Assembly (NCBI RefSeq): GCF_900142435.1
Contig: NZ_LT670846.1
Span: 648,750 to 712,749, forward strand
Origin: Thermocrinis minervae
Lineage (GTDB): Bacteria; Aquificota; Aquificia; Aquificales; Aquificaceae
Direction: 5' to 3'
Length of the DNA stretch: 64,000 nucleotides
Position numbers and translations under genes: made by a program. Positions 1-64,000 of the stretch are shown one piece after another (position 1 is the first letter of the stretch; each line of letters opens with the position of its first letter). The notes under the pieces were generated by a model, which worked only from the letters and a program-made list of their open reading frames with translations, was not told where the DNA came from and ran no database searches.

Positions 1-619
1 GTTTTATGCGTACGTACCCTATGTTCTTACCGGCTACGTACCCAGTGGTGTAGTCGGGATCGTCACTCCAGCATAGTTCTGCAATAACACCGCAGTGTAT
101 GTTCTTGGTTGCTATGGCTAGTGCATCCATCAATCTATTCAAGTAATGTTTTTTTATACCACGCCTCTTTAGCTCTTCCCTTATCTTACTCCTATCCTCC
201 CAATCCACTCTAACGGTTCTTATACCTCTTTCCATATCAGGTTCTAACCTCTGACCTGTTTCTACGTCAAGGAGAACGGCTCCCCTCATATTGCCACCCT
301 TTGGGTTAGGTCCTTTTTTGAGAAGTTCTATGCCAAGCCTACCTATCTCTTCCGGAATACCTTCTTCCTTCAGCTTCATTACAGCGAAAGAGTGGGCTTC
401 CTCTGGACTTTTAAAGTCGTAGCTGTAGATAGGCAAGGCCTTATTAATAACCCTGTATACTTGTACTTTCTCTACCGTTAAAACCATCTTGTCATATACC
501 TTTGGCCTTCTTATTAGCTCCTGAAGGGTTTTACGTATATCTTTTTCCTCCTTTACAAGCCTTTCGGCTCCAGATACATGCTTTCCTTCAAGTTCTGCCC
601 TCATCCTTACGCTCCACAT
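1..619 (-). CDS. bioW: 6-carboxyhexanoate-CoA ligase (pimeloyl-CoA synthetase), 3' end off the window
   Basis: It activates pimelate with ATP and CoA to pimeloyl-CoA, the precursor for biotin synthesis. The start is the ATG at 619. The protein opens MWSVRMRAELEGKHVSGAER, the typical BioW N-terminus (SVRMRA...HISGAER). Further along, AELCWSDDPDYTTGYVAG matches the conserved BioW core. About 206 codons are visible of a family that is usually about 250 residues; the C-terminus runs past base 1. The start lies 32 bp inside the 3' end of the upstream glycosyltransferase, so the two are probably co-transcribed. Family assignment rests on these two strong motifs. Confidence 0.9.
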   Translation of the reverse strand, partial: MWSVRMRAELEGKHVSGAERLVKEEKDIRKTLQELIRRPKVYDKMVLTVEKVQVYRVINKALPIYSYDFKSPEEAHSFAVMKLKEEGIPEEIGRLGIELLKKGPNPKGGNMRGAVLLDVETGQRLEPDMERGIRTVRVDWEDRSKIREELKRRGIKKHYLNRLMDALAIATKNIHCGVIAELCWSDDPDYTTGYVAGKNIGYVRIK

Positions 620-1346
620 GTTCCATCTCCCACAGGAAGAGATACTTTAGAAAAACGTATACCAAGGCGGAGAAGGCCACCGATAAGCCTCTTATACCGT
701 CCAAAAAGCCAAGTTGAAGAAAGTATACTTTTATAAAAGCCCATACGGGATTAAGAAGGAGGTTGTAAAGCCGGAACTTTCTACCCTTCTTCCTCAACTC
801 TTGAGCCACTATTCTAGCGTACTCCAGAGTTTTTATATATTGATATCTTAGGTCTTTGAAAGAGTAATGAAATATATCTCCCTTTAGCTTGCCAGCCCTA
901 CCGTTAAATATGGCTCTCTCGTGTAAAGCACCTTCAAACTTTACAGTTCCTTTTTTAAAGAGCCGTAGCCTCCATTCGGGATACCAGGCATGTTTGAGAA
1001 AGGCTCCCAGGTAAAAGGTACGCCTGGAGATGTAATAAGCGTCGTACCTGGGTTTTTTTAGCTCTTTTCTTATGGAATCTCTCAATTCTGCGGATACTTC
1101 TTCATCTGCGTCCAAGACGAGTATCCAGGGGCCCTGACATAGGGTAAGTCCATAGTTTAGTTGTTGAGAGTAACCTTCCCACTCTTTGAAAAAAACCTTA
1201 GCACCTAGAGATTTAGCTATCTGCACCGTTCTGTCTGTGGAACCAGAATCGACAACCACTACCTCATCGGCAATATCTAACACGCTCTTTATAGCTCTAG
1301 CTATATTCTCTTCCTCGTTTTTTGTCCTTATCAACACTGAAAGCAT
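588..1346 (-). CDS. Family 2 glycosyltransferase (WaaE/KdtX-like)
   Basis: A 252-residue GT-A fold glycosyltransferase. SVLIRTKNEEENIARAIKSV opens the nucleotide-sugar fold, followed by VVVDSGSTDRT and the metal-binding LVLDADEE region. The RTKNEE...WYPEWRLRLF pattern is typical of the WaaE/KdtX branch that adds a sugar to the lipopolysaccharide inner core; that substrate is inferred. The C-terminal third is hydrophobic and may lie against the membrane. It lies 3 bp after prmA and overlaps bioW by 32 bp, in the operon running from 4178 leftward. It has no obvious functional link to its neighbours. Confidence 0.8.
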   Translation of the reverse strand: MLSVLIRTKNEEENIARAIKSVLDIADEVVVVDSGSTDRTVQIAKSLGAKVFFKEWEGYSQQLNYGLTLCQGPWILVLDADEEVSAELRDSIRKELKKPRYDAYYISRRTFYLGAFLKHAWYPEWRLRLFKKGTVKFEGALHERAIFNGRAGKLKGDIFHYSFKDLRYQYIKTLEYARIVAQELRKKGRKFRLYNLLLNPVWAFIKVYFLQLGFLDGIRGLSVAFSALVYVFLKYLFLWEMEHVERKDEGRT

Positions 1347-1349
1347 GGT

Positions 1350-2081
1350 CTATCCCTTCTTTAGAAAGGCTACACCGTACCAACCTTTTAAACTTTTTAC
1401 CTTTACAGGTTTAAAACCTTCTACCATACTTATTATCCTTTTTGCTTCATCTTTTCCGTATAAGCCTGCAAGTATGAGAATGCGCAGACTTAGTGGAAGT
1501 ATGTCCTTTAGGACCTTTTCAAATATAGAAAACTCGAGGTTTGCTATTACTAGGTGAAACTGATCCTTTATATCCTTGGGTTCTGCCACTCTAAAGCTTA
1601 TCTTAAGGCCGTTTAACCTAGCGTTCTTTTTTGCCTCCTTTACGGATACTCTGTCTATGTCTATGCCAAGGATCTCAGAAGCTCCAAGTTTACCTGCGGC
1701 TATGGATAGTATGCCACTACCACAGCCTACATCCAACACTCTATAACCTTTCTTTAAGAATCTTTCGAGGAGTAGGAGGCTTACCTGTGTAGAAGGATGA
1801 TAGCCTGTACCAAAGGCACTACCTGGATGCAAGATTAGCGGCTTTAGCCAAGAGGGGACGATCAGAAAGCTACCCACCTTTTTAGGTAGGAATACAGAGT
1901 TTTTGGACTTTACCTCATAGGTTTCAACTGGATCTAAACCTTCCAACGGTTCCTGGTAGACTGCAAACCTTACTTTGCCTTGATCTCTTGAGATGACCTC
2001 TAGACTAAGGTTTTTCTCATAAAGGAGCTTTTCAAAGTCTTCATTAGGAAGTTCGTACACGAACTTCTTATATACCTTCAC
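1350..2081 (-). CDS. prmA: Ribosomal protein L11 methyltransferase
   Basis: A SAM-dependent methyltransferase that trimethylates ribosomal protein L11. The substrate loop HPGSAFGTGYHPSTQ is the PrmA hallmark. It is followed by the SAM-binding VLDVGCGSGILSIAAGKLGA and a motif IV region reading VIANL. At 243 residues it is somewhat shorter than E. coli PrmA (about 290) because the N-terminal substrate domain is reduced, as is common in thermophiles. The start overlaps the nadE 3' end by 14 bp, which implies translational coupling. Confidence 0.88.
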   Translation of the reverse strand: MKVYKKFVYELPNEDFEKLLYEKNLSLEVISRDQGKVRFAVYQEPLEGLDPVETYEVKSKNSVFLPKKVGSFLIVPSWLKPLILHPGSAFGTGYHPSTQVSLLLLERFLKKGYRVLDVGCGSGILSIAAGKLGASEILGIDIDRVSVKEAKKNARLNGLKISFRVAEPKDIKDQFHLVIANLEFSIFEKVLKDILPLSLRILILAGLYGKDEAKRIISMVEGFKPVKVKSLKGWYGVAFLKKG

Positions 2082-3741
2082 GGTTTACCGGCATCCTCCA
2101 GTCCATACAAAAGGACTTTTTACTTACCCTTACACCGAGGGGAGTTTGTCTTCTCTTGTACTGAGTTCTGTTTACCATACCTATCACTTTCTCTACCAAG
2201 CTTTTCTCAAAACCTTCTTGAACTATATCCTCTGCAGAAAGTCCTTCCTCTATGTATAGGTACAGTACCCTATCTAGGATATGGTAAGGGGGAAGCGTGT
2301 CCTGATCCGTTTGATTAGGTCTTAGCTCTGCCGATGGGGGTTTTACCAAAACCCTTTCGGGTATGTCCCTTTTTATGGAGTTTCTGTACAGGGCAAGTCT
2401 GTAGACTTGGGTCTTGTACACATCCTTTAGAGGCATAAAGCCGCCTGCCATGTCTCCGTATATGGTTCCGTAGCCTGTGGCTGCTTCACTCTTGTTGGAG
2501 GTGGAAAGGACCAAATAGTTAAGCTTGTTAGAGAGGTAGAAGAGTATGTTAGCCCTTATCCTTGCCTGTAAGTTCTCTTCGGCAACTGTTAGCTCTGAAG
2601 ATCCTAAGAGTTTCCTGTACAAATGGTAAAGCTCGTTTATAGGATACACTATGAGCTCTATACCTAAGTTCTTTACAAGCTCGTGAACATCCTCATGGCT
2701 TTCCTTAGAAGTGTACTCCGAAGGCATGAAGACCCCTACTACCCTCTCCTTACCCAAGGCATCAACGGCTAGGCATGCACAAAGAGAAGAGTCTATACCA
2801 CCGGAAAGACCTATCAACGCTCCTTTAAAACCAGATCTGCTTACGTAATCCTTAATACCAAGCAATATGGCCATGTAAAGTTCTTGGTCTTCTCCTGGAC
2901 TCTCTTCTATGGGAGCCTTCAACCTTGGCAGCTCCCTCTCTTCTACATGCGCACTCTCTATTAAATAGACAGAGTTTAGCCTTTTCTCTGAAAGTCTCTT
3001 TACGTAAGCTTTGTCAAGGTCAAGCGTTACAGTTGCCACATGCTCCTCAAAGGCTTTTAACCTGCACAGTAGTTTACCCTCCTCATTAAACACCATACTT
3101 CTTCCATCAAACACATACTCCTCCTCAGCACCCACTTTGTTAAGGTATACAAAAAAGCTCACGTTTTCAAAAGAACGGCTACTAATTAGGTTCTCTACAG
3201 GTTTATACCTACCTAAATAAAAGGGTGATGCGTTTATGCTTACAACGAGAGGACACCCTGCAGAAACGTAAAGCCTGTGAGGACCATCAGGATACCATAT
3301 GTCTTCGCATATGGCAAAGCCTACAGGACTATTACCAAACTTTACCACAAGAGGATCTTTACCTTCCTTGAAGTATCTTTTTTCATCAAAGACCGTATAG
3401 TTGGGTAGGTACCATTTCTTGTAAACACCTATAATCCTTCCTCTATTGATGAGTACTAGAGCGTTGTAAACGTTTCCATACTCATAGTATGGCGTACCTA
3501 TCACGAGGGTGGAGGATAGATCTGAGCTTTTCTCTTTTATGTAATCCAGCGCTGACATGCATGAAGTTAAAAAATCAAGCCTTAGAAAGAGATCCTGACA
3601 GGCATAACCGCTTAGAAACAGCTCAGGCAAAACCACAAGGTCGGATTGCTTGTCGTACTCAGTCCATATATCTAAGGCTTTTTCTGCATTCTTTTTTGGA
3701 TCTGCTAGATGCGACTTTACCTGGGCCAGGGTTATGTTCAT
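2068..3741 (-). CDS. nadE: Glutamine-dependent NAD+ synthetase
   Basis: It converts deamido-NAD to NAD+ using glutamine nitrogen, the last step of NAD synthesis. The 557-residue protein joins two domains. The N-terminal nitrilase-type glutaminase has the Glu-Lys-Cys triad at about E40 (VVLPELFLSGY), K109 (KKWYLPNY) and C145 (GFAICEDIWYP). The C-terminal synthetase has the PP-loop LIGLSGGIDSSL near residue 310 and the STSNKSE motif. A second NAD gene, pncB, lies at 51328. The start overlaps the membrane-protein gene by 4 bp and the stop overlaps prmA. Confidence 0.95.
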   Translation of the reverse strand: MNITLAQVKSHLADPKKNAEKALDIWTEYDKQSDLVVLPELFLSGYACQDLFLRLDFLTSCMSALDYIKEKSSDLSSTLVIGTPYYEYGNVYNALVLINRGRIIGVYKKWYLPNYTVFDEKRYFKEGKDPLVVKFGNSPVGFAICEDIWYPDGPHRLYVSAGCPLVVSINASPFYLGRYKPVENLISSRSFENVSFFVYLNKVGAEEEYVFDGRSMVFNEEGKLLCRLKAFEEHVATVTLDLDKAYVKRLSEKRLNSVYLIESAHVEERELPRLKAPIEESPGEDQELYMAILLGIKDYVSRSGFKGALIGLSGGIDSSLCACLAVDALGKERVVGVFMPSEYTSKESHEDVHELVKNLGIELIVYPINELYHLYRKLLGSSELTVAEENLQARIRANILFYLSNKLNYLVLSTSNKSEAATGYGTIYGDMAGGFMPLKDVYKTQVYRLALYRNSIKRDIPERVLVKPPSAELRPNQTDQDTLPPYHILDRVLYLYIEEGLSAEDIVQEGFEKSLVEKVIGMVNRTQYKRRQTPLGVRVSKKSFCMDWRMPVNREGI

Positions 3742-4178
3742 ACGTCTATTCTATAAAAGCCGTAAGCCATAAGAAGCACTGCCAGTGCCATTATGGGAAG
3801 CCCTACGTAAAACAACGCGAGGGCTGAACCAACGGTTAGAAGATACCCACCCAGAGCAAGCTCGTCACTCTTAAAATGTTCAGAGACCTTGGCATAGCCT
3901 ACAGATTGAAGGTATATGCCGCCTACTACGAGTACTGTGAAGAGCGTTAGGTACAGAAGTCCTATTTCCTCTTCTCCGAGTATGCCTCTTAGCCAGTAAC
4001 CACCCACTATCGCGGGCGCAAGACCTATAAGATATTTAATGTAGTAATCACCATGACCTGCTCTGTCGAGGAGATCCTTCATGGCTATTCCAAGGCATAC
4101 CATACCAATGAGGCTAAAGAGCACGTGGTAATAACCCAAGGGTATTAAAAACACTCCAGCTATTCCTAAGTACCTCAT
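3738..4178 (-). CDS. Small four-helix membrane protein, DUF996-like
   Basis: A 146-residue protein with about four predicted transmembrane segments and short polar loops. The first helix holds AGVFLIPLGYYHVLFSLIG and the last ends the protein near YGFYRIDV. The pattern resembles DUF996 membrane proteins of thermophiles and archaea, recognised by eye only; function unknown. It is the first gene of the nadE operon and overlaps nadE by 4 bp. It has no Shine-Dalgarno sequence. A TATAAT on the minus strand (4194-4189) ends 10 nt before the ATG, so its mRNA may be leaderless. Confidence 0.6.
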   Translation of the reverse strand: MRYLGIAGVFLIPLGYYHVLFSLIGMVCLGIAMKDLLDRAGHGDYYIKYLIGLAPAIVGGYWLRGILGEEEIGLLYLTLFTVLVVGGIYLQSVGYAKVSEHFKSDELALGGYLLTVGSALALFYVGLPIMALAVLLMAYGFYRIDV

Positions 4179-4214
4179 AGCATCTTAAATTATAGTCCAT
4201 GGGAGGGTGTCAAG
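4179..4214. promoter_or_regulatory. Divergent promoter with overlapping -10 elements
   Basis: A 36-bp space separates two divergent starts. On the minus strand TATAAT (4194-4189) lies 10 nt from the ATG at 4178. On the plus strand TATAGT (4191-4196) shares the same bases and precedes a GGGAGGG ribosome site (4201-4207) for the gene at 4215. The -35 elements are not clear. The promoter calls are inference from position and sequence. Confidence 0.5.
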
Positions 4215-4733
4215 ATGAGACCATTGGTAGCGAGTATGGTATTCCTTGGTTTTCTTTCCTTCCAGAGCAAAGGTATGGAGCTTAAAAGCTCTGCTTTTAA
4301 AAACGGCCAGGAGATCCCCAGAAAGTATACCTGTGATGGTGTAAACATATCTCCCGAGCTTAGTTGGGAAAATCCCCCTAGCGGTGCCAAATCTTACGTA
4401 CTCATAATGGAAGATCCAGACGCACCGTACGGCACTTTTACCCACTGGGTGGTTTACGATATACCAGCACACGTAAGGAGCTTAAAGGAAGGCTTTCCTA
4501 AGGCAGATCAGGTAGATGGTATAAAGCAAGGAATTAATGACTTTGGCTACGTAGGATATGGAGGTCCATGCCCGCCGAAGGGTCACGGTTACCACAGGTA
4601 CATCTTTAAGCTGTATGTCTTGAGCGTGGAGAGCTTAAACCTTCCCCCAAAAGCTACCAAAAAGCAGGTGGAAGAAAGTATAAGGGGGAAAGTATTAGCT
4701 GAAGGCAGGCTTGTAGGTAAGTATAGAAGGTAA
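4215..4733 (+). CDS. YbhB/YbcL family PEBP-like protein, probably exported
   Basis: A 172-residue phosphatidylethanolamine-binding-protein-fold protein. The diagnostic motifs DPDAPYGTFTHWVVYDIP and YGGPCPPKGHGYHRYIF form the anion-binding pocket. The N-terminus MRPLVASMVFLGFLSFQSKG looks like a short signal peptide, so the protein is probably periplasmic. The cellular role of bacterial family members is not settled. The ATG at 4215 has a good ribosome site (GGGAGGG). Its stop codon abuts the tRNA-Arg promoter. Confidence 0.85.
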   Translation: MRPLVASMVFLGFLSFQSKGMELKSSAFKNGQEIPRKYTCDGVNISPELSWENPPSGAKSYVLIMEDPDAPYGTFTHWVVYDIPAHVRSLKEGFPKADQVDGIKQGINDFGYVGYGGPCPPKGHGYHRYIFKLYVLSVESLNLPPKATKKQVEESIRGKVLAEGRLVGKYRR

Positions 4734-4739
4734 TATAAT
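4711..4739 (+). promoter_or_regulatory. Probable promoter of tRNA-Arg and glmS
   Basis: TTGTAG at 4711-4716 and TATAAT at 4734-4739 are separated by exactly 17 bp. The -10 begins right after the TAA of the preceding gene. Transcription would start about 3-4 nt before the tRNA 5' end at 4750, leaving a very short precursor leader. Confidence 0.6.
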
Positions 4740-4749
4740 ACTAAAGGGA

Positions 4750-4823
4750 CGGTCCGTAGCTCAACTGGACAGAGCGCGGGACTACGGATCCCGAGGTTGC
4801 GGGTTCGACTCCCGCCGGACCGG
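4750..4823 (+). tRNA. tRNA-Arg (anticodon ACG)
   Basis: Folds as a 74-nt cloverleaf. The acceptor CGGTCCG pairs with CGGACCG (4816-4822), with discriminator G at 4823. The D-stem begins GCTC. The anticodon stem CGGGA/TCCCG encloses CTACGGA, so the anticodon is ACG (read as ICG). The T-arm is GCGGG-TTCGACT-CCCGC. CCA is not encoded. The glmS ATG lies only 12 nt downstream and its ribosome site GGAAGG (4822-4827) overlaps the last two tRNA bases, so the pair is probably co-transcribed and tRNA 3' maturation would cut into the glmS ribosome site. Confidence 0.95.
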
Positions 4824-4835
4824 AAGGATAAAAGC

Positions 4836-6614
4836 ATGTGTGGAATAATAGGTTACGTAGGAGATAATCCTGCTATCTTTGTACTCCTTCAAGGTCTTGA
4901 AAGGCTAGAGTACCGTGGATATGACTCTGCTGGAGTTGCCCTTATAGAGGACGAGAAGCTCTTTGTAGAGAAGAAGGTAGGAAAGATAAGGGAGCTCGTA
5001 AGAAGCCTTTGGGGAAAACCCTTAAAGGGTACAGTTGGTATAGGTCATACACGTTGGGCCACTCACGGTGAACCGTGCGAGATTAACGCGCATCCCCACA
5101 CGGATATGAAAGGACAGTTTGCAGTGGTCCATAACGGCATAATTGAAAACTACTTGGAGCTAAAGCAGGAGCTAACAAAGCAAGGTGTGGAGTTTAGATC
5201 TCAAACTGATACAGAGGTTATAGCCCATCTTATAGCTCTGAATTATAAGGGTGATCTACTTGAGGCAGTTTTAAGCGTACTTCCCAAGCTAAAAGGAGCC
5301 TACGCCTTTGTAGTCCTTTCAAGCTTAGAGCCCTACAGGATAGTGGGGGTTAGACATGGCAATCCACTCGTTGTGGGTTTGGGTGATGGTGAGAACTTTA
5401 TAGCATCAGACATACCAGCACTCCTGCCCTTTACCAAGAAGGTGATACCATTATCGGACGGTGAAGTTGCCGACCTGAGGAAGGACAGCGTGGACATATA
5501 CGACTTTGAAGGTAACAGGGTAGTGAAGGAGGTCATAGAAGTACCTTGGGACATAATATCTGCCGAGAAGGGTGGGTTTAAGCACTTCATGCTGAAGGAG
5601 ATATTTGAACAGCCGAGGACTACGGCGGATACCATAAAGGGTTTTATATCAAGAGAGTACACGCTGCCTGTTTCTTTGAATGAGTTCAGGAGAGTTCTCA
5701 TAACCGCTTGTGGTACATCCTACCATGCAGGCCTCGTAGCCAAATACTGGATAGAGAAGTATGCGAAGGTACCGGTAGAAGTGGTGTATGCTTCAGAGCT
5801 TAGATACTCGGACAACCCTATAAACGAGAAGGACCTAGTTCTGGCCATATCCCAGTCAGGCGAGACAGCCGACACGAGGTTTTCTGCCCTTGCTGCAAAG
5901 GAAAAGGGAGCCTTCCTTGTATCAGTGGTCAACGTGGTGGGTAGTGCTTTGGACAGAGAGTCAGACTATACTCTTTACACGCATGCCGGTCCAGAGATAG
6001 GGGTAGCGGCTACAAAGACCTTTACCGCGCAGCTAGCTGCACTTTACTGCCTTGCTGTAAGCCAATCACCGGAAAGGGAACAACTCATGGCAAAGCTCCT
6101 TTCTGTTACATCCCTGATGGAGGAAATCCTGTCTAGGGCTGAGGATATAAGGAAGATAGCCCTATCTTACAGTAGTGCCAAAAACATGCTATACCTTGGA
6201 AGGTACCTGAGCTATCCCATAGCTTTGGAGGGTGCTTTAAAACTGAAGGAGATATCCTACATACACGCTGAAGGCTACCCAGCTGGTGAGATGAAACACG
6301 GTCCCATAGCTCTTATAGATGAGAAAATGCCCGTCTTTGTGATAGCTCCAAGAGATCGTACCTATGAGAAAATCTTGTCCAACGTGGAGGAGGTACTTGC
6401 CCGTAAGGGTAATGTGATAGCTATCGGTTTTGAAGGTGATGAGCATCTTAGACAGAAGGCAAAGGATGTCATAAGCATACCCCATGTGGAAGAAGATTTG
6501 AGTCCCTTCTTGACTGTGATACCTACACAGCTCTTCGCTTACTACATAGCTGACTTTTTGGGTCTTGACGTGGATCAGCCGAGGAATCTGGCAAAGACTG
6601 TAACCGTGGAATAA
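4836..6614 (+). CDS. glmS: Glutamine-fructose-6-phosphate aminotransferase (isomerizing)
   Basis: It makes glucosamine-6-phosphate from fructose-6-phosphate and glutamine, the entry step to peptidoglycan and LPS amino sugars. The ATG at 4836 is chosen because the product must begin Met-Cys (MCGIIGYVGD): Cys becomes the N-terminal nucleophile. The longer reading frame runs back into the tRNA and is rejected. 592 residues. Glutaminase domain 1-240 includes GHTRWATHG. Two SIS isomerase domains follow (LITACGTSYHAG, AISQSGETADT, HAEGYPAGEMKHG), and the protein ends in TVTVE. No glmS ribozyme is seen; there is no room for one. Confidence 0.96.
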   Translation: MCGIIGYVGDNPAIFVLLQGLERLEYRGYDSAGVALIEDEKLFVEKKVGKIRELVRSLWGKPLKGTVGIGHTRWATHGEPCEINAHPHTDMKGQFAVVHNGIIENYLELKQELTKQGVEFRSQTDTEVIAHLIALNYKGDLLEAVLSVLPKLKGAYAFVVLSSLEPYRIVGVRHGNPLVVGLGDGENFIASDIPALLPFTKKVIPLSDGEVADLRKDSVDIYDFEGNRVVKEVIEVPWDIISAEKGGFKHFMLKEIFEQPRTTADTIKGFISREYTLPVSLNEFRRVLITACGTSYHAGLVAKYWIEKYAKVPVEVVYASELRYSDNPINEKDLVLAISQSGETADTRFSALAAKEKGAFLVSVVNVVGSALDRESDYTLYTHAGPEIGVAATKTFTAQLAALYCLAVSQSPEREQLMAKLLSVTSLMEEILSRAEDIRKIALSYSSAKNMLYLGRYLSYPIALEGALKLKEISYIHAEGYPAGEMKHGPIALIDEKMPVFVIAPRDRTYEKILSNVEEVLARKGNVIAIGFEGDEHLRQKAKDVISIPHVEEDLSPFLTVIPTQLFAYYIADFLGLDVDQPRNLAKTVTVE

Positions 6615-6638
6615 AATCTATAGGAAGGGAGGTATATT

Positions 6639-7484
6639 ATGGAATTCTTTGGCGTTGAAAACTCTCCCCTTACGGTGGAAGAATGGAAGCTCCTTGAAGA
6701 TGCCATCATAAGCACTGCCAAAAACGTTTTAGTATGTAGAAGGTTCATGCCTGTAGTAGGTCCGATAGGAGTAGGACATCAGCTCATATCTTACGATGTC
6801 TTTCTAGGTGTAGAACCAGGTAGCTGCGAGGTGAGACCTGGAGAAGAGGCCCAGAGGTGCGAACCCATAAGGACTGGGATAAGGAAGCATATAGTCCTTC
6901 CCACCATATACAAACCCTTTGCCATAAGCTGGAGAGACTTAGAGTACTCCCGCCAGTTTAACCTGCCTTTGGATACTTCAGCTGCCTCCGCGTGTGCCTT
7001 TGCTACAGCTGTGGCAGAGGACACTCTGATAATACACGGGAATCCAGAGCTGGGTATAGAAGGTCTTCTCTCTGTAGAAGGAAGGCAGACCCTTTCCATG
7101 AGCGATTGGGACGTTATGGGTAACGCCTTCAACGATGTAGCCCTTGGTATTTCCAAACTTGCCAACTCAGGCTTCTTTGGACCTTACTACCTTCTTCTAA
7201 ACCCTAAAGATTACTTTAAGCTAAACAGAGTCTACCATAACACAGGTCTTCTGGAGCTTGAACAGATAAAGAAGCTAGTAAAAGAAGTCTTCTATACACC
7301 TATAGTTCCTGAAGGAAAGGCCATACTCCTATCAGCAGGCCCGCAGAACATGGACATAGTAATAGGTATGGACATGACCCTGGTCTACGTAGAGACTTCC
7401 AACATGGTCCATGAGTTCAGAGTAATGGAGGTGTTAGCACCGAGGATAAAAAGACCGGGTGCCATAGTGGTCATCGGAGGATAG
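6639..7484 (+). CDS. Encapsulin shell protein (family 1-like), no adjacent cargo
   Basis: 281 residues with the HK97 capsid fold of encapsulin nanocompartments, recognised by resemblance to Thermotoga maritima encapsulin. Matches are MEFFGVENSPLTVEEW at the N-terminus, GRKF/GPxG-like CRRFMPVVGPIGVG, GIEGLLSVEGRQT, and SGFFGPYYLLLNPKDYF. Relative to the Thermotoga protein there is an insertion of about 13 residues before GIRKHIVLPTI, in the region equivalent to the E-loop, carrying C63 and C74. C33 and C119 are the other cysteines. A strong ribosome site (GGGAGGT) precedes the ATG, 24 bp after glmS. The 3' end overlaps topA (convergent) by 14 bp. No ferritin-like, DyP, hemerythrin or other known cargo gene is adjacent, so cargo is unknown. 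Confidence 0.82.
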   Translation: MEFFGVENSPLTVEEWKLLEDAIISTAKNVLVCRRFMPVVGPIGVGHQLISYDVFLGVEPGSCEVRPGEEAQRCEPIRTGIRKHIVLPTIYKPFAISWRDLEYSRQFNLPLDTSAASACAFATAVAEDTLIIHGNPELGIEGLLSVEGRQTLSMSDWDVMGNAFNDVALGISKLANSGFFGPYYLLLNPKDYFKLNRVYHNTGLLELEQIKKLVKEVFYTPIVPEGKAILLSAGPQNMDIVIGMDMTLVYVETSNMVHEFRVMEVLAPRIKRPGAIVVIGG

Positions 7485-9054
7485 CCGTCTGGTAGAGTTC
7501 TCTGACTAGCTCCTTCCAGTCTCTCCTTCCCTCCTCTATCTCATCAAGTTTGTCTTCCATAAGTTTGGTAAAGCCATAGTCCACGAGTCTTGGATAGTTT
7601 TCCATAAGGTAGCTCACTAGAGTGCGTCCAAGCCCTGTGGGTTTTAACCTTCCCTTTTCCACTACTACGTAGTTTCTACTTTTTAAAGTATCCACCAGCG
7701 TTTGATAGGTGGATGGCCTTCCTATGCCTAGGCTTTCCAGCTTTTTTATTAGAGTTCCTTCTGTGTACCTCTCTGGAGGTTTAGAGACAACTTCTTCTAA
7801 GAACACCTTTTTTGGTTTTAGGATATGGCCTTCTTCTAAAGGTGGGAGTGCTTGGTCCTGTACCCTTTCAAAGATGGTCCAGCCTGGGAATAGAGTTCTG
7901 AAGCCCTCAGCTTCAAACTCGAGGTTTTCGGCAGATAGAGGTACCAAAATGGCCTTCTGATCCTCTATGATCCAGTCAGCCATAAGGCTTTGTAGAGTCC
8001 TAACCTTTATAAGGTCAAACACCTGCCTTTCCTTAATCTCTGAGGGTAACAAATCTAACCTTGTAGGCCTTATACACTCATGGGCAAGTTGAGAGTGTTG
8101 CCTTTCTTTGAACTTTCTTGGCTTCCCCACGTAATCTCTTCCGTATGTGTCTGATATATAGGAAAGGAACTCCTTCTGCTTTTCTTCGCTTATCCTGTGG
8201 CTGTCCGTCCTTGGATAGGTTATGTAGCCAAGCTCGTAGAGCTTCTGGGCCAACTGTTGAGCTTCTTTTACTGTAAGCCCTAACCTCTGGTTTGCCTCTT
8301 TTAGGTACTCGGCCGTGTTGAAAGGTTTGGGTGGTGGCTTTCTCTCCTCCTTAATGCTAAAGGATTTGACCATGAAAAGGCTATCTTTTACCTTGTTAAG
8401 GAAGGGTTCTGCGTTGGATGGCTTTTCAAACCTATAGGGCAGTGTAGCTTGGAAGGTAATGCCATCTTTTTCAAAAACTGCTTTTATGTAATAACTTTTC
8501 TTCTTTTTGTGGTTTTCAATCTGTTCCTCCCTTTCAACTATGAGCCTTAGGGCTGGGCTTTGAACCCTACCCACTGAGATGGTGGTCTTTAGGTCTTTGC
8601 TTGCCTTTGGTGAGATAAGATAGCCGATAAGCCTGTCCAACACACGCCTCGCAAACTGTGAGTAGACTAAGTTCATGTCTATGTTTCTCTTCTCGTGTAG
8701 GGCTTTCTTTATGGCGGAAGGTAATATCTCGTAAAAGGCTATCCTCCAGATGTTTTTGTTGAACCTTTTAAGGTAGTCCCAGACCCAGTAGGCGATAGCC
8801 TCTCCTTCCCTGTCTGGGTCTGTGGCTATGTAAACTTCCTCTGCCCTCTTGGCTATTTTTGCAAGTTCATCCAGGAGCTTCTTTTTACCCCTGACGAAAA
8901 CTACCCTAAACTCAAGGGTGTTTAAGTCTACACCAAGCTCGTTTTCAGGAAGATCTTTTACATGTCCCTTGGTTGCAAAGACCCACCATCCTTCACCTAG
9001 GAACTTTTTTATAGTTCTTGCTTTTGTGGGAGACTCTACTACGAGAAGCTTCAT
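7471..9054 (-). CDS. topA: DNA topoisomerase I (type IA), without C-terminal zinc fingers
   Basis: It relaxes negative supercoils through a 5'-phosphotyrosine intermediate. The TOPRIM domain has E7 (VESPTKA) and the metal-binding DPDREGE (D79, D81). The active-site tyrosine is about Y280 in GYITYPRTDS. SVGRVQSPALRL and GRPSTYQTLVDTL are further family blocks. At 527 residues it ends after the catalytic core, so the C-terminal zinc-ribbon repeats of E. coli TopA (865 residues) are absent. Short forms are common in thermophiles. The start overlaps gcvT by 4 bp; the stop overlaps the convergent encapsulin gene. Confidence 0.93.
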   Translation of the reverse strand: MKLLVVESPTKARTIKKFLGEGWWVFATKGHVKDLPENELGVDLNTLEFRVVFVRGKKKLLDELAKIAKRAEEVYIATDPDREGEAIAYWVWDYLKRFNKNIWRIAFYEILPSAIKKALHEKRNIDMNLVYSQFARRVLDRLIGYLISPKASKDLKTTISVGRVQSPALRLIVEREEQIENHKKKKSYYIKAVFEKDGITFQATLPYRFEKPSNAEPFLNKVKDSLFMVKSFSIKEERKPPPKPFNTAEYLKEANQRLGLTVKEAQQLAQKLYELGYITYPRTDSHRISEEKQKEFLSYISDTYGRDYVGKPRKFKERQHSQLAHECIRPTRLDLLPSEIKERQVFDLIKVRTLQSLMADWIIEDQKAILVPLSAENLEFEAEGFRTLFPGWTIFERVQDQALPPLEEGHILKPKKVFLEEVVSKPPERYTEGTLIKKLESLGIGRPSTYQTLVDTLKSRNYVVVEKGRLKPTGLGRTLVSYLMENYPRLVDYGFTKLMEDKLDEIEEGRRDWKELVRELYQTAILR

Positions 9055-10070
9055 GCCTTGACGAAGGGATAGCTTCTAAGCCTTCCCTTCAACCTTCTGT
9101 CTCTTACTTCAACCTCAACTTCAAGGCCTTCTTGTCTGAAGTTTACGTCCACAAAACATAGGGCTATACCTCTGTCTAGTGTGTACGAGTAAGTGCCGCT
9201 TGAAACTACCCCTATTGGCTTACCCTCGTGCAACACTCTGTAGCCGCTCCTCGGTACCCCTCTCTCCAAGAGTTCCAACCCGAAGAGTTTTTTCTCTACC
9301 TTTTTTGAAAGCATGGCCTGCTTTCCCAAAAAGTCCTTCTCAAAGTCCACAAACTTATCCAACGCTGCTTCTAATGGTGTTATATCTTCAGAAAGCTCCT
9401 TCCCGTAGAGGGGAAAGCCTGCCTCTATCCTGAGCACGTCCCTCGCGGCAAGACCGCACGGCCTTGCGTAGTTTAGCAGTTCTCTAAAGAGCTGCAGCGT
9501 TCTGTCCACAGGCCCGTATATCTCATATCCCGGTCCGCCCGTGTATCCAGTCCTTGATACTATAAAGTCGTCCATTCTCTTAAAGTGATAATACTTTAGG
9601 TCTTTTACGGGAAAGAACTTAGAGATAACCTCAGGGCTTTCTTTGCCTTGGACAGCTATCTGAAGCAAGTTTTGAGAAATGTCCAGAACCTCCACGAAGT
9701 TGCTCAGATGCTCTTTAACCTTTTGTCTGTTGCCTGCGTTCACACAGAGTAGAAGCTCATCCTCTGAAAGCATGTAGACGGTGATATCATCCTTTATCCC
9801 ACCTTTCTCGTTGGTTATAAGGTTGTACTGGACTTTACCCACCTTTAACTTTTGGAGGTTGTTGGTGGTAAGGTAGTTTAGCTTTTGTAAAGCTTCATAA
9901 CCCCTTACCAGGAACCTGCCCATGTGGGATACGTCAAAGATGCCACAAGACTGTCTGACGGCAAGTACCTCATCCTTTACCGATCCATAATCTAGTGGCA
10001 TCTGCCAGCCGTTGAAATCCGTAAAACGAGCGCCTATGTCCTTGTGAATGCTGTAGAAGGGAGTTTTCAC
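9051..10070 (-). CDS. gcvT: Aminomethyltransferase (glycine cleavage T-protein)
   Basis: It transfers the methylene group from H-protein-bound aminomethyl to tetrahydrofolate in glycine cleavage or synthesis. The 339-residue protein shows the family blocks FTDFNGWQMPLDYGSVKDE, CGIFDVSHMGRF (folate pocket), RTGYTGGPGYEIY and RIEAGFPLYGKEL. No gcvH or gcvP is in this window. It lies between the DUF4388-like gene (9 bp upstream) and topA (4 bp overlap) with no functional link apparent. Confidence 0.93.
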   Translation of the reverse strand: MKTPFYSIHKDIGARFTDFNGWQMPLDYGSVKDEVLAVRQSCGIFDVSHMGRFLVRGYEALQKLNYLTTNNLQKLKVGKVQYNLITNEKGGIKDDITVYMLSEDELLLCVNAGNRQKVKEHLSNFVEVLDISQNLLQIAVQGKESPEVISKFFPVKDLKYYHFKRMDDFIVSRTGYTGGPGYEIYGPVDRTLQLFRELLNYARPCGLAARDVLRIEAGFPLYGKELSEDITPLEAALDKFVDFEKDFLGKQAMLSKKVEKKLFGLELLERGVPRSGYRVLHEGKPIGVVSSGTYSYTLDRGIALCFVDVNFRQEGLEVEVEVRDRRLKGRLRSYPFVKA

Positions 10071-10079
10071 TCTAAAGGA

Positions 10080-11162
10080 TTATAACACTATACCCTTGGC
10101 CTTTTTTAGAAAGTTCTCTGCATGCAGCTTGTCAGGTATCTCCATGTAAAGGGCATCTATAAGCCTTTTGAAAGACTCTTCATCCATGCTTTCCTCCGAA
10201 AGGCCTAAGTGTTTTAGTACCTTGTTCCATATGAGCGGTCCTATGGGCCCTATCTCTTCCGTGAAGTACTTCTTTAGCTCAAGCACAGACCCTGGATTGA
10301 TCTTAGAAGAAGGTGAAGGTTCTGTAAACCTTATCTCTATGGGCTGTGGGCTATACTCTATCTGCATGGAGAAGAAGGTACCTGTATCTGCTGGGGGACA
10401 CTCTTCCAGGTGATCAAAACCTTCCAGGTGAGAACGGATGCAAAGGACAGGCCTACTCCTATGGTAAAAAACGTAGAAGCGGGACCCTCTGTCTACTTCC
10501 GTTACATGTATGCCTGCCATAGAACTCTTGAACTCTTCTCTTTTTACTTCCCTGATTGTACGCATGGAGTAGAGCAGTAGGGGTAACTCTTTGTCCGTGG
10601 AGTATACCTCAAGAAAGACCTCCGATGGAGAGAGCATAAGGCTTTGGTATCTTTCAAGGTTGTAGCCATCGTCGTAGTAAGAGAGTATAGGCGTACCATC
10701 TTGAAAGACAACCATAAGCTTTATGTCATGTACGGTACTAAAGACAGCATAACCGTAAAGGCCAACATTTCTTATGTTTTGAAGTAGCTTAGCTAGGTTT
10801 ATGCTCGCGAGCTTAACGTAGGGAAAGGCAAGAGTGCCGTACCCAGCAAAGGTGTAAGGGCTCAAGGGCATGTCTTTAAAGCTCCTCATACGATGGACTA
10901 CACAGAGGGTAGTCTGAAAAACGTCTATTATTCCAGAACCAGATGGTACGTACTGGCTAGGGTTAATGTGTACGATATTGCTACCTTTAATCTTCCTAAG
11001 ACCTTCTTTCAAGCTACCTTCAACCAGGATGAGATAATCCTCCCTATCCCAGTAAGTAAGCTTTATGTAGCCTGTTAGCCTCCTTTCTGAAAAGTCAGCA
11101 AGCAACCCCCTCCAGTCAACGCTATCCGTACTAAGATCTCCGTATACTTTAACCCTTTGCAT
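10080..11162 (-). CDS. Unrecognised protein, DUF4388-like, partner of MglA-type GTPase
   Basis: 360 residues, no signal peptide or membrane segment. The N-terminal part (about 10-60: DWRGLLADFSERRLTGYIKLTYW...LILVEGSLKEG) has the shape of DUF4388, a domain common in bacterial signalling and GTPase-linked proteins. The C-terminal part (about 290-340: ELKKYFTEEIGPIGPLIWNK) resembles a small helical domain with a conserved GP motif found in similar proteins. Both assignments are by eye. It overlaps the mglA-like gene by 14 bp. The coupling suggests that it is an effector or regulator of that GTPase. No enzymatic motif is evident. Confidence 0.6.
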   Translation of the reverse strand: MQRVKVYGDLSTDSVDWRGLLADFSERRLTGYIKLTYWDREDYLILVEGSLKEGLRKIKGSNIVHINPSQYVPSGSGIIDVFQTTLCVVHRMRSFKDMPLSPYTFAGYGTLAFPYVKLASINLAKLLQNIRNVGLYGYAVFSTVHDIKLMVVFQDGTPILSYYDDGYNLERYQSLMLSPSEVFLEVYSTDKELPLLLYSMRTIREVKREEFKSSMAGIHVTEVDRGSRFYVFYHRSRPVLCIRSHLEGFDHLEECPPADTGTFFSMQIEYSPQPIEIRFTEPSPSSKINPGSVLELKKYFTEEIGPIGPLIWNKVLKHLGLSEESMDEESFKRLIDALYMEIPDKLHAENFLKKAKGIVL

Positions 11163-11709
11163 ACCTCTTTACCAAGATATTTGATAGGATAAGTCTGAAG
11201 GTTTCCAAAACACCTTTACCCTCTACGGCTACAGCCTCCACGTAAGGTGCACCCCATGGGTTGAACCTCATCTCCATGTCCTCTATGGGCATGGCGTCGG
11301 GCAAGTCCCTCTTGTTGTACTGTACCACCACGGGAAAGTCCATAAGATTCTCACCAAGCTCCTTTAGAACGGCTGCCGTCTCTCTTAGCACCAAAAAGTT
11401 GACATCCGCCCTCTCTCTTGAGCTGTCTACTACGAAGACAAGACCATCCACACCTTTGAGGATTACCTTTCGCAATGGGTGGAGTCTAAACTGTCCTGGA
11501 GTGGTCAAGACCTTTATATCCAGCTCAAGGTCATCGACCTTTACGTTGCTTACAAACATCTCCATGAAAAGCGTTCTCTGTTCATCCGTCTCCATGCTCA
11601 CCAGCTCCCCAGCCATGCCCTTCTCCCTGAGGATTCTGTTGAGCATCTTTACGTTTGTACTCTTTCCGGCAAGGCTAGAACCAAAGTAGACAACTTTAAG
11701 CTTCACCAC
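11149..11709 (-). CDS. MglA-type small Ras-like GTPase
   Basis: 186-residue bacterial Ras-like GTPase. P-loop FGSSLAGKST (GxxxxGKS/T), switch II/Walker B region TTPGQFRLHPLRK (equivalent to TLPGQ of MglA), G4 motif QYNKRD (NKxD). MglA sets cell polarity and controls pili or gliding in Myxococcus; in Aquificales the role is unknown. A type IV pilus-type ATPase lies elsewhere in the window (27171). It is the first gene of an operon with the DUF4388-like gene, gcvT and topA. No MglB/roadblock gene is adjacent, so the GTPase-activating partner may be the next gene or lie elsewhere. Confidence 0.85.
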   Translation of the reverse strand: MVKLKVVYFGSSLAGKSTNVKMLNRILREKGMAGELVSMETDEQRTLFMEMFVSNVKVDDLELDIKVLTTPGQFRLHPLRKVILKGVDGLVFVVDSSRERADVNFLVLRETAAVLKELGENLMDFPVVVQYNKRDLPDAMPIEDMEMRFNPWGAPYVEAVAVEGKGVLETFRLILSNILVKRYAKG

Positions 11710-11767
11710 ACCCTCCTACGGCTTGCCTGACTTGTCTGATTTGTCGGAGTAAATAAAGTTTAATTAT

Positions 11768-12400
11768 ATGACCTTTTTTGACAGGGCTGATGCAGGTAAG
11801 CTTTTGGGAGAGTACTTAAAGGAAAACATGGTACAAAACCATGTTGATGTTGTGCTCGGAATACCACGGGGGGGTGTACTTGTAGCTAAAGAGGTAGCAA
11901 GGGCCTTAGGCAAACCCTTGGGTGTGCTCCTTGTAAGAAAGCTAGGTGTACCTTCAAACCCAGAACTCGCCTTCGGTGCTGTAGATCCAGACGGTGAAGT
12001 CTATCTAGACCAAAGTACGGTAGACTACTTTGGACTCTCCGAGGAAGACATAAAGAAGGTGGTCAGGAACGAGCTGGAAAAGATAAGAGAAAGAGAAAGA
12101 AGGTTTGCGAAAGCTCTTATAGATCCAGAGGGTAAGCAACTGCTTATAGTGGACGATGGGATAGCGACAGGTCTTACTGTTCTCGCAGGCATAGGTTATC
12201 TAAGAAGAAAGGGAGCCAAGAGTATATACGTGGCCGCGCCTGTGTGTCCTGCAAGCACTATCCAAAGGCTCACCAAGGTAGCTGATAAAGTTTACTGCTA
12301 TCACGTTGTAGGAGACTCTTCCTTTGCTGTGGGCATCTTCTACAGAGACTTCAGACAGGTCACTGACGAAGAAGTTGAAGAAGTACTTTCCCAGGAATAA
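11768..12400 (+). CDS. Phosphoribosyltransferase-domain protein
   Basis: 210 residues with a type I PRT fold. The PRPP-binding loop is LLIVDDGIATGLT (about 126-138), and VVLGIPRGGVLVAKEVA is the PPi loop region. The family is a broad group of predicted PRTases of unknown substrate. The 58-bp space to the divergent mglA-like gene must hold both promoters. No Shine-Dalgarno sequence precedes the ATG, and AT-rich bases (TTTAATTAT) run into it. It sits 31 bp before rpoD and may be transcribed with it. Confidence 0.8.
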   Translation: MTFFDRADAGKLLGEYLKENMVQNHVDVVLGIPRGGVLVAKEVARALGKPLGVLLVRKLGVPSNPELAFGAVDPDGEVYLDQSTVDYFGLSEEDIKKVVRNELEKIRERERRFAKALIDPEGKQLLIVDDGIATGLTVLAGIGYLRRKGAKSIYVAAPVCPASTIQRLTKVADKVYCYHVVGDSSFAVGIFYRDFRQVTDEEVEEVLSQE

Positions 12401-12431
12401 ATTATAGACCTTTTGATAGGAGGTTATGGTC

Positions 12432-14144
12432 ATGGTAGATAGGGAACTATTGGCTAAACTTATAGGGCTCAGTGAGAAAGGGTATGTAACCTATGCAGAA
12501 CTTAGTGAAGCGCTAGGTAAAGATATCACCGATCCGGAGATTTACGAAGAGGTAATGGATTTCTTACAAGAGAGGGGTGTAAGGATAGTAGAGAGTGAAG
12601 AAGATGTTACCCTAGATTATGAAGAAGATGAACTTACTGTCTCAACAGATGGTCTGTACTCTTCCGCAAAGGATGGGGACCCTGTAAAGCTTTACATGAG
12701 GGATATGGGTAAAATACCACTCCTCACCAGAGAAGAGGAGATATTCTATGCGCAACAGATAGAAAGAGGAAGAAAAATAATGAGAAGAGGCCTTTTAAGA
12801 ACAGCCTTCCTTGTAGAAAAGGTCCTAACAGAATGGGCCAACGTATGCAACGGTAAGGTAAAGGCCGTGGACCTTATGGACACCATGGACACGAGCAAGA
12901 CAGTAGAAGAGTACGAAGAAACTCAAGAACAGTTAGAAAGATACTTCATGGATAAGGGTCTTGAGCTAGCGAAGGCTTACAAGGAAGCATTGCAGTGGAG
13001 AGAGCTCTACCTTAAATATCCTACACCCGAATACAAAAAGGAATATTTGAAAAAGCACGCACGCATGAACAGAATACTGAAAGAGCTTCATCTTAAATAT
13101 TCCAAGTTTGAACGCATAGCCGACGAGCTCCTAAACCTTTACCAAAAGTATACGAAGAAGCTCAGAGAATATAAGCTAAGGAAGGAAAAGCTAGAAAAGA
13201 TCCATCCTAACGTAGATGAACTCATAAAGCTCTACGACAGTAATAAGGAGCTCCAGAAAAGGGCAGAGAGACTTGGCTACGATTTTGTAAAGTTTCAAAT
13301 GCTCAGGGATGAGTACCTAACCCTTAAGAAGGAAATAAATGAACTTAAAAACAAAATGGGTATTCTACCAGAAGAGCTCGATAGAGTTATAAGCATAATA
13401 AAGGAAGGAAGGACGCAAGTAGTCCAAGCTAAACAGGTTATGGTCAAATGTAACCTAAGGCTTGTGGTATCCATAGCCAAGAAGTATGTAAACAGAGGCC
13501 TGCACTTCTTAGACCTCATACAAGAAGGAAACATGGGCCTTATAAAAGCAGTAGATAAATACGACTACAGGAAAGGATACAAGTTCTCCACGTACGCCAC
13601 CTGGTGGATAAGGCAGGCCATAACTAGGGCCATAGCAGATCAGGCCAGGACCATCCGTATACCCGTACACATGATAGAGACAATGAATGAAATAAACAGA
13701 GAAGCCAAAAAATTCTTCCAAGACCATGGTAGAGAACCAACGCCTGAAGAACTAGCTCAGCGTTTGGGAATATCTGTGGAAAAAGTAAAGAGGGTCCTAA
13801 AATCTTCACAAGAGCCCATATCCCTTGACACACCTATAGGGGACGATGAAGATACACACCTGAGGGACTTTATAGAGGACAGAAGCGTACCATCTCCAGA
13901 GGAACAAGTTCACCGTAGGGTACTGAGAGAACATCTCATAAAGGTGCTACAAACCCTGGGAGAGAAAGAAAGAGAGATACTCATGTACAGGTACGGTTTG
14001 GTTGATGGTACCGAGTACACATTGGAACAGATAGGCAAAATGTTCAACGTCACAAGGGAGAGGATAAGGCAGATAGAAAACAAAGCCATAAGAAAGCTTA
14101 GACATCCAAGTAGGGCTAAGTACCTCAAGGACTTTGAGCTATAA
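12432..14144 (+). CDS. rpoD: RNA polymerase primary sigma factor (sigma-70)
   Basis: About 570 residues. Region 1.2 ([21 protein letters not shown]) is followed by a long charged coiled-coil non-conserved region (about 150-320), region 2 ([35 protein letters not shown]), region 3, and region 4 ending [20 protein letters not shown]. This is the housekeeping sigma of the cell, consistent with the TTGACA/TATAAT-like promoters seen here. AGGAGG at 12418-12423 is 8 nt from the ATG at 12432 but only 2 nt from the ATG at 12426, so the second is preferred. Confidence 0.95.
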
Positions 14145-14159
14145 TTTAAATTTCATAAA

Positions 14160-14243
14160 GCGGGTGTGGCGGAATTGGCAGACGCGCGGGACTCAGGATC
14201 CCGTGGCCGTAAGGCCGTGAGGGTTCAACTCCCTCCACCCGCA
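14160..14243 (+). tRNA. tRNA-Leu (anticodon CAG)
   Basis: 84-nt class II tRNA. The acceptor GCGGGTG pairs with CACCCGC (14236-14242), discriminator A. The anticodon stem CGGGA/TCCCG encloses CTCAGGA, giving anticodon CAG. The long variable arm is TGGCCGTAAGGCCG, and the T-arm is GAGGG-TTCAACT-CCCTC. CCA is not encoded. It lies 15 bp after rpoD and 19 bp before tig. TATAAT at 14140-14145 overlaps the rpoD stop codon and could be its own -10. Confidence 0.95.
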
Positions 14244-14262
14244 TAAAAACCTGGAGGAAGGA

Positions 14263-15555
14263 ATGAAGGTAGAATTAGTGCCTAGAGAAGGCCTCTTCAA
14301 AGAGCTAAGGGTAGAGGTAGAAGGTGCTATAGTGGACAACGCCCTTAAGGAAGTCTACCAGTACTTAATGGAAAACGCAGAGGTAGAAGGCTTTAGACGA
14401 GGTAAAGCACCCCTTTGGATAATAAAGGCAAGGTTCAAGGAAACCATAAAGGAAGAAACGGGCAAGAAGGTAGCAGATGCTACCCTTCACGAGGCCATCA
14501 AGATGGCAAACGTGGAACCTGTAGCCGACATATACCTGGAGGATATCCAGCTGGACGAAGGAAGTTTAAAGCTCTCTTACAAAGTTTCCTTTGAAACACA
14601 GCCAGAGTTTGAGCTTAAAGACCTTAGCAATTTGGAGGTAACCATAAAACCCATAAAGCTAAACGATGAAATGCTCAGAAAAGCCATAGAAGAGCTCAGA
14701 GAAGAACATGCCGTATGGGAACCTGTAGACAGAGAGATAAGGGAAGGGGATTTAGTGGTGTTGGACTATGAGATAGAAGAACTGAGCTCAGGTGAAGTTA
14801 TCAAGGACGAGACTTCTGCTATAGTCGGTCAAGGGATGCTAAGACAGGAGATAGAAAAGGAGCTCATAGGCAAAAAAGAGGGAGATGAGCTGGTATTTGA
14901 AGAGCTAGACCTTTACAGCACCGAAGGCAAACCTGTGGGTAAGGCAAAGGTAAAACTTGTAGTAAAAGCAGTAAAGGAGAAGAAGTTACCAGAGCTTAAC
15001 GATGAGTTTGCAAAGGAAGCGGGTTTAGGTGAAACTTGGGAGGAAGCTCAAGAGAAGATAAGAAGATCCTTAGAAGAGAGGATAGAAAGCCTGAGGAAGC
15101 AGGCCATATCTGAGGCCTTGGTACAGAAGCTTGTGCAGATGCACGACTTTGAGGTTCCCAAAACACTCCTCTCAAGGGAGCTTTCCTTCCTAGTAGGAAG
15201 AAGGTTAGAGACCCTAAAACAGTTAGGTGTAGATCCAAGGTACGTGGACATAAGACTCCTATCTCAAGAACTCCTCCCCTTTGCAGTCCAGAACATAAAG
15301 CTCAGGTACATACTAGAGAAGTACAGCCAGGAGAAGGGTTTTGAAGTAAGCCAAGAGGAGCTCGAAAAATACTACGAGGAGCTGGCATCCAGCTACAATA
15401 CCTCAAAGGAAGAGTTCAAAGAGTATGTAAAGGAAAGGGGTTTGGAAGAGCAGATAAGGAAGGATCTAATAAGGCAGAAGGCCTTTGAAGATCTTCTGTC
15501 TAAGGTGAAAGTAACAGAAGAGGAGGAAAATAAGGATGAAGGACAATCTTCTTAA
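14263..15555 (+). CDS. tig: Trigger factor, ribosome-associated chaperone and peptidyl-prolyl isomerase
   Basis: 430 residues in the usual order. The N-terminal ribosome-binding domain carries the signature GFRRGKAP (about residue 44). The FKBP-type isomerase domain is about 150-240 ([34 protein letters not shown]). The helical C-terminal arms follow. A strong ribosome site (GGAGGAAGG) lies between the tRNA-Leu and the ATG. It overlaps clpP by 20 bp; tig-clpP-clpX is a widespread gene order. Confidence 0.95.
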
Positions 15556-16138
15556 TCAGCTAGTGCCCATTGTAATAGAGCAGACACCCAGGGGCGAAAG
15601 GGCTTACGACATATACTCAAGGCTTCTGCAGGACAGGATAGTATTGCTTGGCTATCCTATAGATGACCATGTGGCAAACCTAATAGTAGCTCAGCTCCTT
15701 TTCTTGGAGGCTCAGGACCCAGAAAAGGACATATACATGTACATAAACTCGCCCGGTGGTTCTGTGACAGCTGGCCTTGCCATATACGATACGATGCAGT
15801 ACATAAAACCCGATGTAGTTACCATATGCATAGGGCAAGCGGCTTCAATGGCAGCAGTACTTTTGGCTGCTGGTGCTCCCGGTAAGAGGTATTCACTCCC
15901 ACACTCGAGGATAATGATCCACCAACCCTTAGGTGGGATATCAGGACAAGCTACTGACATAATAATCCACGCTGAGGAGATAAGGAGGATAAAGAACCTC
16001 TTAAACCAGATCCTGGCCAAACACACAGGGCAGCCACTAGAAAGGATAGAAAGAGACGTAGAGAGGGACTACTTTATGTCTCCAGAAGAGGCAATGGCCT
16101 ACGGCATAATAGACAAGGTTATAGAGAAGAGGCAGTAA
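15536..16138 (+). CDS. clpP: ATP-dependent Clp protease proteolytic subunit
   Basis: 200 residues, serine peptidase that forms a double heptameric ring working with ClpX. Catalytic triad seen at S104 ([12 protein letters not shown]), H129 ([10 protein letters not shown]) and D178 (ERDYFM). The N-terminal processing region is [20 protein letters not shown]. The start lies inside the last 20 bp of tig and the stop is 1 bp before clpX, so translation is coupled. Confidence 0.97.
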
Positions 16139-16139
16139 G

Positions 16140-17378
16140 ATGAAGCAGAAGGATATAGAAGATAGGTGTTCCTTTTGTGGCTCACCAGCGAGAGATGTTC
16201 TCTTCTTGATATCTGGCATAGGTGATGCTTTCATATGCGACAGATGTGTGGAAGCAGGCTACAGGCTAGTCCAGGAGCACAAAAAACAACTACAACCACG
16301 TACCCTTAAGGATCTACCCAAGCCAGAGGAGATAAAGAAGTACTTAGATCAGTACGTTATAGGCCAAGAGAAAGCAAAGAAGATACTCTCAGTAGCAGTC
16401 TACAACCACTACAAGAGGATAAGGAACAAGGAGCTAGGTCTGAACATGGAAGATACAGAAGTGGAAAAGAGCAACATACTGCTTATAGGTCCTACAGGCT
16501 CAGGCAAAACCCTTTTAGCAAGAACCTTAGCCAAGCTCCTGGATGTGCCCTTCGCCATAGCAGATGCAACAAGCCTTACAGAAGCTGGTTATGTGGGAGA
16601 GGACGTAGAGAACGTACTTGTCAGACTCCTGCAGAACTGTGGCTACGATGTTAAACTTGCCCAGAAAGGTATAGTCTACATAGATGAGATAGACAAGATA
16701 GCCAAAAAGTCTGGTATAAACCCATCTATAACTAGGGACGTTTCTGGTGAAGGCGTGCAGCAGGCCCTTCTTAAGATACTAGAGGGCACCATAGCCAATG
16801 TACCACCTCAGGGTGGACGAAAGCACCCACACCAGGAGTTTATACAAGTGGACACCACAGACATACTTTTCATCTGCGGAGGAGCTTTTGTAGGCCTGGA
16901 GGACATAATAAAGAGGAGGCTGGGCAAATCTGTAGTAGGGTTTGAATCTCAAATAAGGAACCTCAAAGAAGACCAGCACATCCTAGATCTTGTAGAGGTT
17001 GAAGATCTCATACACTTCGGTCTCATACCAGAGTTTGTAGGAAGACTTCCAGTTATAGCTGTGTTGCACGAGCTAACAGAAGAAGATTTGATGAGGGTCT
17101 TGGTGGAGCCAAAGAACGCTCTAATAAAGCAGTATCAGAAACTCCTTGCTATGGACGGTGTAGAGCTTGAGTTCACAGAGGAAGCAATAAGAGAGATAGC
17201 CAGAGAGGCCATAAGAAGGAAGACGGGTGCAAGGGGTCTTAGGGCCATCCTCGAAGAGATCATGACGGATGTTATGTTTGAGGTACCTTCCATACCAGGT
17301 ATAAAGAAGGTGATCGTAGATGAACAAACTGTGAAAAATAGAACAAAACCCAAATACATATACGAAAAGGCAGTATAA
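16140..17378 (+). CDS. clpX: ATP-dependent Clp protease ATPase subunit
   Basis: 412-residue AAA+ unfoldase. The N-terminal zinc-binding domain has CSFCG and CDRC (four Cys). Walker A is [15 protein letters not shown], Walker B is [13 protein letters not shown], and the substrate pore loop is [26 protein letters not shown] is in the C-terminal small domain. It directly follows clpP and precedes the Skp-like gene by 19 bp. Confidence 0.97.
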
Positions 17379-17397
17379 TGACAAGAAGGAGGTAATC

Positions 17398-17880
17398 ATG
17401 AAGAGACTTTTAATTTTGTTGTTGGTAGGAAGCTTTGCCTATGCAGAGCAGAAGTTTGTATGTGTAGACCCTAACAGGATAATAGCTGAATCTAAGGTGG
17501 TAGCTCAAAAACAAGAAGAGCTAAAAAAGAAGGCTCAGGATTATCAAAGTCAATTGCAAGAGGTAAATAAAAGACTCGAGGAACTCAAGAACCAGATTCA
17601 GAGCAAGGGTATAAGCCAGCAGGCAAGGGAACAAAAGATAAAAGAATATCAACAGACTGAGGCAAAAGGCATAGAGCTTCAACAGAAGGCCCAAGCTGAG
17701 CTTATGGAGCTCAAAAGTAGACTAGAAAGTGAGCTTCTTGCACAAGTCAGGAATATAGGAAGCCAAATAGCTAAAGAGAAGGGTTACACTGGTATACTTG
17801 ATTGTGGTGCCTTCCTTTATATACAACCGGAGCTTGACATAACAAAAGAGGTCATAAACAGGTTAGATCAAAGTAGATGA
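17398..17880 (+). CDS. OmpH/Skp-family periplasmic chaperone
   Basis: 160 residues. A signal peptide (MKRLLILLLVGSFAYA, cleavage probably after AYA) is followed by a short core and a long charged coiled coil (about 40-125, rich in Q, E and K), then the C-terminal core. Skp escorts unfolded outer-membrane proteins to the BAM complex; bamA is at 61463. Skp followed by lpxD is a classic envelope-gene neighbourhood, and the two overlap by 4 bp here. It has a good ribosome site (GAAGGAGG). Confidence 0.88.
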   Translation: MKRLLILLLVGSFAYAEQKFVCVDPNRIIAESKVVAQKQEELKKKAQDYQSQLQEVNKRLEELKNQIQSKGISQQAREQKIKEYQQTEAKGIELQQKAQAELMELKSRLESELLAQVRNIGSQIAKEKGYTGILDCGAFLYIQPELDITKEVINRLDQSR

Positions 17881-18843
17881 AGCTTTCGCAGGTAGCGAGG
17901 TTGCTTGAAGGTACCTTCTATGGACCTGAAGACCTGGAGGTTTACGGCGTATCTTCCGTAGAACATCCTAAAAAAGGTACCCTTGTCTTCTGCAGAAACA
18001 GAGAAGAGGCTTTAAACCTTCCTGAAGGATGCATTCCTGTAGTGTCTGAAGCTCTAGAGGATAAAGTTCATATACTGGTAAAGGACGTTAGGCTTGCCCT
18101 CGCGAAAGCCCTTGAGCACTTCTACACAGAAGAACATCCTGTGGGAATCTCAGAGAAAGCCCACATAGAAGATGGTGTAACCATAGGTAGAGATGTTTAC
18201 ATAGGTCCCTTTGTGTACATAGGTAGGGGAGTTGTTCTAGAGGACGGAGTAAAGGTCTACCCTTTTTCTTACATAGGGGATTACTCCCATATAGGTGAGG
18301 GAAGCGTTATCTTCAGCGGGGTACACATATACCCAAGGACGGTAATAGGTAAGAAGGTAAGGATTCACAGCGGGGCTGTGATAGGAGCCGACGGATTTGG
18401 ATACCATATAACTAAAGAAGGTATCTATAAGCTGCAACATATAGGCAACGTGGTGATCGAGGATAATGTAGAGATAGGGGCAAATACTACTGTAGACAGG
18501 GCTCTTATAGACAGCACAAAGATAGGGAAGGATACCAAGATAGACAACCTGGTTATGGTAGGGCATAACTGTCAAGTAGGGGAAAGGAACGTATTAGTCT
18601 CGCAGGTAGGTTTGTCTGGTAGTGTTAAGACAGGAAGAGATGTGATACTGGCGGGACAGGTGGGTGTTGCAGACCATGTTAAAATCGGGGATGGTGTTAC
18701 GGTCACAGCCAAGTCTGGTGTGGCCTATGACCTTGAACCTGGTAAGGTCTACGGCGCAAACCTCCCAGCCATTGAATGGACTAGGTGGAGGAGGATATAT
18801 TTATACCTTCTGAGGCTACCAGAGCTCTTTAGAGGTAGAAGAG

Positions 18844-18854
<11 letters not shown>
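17877..18854 (+). CDS. lpxD: UDP-3-O-acylglucosamine N-acyltransferase
   Basis: 325 residues. The third lipid A step: transfers a hydroxyacyl chain from ACP to UDP-3-O-acylglucosamine. The N-terminal uridine-binding domain (to about residue 95) is followed by left-handed hexapeptide repeats (VTIGRDVYIGPFVYIGRG and onward). The LpxD core GADGFGYHI with the catalytic His and the QLPHIG-like LQHIGNVVIEDNVEIGANTT is intact. Shows that the cell makes lipid A. Overlaps the skp-like gene by 4 bp and mqnD by 11 bp. Confidence 0.95.
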
Positions 18855-20864
<2,010 letters not shown>

Positions 20865-20896
20865 GCTTTCCTTACCTCCTTCAGAACAAATATGGT

Positions 20897-21430
20897 TTAT
20901 AGAGTTCCTAATCTTTCTAAAGCTCTTTTAACAGATGCGTCCAGTACGAAAGAATCCGTTACTACTACAAAACCACCTATTAGGTTTTCGTCTTTCTGTA
21001 GCTCTAGCTCAAACTCCCTTCCAAGCCTTTGTTTAAGGATTTGGGAGATCCTTGCTATATACTCGGAAGGAATCTCATGGGCTGTTATGAGCTTTGCCCT
21101 GGACATTCTAAGCTCTTTTTCCATCTCCTTTGCGTATATTCTTTTCACGTCGCTTATGAAACGTATAGCATTCAGATCTATTACGTGCTCCAGTACACCG
21201 TCTACAGCCTCTGGTAGACCAAACTTTTCTCTCAGAGTCTTTAGATACTTAAGCTTTTCCTCTTTTGGTACAGTAGGGTTAAGCATAAAGGCCTTTATCT
21301 CCTTCACCCTTTTGTAGGAGCTTTCAAGGAAGGTAAGGAAGTCCAAAAGATTACTCAGAGCTTTTTTGTCATCTTTAACTCTTTTGAGGAAGGCCTTTGC
21401 TATCTGAGAAGCTATGTGTGTTCTGTTCAT
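20897..21430 (-). CDS. atpH: F-type ATP synthase delta subunit (OSCP)
   Basis: 177 residues. Connects the peripheral stalk to the F1 head. The N-terminal helical bundle starts near ARIAKAF-like SQIAKAFLKRVKDD, and the C-terminal domain holds GREFELELQKDENLIGGFVV, the OSCP signature. It follows atpF by a 4-bp overlap. The other ATP synthase genes are outside the window; a separate b'/b/delta cluster is also how I recall the Aquifex genome being arranged. Confidence 0.92.
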   Translation of the reverse strand: MNRTHIASQIAKAFLKRVKDDKKALSNLLDFLTFLESSYKRVKEIKAFMLNPTVPKEEKLKYLKTLREKFGLPEAVDGVLEHVIDLNAIRFISDVKRIYAKEMEKELRMSRAKLITAHEIPSEYIARISQILKQRLGREFELELQKDENLIGGFVVVTDSFVLDASVKRALERLGTL

Positions 21431-21924
21431 CTTTCAGCCTCCAAAAGCTTTAGAGATCTCTCAAGGTACTTCTTTTGAACCTCTGGGTTTTTAAAAGTTT
21501 CCTTAAGCGTAGCAAACGCTTCTTCCCTTACTCTCTGTGCAGCATACCTGTATAGCTCTTCTTTTGCCCTAGTGAGCTCTACCTCTATGGCTTCTTTGGC
21601 TTTCTCTTTTATCCTCTCTACCATTTGATCTGTTTTCCTTCTTTCTTCTTCTCTTATGTAGTCTGCTGTTTCTTTGGCAAGCTTTAGCTGTTCTTGGTAT
21701 CTCCTCTGAGCATCTTCATACTGAGCTTTTGCTCTTTCATACTCTTCTTGAGCTTTTTTTAGGGTTTCTTCTGAGCTATCTAAACCTTCTGTGAGCTTAC
21801 GGAAAAATTCGTTGAAGGCTTGGGATATAGGTTTTCTACCAAAGTAGTAGACTATAGCCAGGAAGAGAAGTATGTTAAAACCCTTCCAGAAGAGCTCTAA
21901 TGCGTGGTGTGAAGCTTCACTCAT
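21427..21924 (-). CDS. atpF: F-type ATP synthase subunit b
   Basis: 165 residues. One N-terminal membrane helix (ALELFWKGFNILLFLAIVYY) is followed by a long charged coiled coil rich in E, K, R and A. It forms half of the peripheral stalk that holds F1 against rotation. Overlaps both neighbours by 4 bp (ATGA). Assigned as b rather than b' by position next to atpH. Confidence 0.9.
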   Translation of the reverse strand: MSEASHHALELFWKGFNILLFLAIVYYFGRKPISQAFNEFFRKLTEGLDSSEETLKKAQEEYERAKAQYEDAQRRYQEQLKLAKETADYIREEERRKTDQMVERIKEKAKEAIEVELTRAKEELYRYAAQRVREEAFATLKETFKNPEVQKKYLERSLKLLEAER

Positions 21925-22361
21925 GCTGCCTCCTCCGTTATCCTGGAGACTATATCTTTTACAAGAGCCTTCACATGAGCATCCACGTTGGCCTTTTCTT
22001 GCTCAAGCTGGGCCCTTATGCTTCTAACTGCATCTTCTATCTGCCTCTTTACTTCTTCCTCTGCTTGGGAAAGCCTTTCCTGTCTTTCCCTCTCTGCCTC
22101 TTTTCTAGCCTGATCCAGTATAGCGTTTGATTCTTGTCTTCCCTTCTCAAGGATCTCCTTTGCTTTGTCTATAAGGTCTTTGGCTTGAGCCAAAAACTCC
22201 TCTGCCTTACCTTGGTTGTGGGATGTTAACCTTTCCCTCTCTTGTATGGCCTGCGTATATGGTTTGACTAACAGCAGGTTGACCAAGAAGACAAACACTA
22301 GGAACAGAATGAGTTGAAAGAAGAGTGTTACATTTGGGTAAAGAGCTTGCTGTATGTCCAT
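21921..22361 (-). CDS. F-type ATP synthase subunit b'
   Basis: 146 residues. One N-terminal membrane helix (LFFQLILFLVFVFLVNLLLV) is followed by a coiled coil of E/Q/R/A repeats. Two different b-type subunits side by side mean the peripheral stalk is a b/b' heterodimer, as in cyanobacteria and Aquificales. Sits 13 bp after rpiB. Confidence 0.9.
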   Translation of the reverse strand: MDIQQALYPNVTLFFQLILFLVFVFLVNLLLVKPYTQAIQERERLTSHNQGKAEEFLAQAKDLIDKAKEILEKGRQESNAILDQARKEAERERQERLSQAEEEVKRQIEDAVRSIRAQLEQEKANVDAHVKALVKDIVSRITEEAA

Positions 22362-22374
22362 CCCTTTCCTCCAA

Positions 22375-22818
22375 CTAACATTTTAACTCAAACTCTTCAA
22401 TCATGCCAACTCTGAGTTGGTGCCTACCTCCTTCAAACTCCTCTCTAAGCCAGGCATCCACTATAGAGAGGGCGAGCTCCTTACCTACTACCCTGCTACC
22501 AAGACATAGGACATTGGCGTCGTTGTGTCTTCTACTCATTCTAGCCATATACTCGTTTAAACAGAGTGCAGCCCTTATTCCTTTAAACTTGTTGGCGGCT
22601 ATGCACATACCTATGCCGGTTCCACATATTAGAATTCCTCTTTCTGCCTGACCCTTTTGGACAGCTTGAGCTACAAGCTGGGCAAAGTTGGGATAGTCTA
22701 CTGAGGTGGTGTCCTTGGTGCCTAAGTCTAAAACTTCGTGTCCTATATTGATTAGGTATACCTTTATCTCTTCCTTTAGCTCAAAACCTGCATGATCTGC
22801 TCCTAATGCTATCCTCAT
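22375..22818 (-). CDS. rpiB: Ribose-5-phosphate isomerase B
   Basis: 147 residues. Interconverts ribose-5-phosphate and ribulose-5-phosphate. RpiB/LacAB blocks: [47 protein letters not shown] (catalytic Cys in the GTGIG loop region) and the [14 protein letters not shown] block. The start overlaps the gatB stop by 4 bp. Confidence 0.96.
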
Positions 22819-24230
22819 GAGCTTAGGGCCTCCTTTAGTATCTGGTTGACCTTCTGTGGGTTTGCCTTACCCTTTGCTTTTTTCATAACCTGTCCTACAA
22901 AAAAGCCGAAGAGCTTTTCCTCTCCCTTTTTGTACCTCTCTACTTCCTGCGGGTGCTCTTTTAGGACTTCCTCCACAAGCCTTCTTATTGTCTCTTCATC
23001 GCTTACCTGTACAAGTCCCTCTTCTTCCACTATTACCTTAGGTAGCTTACCGGTATCTACCATCTTCTTGAGAACTTCTTTTGCGAGCTTGGAGGATAGC
23101 ACGCCTTCCTTAAGGAGTTTAATAAGCTGGGCCAAGTGTTCGGGGGTTATGGGAGCTTCTTCTAAGCTGAGTCCTTTTTCTCCTAGGTATCCAAGAAGGT
23201 CGTTCAAAAGAAGGTTGCAGGCCATCTTTGGATCTTGTGGGTAATGTTTTAGAACCTCCTCAAAGAAGTCTCCAAGCTCCTTATGCAATGTTAAGATGCT
23301 AGCCTCCTTCTGGGTTATGCCATAGTCTTTAACTAGCCTTTCCCTCCTCTGGTGGGGTAGCTCGGGCATGCTTGACCTTATCTCTTCTATCCACTCTTTT
23401 GGTACTATCAAGGGTAGGAGATCTGGATCCGGGAAGTACCTGTAATCTTCAGCTTCTTCCTTGGACCTCATGCTGTAGGTCCTGCCCGTTGATGGATCAA
23501 AGGTTCTTGTCTCTTGCTCTACCTTGCCGCCATCTCTTATTATCTGTATCTGTCTTTCTATCTCATACTCTATAGCCTTCTGCACAAACTTAAAGGAGTT
23601 TACGTTCTTTATCTCTACCCTTGTACCTAGAATGTTAGATCCCTTAGGTCTCACAGAGACGTTTATGTCGCATCTCAGCTGTCCCTTCTCCATGTCTGCC
23701 CTTGAGACACCTGCATAACGCATTATGCTCCTTAGCTCCTCTAAGAACATACGTGCAAGCTCTGGAGAGTCTATGTCTGGCTCTGTTACTATCTCCATGA
23801 GAGGCGTGCCTGCCCTGTTTAGGTCCACGTAACTTTTGTCTCCTTCGTGTATGTTCTTGCCAGCATCTTCTTCTAAATGAAGCCTTCTTATCCTTATCCT
23901 TTTACCATCCACATCTATCCAACCGTTCACAGCCAAGGGTTCTTCGTATTGGGATATTTGGTAGCCTTTGGGTAGATCAGGGTAGAAGTAGTTCTTCCTG
24001 GCAAAGATGGACCTGGTGTTTATCTGGCAGTTTAGAGCTAAAGCTGCCCTTATGGCCTTCTCTACAGCCTTCTTGTTTACCACTGGTAGGCTTCCAGGAA
24101 GGCCAAGGCATACGGGGCATACGTTGGAGTTGGGTTCGGCTCCAAACTCCACAGGGCAGGAACAAAACATCTTACTTCTAGTGTCTATCTGGACGTGTAT
24201 CTCTAAGCCTATAACAGGTTCAAACTCCAT
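22815..24230 (-). CDS. gatB: Aspartyl/glutamyl-tRNA amidotransferase subunit B
   Basis: 471 residues. Subunit of GatCAB, which amidates misacylated Glu-tRNA(Gln) and/or Asp-tRNA(Asn). Kinase-like core: [51 protein letters not shown]. The C-terminal YqeY-like tail ends [20 protein letters not shown]. gatA and gatC are not in the window. No Shine-Dalgarno; minus-strand TATAAT (24245-24240) lies 9 nt before the ATG, suggesting a leaderless mRNA. Confidence 0.96.
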
Positions 24231-24257
24231 GCACTAAATATTATAAAATTTTCACCT
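24231..24257. promoter_or_regulatory. Divergent gatB/leuS promoter with overlapping -10 boxes
   Basis: Only 27 bp separate the two start codons. Minus: TATAAT (24245-24240), 9 nt before the gatB ATG. Plus: TATAAA (24242-24247), 10 nt before the leuS ATG, with TTCAAA (24219-24224, inside gatB) 17 bp upstream. The same bases serve both directions and neither gene has a ribosome site. Confidence 0.55.
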
Positions 24258-26078
24258 ATGGAAGCCTACAATCCCAAAAGCATAGAAGAGAAATGGCAGA
24301 AGATCTGGGAAGATCTGGGTGTTTTCAAAGCTGAAGAAAACCGAGGAGAAAAGAGGTACGTGCTTGAGATGTTTCCTTATCCTTCTGGGCGTATCCATAT
24401 GGGTCACGTGAGGAACTACACGGTAGGTGATGCCATAGCCAGGTTTCTGCGCTTTAGAGGTTACAACGTCCTACATCCCATGGGATGGGATGCTTTCGGT
24501 CTTCCTGCGGAAAACGCGGCCATAAAGCACGGTGTCCATCCTGCAAAGTGGACTTACGAAAACATAGACTACATGAGAAAACAGCTTAAAAGCCTTGGGT
24601 TTTCTTATGACTGGAGTAGAGAGATTGCCACATGCGATCCTGAATATTACAGGTGGAATCAGTGGATATTCTTAAAGATGTATGAAAGGGGTCTTGTATA
24701 CAGAAAGCTTGCTGAAGTAAACTGGTGTCCCACTGATGAGACAGTACTTGCCAACGAACAAGTCATAGAAGGAAGGTGCTGGAGATGTTCTACTCCCGTT
24801 GTAAGGAAGGAAATCCCTTCGTGGTATATAAAGATAACCGATTACGCTGAAAGGCTTTTGGAAGACCTTAAACTCCTTGAGGGTAAGTGGCCCGAGAGGG
24901 TTATAGCCCAGCAGAGGAACTGGATAGGTAGGTCAGAAGGTGCCATAATAAAGTTCTTCGTTGAAGACATACCCATAGAGGTCTTTACTACACGACCAGA
25001 TACCGTCTTTGGTGTTACCTTCCTGGTGCTAGCTCCAGAGCATCCCCTAACTTTGGAACTTGCCAGGAGAGGAGGTAAAGAAGCTGAGGCAAGAGCTCTT
25101 CTTGAGAAGATAAAGTCTCAGTCTACCAGGGAGAGAGGTCTTGTAGAGGAAAAGGAAGGTGTGTTCCTGGGTGTATACGCCGTAAACCCAGCCAACGGTC
25201 AGAAGGTCCCCGTATGGACGGCCAACTACGTCCTTTACGAGTATGGAACTGGAGCCATAATGGCGGTGCCAGCCCACGATCAGAGGGACTACGAGTTTGC
25301 CAAAAAATACAACCTGCCTATAAGGTACGTTATAGTGCCAAGAGAGGGTAACCCTCCTGCGGATAGAGCTTATGAAGATGAGGGTATTTTGATAAACTCA
25401 GACCCTTTTGATGGCAAAGAATCTTCAGAAGCCAAGAGGCTAATAACCAAGTGGCTTGAGGAAAAAGGCTTTGGATATTTTAAGGTAACCTACAGGCTGA
25501 GAGACTGGAACATATCAAGGCAGAGGTACTGGGGAACACCTATACCAATAGTATACTGTGACAGATGTGGCATCCTTCCCGTACCCGAGGAGGAGCTTCC
25601 TGTGATGCTTCCCATGAACGTAAACATAACGGGACATGGTAATCCCCTTGAGAAGGTGGAGGAGTTTGTAAACACAAAGTGCCCCAAGTGTGGTGGACCT
25701 GCAAGGAGAGAGACAGACACAATGGACACCTTTTTTGACTCTTCTTGGTACTTCCTGCGTTTCTGTGATCCTCATAACCATCAGATGCCTTTCTCAAAGG
25801 AGAAGGTAGACTACTGGATGAATGTGGACTTTTACATAGGCGGTATAGAGCATGCAGTCTTGCACCTTCTGTATGCTAGGTTTTTCCAGAAGTTCCTCTA
25901 CGACCTTGGTCTTGTAAAAGATTTGGAACCTTTTAATATACTTATAACCCAAGGTATGGTTTTAAAGAGGTGGGTAAGCGTAGGTAAACTTTTGGAGTAC
26001 TTAGATCTCTCCGAAGAGGATGATTTGGATGTACTCAGAAAAAAACTTATGGAGGTCTTCTATGACAAAGGAGTTTGA
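24258..26078 (+). CDS. leuS: Leucyl-tRNA synthetase alpha subunit (split enzyme)
   Basis: 606 residues, against 800-900 for one-piece LeuRS. Contains the catalytic Rossmann half with the HIGH-type motif [18 protein letters not shown] (about 37-54) and the CP1 editing domain ([38 protein letters not shown], editing aspartate in that block). A zinc-type CDRCG and CPKCGG follow, and [17 protein letters not shown] is present. The protein ends shortly after [10 protein letters not shown], before any KMSKS motif or anticodon-binding domain. This is the known Aquifex alpha/beta arrangement; a beta-subunit gene must lie outside the window. Confidence 0.93.
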
Positions 26079-26385
26079 GATAGGTTTGGAGCTACTCAAG
26101 AAGGTAAGAGGGGAACTCGAGGCTTTGAGCCAGGCCCAAGATAAGCTAAGTGCAAGGCAGCTTGTTAACGCCATAATAAACCCTGTGACCGCATCCGCCT
26201 ATCAGGTAAGGGTAGGAGATGGTCCAAGGAAGGAAGAGCTCCTTAAGGTGCTCTTTGAAGTAGTCAAGAACATGAGAGACCTTCAAGATCTTCAAGCTCT
26301 GAAGGACTCTGTAGCTTCCCTTTTAGACCTTCTGGATAGAGTACAGCAGGAGCTAAGCGCAGAGCAGAAAAGCTCCAATGGATAG
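26062..26385 (+). CDS. Small hypothetical protein
   Basis: 107 residues, soluble, mostly helical and charged, no cysteine and no membrane segment. The ATG at 26062 is chosen because GGAGG (26051-26055) lies 6 nt upstream; the longer frame is an extension within leuS. It overlaps the leuS alpha end by 17 bp and panB by 8 bp, so it is made from the same transcript. The sequence ([40 protein letters not shown]) matches nothing I recognise. Confidence 0.7.
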
Positions 26386-27178
26386 GCAGGTAACCATAAG
26401 GACCCTCTTCCAGAAGAAAAAAGAGGGTAAGAAGATCACTATGATCTCCACATACGATTACCTATCCGCCAAGCTCTGTGATGAGGTGGGTATAGATTGC
26501 ATACTCGTGGGTGATTCGTTGGGTATGGTCTTTCAGGGTATGGAGAGCACCTTGCATGTGAGCCTGGAGGATATGATATACCACGCTAAAGCTGTAAGGC
26601 GTGGGGCAAAAAGGTCTTTTGTAATAGCGGATATGCCCTTTATGAGCTATCAGGTCTCCTTGGAGGAAGCCTTAAGGAACTGTGGGAGAGTTGTAAAGGA
26701 AGCACAAGTCAACGCCGTCAAGCTAGAAGGAGGAGAGGAGATCTCGGAGCTCGTCTACAGGCTCACCAGCATAGGCATACCCGTGGTAGGTCATGTGGGC
26801 TTTACCCCTCAAAGCATAAACGTATTAGGCGGTTACAGAGTGGTAGGTAAAGGTGAAGAAAGGGAAAGGGTAAAAAAAGATCTTAAGGCCTTGGAGGAGG
26901 CGGGAGCCTTCATGGTGGTGCTTGAGGCTGTACCCATGGATCTGACTAAGGAACTATGGGAGAACTCAAGGAGTATACTCATAGGTATAGGAGCTGGACC
27001 TTACTGCGATGGGCAGGTTCTAGTTTTCCATGACCTTGTGGGGTTAGTGGAGGAGATAAAGCCCAAGTTTGTCAAAAGGTACGCAGAGGGTGCTAAGATC
27101 TTTAGACAAGCCCTTATTCAGTTTAAGGAAGAGGTGGAAAAGGGTATATATCCTTCTGAGGAAGAGAGCTATGGATGA
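26378..27178 (+). CDS. panB: 3-methyl-2-oxobutanoate hydroxymethyltransferase
   Basis: 266 residues. Transfers a hydroxymethyl group from methylene-tetrahydrofolate to ketoisovalerate, giving ketopantoate for pantothenate and CoA. TIM-barrel blocks: MISTYDYLSAKLCDEVGID, LVGDSLGMV (metal-binding Asp), ADMPFMSY, VKLEGG, GHVGFTPQSINVLGG, GIGAGPYCDGQVLV. Overlaps the gene on each side by 8 bp. Confidence 0.96.
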   Translation: MDRQVTIRTLFQKKKEGKKITMISTYDYLSAKLCDEVGIDCILVGDSLGMVFQGMESTLHVSLEDMIYHAKAVRRGAKRSFVIADMPFMSYQVSLEEALRNCGRVVKEAQVNAVKLEGGEEISELVYRLTSIGIPVVGHVGFTPQSINVLGGYRVVGKGEERERVKKDLKALEEAGAFMVVLEAVPMDLTKELWENSRSILIGIGAGPYCDGQVLVFHDLVGLVEEIKPKFVKRYAEGAKIFRQALIQFKEEVEKGIYPSEEESYG

Positions 27179-28880
27179 AACAGCCCTAATACAACATTTT
27201 TACAAAGTGGGTTACATAACGAAAGAGCATATTGAAAAAGCTTTTGAAATACTTCAGAAAGATAGATCAAGAAATGTTATAGATGTGCTCTTTGAGATAG
27301 GTGCTCTGGATGACAATAAACTCTTGGATTTTTATAAAAAGCATCTCCCAGGTAAAATATGGAATGGTAATGTTGAAGAAGTAGAAATACCAGAAAACAT
27401 CATAAAAGAATTACCTGAAGATTTACTAAGAAGGAACATGATAGCACCTGTGTCCTACAAAAATGGTGTACTCACAGTAATAACTCTTAACCCTTACAAC
27501 CAGCAGATCATAAACGAGCTTAGGTTCAAAACCAGAATAGACAAAGTTAACGCGATGTTTGCTCCTAGAAGGACTATAGAGGCAGTTCTTGATAAGCTCT
27601 TTCCCACTGTTGGAAAGATTCTAGAGGATCTTGAACCAGAAGGTGAGGTAGAGATAGAACAGGAGGAGATAGACTTTTCGGATCAAGCTCTTCTTGCAGC
27701 TGCGGACGAAGGACCAGTGGTCAAGCTCGCGAACGCTATAATAACAGAGGCGGTAAAAAAAGGCGCATCCGACATACACATAGAGCCGTATGAGAAGTCT
27801 TTGGTTGTAAGGTATAGGATAGACGGTATACTGAGGGTTTACCATGAGTTTAAACAACCATCCTTAAAAGCGAGCCTTATCTCTAGGTTTAAGATAATGG
27901 CTGGTGTTGATATCTCAGAAAAGAGAAAACCTCAAGACGGGAGGATAAGGCTAAAGATAGATGGTAGGAGGATAGACCTTAGGTTTTCCTCAGTACCCAC
28001 CATACATGGTGAGAAGGTGGTCATGCGTATCCAGAAGGCTGAAAGCTATCTTAATGTGAAGTTAGAAGATTTAGGCTTTGAACCCGATGATCTTGAAAAG
28101 TTTAGGAAGGCCATATGGACGCCCTGGGGAATGGTTTTGGTTACAGGTCCTACTGGTTCGGGTAAAACTACAACCCTGTACTCGGCTCTCATGGAGAGGA
28201 ACACCCCGGACGTTAACATAATGACAGCCGAAGACCCTGTTGAGGTGGCAATACCGGGACTCAACCAGGTGCAGATAAACGAAAAGGCGGGTGTTGACTT
28301 TGCAACGGTGCTAAGAGCTTTCCTAAGACAGGACCCGGACATAATACTCATAGGTGAGATAAGGGACAGGGAAACGGCAGAGATAGGTATAAAGGCAGCT
28401 CTAACCGGACACCTTGTCTTCTCAACCTTACACACCAACGATGCTCCAAGCTCTATAACCAGGCTAGTGGACATGGGTATTGAACCCTTCCTTGTGGGTT
28501 CTTCCGTCATACTTATAGTAGCCCAAAGGCTCATAAGGAAGCTATGTCCTGTGTGCAAAGTTCCCGATCAAACACCCAGGGAAGCTCTTGTTAGGATGGG
28601 TGTTCTAAAAGATATTTCAGAAAACCTTGTCATATATACACATAAAGAAGGTGGGTGTGAGGAGTGCAACTATACAGGGTACAAGGGTAGGACAGCCGTG
28701 CACGAGATACTCGTCGTGGATGAAGAGATAAGGAAACTTATAGTTAAGGGTGCCACGGCGGAGGACATAAGAGACTTAGCAAGACAAAAGGGTATGAGGA
28801 CCCTTTACGAAGCTGGTCTCCTGAAGGTAAGGAAGGGTATAACCTCTCTGTATGAGGTGGCCAGGGTTTTAGCCAAGTGA
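27171..28880 (+). CDS. Type IV pilus/type II secretion assembly ATPase (PilB/GspE family)
   Basis: 569 residues. Hexameric ATPase that powers pilus or pseudopilus assembly. The N-terminal MshEN-type region is about 1-150 and the catalytic domain follows. Asp box and His box are present (IRDRETAEIGIKAALTGHLV, FSTLHTNDAPSS). Walker A is [16 protein letters not shown] and Walker B is DPDIILIGEIRD. The zinc site CPVC...CEECNYTGYKGR is near the end. The ATG at 27171 overlaps panB by 8 bp; upstream in-frame starts lie inside panB. No other pilus gene is adjacent. Naming as PilB or GspE cannot be decided from the sequence alone. Confidence 0.9.
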   Translation: MDETALIQHFYKVGYITKEHIEKAFEILQKDRSRNVIDVLFEIGALDDNKLLDFYKKHLPGKIWNGNVEEVEIPENIIKELPEDLLRRNMIAPVSYKNGVLTVITLNPYNQQIINELRFKTRIDKVNAMFAPRRTIEAVLDKLFPTVGKILEDLEPEGEVEIEQEEIDFSDQALLAAADEGPVVKLANAIITEAVKKGASDIHIEPYEKSLVVRYRIDGILRVYHEFKQPSLKASLISRFKIMAGVDISEKRKPQDGRIRLKIDGRRIDLRFSSVPTIHGEKVVMRIQKAESYLNVKLEDLGFEPDDLEKFRKAIWTPWGMVLVTGPTGSGKTTTLYSALMERNTPDVNIMTAEDPVEVAIPGLNQVQINEKAGVDFATVLRAFLRQDPDIILIGEIRDRETAEIGIKAALTGHLVFSTLHTNDAPSSITRLVDMGIEPFLVGSSVILIVAQRLIRKLCPVCKVPDQTPREALVRMGVLKDISENLVIYTHKEGGCEECNYTGYKGRTAVHEILVVDEEIRKLIVKGATAEDIRDLARQKGMRTLYEAGLLKVRKGITSLYEVARVLAK

Positions 28881-28895
28881 TATACTTTAATCTCT

Positions 28896-29129
28896 ATGGA
28901 GTACGACAAGGAGCTGGATATAAGAGGTGAGGTGTGTCCCTTCACCTTCGTCAAGAGCAAGCTTGTGCTTGAACAGATGCAAGTAGGACAAATTCTTAGG
29001 GTCGTAGTAGACTATGAGCCTTCTGCTGAGAGTGTCCCTAAAAGTATGAAGGAAGAGGGTCAGGAAGTTTTGTCGGTAAACAAAATAGGCCCTAAAGAAT
29101 GGGAGATAATAATCAGGAAGGTAAGATGA
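28896..29129 (+). CDS. tusA: TusA-family sulfur carrier protein
   Basis: 77 residues. Carries sulfur as a persulfide on the conserved Cys of DIRGEVCPFTFVKSKLVL (usual form CPxP; here CPFT). TATACT (28881-28886) directly follows the upstream stop and ends 9 nt before the ATG. No ribosome site is seen, so a new leaderless transcript may start here. It heads a five-gene string with three DsrEFH-type proteins and QueD. The stop overlaps the next start (ATGA). Confidence 0.88.
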   Translation: MEYDKELDIRGEVCPFTFVKSKLVLEQMQVGQILRVVVDYEPSAESVPKSMKEEGQEVLSVNKIGPKEWEIIIRKVR

Positions 29130-29428
29130 AGTTTCTGCTTTTGGTAACAAGCAATCCCTTCTCCAAAGACTACAATACAGTCTTCAAACTTGCTAAAGAA
29201 TTAAAAAATCACGGCGAGGTGGTCATCTTCTTTTCAGGAAACGGTGCTTACTATATCCTCAGGAAAGAGTGTAAAGAGCTTCATGACCTCGGTATACGTA
29301 TGCTTTATTGCGCTCACTCGGTCCATCAAAGGGGTATAGAAAAGCCTTTGGATTTCTTTGAGAGCAGTTCAACCTATAACCTCTCCAGGATGCTGCCCGA
29401 GTTTGATAAGATAATAGCCTTTAACTGA
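29126..29428 (+). CDS. DsrE/TusD-like sulfur relay protein
   Basis: 100 residues of the DsrE-like fold. A cysteine in IRMLYCAHSVHQRG (about residue 61) sits where the DsrE/TusD active Cys lies, in front of an RG. The ATG at 29126 overlaps the tusA stop; an earlier in-frame ATG lies inside tusA. It is the only member of the three DsrEFH-like proteins here with a cysteine in the active position. Likely the sulfur-accepting subunit. Confidence 0.75.
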   Translation: MKFLLLVTSNPFSKDYNTVFKLAKELKNHGEVVIFFSGNGAYYILRKECKELHDLGIRMLYCAHSVHQRGIEKPLDFFESSSTYNLSRMLPEFDKIIAFN

Positions 29429-29429
29429 C

Positions 29430-29774
29430 ATGAAGAGCATAGTGTTTTTGATAAAAGGAGATCCCTTCTCTTGGAAGACCCATGAAGCTGTAAGGGTAGG
29501 CCTGGCGCTAGCCATAAACTCTGAGGTTTACTTGGTGTTCATCAGGGATGGGGTCTATGCCCTCTCAAGATGGAGCCCAGAAGATCTTCAGATATATGGC
29601 TTTGAAAAGCTCCTTGAGAACATAGAGTATGTAAACGCCAAGCTCGTGGTTGAGGATAGCTCCGCAGAGGAAAGGGGTTTAAAGCCCAAGGACTTTATAA
29701 AGGAGCCTATCTTTATGAGCGTGGAGGATATAAGTAAGCTCATAGATCAGGCTGGAGCTGTGTTAGTATGGTGA
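29430..29774 (+). CDS. DsrF/TusC-like protein
   Basis: 114 residues of the DsrE/F fold, no cysteine at all. N-terminus MKSIVFLIKGDPFSWKTHEAVRVGLALA is typical of the family (first strand, then a helix). TusC and DsrF act structurally in a hexamer rather than carrying sulfur, which fits the missing Cys. Overlaps the next gene by 7 bp. Confidence 0.72.
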   Translation: MKSIVFLIKGDPFSWKTHEAVRVGLALAINSEVYLVFIRDGVYALSRWSPEDLQIYGFEKLLENIEYVNAKLVVEDSSAEERGLKPKDFIKEPIFMSVEDISKLIDQAGAVLVW

Positions 29775-30007
29775 ACACTCTGTGGCTGGTGAGGAAGCTA
29801 GGAGACTTTTCCTCTGACCTGGTTCAAGAGGACGATGTGGTTGTGCTAATCCAGGACGGAGTTCTTAAGTTTCCAAGCAAGAAAAACTGGTATGCCTGCA
29901 AGGAGGATACCCTGGCGAGAGGTTTAAAGCTACCGGAGGACAAGCTTCTAACCTACTCTCAAATAGCGGAGCTGGTGGTTAAGGCCAAGAAGGTGGTAGT
30001 ATGGTAA
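29768..30007 (+). CDS. DsrH/TusB-like protein
   Basis: 79 residues. NTLWLVRKL and VVLIQDGV are the strand and DGV motif of DsrH/TusB proteins, and KEDTLARGLKLP matches the conserved ARGL segment. The N-terminal cysteine known from DsrH (near residue 20) is absent; the only Cys is in YACKED. Overlaps both neighbours by 7 bp. With the two upstream genes it would form a TusBCD/DsrEFH-type complex. Confidence 0.72.
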   Translation: MVNTLWLVRKLGDFSSDLVQEDDVVVLIQDGVLKFPSKKNWYACKEDTLARGLKLPEDKLLTYSQIAELVVKAKKVVVW

Positions 30008-30495
30008 AGTGGGTAATAAGCAAAACTTTTAGGTTTGAGGCAGGACACCGCGTCTGGAAGCAGAACTTGACCATGGGAAGGGGTTCTGTGTTTACCAAAG
30101 AAATACCCCAGAACAAGTGCATAAACTTACACGGCCATAGTTACGTCTTAGAGGTTTACCTTGGTTCTGACACCCTAAGCCAGCAGGAGATGGTGATGGA
30201 CTTTTATCACCTAAAAAATGCCCTTAAGGACCTCATAGAGGAGATAGACCACAGTTTTATAATAGACGTGCACGATCCCATATATCCAGAGCTCAAAGCT
30301 GTGGCGGAGAAGTATGGGGCCTTTAAGATATTCCCTGTAGAATTCTGTCCAACCGCTGAAGCTCTGGCCAAGTTCTTCTATGACTTTCTCAAAGAAAAAC
30401 TAAAGGAGGCTGGGCTTTTAGAAGAGGTTAAGGTAGTAAAGGTTGTCCTCTGGGAAACTGCTACCTCCAAGGCCGAATACTCTGAATGTACCTGA
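30001..30495 (+). CDS. queD: 6-carboxy-5,6,7,8-tetrahydropterin synthase (QueD-like)
   Basis: 164 residues. Makes carboxytetrahydropterin, the second intermediate of queuosine (tRNA wobble base) synthesis. Zinc ligands are the His of FEAGHR and the HGH of CINLHGHSY; the catalytic Cys precedes HGH by four residues as in E. coli QueD. MDFYHLKNAL and DHSFI follow, and the catalytic Glu is in WETATS. About 14 extra residues lie between the first His and the Cys. Overlaps the dsrH-like gene by 7 bp, tying queuosine to the sulfur relay cluster. Confidence 0.82.
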   Translation: MVKWVISKTFRFEAGHRVWKQNLTMGRGSVFTKEIPQNKCINLHGHSYVLEVYLGSDTLSQQEMVMDFYHLKNALKDLIEEIDHSFIIDVHDPIYPELKAVAEKYGAFKIFPVEFCPTAEALAKFFYDFLKEKLKEAGLLEEVKVVKVVLWETATSKAEYSECT

Positions 30496-32504
30496 GGGTT
30501 TCCCTCCCAAACAGTAAGACCATCAGTGTAGATGCAGACTTTCCCTTTGATACCAGTCCTCTAGGTTATAGGGTGCTGATTAACAACACCACGGGTATAG
30601 TGACCGGGATAGCTACAGCGGGTGAAAGGCAGGAGGTGGAGTTTCCTGACTATAAACCTGTCACCACTGTCCAGCATATAGAAGCGGTAAGGTTTGTAGC
30701 TAAGGCTTACGGCCTTATACCCAACCTTCTCCTCTTTGAGCTCTTACCTTCGGAGTTCTTATGGAGAAAGACTACGGTGGTATCTTACACAGGGAAGACT
30801 CCTTCTTTCTTAGACAAGAAAGTCCTGGAGGTTATAGAGTACGTAAGGTCTAGAGGAAAGATGGAGAAAGACAAACTGGTGGAAAAGTTTGGAAAAGACA
30901 TTGTTGACAAACTCCTAAGGATGGGCTTTTTGAAGGAAGAGGACCTTTGGAAGGCACCCAACCTTAAAGTAAAGTTCTACAGCCTTGGGGTGAGTTTTGA
31001 AGAGGCCCTAAGGAGGATAGGAAGGCTTAGAAAGAAGGAAGAGAGGCTTACGCTTATTGCTTACCTCAAAGATAGGGTGGTATCATCTGAGGAGCTTTCG
31101 GAGATAGGCGTACCCAGGTCTGTTCTTAGGGACCTTGTAAAAAGGGGGATAGTAAGGGAGGAAGTGGGGTACGTGAGTGCAATAAGATCTCAGATAAAGC
31201 TCCTAAGACAGCCATCGGTAGAACTTCTAAGGCCCTTGGGTAAAAACTCGGTGGTTTACGGAAGCCTAAAAAAGCTACAAGACATGCTCACATCTTTAAC
31301 CCACAGAAACCTGTCCGATGAAAGGTCCACTTTTGTTTTCTGTCCTAGCCTTGAGCTGCTCTCTGGGTTGGAAGATACGTTGGGGTCATTGTTTGGAGAA
31401 AGGCTCAAGGTCATCTCTTCCAAGGAAAGGCCTAAAGATTTGGTTCAGTCATGGTTTTCTCTGGATGAACCTTGTGTCCTCTTGGGAAGTCAGAAGTCAC
31501 TTCTAGCTCCTGTTAAAAATCTGGGAACTATCGTGTACTTTGGACCTCCCGATGGCCGCATGCATAACGGCATCAGCTACCTTACCTTCTTGTTCCGTTA
31601 TTCCAAGCTTGTGGGTGCAGACTTGGTAGTGTTTAACTCTGTACCCAACCTCTATCTATACATGGCTATAAAAGATGGTACCTTTCAGGGAATGGACCTA
31701 TCTTACACCGCGCAGGTCTTTGTTCTCAAAAGACGCGGAGAGAATCTCATAGACGAAGGTCTAAAAAGGCTTGTGGATCCAAACAAAAGCACTCTTCTGC
31801 TCGTCAACAAGGCTGGGTATGCTTACGCTTACTGTGAGAGGTGTGCGGAGATATGTCAGTGTCCTGTATGCGGCAAGATGCTTAGTCTGTCCAAAGATGG
31901 TAGCAGGGTCTTTTGCGCCTCCTGTGGCTACAAGACTAGCGTGTGTCCTAAGTGTGATAGTCCTGTAAGACCCTTAGGCTTTGGTGTGGAGAAGGTTCTG
32001 GAGGAGGTTCAAGAGACATGGAAGAACCTAAAAGATTTTGACGTTAGGGCCATGCCTAGCTTTTGGAAGGAGTACGAGCAGGTTTTAGTCCTGAACGTGG
32101 ACAACATCCTCTCGGTGGCTAGCTTTGAAGCCCGGGAAAAGCTCTTTAGCTACCTCTTTACCGCCCTTAGCGTGGCCAAGGAAAGGCTAATAGTCCAAAC
32201 CTTCTACCCTGAGGAGGTAGTCTTCCAAGCTTTGATGAAAAAAGACCCTAAGATCTTCTTAGAGGAAGAACTTTTGGAGCGCAAGGAGGAGAACCTCCCA
32301 CCCTTTACAAGACTGATAGTAGCCTACTACAAGGATACTTTTGACGAGAGGTACCTTATACCCATAAGGAAGTTGGTCCACTGGATGAGGACCGTAAAGA
32401 CGGGAAGTCTAAAACAAGTCTATCTGTGCGTTCCTCACAGGAACTCCCCGCAGGTCCTTGCCCATGTAAGAAGGTACAAACCTATCAGGTTGTACGTCTA
32501 CTGA
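30486..32504 (+). CDS. priA: PriA-like primosomal protein lacking ATPase motifs
   Basis: 672 residues with the PriA layout. An N-terminal DNA-binding domain (RVSLPNSKTISVDADFPF, GYRVLINN) and a winged-helix region (about 105-230) come first. The helicase-like middle follows, then the zinc domain with cysteines at about 450, 453, 457, 459, 462, 477, 480, 487 and 490, and the PriA-type ENLPPFTRLIVAYY near the end. Where active PriA has GVTGSGKTEVYL this protein reads NSVVYGSLKKLQDML (about 254-268). Where the DEEH box should be it reads IVYFGPPDGRMHNG. The final QMIAKGHDFP-type motif is also missing. It is probably a replication-restart scaffold without helicase activity. Confidence 0.8.
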   Translation: MYLRVSLPNSKTISVDADFPFDTSPLGYRVLINNTTGIVTGIATAGERQEVEFPDYKPVTTVQHIEAVRFVAKAYGLIPNLLLFELLPSEFLWRKTTVVSYTGKTPSFLDKKVLEVIEYVRSRGKMEKDKLVEKFGKDIVDKLLRMGFLKEEDLWKAPNLKVKFYSLGVSFEEALRRIGRLRKKEERLTLIAYLKDRVVSSEELSEIGVPRSVLRDLVKRGIVREEVGYVSAIRSQIKLLRQPSVELLRPLGKNSVVYGSLKKLQDMLTSLTHRNLSDERSTFVFCPSLELLSGLEDTLGSLFGERLKVISSKERPKDLVQSWFSLDEPCVLLGSQKSLLAPVKNLGTIVYFGPPDGRMHNGISYLTFLFRYSKLVGADLVVFNSVPNLYLYMAIKDGTFQGMDLSYTAQVFVLKRRGENLIDEGLKRLVDPNKSTLLLVNKAGYAYAYCERCAEICQCPVCGKMLSLSKDGSRVFCASCGYKTSVCPKCDSPVRPLGFGVEKVLEEVQETWKNLKDFDVRAMPSFWKEYEQVLVLNVDNILSVASFEAREKLFSYLFTALSVAKERLIVQTFYPEEVVFQALMKKDPKIFLEEELLERKEENLPPFTRLIVAYYKDTFDERYLIPIRKLVHWMRTVKTGSLKQVYLCVPHRNSPQVLAHVRRYKPIRLYVY

Positions 32505-33583
32505 AATACCCTGACTATGTTGTAGTAGGTGTCTCTCTGAGCTGGGATAAAGCCAGCTGCTCTTATGGCCTGGACCATGTCTTCCACCTTGGGTATGCTC
32601 ACCTTGTAACTGGTAGAAGATATTACGTTTTCCTCTATCATCACGCTGCCCATGTCGTTGGCTCCAAAGTGAAGACCCACCATACCTACTTGCATGGTTT
32701 GGGTCACGTGTGAGCTTTGTATGTTCCTGAAGTTGTCAAGGTATATACGGGATAGAGCAAGGACCTTAAGGTAGTAAACGGGGGAAGCTTCTTGAAGGTG
32801 GTCCAGTTGAGTGTTTCCCTTCTTGAAGGTCCAAGGGATGAAGGCTGTAAAACCACCTGTCTGATCCTGTATACGCCTCACTCTCTCCAAGTGCTCCACT
32901 ATGTGCTGAGGTTTCTCTATATGCCCAAACATCATGGTGGCCGTTGAAGTCATACCAAGCTTATGGGCAGTCGTGTGAACAAGTTCCCACTCTTCCACAG
33001 TACACTTTCCAGGGCTCAAAAAGCTTCTTACTTCCATAGAGAGGATTTCCGCTCCACCACCTGGTATGGAGTCAAGGCCTGAATCTTTCAATCTCTTTAG
33101 AACTTCCTCCACACTCAGCTTTTCTATTCTGGCAAGGTAGACTATCTCGGGGGCTGAGAGGGAGTGTATCTGTATGTGTGGGAAGTGCGCCTTTATGGTC
33201 CTAAAGAGATTCTCATAGTAGCTCAAGGGTAGGTCTGGGTTTAGACCACCCTGCATGAGGAGGGTGGTACCACCCCAGTCCACAAGCTCCTTGACTTTCT
33301 GAAGTATCGTGTTTATATCCAGTACGTAACCCTCTGGCGAGCCTACCTTCCTCTGGAAGGCGCAGAACTTGCAACCGGCAACGCAGATGTTGGTGTAGTT
33401 TACGTTCCTATCTATGACGAAGGTAACTATGTCATCTTTGTGGAACCTCTTTCTGACCTCATCGGCTAGAAGGCCAAGGGTTGAAAGGTCAGCCTTCTCC
33501 AGGAGGTAGAGGGCTTCTTCTTGGCTTATCCTCTTACCTTCCAATACCTTTACCTGTATAGATTCCAAGCTTAACGTTCTCAT
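32498..33583 (-). CDS. mqnC: Cyclic dehypoxanthinyl futalosine synthase (radical SAM)
   Basis: 361 residues. Closes the second ring in the futalosine route to menaquinone. The 4Fe-4S radical SAM motif is CVAGCKFCAF (CxxxCxxC). Family blocks: RNVNYTNIC, LLMQGGLNPDLPLSYYENLF, LDSIPGGGAEILS, TATMMFGHIEKPQH, GGFTAFIPWTF. These distinguish it from MqnE. Overlaps the convergent priA end by 7 bp. A minus-strand TATATT (33599-33594) with TTCACA 18 bp upstream precedes the ATG by 10 nt. Confidence 0.92.
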   Translation of the reverse strand: MRTLSLESIQVKVLEGKRISQEEALYLLEKADLSTLGLLADEVRKRFHKDDIVTFVIDRNVNYTNICVAGCKFCAFQRKVGSPEGYVLDINTILQKVKELVDWGGTTLLMQGGLNPDLPLSYYENLFRTIKAHFPHIQIHSLSAPEIVYLARIEKLSVEEVLKRLKDSGLDSIPGGGAEILSMEVRSFLSPGKCTVEEWELVHTTAHKLGMTSTATMMFGHIEKPQHIVEHLERVRRIQDQTGGFTAFIPWTFKKGNTQLDHLQEASPVYYLKVLALSRIYLDNFRNIQSSHVTQTMQVGMVGLHFGANDMGSVMIEENVISSTSYKVSIPKVEDMVQAIRAAGFIPAQRDTYYNIVRVFQ

Positions 33584-33606
33584 AACATTCTAAAATATAA
33601 GATACT
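33584..33606. promoter_or_regulatory. Divergent mqnC/ahcY promoter
   Basis: 23 bp between start codons. Minus: TATATT at 33599-33594. Plus: TAAAAT at 33591-33596, 10 nt before the ahcY ATG. Neither gene has a ribosome site. The -10 elements overlap, so the two directions probably compete or share open complex formation. Confidence 0.5.
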
Positions 33607-34863
33607 ATGCAATACCATGTGAAAGATTTGTCTTTGGCTGATGTAGGTAGAGACCGTATTGAGTGGGCCGAGAAGGATATGCCCGTGCTTAGATCCATAA
33701 GGGAAAGGTTTTCAAGGGAAAAACCCTTCCAGGGTATGCGCATAGGTGCCTGCTTGCACGTAACCACAGAGACAGCCAACCTGGTGCTAACCCTAAAGGA
33801 GGGTGGAGCAGAGGTATTCCTGGCTGCCTCCAATCCCCTTTCCACCCAGGATGATGTAGCGGCTGCTTTGGTTAAGTACTTTGGTATACATGTTTTTGCC
33901 GTGAAAGGAGAGGACACGCAGACTTACTACTCACACCTGAGGGCAGTGATAGAGAGCAGGCCAAACATAGTGATAGACGACGGTGCAGATCTCATTTCCA
34001 CCATACACAAAGAGTACCCTTCCCTGGCTGAGGAGATCCTAGGTGGTATGGAAGAGACTACCACAGGAGTGATAAGACTCAAAGCCATGGCCAGAGACAA
34101 AGTCCTTAGGTTTCCCATAATTGCCGTCAACGATGCTTACACAAAACACATGTTTGACAACAGGTACGGGACTGGCCAGTCTACCATAGATGCCATCCTC
34201 AGGGCCACCAACAGGCTACTGGCGGGTTCTTACTTTGTGGTAGCCGGCTATGGCTGGTGCGGTAAGGGTGTAGCTCAAAGGGCAAGGGGCATGGGAGCCA
34301 TAGTCGTAGTCACAGAAGTGGATCCCATAAAGGCACTGGAGGCTCGTATGGATGGCTTTTTGGTGATGCCCATGCGCGAGGCTGCCAAGATAGGAGACTT
34401 CTTCGTTACAGTCACGGGGAACACTTCCGTCATAAGGGAGGAGCACATAAGGCTTATGAAGGATGGAGCCATCATATCCAACTCGGGACACTTCAACGTG
34501 GAGATAGACATCCAGGCCCTGGAAAGGCTAAGCAAAAGCAAGAGGAGGATAAGGGAGTACGTGGAAGAGTACACCCTTGAGGACGGAAGAAGGATATACC
34601 TGTTGGCTGAAGGAAGGCTTGTAAACCTTGCTGCGGCTGAAGGACATCCGGCTTCTGTTATGGACATGTCCTTTGCCAACCAGGCCCTCTCGGCTGAGTA
34701 TATCCTTAAGAACCACAGCAACCTACAGAAGGATGTCTATAAGGTTCCCGACGAGATAGACAGGCAGGTGGCAATGCTAAAGTTGAAGGCTATGGGTATA
34801 CAGATAGACGAGCTCACTCCGGACCAGATCAGGTACCTCTCCTCCTGGGAGCATGGCACCTAA
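33607..34863 (+). CDS. ahcY: Adenosylhomocysteinase
   Basis: 418 residues. Reversibly hydrolyses S-adenosylhomocysteine, clearing the by-product of methyltransferases. NAD-binding [18 protein letters not shown], substrate-region [35 protein letters not shown] and [16 protein letters not shown]. Length and all key blocks are standard for the thermophile form. Confidence 0.97.
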
Positions 34864-34881
34864 GGTTTAACTTTAATAAGT

Positions 34882-36306
34882 ATGAAGGAGCTTTTGGTAA
34901 AGGAAAGTGATTACGTCTACGTGCTTCCGAAAGGAACAGTACAGGGACAGAAGGTACCCGTCTACTTTTACCTAAGTGACAAACTCTTTGAACTCCTTGA
35001 GGAAGATGCCATAAAGCAGGCGGCAAATGCCTCCACCCTTCCCGGTGTGGAAGGAGCCATATACGTAATGCCAGACGTACACGTGGGCTACGGATTTCCT
35101 GTGGGTGGTGTCATGGCCACAAGACTGGAGGACGGCATCATAAGCCCCGGTAGCATAGGCTACGACATAAACTGCGGAGTCAGACTCATAGCCACAAATC
35201 TAAGAGCTGAGGACATAGTCCCAGTAAGGAAGCAGCTCATGGAGAGGATACTACAGGAGGTGCCAGCTGGCGTTGGATCCACAGGTAAGATAAAGCTCTC
35301 CAGGAGCGAGCTGAGGGAGGTGGCTGTAAAGGGTGCCAGATGGGCTGTGGAAAGAGGCTTTGGCTTTGAGGAGGACCTTGAACATATAGAGAGCTTTGGA
35401 GCCCTTCCTAACGCTGACCCTTCCTACGTTTCTACAGATGCCTTTGACAGGGGTTCCGATGAACTGGGTACTGTCGGATCAGGAAACCACTTCGTAGAAG
35501 TTCAGGTGGTAGATGAAATATACGATCAAGAGATCGCTAAAAAGCTTGGTTTGGATGTGGGACAGGTATGCATAATGGTACATTCAGGTTCAAGGGGCTT
35601 TGGACACCAGGTGTGTGTGGACTACCTGAGGATAGCTAGGGAGAGCCTAAAGAGGTATAACATAGACCTTCCTGACATGCAGCTGGCGTGCATGCCCATA
35701 AACTCAGAGGAAGGTCAAGCATATTTTAAGGCCATGAACAGCGCTGCCAACTATGCCTTTGCCAACAGGCAGATACTAGGCTTTATAACAGCCGACACCA
35801 TAAGGAAGTTCTTGAGGATATCCTGGCAAGAACTTGGTTACAGGCTAATCTACGACCTTGCCCACAACATAGGCAAGGTAGAGATCCATAAGGGCAAGAA
35901 ACTCCTAGTGCATAGAAAGGGAGCCACGAGAGCCTTTCCACCCTACAACCCAGAGGTACCGCCAGCTTACAGGGACATAGGACAGCCTGTACTCATACCA
36001 GGAGACATAGGCAGATACTCTTTCTTACTTGTAGGTCAACCCAGGAGTATGGAGATAAGCTTCGGAAGCGCATGCCATGGCGCGGGTAGGGTCATGTCAA
36101 GGACTAAAGCCAAGGAGTTCGTAAAGAAGGAAGGATTGGAAAAGATACTAAAGGACCTTGTAGTGGTGGCAAGAGGTAAGGGAACCATAATGGAGGAGAT
36201 ACCACAGGCATACAAGGACGTCTCTGAGGTGGTCAGAGTAGTAGACGCCCTGGGCATAGCCAAGATGGTACTAAGGCTTAGACCTGTAGGAACTTTAAAA
36301 GGATAA
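34882..36306 (+). CDS. rtcB: RNA-splicing ligase RtcB (3'-phosphate/2',3'-cyclic phosphate RNA ligase)
   Basis: 474 residues. Joins 2',3'-cyclic phosphate or 3'-phosphate ends to 5'-OH RNA ends using GTP and Mn. Metal and guanylate motifs: PDVHVGYGFPVGG, GYDINCGVRL, GTVGSGNHFVEVQ, HSGSRGFGH, MNSAANYAFANRQ, and the guanylylated His in SACHGAGRVMSR. It begins 18 bp after ahcY with no clear ribosome site. thpR, another 2',3'-cyclic phosphate enzyme, is at 59925. Confidence 0.96.
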   Translation: MKELLVKESDYVYVLPKGTVQGQKVPVYFYLSDKLFELLEEDAIKQAANASTLPGVEGAIYVMPDVHVGYGFPVGGVMATRLEDGIISPGSIGYDINCGVRLIATNLRAEDIVPVRKQLMERILQEVPAGVGSTGKIKLSRSELREVAVKGARWAVERGFGFEEDLEHIESFGALPNADPSYVSTDAFDRGSDELGTVGSGNHFVEVQVVDEIYDQEIAKKLGLDVGQVCIMVHSGSRGFGHQVCVDYLRIARESLKRYNIDLPDMQLACMPINSEEGQAYFKAMNSAANYAFANRQILGFITADTIRKFLRISWQELGYRLIYDLAHNIGKVEIHKGKKLLVHRKGATRAFPPYNPEVPPAYRDIGQPVLIPGDIGRYSFLLVGQPRSMEISFGSACHGAGRVMSRTKAKEFVKKEGLEKILKDLVVVARGKGTIMEEIPQAYKDVSEVVRVVDALGIAKMVLRLRPVGTLKG

Positions 36307-36310
36307 TCTC

Positions 36311-36868
36311 ATGGAAAGGTTACCACCAGGACAAAGATGGATACCAACTCCCATAGTCTACGACATAGTGGACCATATCCCTGACTGGGATATGGATTCT
36401 TACAGGCTTAGAGTATTTGGTCAGGTGGAAAATCCGCTGGAGCTAACCTACCAACAGGTGTTAGAGCTTCCCTCCGTCCAGATAGTAGCCGACTTTCACT
36501 GCGTTACAAGGTGGAGCGTAAAGGACATACAGTGGGAAGGCGTGCCTACCAAGGTGATAGCAGAGTTGGCCAAGGTAAAACCTACGGCCAAGTACGTTAT
36601 GATTTACTGCCTGGAGGGCTACACCACAAACCTACCCATAGAGTACTTCTTGGCTGAGGACAGCCTTTTGGCTTATAAGATGAACGGACAAGTGCTGCCC
36701 AAGAGACACGGCTACCCTCTAAGATTGGTAGTACCAAAGCTTTACGCTTGGAAGAGTGCCAAGTACGTCTGTGGCATAGAGTTCATGGAGGAGGACAGGC
36801 CAGGTTTTTGGGAGCAGAGGGGCTACCACATGAGGGGAGACCCATGGAAGGAGGAAAGGTACTGGTAA
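36311..36868 (+). CDS. Sulfite-oxidase-like molybdopterin-binding oxidoreductase
   Basis: 185 residues, containing only the molybdopterin domain of the sulfite oxidase/YedY (MsrP) superfamily. The Mo-ligand Cys lies in VADFHCVTRWSVKDIQWEGV; GYTTNLPIEYF and RHGYPLRLVVPKLYAWKSAKYV are further family blocks. No signal peptide or heme domain, so it is probably cytoplasmic. The substrate is unknown. It follows rtcB by 4 bp, and mogA for molybdenum cofactor is at 52603. Confidence 0.85.
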   Translation: MERLPPGQRWIPTPIVYDIVDHIPDWDMDSYRLRVFGQVENPLELTYQQVLELPSVQIVADFHCVTRWSVKDIQWEGVPTKVIAELAKVKPTAKYVMIYCLEGYTTNLPIEYFLAEDSLLAYKMNGQVLPKRHGYPLRLVVPKLYAWKSAKYVCGIEFMEEDRPGFWEQRGYHMRGDPWKEERYW

Positions 36869-37587
36869 GGTTAAACAGATATCTCTCCATGTGCGGTGTA
36901 GCATCCCGTAGGAAAGCAGACGAACTTATCAAGGCTGGCAGGGTAAAGGTGAACGGCATAGTGGTTAGAGAGTTTGGCTACAGGGTAGACCCTGAGAAGG
37001 ATACGGTAGAGGTAGACGGAAAAGTAGTAAAGCCAAAGGGCTTTGTGTACATAATCCTCAACAAGCCATGCTGTTACCTTACACAGCTTGGAAGCTCCAA
37101 GGACAGCAAAAAGACCATAGAAGAGCTTTTGAAGGATGTGCCCGTGAGGGTTTACCCAGCGGGTAGGCTTGACTACAATGCTGAAGGACTCCTACTCCTC
37201 ACCAATGATGGAGAGCTGGCCAACAGGGTACTCCACCCACGCTACAAGCTTCCCAAAGTCTACCACGCCCTCGTAAGAGGTAAGGTTCACCCTAACACGT
37301 TAAAGCGTATGTTAGAAGGTGCTCAGCTTGAAGACGGTTTTGCCAAACCAGACTCTGTTCGCATCATAAGGTACGAAGAGGATAACACACTTCTTGAGAT
37401 AGTCTTTCACGAGGGAAGGAAGCATATAGTCAAAAGGTTCCTGGCCCACTTTGGTCATAAGGTCTTAAGGCTCAAGAGGGTAGCCATAGGTCCCATAAAG
37501 CTTGGAAAGCTTCCTCCAGGAAAGTGGCGATACTTAAACAAGGAGGAGGTAGCCAAGCTAAAGAAGGCATTAGGTCTAAAAGAGTAG
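36844..37587 (+). CDS. rluB: 23S rRNA pseudouridine synthase, RsuA/RluB family
   Basis: About 247 residues. An S4 RNA-binding domain (VRLNRYLSMCGVASRRKADELI) precedes the catalytic domain with AGRLDYNAEGLLLLTNDGEL, in which the RLD aspartate is the nucleophile. KVYHALVRGKV and EGRKHIVKRFLAHFGHKVLRL follow. The ATG at 36844 follows GAGGGGAGA and overlaps the molybdoenzyme gene by 25 bp. RluB rather than RsuA/RluE is a best guess. Overlaps convergent radA by 12 bp. Confidence 0.88.
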   Translation: MEGGKVLVRLNRYLSMCGVASRRKADELIKAGRVKVNGIVVREFGYRVDPEKDTVEVDGKVVKPKGFVYIILNKPCCYLTQLGSSKDSKKTIEELLKDVPVRVYPAGRLDYNAEGLLLLTNDGELANRVLHPRYKLPKVYHALVRGKVHPNTLKRMLEGAQLEDGFAKPDSVRIIRYEEDNTLLEIVFHEGRKHIVKRFLAHFGHKVLRLKRVAIGPIKLGKLPPGKWRYLNKEEVAKLKKALGLKE

Positions 37588-38907
37588 CTCCACAGCCTCC
37601 TTTATGGAGGATACAGGGTAGATCTCCATACCCTCTACCTCTACCATGGAACCCTTTGGAACAATAGCCTTTTTAAAACCAAAGCGTAGAGCCTCCTTTA
37701 GTCTTATGTCCGAGAAGTGTACGGCCCTGACCTCCCCAGCGAGTCCCAACTCGCCAAAGATGATTGCATCTTCTATAGCTTTGTTTTTAACAGAGGATAC
37801 CACTGACAGGGCCACAGCAAGATCTACAGCAGGCTCCCTCAGTGATAGTCCACCTACCACGTTTATGAACACATCCTTGTCCCTGGTGAATATCTTCACT
37901 TCCTTCTCAAGTATGGCCAGGATAAGGGCAAGCCTGTTTACATCAAAGCCTTGTGTCTTGCGCTGGGGTGTGGTGTATAGAGCATCCACCGTAAGAGCCT
38001 GAACTTCCACAAGCACAGGCTTACTGCCTTCTGTATAAGGAAAGACCACACTACCGGGAGCTTTAACCCTCTCCTGTAGGAAGAAGGCAGACGGTTCCAA
38101 CACCTCCTCCAGACCCGCGTCCGTCATCCTAAAGACGGCCATCTCTCCTACAGACCCAAAGCGATTCTTTACCACCTTCACCACCCTGTAGAAGTTAAAC
38201 CTCTCACCCTCAAAGGAAAGGACCGTATCCACTAAGTGTTCCAATACCTTGGGACCGGCTATGGATCCCTCCTTGGTTATCTGACCCACTATGAAGACAG
38301 GAATCTCCAAACCTTTACATACCTCAGCTATCTTAAAAGCGCATTCTCTAACCTGGGCCACGGAACCAGCCGAAGATTCGAGGAGCTCCGAGTGTATGGT
38401 CTGGATAGAGTCTATTACCACCAAGGAAGGCCTCATGTTCTGTATGGCTTGGACTATCTTGGAAAGATTAGTCTCCGTGTACAGGTATAGATTTTCTGAC
38501 CTTATGTTTAACCTCTTTGCCCTTAGGGATATTTGTCTTCCTGATTCTTCACCTGAAACGTAGAGTACAGGTCCCTCTTCCTTGGAAAACCTGTCGCACA
38601 CCTGCAGGAGAAGAGTAGACTTACCTATCCCTGGTTCTCCAGCTATGAGTACCACCTGACCAAGGACAAGGCCCCCACCAAGAGCTTGGTCTAAAGCTGG
38701 AAAGCCACTACTCCTCCTCTCTTCTTTTACCTCTTCCCACATATGGAGGGGTATGGGTTCTGAAGTGGAGGGAACGCTTTGAACCTTTGGACTTTCTACC
38801 TCCTCCACCATGGAGTTCCAGCTTCCACAGGATGGGCACCTTCCGTAGAGTTTTACACTGGCATACCCACACTCTTGACAAACATACCTAGTCTTTAGCT
38901 TCTTCAT
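37576..38907 (-). CDS. radA: DNA repair protein RadA (Sms)
   Basis: 443 residues. Branch-migration helicase that helps RecA recombination. Zinc finger CQECGYASVKLYGRCPSCGSWN region, Walker A AGEPGIGKSTLLLQV, Walker B LVVIDSIQT, the RadA-specific KNRFGSVGEM, and a C-terminal Lon-like fold (INVVGGLSLREPAVDLAVAL). Last gene of the minus-strand operon that starts at 41590. Confidence 0.96.
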   Translation of the reverse strand: MKKLKTRYVCQECGYASVKLYGRCPSCGSWNSMVEEVESPKVQSVPSTSEPIPLHMWEEVKEERRSSGFPALDQALGGGLVLGQVVLIAGEPGIGKSTLLLQVCDRFSKEEGPVLYVSGEESGRQISLRAKRLNIRSENLYLYTETNLSKIVQAIQNMRPSLVVIDSIQTIHSELLESSAGSVAQVRECAFKIAEVCKGLEIPVFIVGQITKEGSIAGPKVLEHLVDTVLSFEGERFNFYRVVKVVKNRFGSVGEMAVFRMTDAGLEEVLEPSAFFLQERVKAPGSVVFPYTEGSKPVLVEVQALTVDALYTTPQRKTQGFDVNRLALILAILEKEVKIFTRDKDVFINVVGGLSLREPAVDLAVALSVVSSVKNKAIEDAIIFGELGLAGEVRAVHFSDIRLKEALRFGFKKAIVPKGSMVEVEGMEIYPVSSIKEAVELLF

Positions 38908-38928
38908 ACAGGTTTTAAAGATAGGTCT

Positions 38929-39591
38929 TTAACGGACCACTTCCCACTCGGTTATAAGGTGGTGTCCCCTCTTGAAGTGAGCCCTAAGTCTTAGGTTTAG
39001 GAGGTTCCTAAGGCTCTTAAAGCCCTCTCCCCCAACCAGGGTGGGCACGTTCTCGCCGCCTACTATAACGGGTATGTGTATGAGCCTTATCTCATCCACA
39101 AAGCCTCTTTTGACCAGCTCCCAGTTTATGGAGGCTCCACCCTCCACCATAAGGCTCTTTATGCCTCTGTCTACCATTATGGGCATAAGCCTGTCAAAGT
39201 CTACAAGGTCTTCGCCCACTATCCAAACTTCAGCACCCAGCTCCTTTATCTTGTCTATCCTCTCCTTAGGAGCCCTAAGAGTAGTCACTATGACGGTGGG
39301 AGCGTCCTTTGAGAATATGTTGGCATCCAGGGGAACGTTCGCAGTAGAACAGGGTATTATCCTTATCGGGTTCTTACCCTCCACGTACCTCACGGTGAGG
39401 CTAGGGTTGTCCGTCCTGACTGTCTCACAGCCCACCATTATGGCATCCACCTTTGCCCTCATCTCGTGTAGGTACCTGTAAGCCTCGTGGTCCATAAGGG
39501 TCATAAGCTCTTTGCTAGAAGCTCCCCTGTACAGAGTAAGCTTCCCGTCTACGCTCACCTCAGAGACGATGATGATGTAGGGCCTTTTCAT
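38929..39591 (-). CDS. RibD C-terminal-type reductase (diaminohydroxyphosphoribosylaminopyrimidine reductase)
   Basis: 220 residues, a stand-alone RibD-C/dihydrofolate-reductase-like fold. PYIIIVSEVSVDGKLTLYRG opens the NADPH fold, VDAIMVGCETVRTDNPSLTVRY is the family core, and LMVEGGASINWELVKRGFVDEI closes it. This resembles the archaeal single-domain riboflavin reductase rather than bifunctional bacterial RibD. It overlaps the phosphatidyltransferase by 4 bp. ribE at 54841 shows the pathway is present. Confidence 0.82.
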   Translation of the reverse strand: MKRPYIIIVSEVSVDGKLTLYRGASSKELMTLMDHEAYRYLHEMRAKVDAIMVGCETVRTDNPSLTVRYVEGKNPIRIIPCSTANVPLDANIFSKDAPTVIVTTLRAPKERIDKIKELGAEVWIVGEDLVDFDRLMPIMVDRGIKSLMVEGGASINWELVKRGFVDEIRLIHIPVIVGGENVPTLVGGEGFKSLRNLLNLRLRAHFKRGHHLITEWEVVR

Positions 39592-40211
39592 TCGTATTCC
39601 CTCCCGAAGTGTTTGTACAGGTAGACTATCCTGAGGATAAGGGAGGTCAATGTCAGGACGGTTATGAGCTTAACGCCGAAGGAAAGCCCAAGGGGAAGGT
39701 TAAACCTTTCAAAGATGGTAAAGATTATCAGGGTTATGTGGGATTCGGGTCTTCCGAAGAAGCCCACACCCTCCAGAGGGTCCTGTATCTTACCCTTTAT
39801 CCTAGCCTGGTAGCCTATCTCCGAGTAGACTGTGGGCTTTATAAAGGAGTGTATCATGGAAGAGGTTATGAGGGTTATAGCCACGAAGGGACTACTGTAG
39901 AAGAAGGCCACCACACCGAAGACAAAACCGTCGACCCATTTGTCCACAACCCAATCAAAGACAGCACCAAACTTAGAAGGCCTGTCTGAGAGCCTTGCCA
40001 CTGTACCATCAAGCAGGTCAAAGAGGCCAGACATAGCCAATAGGAAGGCACCCGTCAGCAGCTTGTGCTCGTAGAAGGCGTAGGCCGAGGCCATACCAAA
40101 CATAAGTGAGAGAAGGGTTATAAGGTTGGGGGGAAATCCAAGCCTGTAGAGGAGAACACCGACGGGTGTGTATATCTTCTTCAGGCTTTCTCTTCTGTTT
40201 GTGAGGTTCAT
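39588..40211 (-). CDS. CDP-alcohol phosphatidyltransferase
   Basis: 207 residues with several membrane helices. Full catalytic motif D-G-x2-A-R-x8-G-x3-D-x3-D in [20 protein letters not shown] and following WVVD. Transfers a phosphatidyl group from CDP-diacylglycerol to an alcohol. The DRPSKFG form resembles inositol-phosphate-type (archaetidylinositol phosphate synthase-like) enzymes more than PgsA or PssA, but the acceptor is not certain. Overlaps ilvC and the RibD-C gene by 4 bp each. Confidence 0.82.
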
Positions 40212-41209
40212 TTTAGCTCCTTCTGAGTAATCCAGGGCATCATCCTTCTTAGCTCCTGGCCCACCTTCTCTATGAGGTGTTCTCTATCCCTTTCCAGGAG
40301 GGCGTTGAATACGGGTCTTCCTGCTTGGTTTTCGAGCACCCACTCCCTGGCAAACTCGCCCTTCTGTATCTCCTCAAGACCCTCCTTCATGAGAGGTTTT
40401 ACCATCTTGTATATCCTCTCGCCCCTGGTTACATCTCCGTACTTAGCCGTGTCCGATATGGAGTACCTCATACCGGCTATGCCGTACTGGTATATGAGGT
40501 CCACTATGAGCTTAAGCTCGTGAAGACACTCGAAGTATGCCACCTCTGGCTGGTATCCTGCTTCCACAAGGGTCTCAAATCCAGCCTTTATGAGGGCAGT
40601 CACTCCACCACACAGCACCCACTGCTCTCCGAATAGGTCCGTCTCCGTCTCTTCCTTAAAGGTGGTCTCTATAACACCTGCCCTCGTAGCTCCTATAGCC
40701 TTTGCATAAGCCAAAGCCTTGTCCTTACAGGTACCAGAAGCATCTTGATATATGGCAACCAGGGCAGGAACACCCTTACCCTCTTCGTACATCCATCTTA
40801 CCAAGTGTCCCGGTCCCTTTGGAGCCACCATGAACACATCCACATCCTTCGGGGGAACGATCTGCTTAAAGTGGATGTTAAACCCATGGGCGAAGGCAAG
40901 GGTCTTAGAAGAGTCCAGATGTGGCTCCACACACTCTTTGTAAATGGCAGGCTGTACCGTGTCGGGTGTTAAAAACATTATTATGTCTGCCCTCTTTGCA
41001 GCTTCCGAAGGAATGTAAACCTCAAAGCCATCTTCTGTTGCCTTCTTCCTTGACTTACTGTTTTCTGGAAGCCCTACGATGACCTTTATGCCGCTGTCCC
41101 TTAGGTTCAGAGCATGAGCATGACCCTGGCTTCCATAACCCAATATGGCCACGGTCTTGCCTATAAGGGGCTCAAGGGTTGCATCTTGGTCGTAATACAC
41201 TTTAGCCAT
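40208..41209 (-). CDS. ilvC: Ketol-acid reductoisomerase
   Basis: 333 residues, class I. Second common step of valine and isoleucine synthesis; it also supplies ketoisovalerate for PanB. NADPH fold [53 protein letters not shown] (Mg-binding Asp) and [14 protein letters not shown] are all standard. Preceded by a 12-bp gap after the small Rossmann gene. Confidence 0.97.
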
Positions 41210-41221
41210 CTTATTCCCCCC

Positions 41222-41590
41222 TCAGTAAGGATATTCGGAAGCACTCTTGGTTATCAGTACCCATATGAGGTAAGCTACAGGTTCTGGTACCAAAACGGTT
41301 TTTTTGTTTCCCGTCTGCATAAGTATATCGTGAAGGTCTGACCTGATCAAGGCATCGCCCGTAAGGTCGAAGAGTATGTCTATGCTGTCCTCTAAAGCGC
41401 GTAGCATATCCCTAGCATCTCTAAAGTAGGCTATTCCCTTCTCCTTGGCAAGCTTTACGCTTGGTAGGTCTTCTTTAGGTTCTGCCACCGCTATTACCTT
41501 CACCTCGTCCCTGTTTACCGCAAGGAGGGCTTGCAAGAACTGGCTTCCTACTCTTCCAAGGCCAGCTATGGCTATGTTTATCTTTCGCAT
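41222..41590 (-). CDS. Small Rossmann-fold protein, homoserine-dehydrogenase N-terminus-like
   Basis: 122 residues. [21 protein letters not shown] holds a GxGxxG dinucleotide-binding loop, followed by [12 protein letters not shown]. It covers only the NAD(P)-binding half of dehydrogenases such as homoserine dehydrogenase and lacks a catalytic domain. Could be a redox sensor or a truncated enzyme; no frameshifted remainder is seen downstream, where ilvC starts 12 bp on. First gene of the ilvC operon; -10-like TAAAAT lies 7 nt before its ATG. Confidence 0.6.
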
Positions 41591-41608
41591 GGCTTATATT
41601 TTAAATCT

Positions 41609-42721
41609 ATGTTTGTAGAGTTAAAACAAAAAGTAGACGAGCTAAAGGAGAGGTTCCAGGAGATAAAGGAGAGCTTAAGACCCCAGAGTATGGAGGAGGA
41701 GTTAAAACTCATAGACGAGCAGATGTCTTCACCTGACTTCTGGAACGACCAGGAGAAGGCAAGGCAGCTCACCCAAAAGAGAAAATGGCTTGAAGAGTCC
41801 TTGGAAAACCTGAAGAAGGTAGAAAAATCCTTAACTGATGTAGAGGAGATATTAGAGATCACACTCCCCGAAGACCTTGAAACCCTGAGCATGCTGCAGG
41901 AAGAGGTAGAAAACCTAGAGAAGTCTGTAAAAGATCTGGAGATAAAAACCTTCCTGTCTGACGAGATGGATCCCAAAAACGCCTACCTTACAGTGCAGGC
42001 TGGTGCCGGTGGTGTAGAGGCCTGCGACTGGGCCAGCATGCTTTTGAGGATGTACAGGCGTTGGGCAGAAAAGCATGGCTACGAGGTGGAGCTAATAGAC
42101 ATAAACCCCGACGATGTGGCAGGCATAAAGAGCGCCACTATACTCATAAAGGGTCCATATGCTTACGGATACCTGAAAGGCGAGAGTGGTGTTCACAGGC
42201 TTGTGAGGATATCACCCTTTGACGCCAACGCAAGAAGACACACATCCTTCGCATCCGTCTCTGTGGTTCCAGAGATAGATGAAAACATAAACATAGAGAT
42301 AAGGGAAGAAGATATTGAGATGGAGACCTTTAGGGCAAGTGGAGCTGGTGGCCAATACGTCAACAAGACAGACACGGCCGTCAGGATAAGGCACAAGCCA
42401 ACGGGTATAGTAGTCACATGCCAGCAGGAAAGGTCCCAGTTCCAGAACAGGATGAAGGCTCTGCAACTCCTAAAGGCCAAGCTCTACCAGCTTGAGCTTC
42501 AAAAGCTTGAAGAAAAGAAAAAAGCCCTTGAGGGTGAGAAGACAGACATAGCCTGGGGACACCAGATAAGGTCTTATGTGTTCCAACCTTACCAGCTTGT
42601 GAAGGACCTGCGTACAGGTCACGAAGAGGGAAACGTAGAAGCCGTCATGGATGGAGAAATAGACGGTTTTATAGAAGCTTACTTACGTTGGAAAGCCAAG
42701 GATAAAGTAAAAACCCAATAA
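41609..42721 (+). CDS. prfB: Peptide chain release factor 2, no programmed frameshift
   Basis: 370 residues. Releases peptides at UGA and UAA. The RF2 tripeptide SPF lies in [17 protein letters not shown] and the catalytic GGQ in [18 protein letters not shown]. The frame is continuous through the region where most prfB genes carry an in-frame TGA and slippery CTTT, so the autoregulatory +1 frameshift is absent. The ATG at 41609 has no ribosome site; TATATT (41595-41600) ends 8 nt upstream. The start lies 18 bp from the divergent Rossmann gene. Confidence 0.95.
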
Positions 42722-42734
42722 AAAGGAGCGTGTC

Positions 42735-43328
42735 ATGGAACTTCAAATAGTCTTAAAAAGCAAGGAAGACCTTCAGACTGCCCTTGAGCCCTTTAGAAAC
42801 TGGGAGGAGCTCTCTTACTCTTTGGAGGAGATACCCTACGGGGACTGCTTTCTGTACGTGGCAAGGGTAGAGGATAAAGACTTTGAAAAGCTAGTAGGCA
42901 TATTCCAGAGTAAAGAGGAGGCCATGGGAGCCTTCCTGACCCTATGCATGGAGTACGGATGGGAAGAAGTGCCCAAAAGCTACGTGATATACCATGCCGT
43001 CTTTGATGGAGACAGACTTGTGGCTGCCATAAAGACAGAGCAAGGTATAGAAGAGTACGTCCAAACCACCCTTGAGGATATGATAAAGAAGATAGCATCC
43101 TATCCTAGGGTCGTGGCCTTCTCCTACGATGTAGTCACCTACATAAAGGACATATACCCAGACATAGACAGCAAGCTTTACCTTGTAAGCAAGGAGCTAA
43201 ACAAGCTTGGTCTTGAAGTCCCATCCGTGGAAGGTCTATCCAACAGACAGGCCATAGAACTCATAGAGAGCCTTTTGGAAAAGCTGCCACCCGTCAGCAA
43301 ACCTCTAACAGAGTGCGAACAAGCTTGA
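42735..43328 (+). CDS. Hypothetical protein downstream of prfB
   Basis: 197 residues, soluble, acidic, no signal or membrane segment and no motif that I recognise. The segments EEIPYGDCFLYVARVEDKDFEKL and GWEEVPKSYVIYHAVFDGDRLVAAIK look like alternating strands and helices. It has its own ribosome site (AAAGGAG) 13 bp after prfB and is probably in the same transcript. The last 35 bp overlap the convergent hisG gene. Confidence 0.65.
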   Translation: MELQIVLKSKEDLQTALEPFRNWEELSYSLEEIPYGDCFLYVARVEDKDFEKLVGIFQSKEEAMGAFLTLCMEYGWEEVPKSYVIYHAVFDGDRLVAAIKTEQGIEEYVQTTLEDMIKKIASYPRVVAFSYDVVTYIKDIYPDIDSKLYLVSKELNKLGLEVPSVEGLSNRQAIELIESLLEKLPPVSKPLTECEQA

Positions 43329-43920
43329 GGATACTTTCCCTTTTGGTACGGTAGCTTACCCTGTTGCATATGAGCTGCGCCGTGGATGTCCCTATCTCCT
43401 CGTAAACTATAAGATTGTTCTCCTTAAGAGTCCTGCCCGTCTGCACCAGGTCCACTATGCACTCAGACAGGCCAAGCAAGGGAGCAAGCTCCACAGAACC
43501 GTTTAGTACCACAAGACTGGTTTTTATTCCCTTCTTGCTAAAAAACTCCCTGGCTATGTTGGGGTACTTGGTGGCTACCTTAAGGTGTGTGCTCTTTTTG
43601 TAGTCTTCAAAAAACTCTGGCCTTCCGGCCACCGCTATCCTACAAAAGCCAAAGCCAAGGTCATACAACCTGTAGACATCTGCAGGCCTTTCCAAAAGCA
43701 CGTCAAGACCCACTATGCCAAGGTCTGCCACTCCGTTTTCTACGTACACAGGTACATCAAAGGGTTTGACCAGGTATAGCCTAAGGCTTCCTACATCCAC
43801 CACCAGCTTCCTGCCCTCCTCCACCCTTTCGGTTATGAGCCCTATTTTCATCAGAAAGTCTAGACTCTCTTCAAAAAGTCTGCCCTTTGGCACAGCAAGG
43901 GTCAACCACAAAGAGTTCAT
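43294..43920 (-). CDS. hisG: ATP phosphoribosyltransferase, short form
   Basis: 208 residues, the first step of histidine synthesis (ATP plus PRPP). Starts MNSLWLTLAVPKGRLFEES; blocks DLGIVGLDVLLERP, VATKYPNIAREFF, and the PRPP loop region ECIVDLVQTGRTLKENNL. The short form lacks the regulatory domain and normally needs HisZ, which is not in the window. The ATG at 43920 is chosen: a longer frame would have no ribosome site, and TAAAAT (minus 43934-43929) ends 8 nt before this ATG. Confidence 0.93.
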   Translation of the reverse strand: MNSLWLTLAVPKGRLFEESLDFLMKIGLITERVEEGRKLVVDVGSLRLYLVKPFDVPVYVENGVADLGIVGLDVLLERPADVYRLYDLGFGFCRIAVAGRPEFFEDYKKSTHLKVATKYPNIAREFFSKKGIKTSLVVLNGSVELAPLLGLSECIVDLVQTGRTLKENNLIVYEEIGTSTAQLICNRVSYRTKRESILKLVRTLLEVC

Positions 43921-43939
43921 GGAAAAACATTTTACGTTA

Positions 43940-46900
43940 CTACTCGCGGGATTGCCCAAAATATCTTTCCACGATTCTTATCTCATCCTCTGTAAGCCCG
44001 TAGAGTTTATACACCAGCTGATCAATCTGACGTTGGTACTCATTAACTTTCTCTTGCTTTTGTGAATTTTCAAGATAGTCTTCAGATTGGGTAATAGAAA
44101 GGATTTGGTCAACAAGGTTTTCTATTTGTTTAACTATATGTTGGTTTTGTGGAGTGATGGGGGGAATGGGAAGTTGTTCTATTTTATCTTTTGCTCCATA
44201 AGCATATTTTCCGAGAGTTGACAGATTGGTAAATAACAGTAAAAGATAATCAGCGAATTTACTGTTTAAAATTCCAATAAGATATTTCAAAATAGACGTT
44301 TCCCCAGTAATCATAAATAAAGCATTCGTTAGATATAAACCTGGTGGAATATATGCGAAATTGTATCTTCCACTTACATGTTGCCACACAATTTTTTCTT
44401 TTTCAAATTCGGGGTAGTAAGTTGCGGCACATCGCTGTAGGGCATACCATTCATATCTGATACCTGTTTCTTCTTTTTTTCTTTTTAACAGTGTATCTTT
44501 AAATTGTAAAAGGTGATTATAAATACTTGGATATTGCTTTTTAAATTCTTGCTCTGCCCTTATGCTTGCTCCCTGAATTGATGAGTCATCATGCAAAGGA
44601 AAATGCCAAGGAATAAAAATAACCCACAACCCCGCCCATTTATAGTAATACTTTCCAATATCCCTACCTCTTAAAACAGGTTTTATTATTTCTTCTGTTC
44701 TTTTTCTCTCTTCTTCTGTTCTACAGTTAGCTAATATCCTATTCCTGGTTTCTGTGTCAATTATAAATGCCTCGTTGTAGCCTGTTACAATCCCTATATA
44801 AATTTTTACATCCCATTCTTTTAGTGGTTTTCCAACACGTTCTATTTTTTCTTTTAGTCTTAAAACTTCTTCATCTTCAAGAGTCCAGCATTTATCATCA
44901 AGTTTTTCTTGCGGAATGAAGTTGTAGTTATTTTCAATGTATGAGATTACATCTTCACCTGGCGGTAACGATCTGACGTTAACAAATTCTACCATGCCTG
45001 TAGGAGTTCCAGGGCTAGCTTTTTTCCTAACCAGGATTATGTTCGTATCAACGGTCTGCTCAAACACCCTATAGCCACTAAAATCGATGATCTTCAAAAC
45101 CTCCGTTTCCTGTTTTAAAAACTTCCTTAATTTTTCTCCATATTTTGCTCTCATCCACTTATTGCTTGTTATAAAACAGAGAATTCCGTTGGGTTTTAAG
45201 ATCTCCAATCCCTTTTCATAGAAGTAAGTGTATAGGTCAGCTGTAGAGTCGTAAATTTTATATTTTGCCTTTTGTAATAGTGGTTTAAGTTCTTTTATCC
45301 TTTTATGCCTGACATACGGTGGATTTCCTATTACTATGTCAAAACCCTTTTTACCATTTTCTTCGTGGAACACTTCTGAGAAGTAAACCTTAAAATCAAA
45401 CTCCTTATGTCCGTTTGTTATCTTATGGATTAAACCATCAATTTCTTCCCTTAATTCTCGTTTTTTAATCGGATGTGTCTCATTGAAATATTGACGTTTT
45501 AAATGTTCAAGTTCCAAAAGATCCTTACTATTAAATAAATTCTTTTCAATTCCCAGAAGAGAATTTCCAACAACTACCTTATAATCAAGGTTTGGAAGTG
45601 GCTTTATAGTATGAAAATCTTCCTCATCTACAATCAGAGAAAGCCAAAATCTCAATTTACATACCTCAACTGCACCAGGATCTATATCAACACCATAAAG
45701 AGAGTTTTCAATACAGTGTCTTTTTAGATCGTATGTCTTAATTTCTTTTCCAGTGTATACAGAAAGCAATTGCCTTAACTTTACAATCTCGTGCAACATA
45801 CCTATTGGAAATGCACCTGAACCAACTGCAGGATCACAAACTTTTACATTAGCTAACAGATCATCAATAAGCTCAGCATTATCTCTTATAACTTGTGGTA
45901 TCTGACTTTCATATTTTGTAGATTTTATTTGCCCTTTTTCAATTAAGTCTTGTTTTTCAATGGCTGTTTGCTCTATTTCTTGGATAGAATCTGCCATTTT
46001 TACAAACTTTTCAATCTCATCTCTGAGGTTTTCGGGCTTGTTGGGAAGCCTTGAGCTTAGCTCACTCTCTAGGTAATAAACCAAACTTTGCTGACACATG
46101 TAGTGGACTATTTCCCTTGGTGTGTAGTAGACACCATACTCTTTGTTAAACTTTGTTTCATCTCCTTTCTTACCAGACTTTAAAACCTTCACGTATTCAT
46201 CAAAGTTATCAGATCTTATAGCGTTTAGTTTTTCATAGATTTTTCCAAGCAGTTCTGGATCAAGGGCAACCTCTTTATCAAGCGGCTCCTCTTCATTCAC
46301 AGTAAAGTTATACCTATCAAACACATCAAGTATTCCGTCTCCTATATCTCCTTCCTTTGTTTTGTTTTTGTTTGAGAAAAGCTCATTAGGAAGAAGGATA
46401 TCAACGTTTACCCAATCATAGTTATTTATTGGATCGAATAAACCACCGTTTAAAAATGGAATTCTGCAGTTAAACCTGCTGTAGTAATGGTCATCTGCAC
46501 TTCTATCAGTTCTTAGTGCCTCATAAAAAAGTGGTTCAAGAATATCATTGAAGAAATTATCATAATCACCATACTCTCTGTTAAACAGCCTCCTTATAAA
46601 ATCCTTTGGTCCTGTTCCCCAATCTTCTCCCTTTTTAACTCCAAACCACCCCTTCTTCTGCAAAAAGTATAAAAATGTAATCTGACCCAAAAGCTTCTTC
46701 GCAAAGTCAACAGTGTCTATATTTTTGCTTTCAAATTCTTGCTTTACCCTTGGATCTTTTTCTTTAAGCTCCTCAAGTTTTTCTTTTGTTCTTATAAATA
46801 GATCCCTGTATTTCTCAAAGAACTCCTCCGTGACCCTTTCAACGCTGAATGCTTCCTCTAAATCCTTCAAGGTTATGAGAGTATCCTTTTCAAGCAGTGG

Positions 46901-47416
46901 GACAAACCTGCTCTGTGCTGTATGACTCTTTTCATTCTTGCCAACCAGGAAGGAAAACCTTTTTGCAGGTGTAAGCTCTTCTTTAACCTTTGTTCCTTCA
47001 AAACGATAATCCAGCTTAACAAGAGAAAACCTCCAATCTTCACTATTAGGAGATACAAAAGCTACTAGTGCTGCATCCTTAAACTCTCCGCCCCTACTTC
47101 CTTTTAAGTACCAAGCAACAAAGTTCCTTTGCACTGTTCTGGCTCTTTCAAGGGAAGTTTCCTTTTTTAGAGTGACTATCAGTAGATCAATCTTTTCTTC
47201 TTTTTCTTGCTCTTTATCATAGTTGACATATTTACCGATTCTTTCTAGTGATTTTATGTACTGTTTAAAGGGATCGGGAATATAGTTACCCTGGTAGACA
47301 AAGGGTTTATCCTCAAAGGATTTCAATAAATTCTTAAGAAACCTGACGTACCTGTCCCTATCAAAAGGCTTTTCAAATGTTTCTCTTACGATCTTCTTAG
47401 CCTGCTCTTTATCCAT
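43940..47416 (-). CDS. Large N6-adenine DNA methylase, Eco57I/PglX-like, probable defence protein
   Basis: 1158 residues. Methylase core: YYTPREIVHYM (about 430), SAM motif I VCDPAVGSGAFPIGML (about 526-541), YGVDIDPGAVEVCKLRFWLS, and motif IV IVIGNPPYVRHK (NPPY, about 698-701), marking N6-adenine methylation. The C-terminal part (about 800-1130) looks like target recognition (KYAYGAKDKIEQLPIPPI). The N-terminal 400 residues include DLLIVTLKKETSLERARTVQ (about 77-96), a possible divergent nuclease or specificity region; no clear PD-ExK is visible. It overlaps the PLD-helicase gene by 8 bp. Base and codon use are clearly more A+T-rich than the flanking genes. DISARM DrmMI, BREX PglX and type IIG enzymes are the nearest known types. 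Confidence 0.82.
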   Translation of the reverse strand: MDKEQAKKIVRETFEKPFDRDRYVRFLKNLLKSFEDKPFVYQGNYIPDPFKQYIKSLERIGKYVNYDKEQEKEEKIDLLIVTLKKETSLERARTVQRNFVAWYLKGSRGGEFKDAALVAFVSPNSEDWRFSLVKLDYRFEGTKVKEELTPAKRFSFLVGKNEKSHTAQSRFVPLLEKDTLITLKDLEEAFSVERVTEEFFEKYRDLFIRTKEKLEELKEKDPRVKQEFESKNIDTVDFAKKLLGQITFLYFLQKKGWFGVKKGEDWGTGPKDFIRRLFNREYGDYDNFFNDILEPLFYEALRTDRSADDHYYSRFNCRIPFLNGGLFDPINNYDWVNVDILLPNELFSNKNKTKEGDIGDGILDVFDRYNFTVNEEEPLDKEVALDPELLGKIYEKLNAIRSDNFDEYVKVLKSGKKGDETKFNKEYGVYYTPREIVHYMCQQSLVYYLESELSSRLPNKPENLRDEIEKFVKMADSIQEIEQTAIEKQDLIEKGQIKSTKYESQIPQVIRDNAELIDDLLANVKVCDPAVGSGAFPIGMLHEIVKLRQLLSVYTGKEIKTYDLKRHCIENSLYGVDIDPGAVEVCKLRFWLSLIVDEEDFHTIKPLPNLDYKVVVGNSLLGIEKNLFNSKDLLELEHLKRQYFNETHPIKKRELREEIDGLIHKITNGHKEFDFKVYFSEVFHEENGKKGFDIVIGNPPYVRHKRIKELKPLLQKAKYKIYDSTADLYTYFYEKGLEILKPNGILCFITSNKWMRAKYGEKLRKFLKQETEVLKIIDFSGYRVFEQTVDTNIILVRKKASPGTPTGMVEFVNVRSLPPGEDVISYIENNYNFIPQEKLDDKCWTLEDEEVLRLKEKIERVGKPLKEWDVKIYIGIVTGYNEAFIIDTETRNRILANCRTEEERKRTEEIIKPVLRGRDIGKYYYKWAGLWVIFIPWHFPLHDDSSIQGASIRAEQEFKKQYPSIYNHLLQFKDTLLKRKKEETGIRYEWYALQRCAATYYPEFEKEKIVWQHVSGRYNFAYIPPGLYLTNALFMITGETSILKYLIGILNSKFADYLLLLFTNLSTLGKYAYGAKDKIEQLPIPPITPQNQHIVKQIENLVDQILSITQSEDYLENSQKQEKVNEYQRQIDQLVYKLYGLTEDEIRIVERYFGQSRE

Positions 47417-50400
47417 CTTCTTCCCTCACTAGATAAAGCGAGAGTACAACCTCTTCGTTTTCTTTTATTTTAGCAGAAGTTTTTGCATGGTGGTCATTAA
47501 GAAATGTGGCCGGCACTTTTCTTTTTAATACATCTATTACTTTTAATGGATCCTGTATTCCTTTTCCAAGTTTCTCTAATTCTTTTAGAATTTCCTTTAC
47601 TATTCGTTTTGGTAGGACTCTTTCTTCTAGCCGCTTTATGATTATGTTCAGGAACTTTTTATCCTCTTTAGGAATTTGTTCACTGTTTCTCTGTATTGCT
47701 TTTAGGATTTTTAAAAGTTTGGCATAAATGTCAGAACCACCATGTCCGTGAGGTTCACTGTTTTCTTCTGCAGTTGCATTAGAGAACGCATTTCTATTTT
47801 TATTAAGGAGTTTATAATAATCCTCAAGGGATAATTTTGCTCTTTTCTCATCCTGCGTGCTTTCGAGAATCTTTGCGGCTGTCAAGAAATCAAGCTCTAT
47901 GGCTGTCTCTTTTTCTCTGTCTGAGATAAAGAATTTCATTAGCTTACCTTTTCTGAAGAAAGTGATTAGCGAGTTAGGAGGAGCAATATCCCTTAAGGAT
48001 TGAGGGATTATTTTTGCAGAACGAGCTTTTTTAGGAAGATTCTGTATTTTTTTAAAGAGCTTAGGGTTTTCATCACGGATTTTTTCAATAATCCTCAAAT
48101 ACTTCAGTTCACTTTCTTCCTCCTCTTCATCTTCCATGAGTGTTTTCTTCGAAAGCAGTTTATCAAACAGTTCATGAGAAGAAACAGGTTCTCCTTCGGT
48201 TAAGATTGCGCTATCGCTACCCAGTAACGTTAAAAAGGCTTCTATCTTTGAACGAGCAATTTTTGTAAGCTCAATTTCAGAGTCTGCTTGTATTGTTGGG
48301 AAAAAGTTGAAAACATAAATCTTATCAAACTCTGTGCCTATTCTGTTAACCCTTCCTACCCTTTGCATTAATCTTGTTGGATTCCAAGGTATATCGTAGT
48401 TTATCACGATGTTTGACCTATGAAGGTTTACACCCTCAGAAAGAATGTCTGTCGTAACAAGTATTTTATAATCATCCTTCTTATCTTTTGCTCTTGCATC
48501 AAAGTTTTCTATGATCTCATTCTTTACCTTTTCAGACATACCACTATGAAACAGGAGAGCAGTTCGACCAAACTTTTCGTTTATCTTCTCAGCCAAGTAA
48601 TCAGCTGTTTCTTTAGACTCCGTAAAGATTATTATTTTCTTGTTCTTGAGGATTGGGTTATTTTCTAATTCGTATAGCAATTTTTCAAGCTTTGGATCCC
48701 TATTTATAGATTCCCACATAGACTTTATCTTTTTTAAAATCCCTAAGTCTTTTTCTAGATCTTCTTTAAACTCGGGTTTAAAATCTTCACTATTGTATTT
48801 TTTTACTTTCCCTTTATCAATAAGTTCCTGGATTTTTTCATCATCACCTTCTTCCAAATATTCAATTATCTTATGTATGCTAATGTCTTTACTTATGTAG
48901 ACATTTCCGTTCTCGTATTCTTTAATAAACATTTCGTAGGAGCGAATAAACCTGTCCACGCTTTTTCTGAATGCATAAAAGCTGCTTTCAAGACGTTTTA
49001 CGAGAAGTACCTTCATAAAACTGCCCATGTTTTTTTGCGATTGTTCTTCCAGTCGAGTGATGGACTTCTTTAGATAAAGTAATGGCATATAACGTGCATA
49101 CCTAAACTCCTGGGTTATTAACCTTACGGTCTCCATAAATATCCTGTCTTCATCATCGTTTAACTGGTAATAAAAGGGCTTTGGGTCTTCAACTTCTGGA
49201 AATTTAATATTGTTTTTCTCTAAATCCTCTGCAAAATATTTTGCAATCTCCGATCTTGTCCTTCTAACCATTATATATTTCAAAACCTTATCTCGGATTT
49301 CCTTGGCGTTTTCTCTTACTGTTTTCAGATATTGCTCATAGTCTTTTTGGCGATCAACTTTTTTTAATCTCTCTTCAAGCTTCTTGAAAAATTTCTCAAG
49401 GTCTCTAACACCTGGTATAGTACTGTTTTTTGGGCTTTGAAATAGTTTAATCTGTGCTAGAATATCTCTTGGTGAGTTATTATAAGGAGTTGCAGATATC
49501 AAGATTACTCTTTTTCCGCGGCAGACTTCAGAAATTTTTTCATAACTAACGGTTGTTTCATTCCTGAAGCGATGAGCTTCGTCTACGATGATATTTTTAT
49601 ATTCTCTTTTCTTTATTGACTCTACTGCCTCATCTAGCTTACCAATTGATACAAAGTCAGCTGGGATACGAAAATCGGAAAAAACATTAGGCCATGAACC
49701 TGGATTATTTTTGTCAATAAGCGCAGGTGGAGCTATGACAAGTGTTCTACCATCAAGCTGTTTTACGAGCATTGCTGCCATGTAAGTTTTACCAAGCCCT
49801 ACCACATCGGAAAGGAAAACACCACCGTACTCTTCTAGTATTTTTTTGGCGTTTAAAACTGCTTGTTTTTGGTATTCGAATTCTTTAAAACCTTCAGGTA
49901 AATACTGTAGGAAAACCTCATCAGATAAAGAAAGCTCATCCTTAAAATACTCGTACAGGAACTTAAGGTATAGTTCATAAGGGGTGATATCTTCTTTCAG
50001 CCAGGTTTCTTCACTGATTGTTTTAGTGAACACTTCAGTGATGTCAATGGCTTGTTCCCACAACTCTTCAAACTTACGTTTTGCAAATTCATAATCAGCT
50101 CTGTTTTTTAACTCCACGTTGAACTCAAGGTTGTCTGTAAGTCCAGATTGAGTGAAATTGCTTGATCCTGTGATAACCCTTCCTACATCTCTATCCCCTT
50201 CTTTAAAGGTGAATATGTACACTTTTGCATGAAGTCTACGGGATGGATAAGCTTTTATCTCAAGCTTATTTTGTCTTATCCACTCAATAAACTTTCGAAC
50301 TCCTTCCTCAACTTCTAAACTGTCCTCAGAGTTGTCCATTTCATCCTTTATACGGGTCTTAACATCCTCCTCTACATCTTTGATAGAGTAAGCTTCTATG

Positions 50401-50612
50401 ATATATTTGCTTACTTCGGGCGTTGTCCCCATCCCTATAAGGATCCTTATTTTCTCTGCGTTTTCTAGGGCTTTGTAAATAGCATGAAAGCCTGTTATGT
50501 GAAAGTAACCTGTGATGCAATCAAAGCTTCTGCAATCTTTTATGAGCTTTATGAACCTGTCTTTTAGCGTTTCACCTTCTTCGTTTACAAAGAAGGTCAG
50601 GTCAGATGCCAT
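47409..50612 (-). CDS. PLD-domain SNF2-type helicase, probable defence protein
   Basis: 1067 residues. N-terminal phospholipase-D-like nuclease domain: LHAKVYIF (about 127-134) and TGSSNFTQSGL (about 148-158), giving HxK and GSxN; the aspartate of a full HKD motif is not obvious. Superfamily 2 helicase: Walker A DVVGLGKTYMA (about 269-279), DEAH box IIVDEAHRFRN, LISATPYNN, and motifs V-VI TDILSEGVNLHRS and QRVGRVNRIG. It overlaps the methylase by 8 bp and is the first gene of the pair. Its promoter (minus TATAAT 50633-50628) overlaps the rsmE stop, with AAGGGGG as ribosome site. A+T-rich, suggesting transfer. Confidence 0.85.
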   Translation of the reverse strand: MASDLTFFVNEEGETLKDRFIKLIKDCRSFDCITGYFHITGFHAIYKALENAEKIRILIGMGTTPEVSKYIIEAYSIKDVEEDVKTRIKDEMDNSEDSLEVEEGVRKFIEWIRQNKLEIKAYPSRRLHAKVYIFTFKEGDRDVGRVITGSSNFTQSGLTDNLEFNVELKNRADYEFAKRKFEELWEQAIDITEVFTKTISEETWLKEDITPYELYLKFLYEYFKDELSLSDEVFLQYLPEGFKEFEYQKQAVLNAKKILEEYGGVFLSDVVGLGKTYMAAMLVKQLDGRTLVIAPPALIDKNNPGSWPNVFSDFRIPADFVSIGKLDEAVESIKKREYKNIIVDEAHRFRNETTVSYEKISEVCRGKRVILISATPYNNSPRDILAQIKLFQSPKNSTIPGVRDLEKFFKKLEERLKKVDRQKDYEQYLKTVRENAKEIRDKVLKYIMVRRTRSEIAKYFAEDLEKNNIKFPEVEDPKPFYYQLNDDEDRIFMETVRLITQEFRYARYMPLLYLKKSITRLEEQSQKNMGSFMKVLLVKRLESSFYAFRKSVDRFIRSYEMFIKEYENGNVYISKDISIHKIIEYLEEGDDEKIQELIDKGKVKKYNSEDFKPEFKEDLEKDLGILKKIKSMWESINRDPKLEKLLYELENNPILKNKKIIIFTESKETADYLAEKINEKFGRTALLFHSGMSEKVKNEIIENFDARAKDKKDDYKILVTTDILSEGVNLHRSNIVINYDIPWNPTRLMQRVGRVNRIGTEFDKIYVFNFFPTIQADSEIELTKIARSKIEAFLTLLGSDSAILTEGEPVSSHELFDKLLSKKTLMEDEEEEESELKYLRIIEKIRDENPKLFKKIQNLPKKARSAKIIPQSLRDIAPPNSLITFFRKGKLMKFFISDREKETAIELDFLTAAKILESTQDEKRAKLSLEDYYKLLNKNRNAFSNATAEENSEPHGHGGSDIYAKLLKILKAIQRNSEQIPKEDKKFLNIIIKRLEERVLPKRIVKEILKELEKLGKGIQDPLKVIDVLKRKVPATFLNDHHAKTSAKIKENEEVVLSLYLVREEDG

Positions 50613-50628
50613 ACAACCCCCTTAATAA

Positions 50629-51324
50629 TTATACTAGGTTTGTAAGTATAGCTACGGCCACTAAGGAAGCTGCCTCGAGGCGGTAGGTGTAAGGCTCCAA
50701 CCTGAGGGCTATAAAACCCTTGTCTTTGAGCATCTGGACTTCTTTGCTGGAAAAGCCACCCTCTGGACCTACCACCAGGCTTATACTTTTTACACCTTCA
50801 AGCCTTAGATCCTTGATCTTTAAACCTTCCTGGTAGTTATCAAGAACTAGGTTTAAGTCTGAGGTGGTCTCAAGCTTGGAAAGCTCCACCGGATGGTCTA
50901 CTATAAGAGGCTCCCTCCTGCCGCACTGCTTTAGGGACTCGAGCGATAGCTTTTCCCATCTTGGTAGTTTTTCCAGTATGGTTTTCTTGTCCCTGAAGCT
51001 CCTTTCGGATATGACGGGCACTAGCCTGTGCGCTCCTGCCTGGCTTACTCCTACTATAACATCCTCCATGGTCTTTAGGTGTACAGGTGTGCACTGGTAG
51101 AGGGTTATGGTGGGAAACCTCGGTGTGTATTCTATCCTCTCTACTATTTGACATATGCCTAAATCTTTTTGAAAACCCTCGAACTTGCATAAAAACCAAC
51201 CCTCTTGTGTTAAAACTTCCAGGAGTTCTCCTGCCTTTATCCTTTTTACCTTTAGGTGCTTCAGCTCTTGACCTTCTATGGCTACCTTCTGTCCATAGAT
51301 TTTCTTGCCTAAAAACCTTTCCAT
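50629..51324 (-). CDS. rsmE: 16S rRNA m3U1498 methyltransferase
   Basis: 231 residues. N-terminal PUA-like domain followed by a SPOUT knot: LVVGPEGGFSSKEVQML and LRLEPYTYRLEAASLVAVAIL are the RsmE knot motifs (usual form LGPRILRTETA is degenerate here). Methylates U1498 in the ribosomal decoding site. Starts 3 bp after pncB; followed by the defence pair. Confidence 0.9.
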   Translation of the reverse strand: MERFLGKKIYGQKVAIEGQELKHLKVKRIKAGELLEVLTQEGWFLCKFEGFQKDLGICQIVERIEYTPRFPTITLYQCTPVHLKTMEDVIVGVSQAGAHRLVPVISERSFRDKKTILEKLPRWEKLSLESLKQCGRREPLIVDHPVELSKLETTSDLNLVLDNYQEGLKIKDLRLEGVKSISLVVGPEGGFSSKEVQMLKDKGFIALRLEPYTYRLEAASLVAVAILTNLV

Positions 51325-51327
51325 ATT

Positions 51328-52587
51328 TTAGTCTATTATCTCTACGGTGAAGTGGGCTTTCTGTAGGCCTTTTAGCTCGTCAGGTAGACTTTTGAGATCC
51401 TCCATAAGCGTCTGTTTTATCTTTTCCAAGGATGGCAAAGATTCTACGAGCTTTCCTTTCTCCATGATTTTTTTAACCAGGCCACCTTCCTTGTACCTTA
51501 CTACTAGGTCCTTTTTGATGAGACTACCTTCGTACTCCCTTATTACCTGTCTTTTGTAGGGGAATGTAGCTTTGCCTGGGCTTGTTTTGTACTTGGGTTT
51601 GCCCTCGTACTCTACTAGCTTGTAAGCTATGTCTAGATATGGGCTGTCGGAGGATGTTATGAACTTGGTCCCTACTCCAAAGGCATCTATGGGGCACCCA
51701 GAGGATAAAAGGTCTTGGATGTCATACTCATCCAGTCCGCCGCTTACTACTATCTTAACGTGGTTAAAGCCTTCTTGGTCAAAGAGCCTTCTAACCTCTT
51801 TTGAAAGGGTTTTTAGGTCTCCGCTGTCTATCCTCACTCCTACTACCCTGTAGCCTTCCTTCATGAGTTTTATGGCCTTTTTGGCTCCTTCTATAGTGTC
51901 GTAGGTATCTATGAGGAGTATGGTTCTTTCTGGGTATACCTTGGCAAAGGCTCTGAATGCTTCTTCCTCTTCCTCGTATATCATCACAAAAGAATGGGCC
52001 ATGGTACCAAACACTGGTATGCCAAACCTTAAACCTGCTTCAAGGTTGGAAGTTCCTGCAAAACCGGCTACGTAGGAAGCCCTGGCAGCATAGAGACCTG
52101 CCTCAAGACCATGGGCCCTTCTCAGGCCAAAGTCTATGAGTTGTTTGCCTTGGCTTACTAGAAAGGATCTTACAGCCTTGGAAGCTATTAGAGTTTGAAA
52201 GTGTATTGTGTTAATAACTAGGGTTTCCAACATCTGAGCTTCTATCAGGGGAGCTTCTATCTGTACCATGGGTTCGTTTTGGAAAACGACCCTCCCTTCT
52301 TCTATGGCGTACAGATCACCGCTGAAGGAAAAGCTTTCGAGGTAGTCCAGAAAGTCTTCTTCAAAGATACCAAGACTCTTGAGGTACTTGAGCTCTCTGT
52401 CTGTAAACCTAAAGTTCTGTATCCTTTCCACTAAAGTTTCAAGGCCACACGAGACTAAGAAGTTCCTGTTTGGAGGTAGCTTTCTTACAAAGAGGCTAAA
52501 GACGGCCTTTCCAAATTTCTTCTCCTTGAAGTACACCTGGGCCATGGTGAGCTCATAGAGGTCTGTATGGAGTGCAAAAGATAGCAT
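51328..52587 (-). CDS. pncB: Nicotinate phosphoribosyltransferase
   Basis: 419 residues. Salvages nicotinate to nicotinate mononucleotide with PRPP. TDLYELTMAQVYF at the N-terminus, DFGLRRAHG, GTSNLEAGLRFGIPVFGTMAHSF (given here as the block around GTMAHS), TILLIDTYDT, VRIDSGDL and VSGGLDEYDI. With nadE it gives a route to NAD. The ATG at 52587 lies within a dyad shared with the divergent mogA. Confidence 0.94.
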   Translation of the reverse strand: MLSFALHTDLYELTMAQVYFKEKKFGKAVFSLFVRKLPPNRNFLVSCGLETLVERIQNFRFTDRELKYLKSLGIFEEDFLDYLESFSFSGDLYAIEEGRVVFQNEPMVQIEAPLIEAQMLETLVINTIHFQTLIASKAVRSFLVSQGKQLIDFGLRRAHGLEAGLYAARASYVAGFAGTSNLEAGLRFGIPVFGTMAHSFVMIYEEEEEAFRAFAKVYPERTILLIDTYDTIEGAKKAIKLMKEGYRVVGVRIDSGDLKTLSKEVRRLFDQEGFNHVKIVVSGGLDEYDIQDLLSSGCPIDAFGVGTKFITSSDSPYLDIAYKLVEYEGKPKYKTSPGKATFPYKRQVIREYEGSLIKKDLVVRYKEGGLVKKIMEKGKLVESLPSLEKIKQTLMEDLKSLPDELKGLQKAHFTVEIID

Positions 52588-52600
52588 AGTATACTATCTT
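52578..52600. promoter_or_regulatory. Dyad symmetry spanning the pncB/mogA start region
   Basis: AAGATAG (52578-52584) and CTATCTT (52594-52600) form a perfect 7-bp inverted repeat with a 9-bp spacer. Inside it ATAGTATACTAT (52586-52597) is itself a perfect 12-bp palindrome that includes TATACT, the probable mogA -10 (52590-52595), 7 nt before its ATG. It could be a repressor operator or simply a bidirectional -10. Confidence 0.4.
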
Positions 52601-52602
52601 AC

Positions 52603-53133
52603 ATGGAAAAGGCAAAGATAGGCGTCCTTACTGTTTCTGATAGAGCCAGCAGGGGAGAGTATGAGGACATAAGCGGCAAAGCTATCATAGAGTACCTCAA
52701 TGAGGTCATCACAAGCCCTTTTGAAGTGGTCTACCGTGTTGTACCGGACGAGAGAGATCTTATAGAGGGTGCTCTCATACATATGGCAGATGTAGAAGGA
52801 TGTTGCCTTATACTTACCACGGGTGGTACTGGTCCTGCTCCTAGAGATGTTACACCGGAGGCTACCGAGGCCGTATGTCAAAAGATGCTTCCAGGCTTTG
52901 GAGAACTTATGCGCGCCGTGTCTTTAAAGCAGGTCCCCACTGCTATACTCTCAAGGCAGACGGCTGGCATAAGGAACAAAACCCTCATCGTTAACCTTCC
53001 TGGAAAACCCCAGTCCATAAGGGTGTGCCTTGACGCTGTCTTTCCAGCCATTCCCTACTGCATAGATCTCATAGGTGGACCTTACATAACCACTGACGAG
53101 TCTAAGGTAAAAGCTTTCAGACCTAAAGGATGA
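52603..53133 (+). CDS. mogA: Molybdenum cofactor biosynthesis protein, MogA/MoaB family
   Basis: 176 residues. Adenylylates molybdopterin before molybdate insertion. Blocks IGVLTVSDRASRGEYEDISG, LTTGGTGPAPRDVTPEAT and NLPGKPQSIRVCLDAVFPAI. MogA and MoaB are hard to separate by sequence; the S/D pattern fits MogA. Supplies cofactor for enzymes such as the molybdoprotein at 36311. Overlaps the ABC permease gene by 4 bp. Confidence 0.9.
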   Translation: MEKAKIGVLTVSDRASRGEYEDISGKAIIEYLNEVITSPFEVVYRVVPDERDLIEGALIHMADVEGCCLILTTGGTGPAPRDVTPEATEAVCQKMLPGFGELMRAVSLKQVPTAILSRQTAGIRNKTLIVNLPGKPQSIRVCLDAVFPAIPYCIDLIGGPYITTDESKVKAFRPKG

Positions 53134-54101
53134 AGTTTTCTCTGACCATAATAACCATATTCCTGCTTATGGCCCTCTTTGCCCCTTTCATAGCACCCTA
53201 CCCTTATGACCTTCAAAACCGTAAAGCTCCTTACCATCCACCAACGCGAGTACATATCTTCAAGGACGGTAGCCTTACTTTCCCTTACGTAAACCTATAC
53301 AGGCTAAAGGATCCTATCTTTAAGGTATACGAAGAGGATGTTAGCGTCTCGTGCAGGCTTGAGTTTTTTACTCACACTACTTACGGCTTTAAGCTTTTGA
53401 GTACAAGAGAACCTTGTCATGTGTACTTGCTTGGAACTGATCAGCTGGGAAGGGATGTATTCTCAAGGATAGTCTACGGTGCAAGAGTTCCCTTGTCTGT
53501 AGGTTTTATGGGTGTGCTCGTGACCTTTACGGTGGGTGCTTTGGTGGGTGGTTTTTCTGGGTACATGGGTGGCAAGGTAGATGCCTTTATAATGAGGCTG
53601 GTGGAGGTGCTATTGGCCATACCCACCTTTTACCTTATGCTGGCCCTTAGGTCCATCTTTCCCATAACCATGGAGAGCTTTGAGGTGTTCTTGATGGTCA
53701 TCTTCATAATCTCCTTCTTGGGATGGGCAAGTATAGCCAGGGTGGTAAGGGGTATGGCTCTGTCTATCAGGGAGAAGGAGTTTGTTCTTGCTGCCAAGAC
53801 TTATGGAGCTGGCCACTTGAGAATAATAGTAAAGCATATACTTCCCAACACTTATTATTACCTTATAGTATCGGCTACCCTGTCCTTTCCTGCCTACGTA
53901 CTGGCTGAGTCTTCCTTGAGCTTCTTGGGCCTTGGTGTACAGGAACCTTTTCCAAGCTGGGGCAACATGCTAGCTTACGCTAAGAATATCACGGTCCTTA
54001 CTAACTACCCTTGGCTTCTTTCTCCAGGTGTAGCTATCTTCCTCCTGGTGCTTGCCTTTAATCTGTTGGGTGATGAACTTTTAAGGAGAAATAGAGTATG
54101 A
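53130..54101 (+). CDS. ABC transporter permease, DppC/OppC family
   Basis: 323 residues with about six membrane helices. The first helix (SLTIITIFLLMALFAPFIA) is followed by a periplasmic stretch (about 25-105) and the transport domain. The EAA loop is present (RGMALSIREKEFVLAAKTYGA). AESSLSFLGLGVQEPFPSWGNML is the DppC/OppC signature. The partner permease, ATPase and binding protein are not beside it, so the substrate (peptide or nickel are typical) is unknown. Overlaps mogA and pyrK by 4 bp each. Confidence 0.9.
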   Translation: MKFSLTIITIFLLMALFAPFIAPYPYDLQNRKAPYHPPTRVHIFKDGSLTFPYVNLYRLKDPIFKVYEEDVSVSCRLEFFTHTTYGFKLLSTREPCHVYLLGTDQLGRDVFSRIVYGARVPLSVGFMGVLVTFTVGALVGGFSGYMGGKVDAFIMRLVEVLLAIPTFYLMLALRSIFPITMESFEVFLMVIFIISFLGWASIARVVRGMALSIREKEFVLAAKTYGAGHLRIIVKHILPNTYYYLIVSATLSFPAYVLAESSLSFLGLGVQEPFPSWGNMLAYAKNITVLTNYPWLLSPGVAIFLLVLAFNLLGDELLRRNRV

Positions 54102-54841
54102 AGGACCATACGTGTAGGGTGCTAAAGAATCGACACATTTCTGGTAGGCTCTACCTTTTGGAACTTTCCTGTCCTGGCATGGAAACGCCTAAGGCAGGGC
54201 AGTTTTTGATGCTAAAGGTTTCCAAAAGCCTTGATCCTATGGGAAGAAGAGCTTTTGCAGTGGCTGACTTGAGAGAAGACAGACTTCTCATCTTCTACGA
54301 TGTGTACGGGCGTGGTACTTACCTTCTTTCTCAAGTAAGGGAAGGGGAAAGCCTTGAAGTCTTTGGGCCTCTTGGGAAGGGCCTTTTCAACAAGGATGGA
54401 GAAAAGCATCTTCTCATAGGTGGTGGTGTGGGTCTTGCAGGTCTTACCTTGCTTGCCAAGGAGCTAAGGTCTGAGGGCAAGAGGGTTTTTATAGCCTACG
54501 GTGGTAGGACAAAGGAACACCTCGGCATGGAAGAGTGGCTAAAGGAAGAAGGTTTTGAATACGAGCTTTTCACTGAAGACGGAAGTTTAGGCAGGAAGGG
54601 GAAGGTGGTGGAAGTGCTAAAAGACTTTGACAGCTCGTGGATAGTACATGCATGCGGTCCTAAAGCCATGCTCAAAGCACTTCAGAGGATAGAAGGCTAC
54701 AGAATATATCTCTCTTTAGAGTCACGCATGGCATGTGGTTGGGGTGTGTGCCTGGGATGTGTGGTAAAGGAAAGAAATGGTTCTTACGTGAGGGTATGTT
54801 ACGAAGGTCCTGTATTCGATGCCAATAGGGTAGAGCTCTGA
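54098..54841 (+). CDS. pyrK: Dihydroorotate dehydrogenase electron transfer subunit
   Basis: 247 residues. Carries electrons from the type 1B dihydroorotate dehydrogenase to NAD. FAD-binding domain ([18 protein letters not shown]), NAD-binding [16 protein letters not shown], and a C-terminal 2Fe-2S cluster with cysteines in [14 protein letters not shown] plus [16 protein letters not shown]. pyrD is not in the window. Ends 1 bp into ribE. Confidence 0.9.
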
Positions 54842-55458
54842 TGTTTACGGGTCTTGTGCAGGAGGTAGGGAAAGTCCAAGACCTTAGGGTATCATCCTCA
54901 GGTGGTAGGCTTGTGGTAAGCTCTTCCTTTGAGGACCTTAAGCTAGGGGAAAGTGTGGCGGTTAACGGAGTTTGCCTTACCCTTGTGGAAGGTAGGGATG
55001 GGCTAATGACCTTTGACCTGTCTCCGGAAACCCTAAGCAGGAGCAACCTAAGGCTTTTGAAGAAGGGAGACCTTGTCAACCTAGAGAGAGCTTTGAGGGC
55101 GGATGATCGCCTGGGTGGGCACATACTACAGGGACATGTGGACTGTATGGGAAGGATAACCAGGCTGGATAAGCTAGGCGAACACTGGACACTCGAAGTG
55201 GAGTTACCAGACACCCTGTATGTTGTGGAGAAGGGATCTATAGGTATAGATGGTATAAGCTTGACGGTAAACTACATAAGGGGCAACACAGTAAGCATAA
55301 ACGTCATACCTCACACCTACCACAACACCAATCTGAAGGTCAGGAAGGTAGGAGACTATGTAAACGTGGAGTTTGATGTGATCGGAAAGTATGTAATAAA
55401 CTACCTTTCGAAGACAAAGAAGAGCTTTGAAAAACTTCTGGAGGAGTTTTTGGGATGA
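54841..55458 (+). CDS. ribE: Riboflavin synthase alpha chain
   Basis: 205 residues with two homologous lumazine-binding barrels. First repeat: [39 protein letters not shown]. Second repeat: [40 protein letters not shown]. Disproportionates two dimethylribityllumazines to riboflavin. No FMN riboswitch is possible because its start overlaps pyrK by 1 bp. Overlaps the next gene by 4 bp. Confidence 0.96.
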
Positions 55459-56441
55459 ACCTGTCTAAGTTAGGCATTGGGACTTACTTGGGTGAGCTAG
55501 ACCAGAAGACTAGCGAAGGCTACAAAGAGGTTATAAGGGAAGGCATAAGGCTTGGCATAAACGTGGTGGACACGGCCATAGTCTACAGGTACATGAAGAG
55601 CGAGAGGGATATAGGCCAGGTGTTACAAGAGGTAGGAAGAGAAAAGGTTTTCCTATCCACAAAAGGTGGATACGTACCCTACGACTACGACCTTGGCCAA
55701 GACCCAAAGGATTACTTCTACGAGAACTTTGTAAACACTGGTATTATAAAGCTTGAGGAGATGACCCCCCAGGGACACTACCTGGGAGCTAGCTTTATAG
55801 ACTGGTGCTTTAACAAAAGCTTGGAAAACCTCAGGACGGATTACATAGACGTATACTTTCTACACAACCCTGAGGAGCAACTCAACTTCTTCCCAAGAGA
55901 GACTTTCTACAGGAAGCTAAGGGAGTGTTTTGAACTCTTGGAACATAAGGTAAAGGAAGGAAGGCTAAAGTACTACGGACTTGCCACTTGGAGCGGCTTT
56001 AGAGTTAGCCCTTCCTCAAGGATATACCTTGACCTAAGCCAGATCCTTTCTATAGCTAGGGAGGTAGCAGGTGAAGATCATCACCTTAGGTTTATACAGC
56101 TTCCATACAACCTAGGCATGCCGGAGGCCTTTACACTCAAAAACCAGGAGGTAAATGGGAAGAAGCTCTCCACAATAGAAGCTTGTAAAGAGCTTGGCCT
56201 TTACATCTACACGAGTGCCAGCATATACCAGGGGAACGTGATAGGAAGGGTACCACACAAGCTAAAGGAATTCTTCGGTACCGATGACGACGTGCTCACA
56301 GCCCTTGCATTCGTGATAAACACGCCAGGTGTTGGGACTGCTCTCGTAGGTATGAGCAAAAAAGAACACCTCTTGCACAACGTGAAGGTCCTCGGGCTTC
56401 CTCGTATACCTGAGGAGAGGTTTCTCACCCTCTTTGGATAA
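55455..56441 (+). CDS. Aldo/keto reductase family protein
   Basis: 328 residues, TIM barrel. The catalytic tetrad is recognisable: Asp in [15 protein letters not shown], Tyr in the same stretch, Lys in [10 protein letters not shown], His in [27 protein letters not shown] is in the NADP-binding C-terminus. The 'FDLG...[19 protein letters not shown]' type insertion is seen in a bacterial subgroup of unknown substrate. Last gene of the mogA string. Confidence 0.85.
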
Positions 56442-56486
56442 AACTTTGTCCTTACCTTAGGTTATAGGACACACCATGAGGAGGCC

Positions 56487-56543
56487 ATGAGGGTAACGTA
56501 TGAAGTTTTACCTTTTACAAGGAAGACAGGTTTAAATAGGTAA
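56487..56543 (+). CDS. Possible 18-residue leader ORF before dnaA
   Basis: ATG at 56487, TAA at 56541-56543, 3 nt before the dnaA ATG. AGGAGG (56479-56484) lies just upstream but only 2 nt from the ATG, shorter than normal. dnaA itself has no ribosome site, so ending translation here could help start dnaA. It may be chance. Confidence 0.25.
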   Translation: MRVTYEVLPFTRKTGLNR

Positions 56544-56545
56544 AA
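56506..56545 (+). promoter_or_regulatory. Inverted repeat next to the dnaA start
   Basis: TTTTACC (56506-56512) and GGTAAAA (56539-56545) are perfect 7-bp arms 26 nt apart, ending 1 nt before the dnaA ATG. TAAATA (56533-56538) inside could be a -10. Might be a binding site or a hairpin. No DnaA boxes are seen in this 105-bp gap. Confidence 0.3.
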
Positions 56546-56546
56546 G

Positions 56547-57755
56547 ATGCAAGAGGGTATAAAGTTCCTAAAGCTCATAGAGAGGTTAGACAGGCTGGCC
56601 CTGTCCATATTCCAAAAGTTCGTGATAGAAGAGTACCAGGATCATGTAGTGTTGAGGGCTCCTTCTGAGGAATACAAGGCTTGGGCAGAAAACTACATAA
56701 GGACAAGGCTCATAGGCTTTCCAAAAAGGCTTGAAGTAGTCTTTGAAGAGAAGCATAAGAAAGGCATAGCCTACCATGTGGTAGACAAGTACACCTTTGA
56801 CAACTATGTGGTGGGGCCTTCAAACGAGCTTGTGTACAAGGTCTGTCTTGAAGTAGCACAAAACCCTGGTACAGCCTTCAACCCTCTGTTTATATACGGT
56901 GGTGTAGGTCTAGGAAAGACGCACCTCCTGCATGCCATAGGTAACCTAGCAGCCTCTAAAGGTTACAAGGTAGCCTATACCTCAGCTAACGATTTCTCAG
57001 ACGAGATGGTGAAGTTCTTGAAGGCGGATAACATAGAAGCCTTCAGAGAAAAGTACACGAACCTAGACATACTCCTACTGGACGACATACAGTTTTTGGC
57101 TGGCAAGGAAAGGACACAGGTAGAGCTCTTCAGGATATCCGAGAAGATGATGGCCCAGGACAAGCAGATAGTCCTCGTCAGCGACAGACATCCTAAAGAC
57201 CTTAAAGACATACCTGACAGGCTCATAAGCAGGTTTGAGAGTGGACTCGTCCTACAGGTAGGCCTTGACGATAAGACCAAGCTATCCATAATAAGGCAAA
57301 AGCTTGCTCTCATGGGACTTCCTATAGACGAGAAGGTAGTAAACTACATCTTTGAGAACACGGGCTACAACGTAAGGGAGATAGAGGGTGCTATTAAGAC
57401 ACTGAAGGTGGTTGGGGTTGAAAAAACCCTTCAGAGCGCTAAGGAAAAGAGGAATGTGGACCTGGATTTTGTAGTATCCTTTGTAGCCAAGAGCTTTGGA
57501 CTAAAGCCCTCAGAGCTTTTGAAGGACTCAAGGGAGAAGAAGATTCAAAACGCCAGGCAAGTAAGCATGTACCTTGCCAAGAAGGTGATAAACTGCTCCT
57601 ACGTGGAGATAAGCAGGTACTTTGGAAAGAAGGACCACACCACTGCCATATACGCCGTCAAAAAGGTAGAAGAGAGGATGAGGACAGACAGAAAGTTTAA
57701 CTATATGGTAAGCTTCCTAGAGAAGAGCCTGTTGGAAGCAATAAGGAAAAGGTAA
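56547..57755 (+). CDS. dnaA: Chromosomal replication initiator protein DnaA
   Basis: 402 residues. Domain I about 1-75, AAA+ ATPase with Walker A GGVGLGKTHLLHAIGN, Walker B LLLDDIQFLAGK and sensor SDRHPKDL. Domain IV ends with the DnaA signature KKDHTTAIYAVKKVEE. Binds origin DnaA boxes and melts DNA. No dnaN, gyrB or recF neighbour and no cluster of DnaA boxes around it, so the origin is probably elsewhere. Confidence 0.97.
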   Translation: MQEGIKFLKLIERLDRLALSIFQKFVIEEYQDHVVLRAPSEEYKAWAENYIRTRLIGFPKRLEVVFEEKHKKGIAYHVVDKYTFDNYVVGPSNELVYKVCLEVAQNPGTAFNPLFIYGGVGLGKTHLLHAIGNLAASKGYKVAYTSANDFSDEMVKFLKADNIEAFREKYTNLDILLLDDIQFLAGKERTQVELFRISEKMMAQDKQIVLVSDRHPKDLKDIPDRLISRFESGLVLQVGLDDKTKLSIIRQKLALMGLPIDEKVVNYIFENTGYNVREIEGAIKTLKVVGVEKTLQSAKEKRNVDLDFVVSFVAKSFGLKPSELLKDSREKKIQNARQVSMYLAKKVINCSYVEISRYFGKKDHTTAIYAVKKVEERMRTDRKFNYMVSFLEKSLLEAIRKR

Positions 57756-57770
57756 GGGGCAAGAGCCCCC
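57756..57770 (-). terminator. Weak terminator after the copper receptor gene
   Basis: GGGGC-AAGA-GCCCC hairpin (57756-57769) lies between the convergent dnaA and receptor genes. On the minus strand it is followed by a U-rich stretch (TTACCTTTTCC), so it more likely ends the receptor transcript; on the plus strand there is no U-tract. Confidence 0.45.
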
Positions 57771-57780
57771 TGGCTATGGC

Positions 57781-59757
57781 TTAGAAGCTGTAAGAGGCAG
57801 AAAGGTAGAAGGTCCTTCCAGGTTCAGGCACCTTAACACCAGTGGAGAAGGGATTCCTCACGTAAGACAGGTAAGAGTAATACTTTTTGTCAAGTAAGTT
57901 GTCCACACCTGCGTTTACAGTAAGACCCTTGTAGTTTACACCAGCCTTGAGGTTCAGCACGGCGTAGCCTGATGTTCTTTGCTCGTTCACGTCCGAGTCT
58001 ACCTTGTACTGTGTTGCGAAAGCCACCATCTCAAGCTCTCCAAAGTACAGACCAGTGTCGTACCTTAGAGCCACTCTTCCGTTCAGAGGAGGAATCTCGG
58101 CTACATCCTTGTCTTTTATGTTCTTGTTAGGTTTTGTATCCTTTCTTGCGTCTACGTAAGCGGCGGAGGCAAGTACAAAAAGGGTATCTGTCAGAGAGAG
58201 CCTATCTTCCAACTCAAAGCCAAAGAACCGTGCGTTCACGTTGGCGTAGGACATAGCCTGGTTGTTCATGCTCCCTGAGGTGTTGTTTATCTTGTTTTGC
58301 TTGTAAAGGGTTATGTAGTCCATCACGTAGCTGTAGTAGAGGTTTGCCTTAAAGAGGTTTCTGGGTGTTGAGTGTCTGAGTCCTAGGTCCAGCTGCGTGT
58401 TTCTGGAGGGCTTTAGCTCTGGGTTTCCTACCCAATCCCAACCGGACATCCTTTTAAAGGCAAAGTACCTTTCCTGAGGATCTGGTACCCTCACAGCATG
58501 ACCTAAGCCCATAAAGATCTCAAGGTCTTTGGCCGGCTTGTAGGTCAGCTGGATGTTTCCGGATGGGTATACGTCCGTCTTGGAGGTGCTCCTTGTACCA
58601 TGGTAGTCAAAGTAGAGGTTTGTGTTGGCTTTGGAGCTGTCCGCCTCGGTTTTGGTGGTGTCAAGCCTGAGGCCTGCCGTCAGCTTAAGATTTTGCCCTA
58701 CATCCTTTGTGTACTGTCCGTAAACTCCAAAGCTCTTTACATCCACGTCCGGTATTACGTTCTGGGACATGTTCATCATGTAGTTGATAGCGTCCCAGTT
58801 TCTGTAGTATGCTTCAAATCCCATAAGGAGACCTTTCCAGTTTCCTTCTAACCTTCCACCGTAAGCCTTGGTCTTGGCATCCGTTGCCATGTAGGGTGAG
58901 ATCCTGTACCTTGAGTCCATCCAATGATCCACGTCTGAGTAATAGAGCTCTAAGTTCAGTAAATCTTTTACCTTGTACTTTAGACCAAACCTATTTGCGT
59001 TGTCGTACACGGCATCCATCATAAGAGCAGGATAAAGAACATGATCCATCTTCTGTTTTGTGTAGGAGACCTCCAGTTGGTGCCCTTCTATGGGTGAGAA
59101 CCCAAACCTTAGCCAACCTGTCCTTATGTTAAAGGCTGTAGAGTTTATGGCGTCGGCTTTGTAGTTTGCATACTCGGTTATCCTCTTACCATCCCCATCC
59201 TTATAAGGCTTTGAATATCTGTAAGAAAAGCCTGCCAGCCCAAAGAACTTGTCATCCGCGTAGGATATACTGCCCGATGGGTTGAAAAAGCTGAAAGATC
59301 CTGCCGAGAGGTTAAGGTTCATGTGGAAGCCCGGCTTAGGTCTTTTTAGCTCTACTACCACTGTTCCAGCCATCGCTCCAGCATGTCTTACATCGTAAGG
59401 GCCCTTTACCACCTCAACCTTTTGAACCTCGGAAAAGTCTACGTGTGCTTCAGGTGGGTCCATTCTGTTGGGGCACGCACCATAGATGTAGACACCGTCT
59501 AGGTCTATGCGTATGTTGTCCCTTCTGAAGCCCCTTAGCACTATCTCGTTGGCTATAGGACCCTTGCGCAGAAAGTAGAGTCCTGGAATCTTCTGAAGGG
59601 CTTCACCCAGATCCTTTGCAGAGCTCTCTCTTACCTCCCTTATCTCCAGCGAGTCAGTGAAGGGCTCCCTTTGGGCTTTAACCCTTATCTCTTCTAAGAG
59701 AAGCTCCTGAGCAAAGGCTACACTAAAGATGGCTGTAAACAACACTACGCTCCTCAT
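57781..59757 (-). CDS. TonB-dependent outer-membrane receptor, copper receptor (OprC/NosA)-like
   Basis: About 658 residues: signal peptide MRSVVLFTAIFSVAFA, TonB box/plug domain (about 25-140: LLLEEIRVKAQ, EALQKIPGLYFLRKGPIANE) and a 22-strand-type barrel ending in Phe (FYLSASYSF). C95-x3-M99 in YGACPNRMDPPEAHVDF and H278-x-M280 in DVDHWMDSRY match the CxxxM and HxM copper-binding pairs described for Pseudomonas OprC. This makes copper import the best guess. The ATG at 59757 is chosen because the signal peptide starts there and AGGGGG lies upstream. No TonB/ExbBD in the window. Confidence 0.85.
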   Translation of the reverse strand: MRSVVLFTAIFSVAFAQELLLEEIRVKAQREPFTDSLEIREVRESSAKDLGEALQKIPGLYFLRKGPIANEIVLRGFRRDNIRIDLDGVYIYGACPNRMDPPEAHVDFSEVQKVEVVKGPYDVRHAGAMAGTVVVELKRPKPGFHMNLNLSAGSFSFFNPSGSISYADDKFFGLAGFSYRYSKPYKDGDGKRITEYANYKADAINSTAFNIRTGWLRFGFSPIEGHQLEVSYTKQKMDHVLYPALMMDAVYDNANRFGLKYKVKDLLNLELYYSDVDHWMDSRYRISPYMATDAKTKAYGGRLEGNWKGLLMGFEAYYRNWDAINYMMNMSQNVIPDVDVKSFGVYGQYTKDVGQNLKLTAGLRLDTTKTEADSSKANTNLYFDYHGTRSTSKTDVYPSGNIQLTYKPAKDLEIFMGLGHAVRVPDPQERYFAFKRMSGWDWVGNPELKPSRNTQLDLGLRHSTPRNLFKANLYYSYVMDYITLYKQNKINNTSGSMNNQAMSYANVNARFFGFELEDRLSLTDTLFVLASAAYVDARKDTKPNKNIKDKDVAEIPPLNGRVALRYDTGLYFGELEMVAFATQYKVDSDVNEQRTSGYAVLNLKAGVNYKGLTVNAGVDNLLDKKYYSYLSYVRNPFSTGVKVPEPGRTFYLSASYSF

Positions 59758-59784
59758 GTTAACCCCCTGCCTAAATTTTACCAT

Positions 59785-59806
59785 ATTTTAACGATAAATT
59801 AACAAG
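59785..59806. repeat. Direct repeat copy 1 (promoter-like) before the receptor gene
   Basis: About 22 bp, plus-strand ATTTTAACGATAAATTAACA onward, nearly the same as 59872-59893. Read on the minus strand it holds TTGTTA and TTAAAAT and lies upstream of the receptor ATG, so it may be its promoter or a regulator site. Confidence 0.4.
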
Positions 59807-59807
59807 C

Positions 59808-59836
59808 TTGTAAGAAAAAAGAGGGGCCAAGCCCCG
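59808..59836 (-). terminator. Intrinsic terminator on the minus strand upstream of the receptor gene
   Basis: Minus strand reads GGGGC-TTG-GCCCC followed by TCTTTTTTC (T-run at 59820-59812). The stem is only 5 bp but all G-C. It lies upstream of the receptor gene, so it would end a short RNA that starts around 59865 rather than a known gene. The hairpin has no U-run on the plus strand. Confidence 0.5.
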
Positions 59837-59871
59837 AAGGAGGTGTACCATGCGAGAGGATTTCTATTTTA
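59812..59871 (-). ncRNA. Possible short RNA with an anti-Shine-Dalgarno segment
   Basis: A minus-strand transcript starting below the promoter-like repeat (59893-59872) would be about 50-60 nt and end in the terminator above. It contains ACACCTCCTTC just before the hairpin, complementary to ribosome-binding sites. Start, length and existence are inferred; it could instead be an attenuated receptor leader. Confidence 0.3.
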
Positions 59872-59912
59872 ATTTTATCATAAATTTAACAACCGTGTCC
59901 TTAATGCTATAA
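59850..59912 (+). CDS. Possible 20-residue ORF with a strong ribosome site
   Basis: ATG at 59850, TAA at 59910-59912. AAGGAGGTG (59837-59845) sits at good spacing. The peptide (MREDFYFNFIINLTTVSLML) matches nothing known. The same bases form the antisense short RNA candidate, so only one reading may be real. No clear plus-strand promoter is seen. Confidence 0.2.
   Translation: MREDFYFNFIINLTTVSLML
59872..59893. repeat. Direct repeat copy 2 (promoter-like)
   Basis: ATTTTATCATAAATTTAACA onward; differs from 59785-59806 by a few bases. On the minus strand it reads TTGTTA followed by AT-rich -10-like bases; on the plus strand it contains TTTAAC, the -35 of thpR. Confidence 0.4.
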
Positions 59913-59913
59913 T
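59885..59913 (+). promoter_or_regulatory. thpR promoter
   Basis: TTTAAC (59885-59890), 17-bp spacer, TATAAT (59908-59913). The -10 ends 11 nt before the thpR ATG at 59925 and there is no ribosome site, so the transcript probably has a leader of about 5 nt or none. Confidence 0.65.
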
Positions 59914-59924
59914 GCTAAAGGTAC

Positions 59925-60482
59925 ATGGTTAGACTGTTTGTAGGTACCTTCGTAACAAACAAGCTTCAAGAGCACATTGAGAAGCTGCAGGAAGAGGCTG
60001 AGGATATAATCAAGGGTAAATGGGTAGAGCCCCAAAACCTACATATTACCTTACAGTTTATTGGCGAGGTGGATGAGAAAAAAGTTATGAGTATAATAAA
60101 GGCTGTGCAGGACGTCTCAAGGAGATTTCCTCCCATAGAGGTCAGGTACAGGTCCCTGGGTGTCTTCCCAGACTTGGACAGGGCTAGGGTTCTGTGGATA
60201 GGTGTAGATCAGGGTCATGACAAACTTAAAGCTTTGGCCAAGGCTGTTGAGAGGGCAAACCTTTCAGCTGGCATCAGGAGAGACGGCAAGCCTTTTTATC
60301 CACACGTAACCGTATGTAGGATAAAGGAGTTTAACAGGAAGGGTCTTAAGGACCTCTTGAGGAGGTACGAAAGGACCTCTTTCTGCGAGGATACTATAAA
60401 CAGCATAGCTGTGATAAAAAGTTCCTTGACTAGTGTAGGACCCATTTACAGCGTGTTGGAGGAGTTTGTGCTAAATGGCTGA
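59925..60482 (+). CDS. thpR: RNA 2',3'-cyclic phosphodiesterase (2H family)
   Basis: 185 residues. Opens 2',3'-cyclic phosphates at RNA ends to 2'-phosphates. The two catalytic HxTx motifs are present: NLHITLQFIGEV (HITL, about residue 41) and FYPHVTVCRI (HVTV, about residue 126). Starts MVRLFVGTFV, typical of LigT/ThpR. Overlaps purM by 8 bp. Confidence 0.92.
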   Translation: MVRLFVGTFVTNKLQEHIEKLQEEAEDIIKGKWVEPQNLHITLQFIGEVDEKKVMSIIKAVQDVSRRFPPIEVRYRSLGVFPDLDRARVLWIGVDQGHDKLKALAKAVERANLSAGIRRDGKPFYPHVTVCRIKEFNRKGLKDLLRRYERTSFCEDTINSIAVIKSSLTSVGPIYSVLEEFVLNG

Positions 60483-61479
60483 AGGATGGACCTACGAAAA
60501 AGCTGGTGTCAGTTTGCAGAGAGCTGATGAGTTTGTAGAGTACATAAAGAAAAAGGCAAAGGATTTTTCTACTCTTCTTTTTGGAAGCTTTTCCAGTGGT
60601 GTGGAACTGCAGGGATATAAGGAACCCGTCATCATGATGTCATGCGACGGTGTTGGGACAAAGCTCAAGGTTGCCCAGAGCGTAGGTGTTCACAACACAG
60701 TGGGTATAGATCTCGTAGCTATGAACGTCAACGACCTTATAACCTCGGGAGCAAAACCCATAGGCTTTATGGACTACATAGCTACTGGCAGGATAGAGCT
60801 TGATATTCTAAAACAGGTAATAGATGGCATAGTGGAGGGATGCAAGAGGGCCGAGACTCCTCTGGTTGGTGGAGAGACTGCAGAAATGCCAGACTTTTAT
60901 CCAGATGGAGTTTACGACCTTGCTGGCTTCTGCGTTGGTGTATGTGAAAAAGAAAGACTCATAACAGGCAAGGATATAAAGGCTGGGGACATTATAGTAG
61001 GACTACCCTCCTCCGGTTTTCACAGCAACGGCTACAGCCTTATAAGGAAGATTTTAGAGAACAAGGGAGTATCATACACAGACTTCGTTGAGGATCTAAA
61101 CGCTAAGGTTTGGGAGATCCTCCTCATACCTACCAGGATATACTGGAAGGAGGTAAAGACACTTCTGGAGGCTGGTGTGATACCCAAGGCAATGGCTCAC
61201 ATCACCGGTGGTGGTATAGGTGGGAACCTGATAAGGGTCCTACCTGAAAACAAAAGGGCAGTTGTAGAGAAAAAGAGGCTTCCAAAAAAGCCTGAGTTTG
61301 AGTGGATAAAAGATCTTGGAAAGGTAGAGGAAAGGGAGATGTTCAGAGTGTTCAACATGGGTGTAGGTTTTATGTTTGTACTGTGTCCTACTGTTGTGGA
61401 TACTGTGTTGTCTCTGCTAGGAGATGCCTTTGTATGCGGCTACATAGAAGAGGGAGAGAGAGATGTGGTTATTGCTTAG
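60475..61479 (+). CDS. purM: Phosphoribosylformylglycinamidine cyclo-ligase
   Basis: 334 residues. Makes aminoimidazole ribotide in purine synthesis. N-terminal TYEKAGVSLQRADEFVEYIK, SCDGVGTKLKVA, GIDLVAMNVNDL, GGETAEMPDFY, LPSSGFHSNGYSL and HITGGGIGGNL. Overlaps thpR by 8 bp and bamA by 17 bp. Confidence 0.96.
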   Translation: MAEGWTYEKAGVSLQRADEFVEYIKKKAKDFSTLLFGSFSSGVELQGYKEPVIMMSCDGVGTKLKVAQSVGVHNTVGIDLVAMNVNDLITSGAKPIGFMDYIATGRIELDILKQVIDGIVEGCKRAETPLVGGETAEMPDFYPDGVYDLAGFCVGVCEKERLITGKDIKAGDIIVGLPSSGFHSNGYSLIRKILENKGVSYTDFVEDLNAKVWEILLIPTRIYWKEVKTLLEAGVIPKAMAHITGGGIGGNLIRVLPENKRAVVEKKRLPKKPEFEWIKDLGKVEEREMFRVFNMGVGFMFVLCPTVVDTVLSLLGDAFVCGYIEEGERDVVIA

Positions 61480-63784
61480 TCTTCTTCTGTTTACCTTTTC
61501 CTTCTCCCAGGTGATAGACAGGATAACCATAGAGGGCAACAGGTACGTGCCCGAGGACGTAATAACGGGGCTTTTAAAGTCCAGGGTGGGTTCTGAATAC
61601 TCACCCGACCTTGTACGTGAGGACATAGAAAGGCTTTGGAGAACTGGCTTCTTCGAGAGCCTTGAGGTCTATAAAGAGGAAAAAAATGGAAGAGTAGAAC
61701 TCATCTACAAGGTAAAGGACCTTCCCGTCATCTACAAGATAGAGTTCGTTGGAAACAAAAAGATAAAGTCTGAGGATCTGGAGAAAAAGATAGGCATAGA
61801 GACAGAAGTGGGAAAGATAGACGTAGAAGAGCTCACAAAAGGATTTACCTCCTCTCCTGCTCTTGAGGAGAAGCTAGAGGTCCAGAGGAAGCTAAAGCTT
61901 GGAAGGGTGTTAAGCCTAGAAGAGCTTGAGCTTATAAAGAGAAGGATTCAGCAGGCTTACTTTAAAGAGGGTTATCCCAACGTGGAGGTAAGCTACGAGA
62001 TAGTTCCCAAGAAGGGAGCATCCAAGGTGGTCTACTACATCAAGGAAGGTGAACCCGAGTACGTCTCCTCCATAACCTTCATAGGAAACAAAGCCTTTAG
62101 AAGCGGTAGACTGCTTGATCTTATGGAGACAAAACCCCCAAGCCTTATTGCCTTTAGGTTCAAGCCACCCTACAGTGAGGAAGTTCTGAAGGAGGATATA
62201 AAGAAGATAGAGGACTTTTACAGGTCCGAGGGTTTCCTAGAAGCCAAGGTTTCCTACAGTGTAAAGGCTGAAGGACCCAAGCGTAACATAACCATAAAGA
62301 TAGAGGAAGGACCAAGGTACAAGCTCAAGAGTCTAAAGGTTGAAGGCAATAACTACTTCTCTTACTCGGAGATAGTTCAAAACATCCTTAAAAAGAATAA
62401 GGGCAACTTCTACAGGAGTGAAGTCATAGACAAAATAATCCAAAATGCCAAAGATCTGTACTCTTCCATAGGATTCCTTAACGTAGAGGTTTCTAAGGAT
62501 GAAAAGGTGGATCCAAGGGAAAAGGTGGTTGAGGTGACCCTTAAGGTAAACGAGGGAGAACCCGTCTACGTAGATCAGATACACATAAAGGGCAACTACG
62601 AGACTAGAGACTATGTGGTAAGAAGGGAGCTGAGATTTCAGGAAGGAGAGCTGGCAAACCAAGGGGAGATAGAGAGGTCCAAAACCCGTATATTTAACCT
62701 CGGTTACTACCAGGATGTAAGCATAGAACCTGTACCGAAGGAGAGGAACAAGTGGGATTTCGATGTAAGACTCATAGAAAGATTTACGGGACAGTTCTCT
62801 ATAGGTCTGGGCTACAACCAAGTGACTAAGCTCTCCGGCTTTGTATCCGTGCGTAAGGGTAACTTCTTAGGAACGGGAGATATAGCAGGCATATCCGTAT
62901 CTTATGGTTCTTACTACAAGGACAATTCCCTCTCTTACACCAAAAAGTGGTTCCTAAACAAACCCATAGATCTCACCGGCTCTCTTTATGACAGGCGCAT
63001 AGACTACACCACATACACGGTAGAAAGGACTGGCTTGGACTTTATATTCTCAAGGGAGTTTGCCGAGTACTGGAAAGCTTATGTGGGTACTAGCGTTCAG
63101 AGGGTAAGATACTCCAACATATCCCCAAACGCCTCGCCTGTGATACAACAGGAGGCTGGTACAAGACAGTCCAGGAAGCTTCTCTTCGGTATCCAGAGAG
63201 ATACAAGGGATAATTACCTTATGCCTACCAAGGGAGCCCTAACTACCTTAGATTACTCGGTGGCCGTGCCGGTACTAGGTGGTAACGAAAGGTTCAACAA
63301 GGTGGTCCTCTCCCACCAACAGTTCATAAAGGATAGCATCTTTGATACAGGTCTAATACTTGCCCTTAGGGGTACCGTGGGCTTCGTTGAGCCTTACGGA
63401 AGCAATAAGACGGTTCCTTTGGATGAAAGATTCTTCGTAGGTGGTGACTTTACCATAAGAGGATACAAGTATGGTTACGCTGGACCCCTTGACCCTAATA
63501 CGAACGACCCTGTGGGTTCTACCAAAGAGCTGATCCTTTCAGCAGAACTAAACTATCCTCTTTACAAAAACGTACTCTACGGTGCCATCTTCTATGACAC
63601 TGGTTTGGGAGCGAACAACCTCAAGGACTTCAAACTTCAGAACTTTAGAAGTGGCTTTGGTGCAGGCATAAGGTTCATAACACCCTTTGCCCCTATAAAG
63701 CTTGATCTGGCTTTCAAAACAAAGAAGGTACCAGGAGACACATCCAGGTCTAAGATTCACTTTGTGTTAGGATTTTTCTTCTGA
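61463..63784 (+). CDS. bamA: Outer-membrane protein assembly factor BamA
   Basis: 773 residues. Signal peptide [16 protein letters not shown], five POTRA domains (about 20-420; [17 protein letters not shown] opens the first), then a 16-strand Omp85 barrel with the lid-lock RGYKYG motif ([10 protein letters not shown]) and a terminal aromatic strand ending VLGFFF. Inserts beta-barrel proteins such as the receptor at 57781. The start lies inside purM; the stop overlaps thiD by 1 bp. Confidence 0.96.
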
Positions 63785-64000
63785 TGGTGCCAAGAGCGTT
63801 AACCATAGCGGGTTCTGACAGTTCTGGTGGTGCGGGTATACAGGCAGACCTTAAAACCTTTACCGTGCTGGGTGTGTATGGTATGACGGCCATAACCTCC
63901 ATAACAGTGCAGAATACTGTAGGAGTGTACCGCGTGGTAGACCTCCCTCCGGAGGTAGTCTACGAGCAGATAAGGGTAGTATGTGAAGACATAGGTGTTG
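63784..64000 (+). CDS. thiD: Hydroxymethylpyrimidine/phosphomethylpyrimidine kinase, 3' end off the window
   Basis: The first 72 residues are visible. [20 protein letters not shown] is the ThiD N-terminal substrate and ATP motif, followed by [19 protein letters not shown]. It phosphorylates the pyrimidine half of thiamine twice. The ATG overlaps the bamA stop (TGATG). The rest runs past base 64000. Confidence 0.93.

Follow-up and report, generated by a model that had tools for sequence, protein, structure and literature searches.

The window analysed here, a stretch of 64,000 nucleotides from the Thermocrinis minervae genome, harbors two overlapping genes that are likely to constitute a complete, horizontally moving ATP-dependent restriction-modification (R-M) cassette, in which a methylase would guide a translocating nuclease of the HKD-SNF2 type (Table 1). 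We observed the domain content of both proteins with their catalytic motifs intact, a near-obligate pairing of the two genes, swapped recognition domains, and an occurrence in unrelated hosts as well as in phages. For the activity of the pair, we infer complex formation, translocation, cleavage, one-strand methylation and phage defence. The methylase would bind an asymmetric target via its single C-terminal recognition domain and mark adenine there, probably on a single strand. Where foreign DNA is unmarked, the methylase would recruit or activate the HKD-SNF2 protein, which would move along duplex DNA using ATP and cut when two HKD domains pair.

Two intact genes in a low-GC locus

An earlier note on this DNA had described two large overlapping genes forming an A+T-richer island in a hisG/rsmE setting, a description that agrees with our data. 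Both open reading frames are intact, with the helicase gene located upstream of the methylase gene, and the flanking ORFs are hisG-like and rsmE-like. The GC contents of the methylase and helicase genes are 0.354 and 0.358 (GC3 0.31 and 0.33), compared with 0.455–0.500 (GC3 0.50–0.58) for six further window genes, the two neighbours among them. The pair thus has a base composition as would be expected of a recent arrival. Relatives that possess both rsmE and hisG carry them at distant positions or on separate contigs, and because the two are not neighbours there, an empty site is not demonstrable; a clean insertion between rsmE and hisG was rejected on the same ground. Rfam searches at the gathering score yielded no RNA elements, and the counts of promoter-like and terminator-like sequences showed no excess over shuffles.

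Table 1 Features of the two-gene locus, in window coordinates
Feature	Coordinates	Strand	Remarks
N6-adenine DNA methylase	43940..47416	-	1158 aa, intact ORF; putative modification and specificity subunit with its own target-recognition domain
HKD (PLD-like) nuclease-SWI2/SNF2 ATPase fusion	47409..50612	-	1067 aa, intact ORF; putative restriction/translocation subunit
Reading-frame overlap, 8 bp	47409..47416	-	ATGGATAA
PLD-like nuclease domain	50058..50546	-	helicase residues ~23-185; PLDc_2 3.8e-13; RE_NgoFVII 1.1e-7
HxK...GSSN active-site motif	50157..50231	-	helicase residues 128-152
SNF2 ATPase core	48333..49883	-	helicase residues ~244-760 (GLGKT 272, DEAH 344, QRVGRVNR 750)
Helicase C-terminal region	47409..48125	-	residues ~830-1067; no fold assigned, model too weak
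Methylase N-terminal alpha/beta domain	46802..47416	-	residues 1-205; proposed docking domain
Methylase motif I DPAVGSGAF (AdoMet site)	45809..45835	-	residues 528-536
Methylase motif IV NPPY	45314..45325	-	residues 698-701; recognition-domain exchange junction in relatives
Target-recognition region	44117..45139	-	methylase residues ~760-1100; Pfam and conservation profile

The helicase protein matched the Pfam families PLDc_2, SNF2-rel_dom and Helicase_C, and more weakly RE_NgoFVII. The previously claimed fusion of a PLD nuclease to an SF2 helicase was confirmed by the motifs HAK (128), GSSN (152), GLGKT, DEAH and QRVGRVNR, all of which are present. The H, K and GSSN of the HKD motif are identical in 33/33 homologues from three clades (A, B and C), and the SNF2 motifs are invariant among the compared homologues. 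The predicted model of the helicase, of modest to poor quality (pLDDT 67), matches the folds of SNF2 duplex-DNA motors and of SauUSI (7clg). The top PADLOC match was a partial one to C3a139 'HKD+Snf2' (201 bits); the scores against NCBIfam DrmD (159 bits, cut-off 610) and against NF042964, a phospholipase D-like anti-phage protein (161 bits, equivalog cut-off 1100), lie below the respective cut-offs. The PLD-SF2 order and the match to 7clg would also suit a modification-dependent Type IV enzyme resembling SauUSI with the methylase as an independent neighbour. We regard this as very improbable, as Pfam detected no SRA-like reader domain in the helicase, which moreover co-varies with the amino-terminal half of the methylase in a gene order kept across phyla.

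In the methylase, the motifs DPAVGSGAF and NPPY are present as claimed before, and Pfam matches comprise an Eco57I methylase (3e-49) and a TaqI_C specificity domain (1.5e-10). The protein is thus a gamma-class methylase with a C-terminal recognition domain, as in Type IIG enzymes, and it matches the PADLOC 'REase_MTase_IIG' model PDLC03596 over its full length (1179 bits). Type IIG enzymes have an N-terminal nuclease. The same-chain nuclease required of such an enzyme was not found in the methylase by Pfam (residues 1–440, E ≤ 5; nothing nuclease-like above chance across 16 methylase members), by fold search with a weak model of residues 1–440 (pLDDT 79; no confident PDB match, none under E 0.1), or by cross-clade residue comparison, where E198 is the sole D/E/K within residues 1–200 conserved across clades A and B. 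Likewise, a PD-(D/E)XK nuclease in the N-terminus was discarded for want of a Pfam or PDB match and due to the loss of the single conserved Asp, D77, in clade B.

Because the methylase N-terminus carries no nuclease signature and the HKD motif does not vary among the compared helicases, the cutting function would reside on the helicase protein, and we propose the methylase N-terminus as a docking domain. That the methylase is instead a true Type IIG enzyme, cutting and methylating alone beside an accessory helicase or a separate defence gene, would be in line with the PADLOC match and with the filing of Prevotella relatives as Type IIG (PMC5608340), but is unlikely, as the searches of residues 1–440 found no nuclease domain and the helicase is kept in nearly every locus. 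The database filing of the methylase as a single-protein 'Type IIG' is thus probably wrong. Two methylases of 1408 and 1391 aa (L062:10217-14443 and L025:11776-15951) contain ~240 additional residues between motif I and NPPY.

Pairing across genomes and carriage by phages

A helicase-based scan with one genome per species identified 36 loci with 54–70% identity, the record titles of which name Thermodesulfobacterium, Deltaproteobacteria, Marinimicrobia, Spirochaetes, Omnitrophota, WOR-3, Aminicenantes and Parcubacteria-type bacteria, among others. Seven of the 36 end at a contig edge within or just after the helicase, leaving 29 evaluable loci. In 27 of these, the helicase is followed on the same strand by a methylase homologue, in some cases decayed; the two exceptions are L047, with a truncated helicase, and L023, where the helicase is intact but lies at the start of a contig. 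Among 136 genomes of the host phylum, we found a close helicase in 17, the methylase N-terminus in 18 and both in 16, an overlap with a hypergeometric probability of ~1e-17 if relatedness is ignored. The genes are adjacent in 13 of these 16 genomes and lie on separate contigs in the remaining 3. For clade B, with helicases 32–37% identical, the same gene order was observed in 9/9 complete aligned examples. The earlier note had suggested searching for the same pair in other genomes, and co-occurrence was indeed found (27/29 loci; 16/17 host-phylum genomes with the helicase): methylase and nuclease genes are consistently paired, as is generally the case for R-M systems.

At three loci (L039:10061-14752, L041:1021-7393 and L063:9455-12989) the pair is broken by frame interruptions, reflecting either decay or assembly error. 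On the Enterococcus faecium plasmid pQL50 (L082:6908-15855), a distantly related helicase of the PLD-SNF2 type precedes genes for DUF4391, for a site-specific methyltransferase and for a DEAD/DEAH helicase, an arrangement of three to four genes differing from the two-gene pair.

Several loci harbor further genes between helicase and methylase, with families of members lacking an individual scan assigned by sequence likeness. MntA-HepT toxin-antitoxin pairs are found in L013, L016, L025 and L048 (nested MntA-HepT-like pairs at L013:13179-13801, L025:11125-11783 and L048:13191-13834), SLFN_AlbA_2 proteins in L029, L030, L033, L041 and L042, a DUF3800 protein in L034 and an ORF6N protein in L043. 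One locus even contains a complete MjaI-like Type II R-M system at this position, consisting of an N4/N6 methylase and an MjaI endonuclease (L018:12945-14878). AAA_13, OLD-type and KAP ATPases are located downstream of pairs. R-M operons are known to host HEPN proteins (PMC3710099), and the genes found between or next to the two partners are of the kind met in such operons.

Complete pairs were also identified in IMG/VR viral contigs (L083:5995-12668, L085:6001-12626 and L088:5893-12815). In L083, the pair lies between phage head genes (minor head, major head, scaffold), and in L085 it is located near the portal and head-protease genes; in both, its orientation is opposite to that of the head genes. 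Beside the phage-borne pairs, no further core gene of a defence system was recognised, supporting the notion that the two genes represent the whole system. Judged from this distribution, the pair appears to be a mobile cassette of bacteria, plasmids and phages spanning many phyla.

A constant engine with an exchanged recognition domain

Within clade A, methylase conservation amounts to 48–79% over most of residues 1–700 and to 15–28% over residues 801–1100. The helicase is mostly conserved at 55–83%, with 36–41% for its last ~120 residues, which form its least conserved stretch except for residues 51–100. Mean identities in this clade are 0.62 for the helicase, 0.61 for the methylase N-half and 0.26 for the recognition domain. 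Pairwise distances of helicase and methylase N-half correlate with r = 0.90 overall, partly owing to the clade split, and with 0.51 within clade A and 0.74 within clade B, whereas distances of helicase and recognition domain yielded an r of about 0. This combination of a constant engine and a seemingly exchangeable recognition domain is what one would expect of an R-M enzyme.

The recognition parts following NPPY are exchanged even across clades that are 30–36% identical elsewhere. In two sister species of one genus, the pair occupies the same site (L065, G009:C1:1332000-1351000, and L056, G017:C1:1321000-1340000) within flanks of 91–95% nucleotide identity, one cassette belonging to clade A and the other to clade B, with helicases only 34% identical. 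Their methylases share 36% identity through NPPY and 85% thereafter; the recognition part is thus common to both, and the switch occurs at the catalytic NPPY motif. The same cross-clade pattern was observed for L013/L056, L062/L067 and L066/L060. By comparison, the window methylase itself is a mosaic: its identity to L018 is 77% before NPPY and 25% after it, and that to L059 is 35% before and 59% after. Short copies of the last 50–100 methylase codons were detected downstream of the methylase, past other genes, in L018 (19398-19559 and 21490-21807), L048 (20141-20341 and 22350-22532) and L066 (4361-4558). These are perhaps scars of repeated recombination at the 3' end of the methylase gene.

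A more distant pair in Prevotella nigrescens (NZ_CP082843.1; L090:4340-15963) encodes a helicase 30% identical to that of the window and a methylase 33% identical over residues 127–693. Downstream of this pair, there are two reversed partial methylase genes, corresponding to recognition cassettes, and an invertase of the Mpi family. A 47-bp inverted repeat (96%) covers the GFDIVIGNPPY codons of the full gene and of the nearer reversed cassette, and the arrangement looks like a specificity shufflon. As the repeat spans the NPPY codons, the recombination junction of the host family is the one apparently used by the inversion in Prevotella. Phase variation of the window copy was rejected, as the region of 40–54 kb contains no inverted repeats of at least 20 nt and the genome lacks a second recognition domain.

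In Prevotella intermedia 17F, Pin17FIII, an m6A 'Type IIG' gene downstream of an SNF2/RAD54 helicase, methylates the non-palindromic GGYGAB when cloned; a partial gene lies reversed just downstream, and two further 17F methylation motifs are unassigned (PMC5608340). Compared by annotation and layout, from which we infer its homology to the window pair, Pin17FIII resembles the pair family in both the upstream helicase and the reversed partial gene. We suggest that the unassigned motifs might be inversion products of one enzyme, a reading that provides a testable answer for them.

Taken a step further, the pair could tentatively be viewed as a distinct ATP-dependent R-M type, in which an HKD-SNF2 motor is served by the recognition domain of a nuclease-less, 'Type IIG'-looking methylase, recombination exactly at NPPY rewires specificity and the 17F motifs are inversion variants of one enzyme. 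Such rewiring would proceed through ordinary recombination in thermophiles and through a dedicated DNA invertase in Bacteroidales. If true, a family catalogued as single-protein Type IIG enzymes would make up one half of a two-gene ATP-dependent system, providing its modification and specificity, and the adjacent helicase would deserve joint annotation. The NPPY exchange junction offers a natural rule for swapping target specificity, rendering domain exchange directly testable in a cassette that is small, modular and mobile.

Comparison with known systems

The earlier note had offered three readings, a minimal DISARM-related or BREX-related system or a type IIG-like enzyme partnered by a helicase. 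The last comes closest, based on the full-length PADLOC IIG match and the conservation of the helicase partner across phyla, whereas the first two were not supported. DUF1998/MZB, PglZ and DUF499 have no match anywhere in the genome of the window, the likeness to DrmD and PglX is partial and weak, and the pair travels alone; some other carrier genomes encode DUF1998/MZB, PglZ or DUF499 elsewhere. The reported absence of drmA/drmB is in accordance with the lack of MZB from the whole genome. Minimal versions of DISARM, BREX, ARMADA and BR were rejected, as their core genes are missing from the genome.

In class 1 DISARM and ARMADA, an SNF2-type helicase adjoins a PglX-like methylase, but both require YprA/DUF1998 proteins, and PLD is absent or encoded by its own gene (PMC12458937, PMC9142583). 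The DrmA/DrmB core with its DUF1998 (MZB) was not found genome-wide, PLD is fused to the helicase rather than present as a separate DrmC (NF038319, 22 bits, cut-off 133), and no YprA-family helicase stands beside the pair, with MZB lacking in the surrounding ORFs as in the genome. For BREX, PglZ was not found in the genome, and the methylase scored 110 bits against the PglX equivalog NF033452 (cut-off 500). A BREX- or ARMADA-like non-cutting block of phage, with self DNA marked by the methylase and replication stalled by the SNF2 motor, is suggested by the resemblance of the pairing to ARMADA/DISARM modules and by the weak DrmD and PglX similarity. It is nevertheless improbable, as the HKD catalytic residues are invariant and PglZ, DUF1998/MZB and DUF499 are absent.

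Type-2 BR likewise combines an HKD-SNF2 fusion effector, a feature shared by the window helicase, with an N6-methylase. It requires, however, a DUF499 ATPase, absent from the genome of the window, and DUF3780, and its methylase, of the DUF1156 type, carries the recognition domain as an insertion within the core, unlike the window methylase (PMC12839542). Type IIG and ISP enzymes share the gamma-type methylase with a C-terminal recognition domain, and ISP also the motor, but carry the nuclease (and motor) on the same polypeptide, whereas the pair employs a second protein with an HKD nuclease (PMC3874165). The single ISP chain of Mrr nuclease, motor, methylase and recognition domain thus differs from the two genes in both layout and nuclease.

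No named two-gene R-M type of identical layout was found in the libraries searched, and literature searches retrieved the general idea of HKD-SF2 effectors with methylases but not a name for the exact pair. A precedent that the earlier note overlooked is the PLD-SF2 fusion in the restriction enzyme SauUSI. In this Type IV enzyme, a PLD nuclease at the N-terminus is joined to an SF2 motor, with ATP-driven movement and DNA shredding demonstrated; unlike the pair, SauUSI recognises methylated cytosine with a C-terminal domain of its own and lacks a partner methylase (PMC7913695). The ATP-dependent R-M systems CglI and NgoAVII combine a PLD nuclease, an SF2 ATPase and a methylase and have an asymmetric site, and Pfam RE_NgoFVII matches the PLD domain of the window. 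In contrast to the pair, their nuclease with its B3 recognition domain and their helicase are separate, and the 5mC methylase is free-standing (PMC4267653). Among characterised enzymes, SauUSI and CglI/NgoAVII are the nearest in mechanism.
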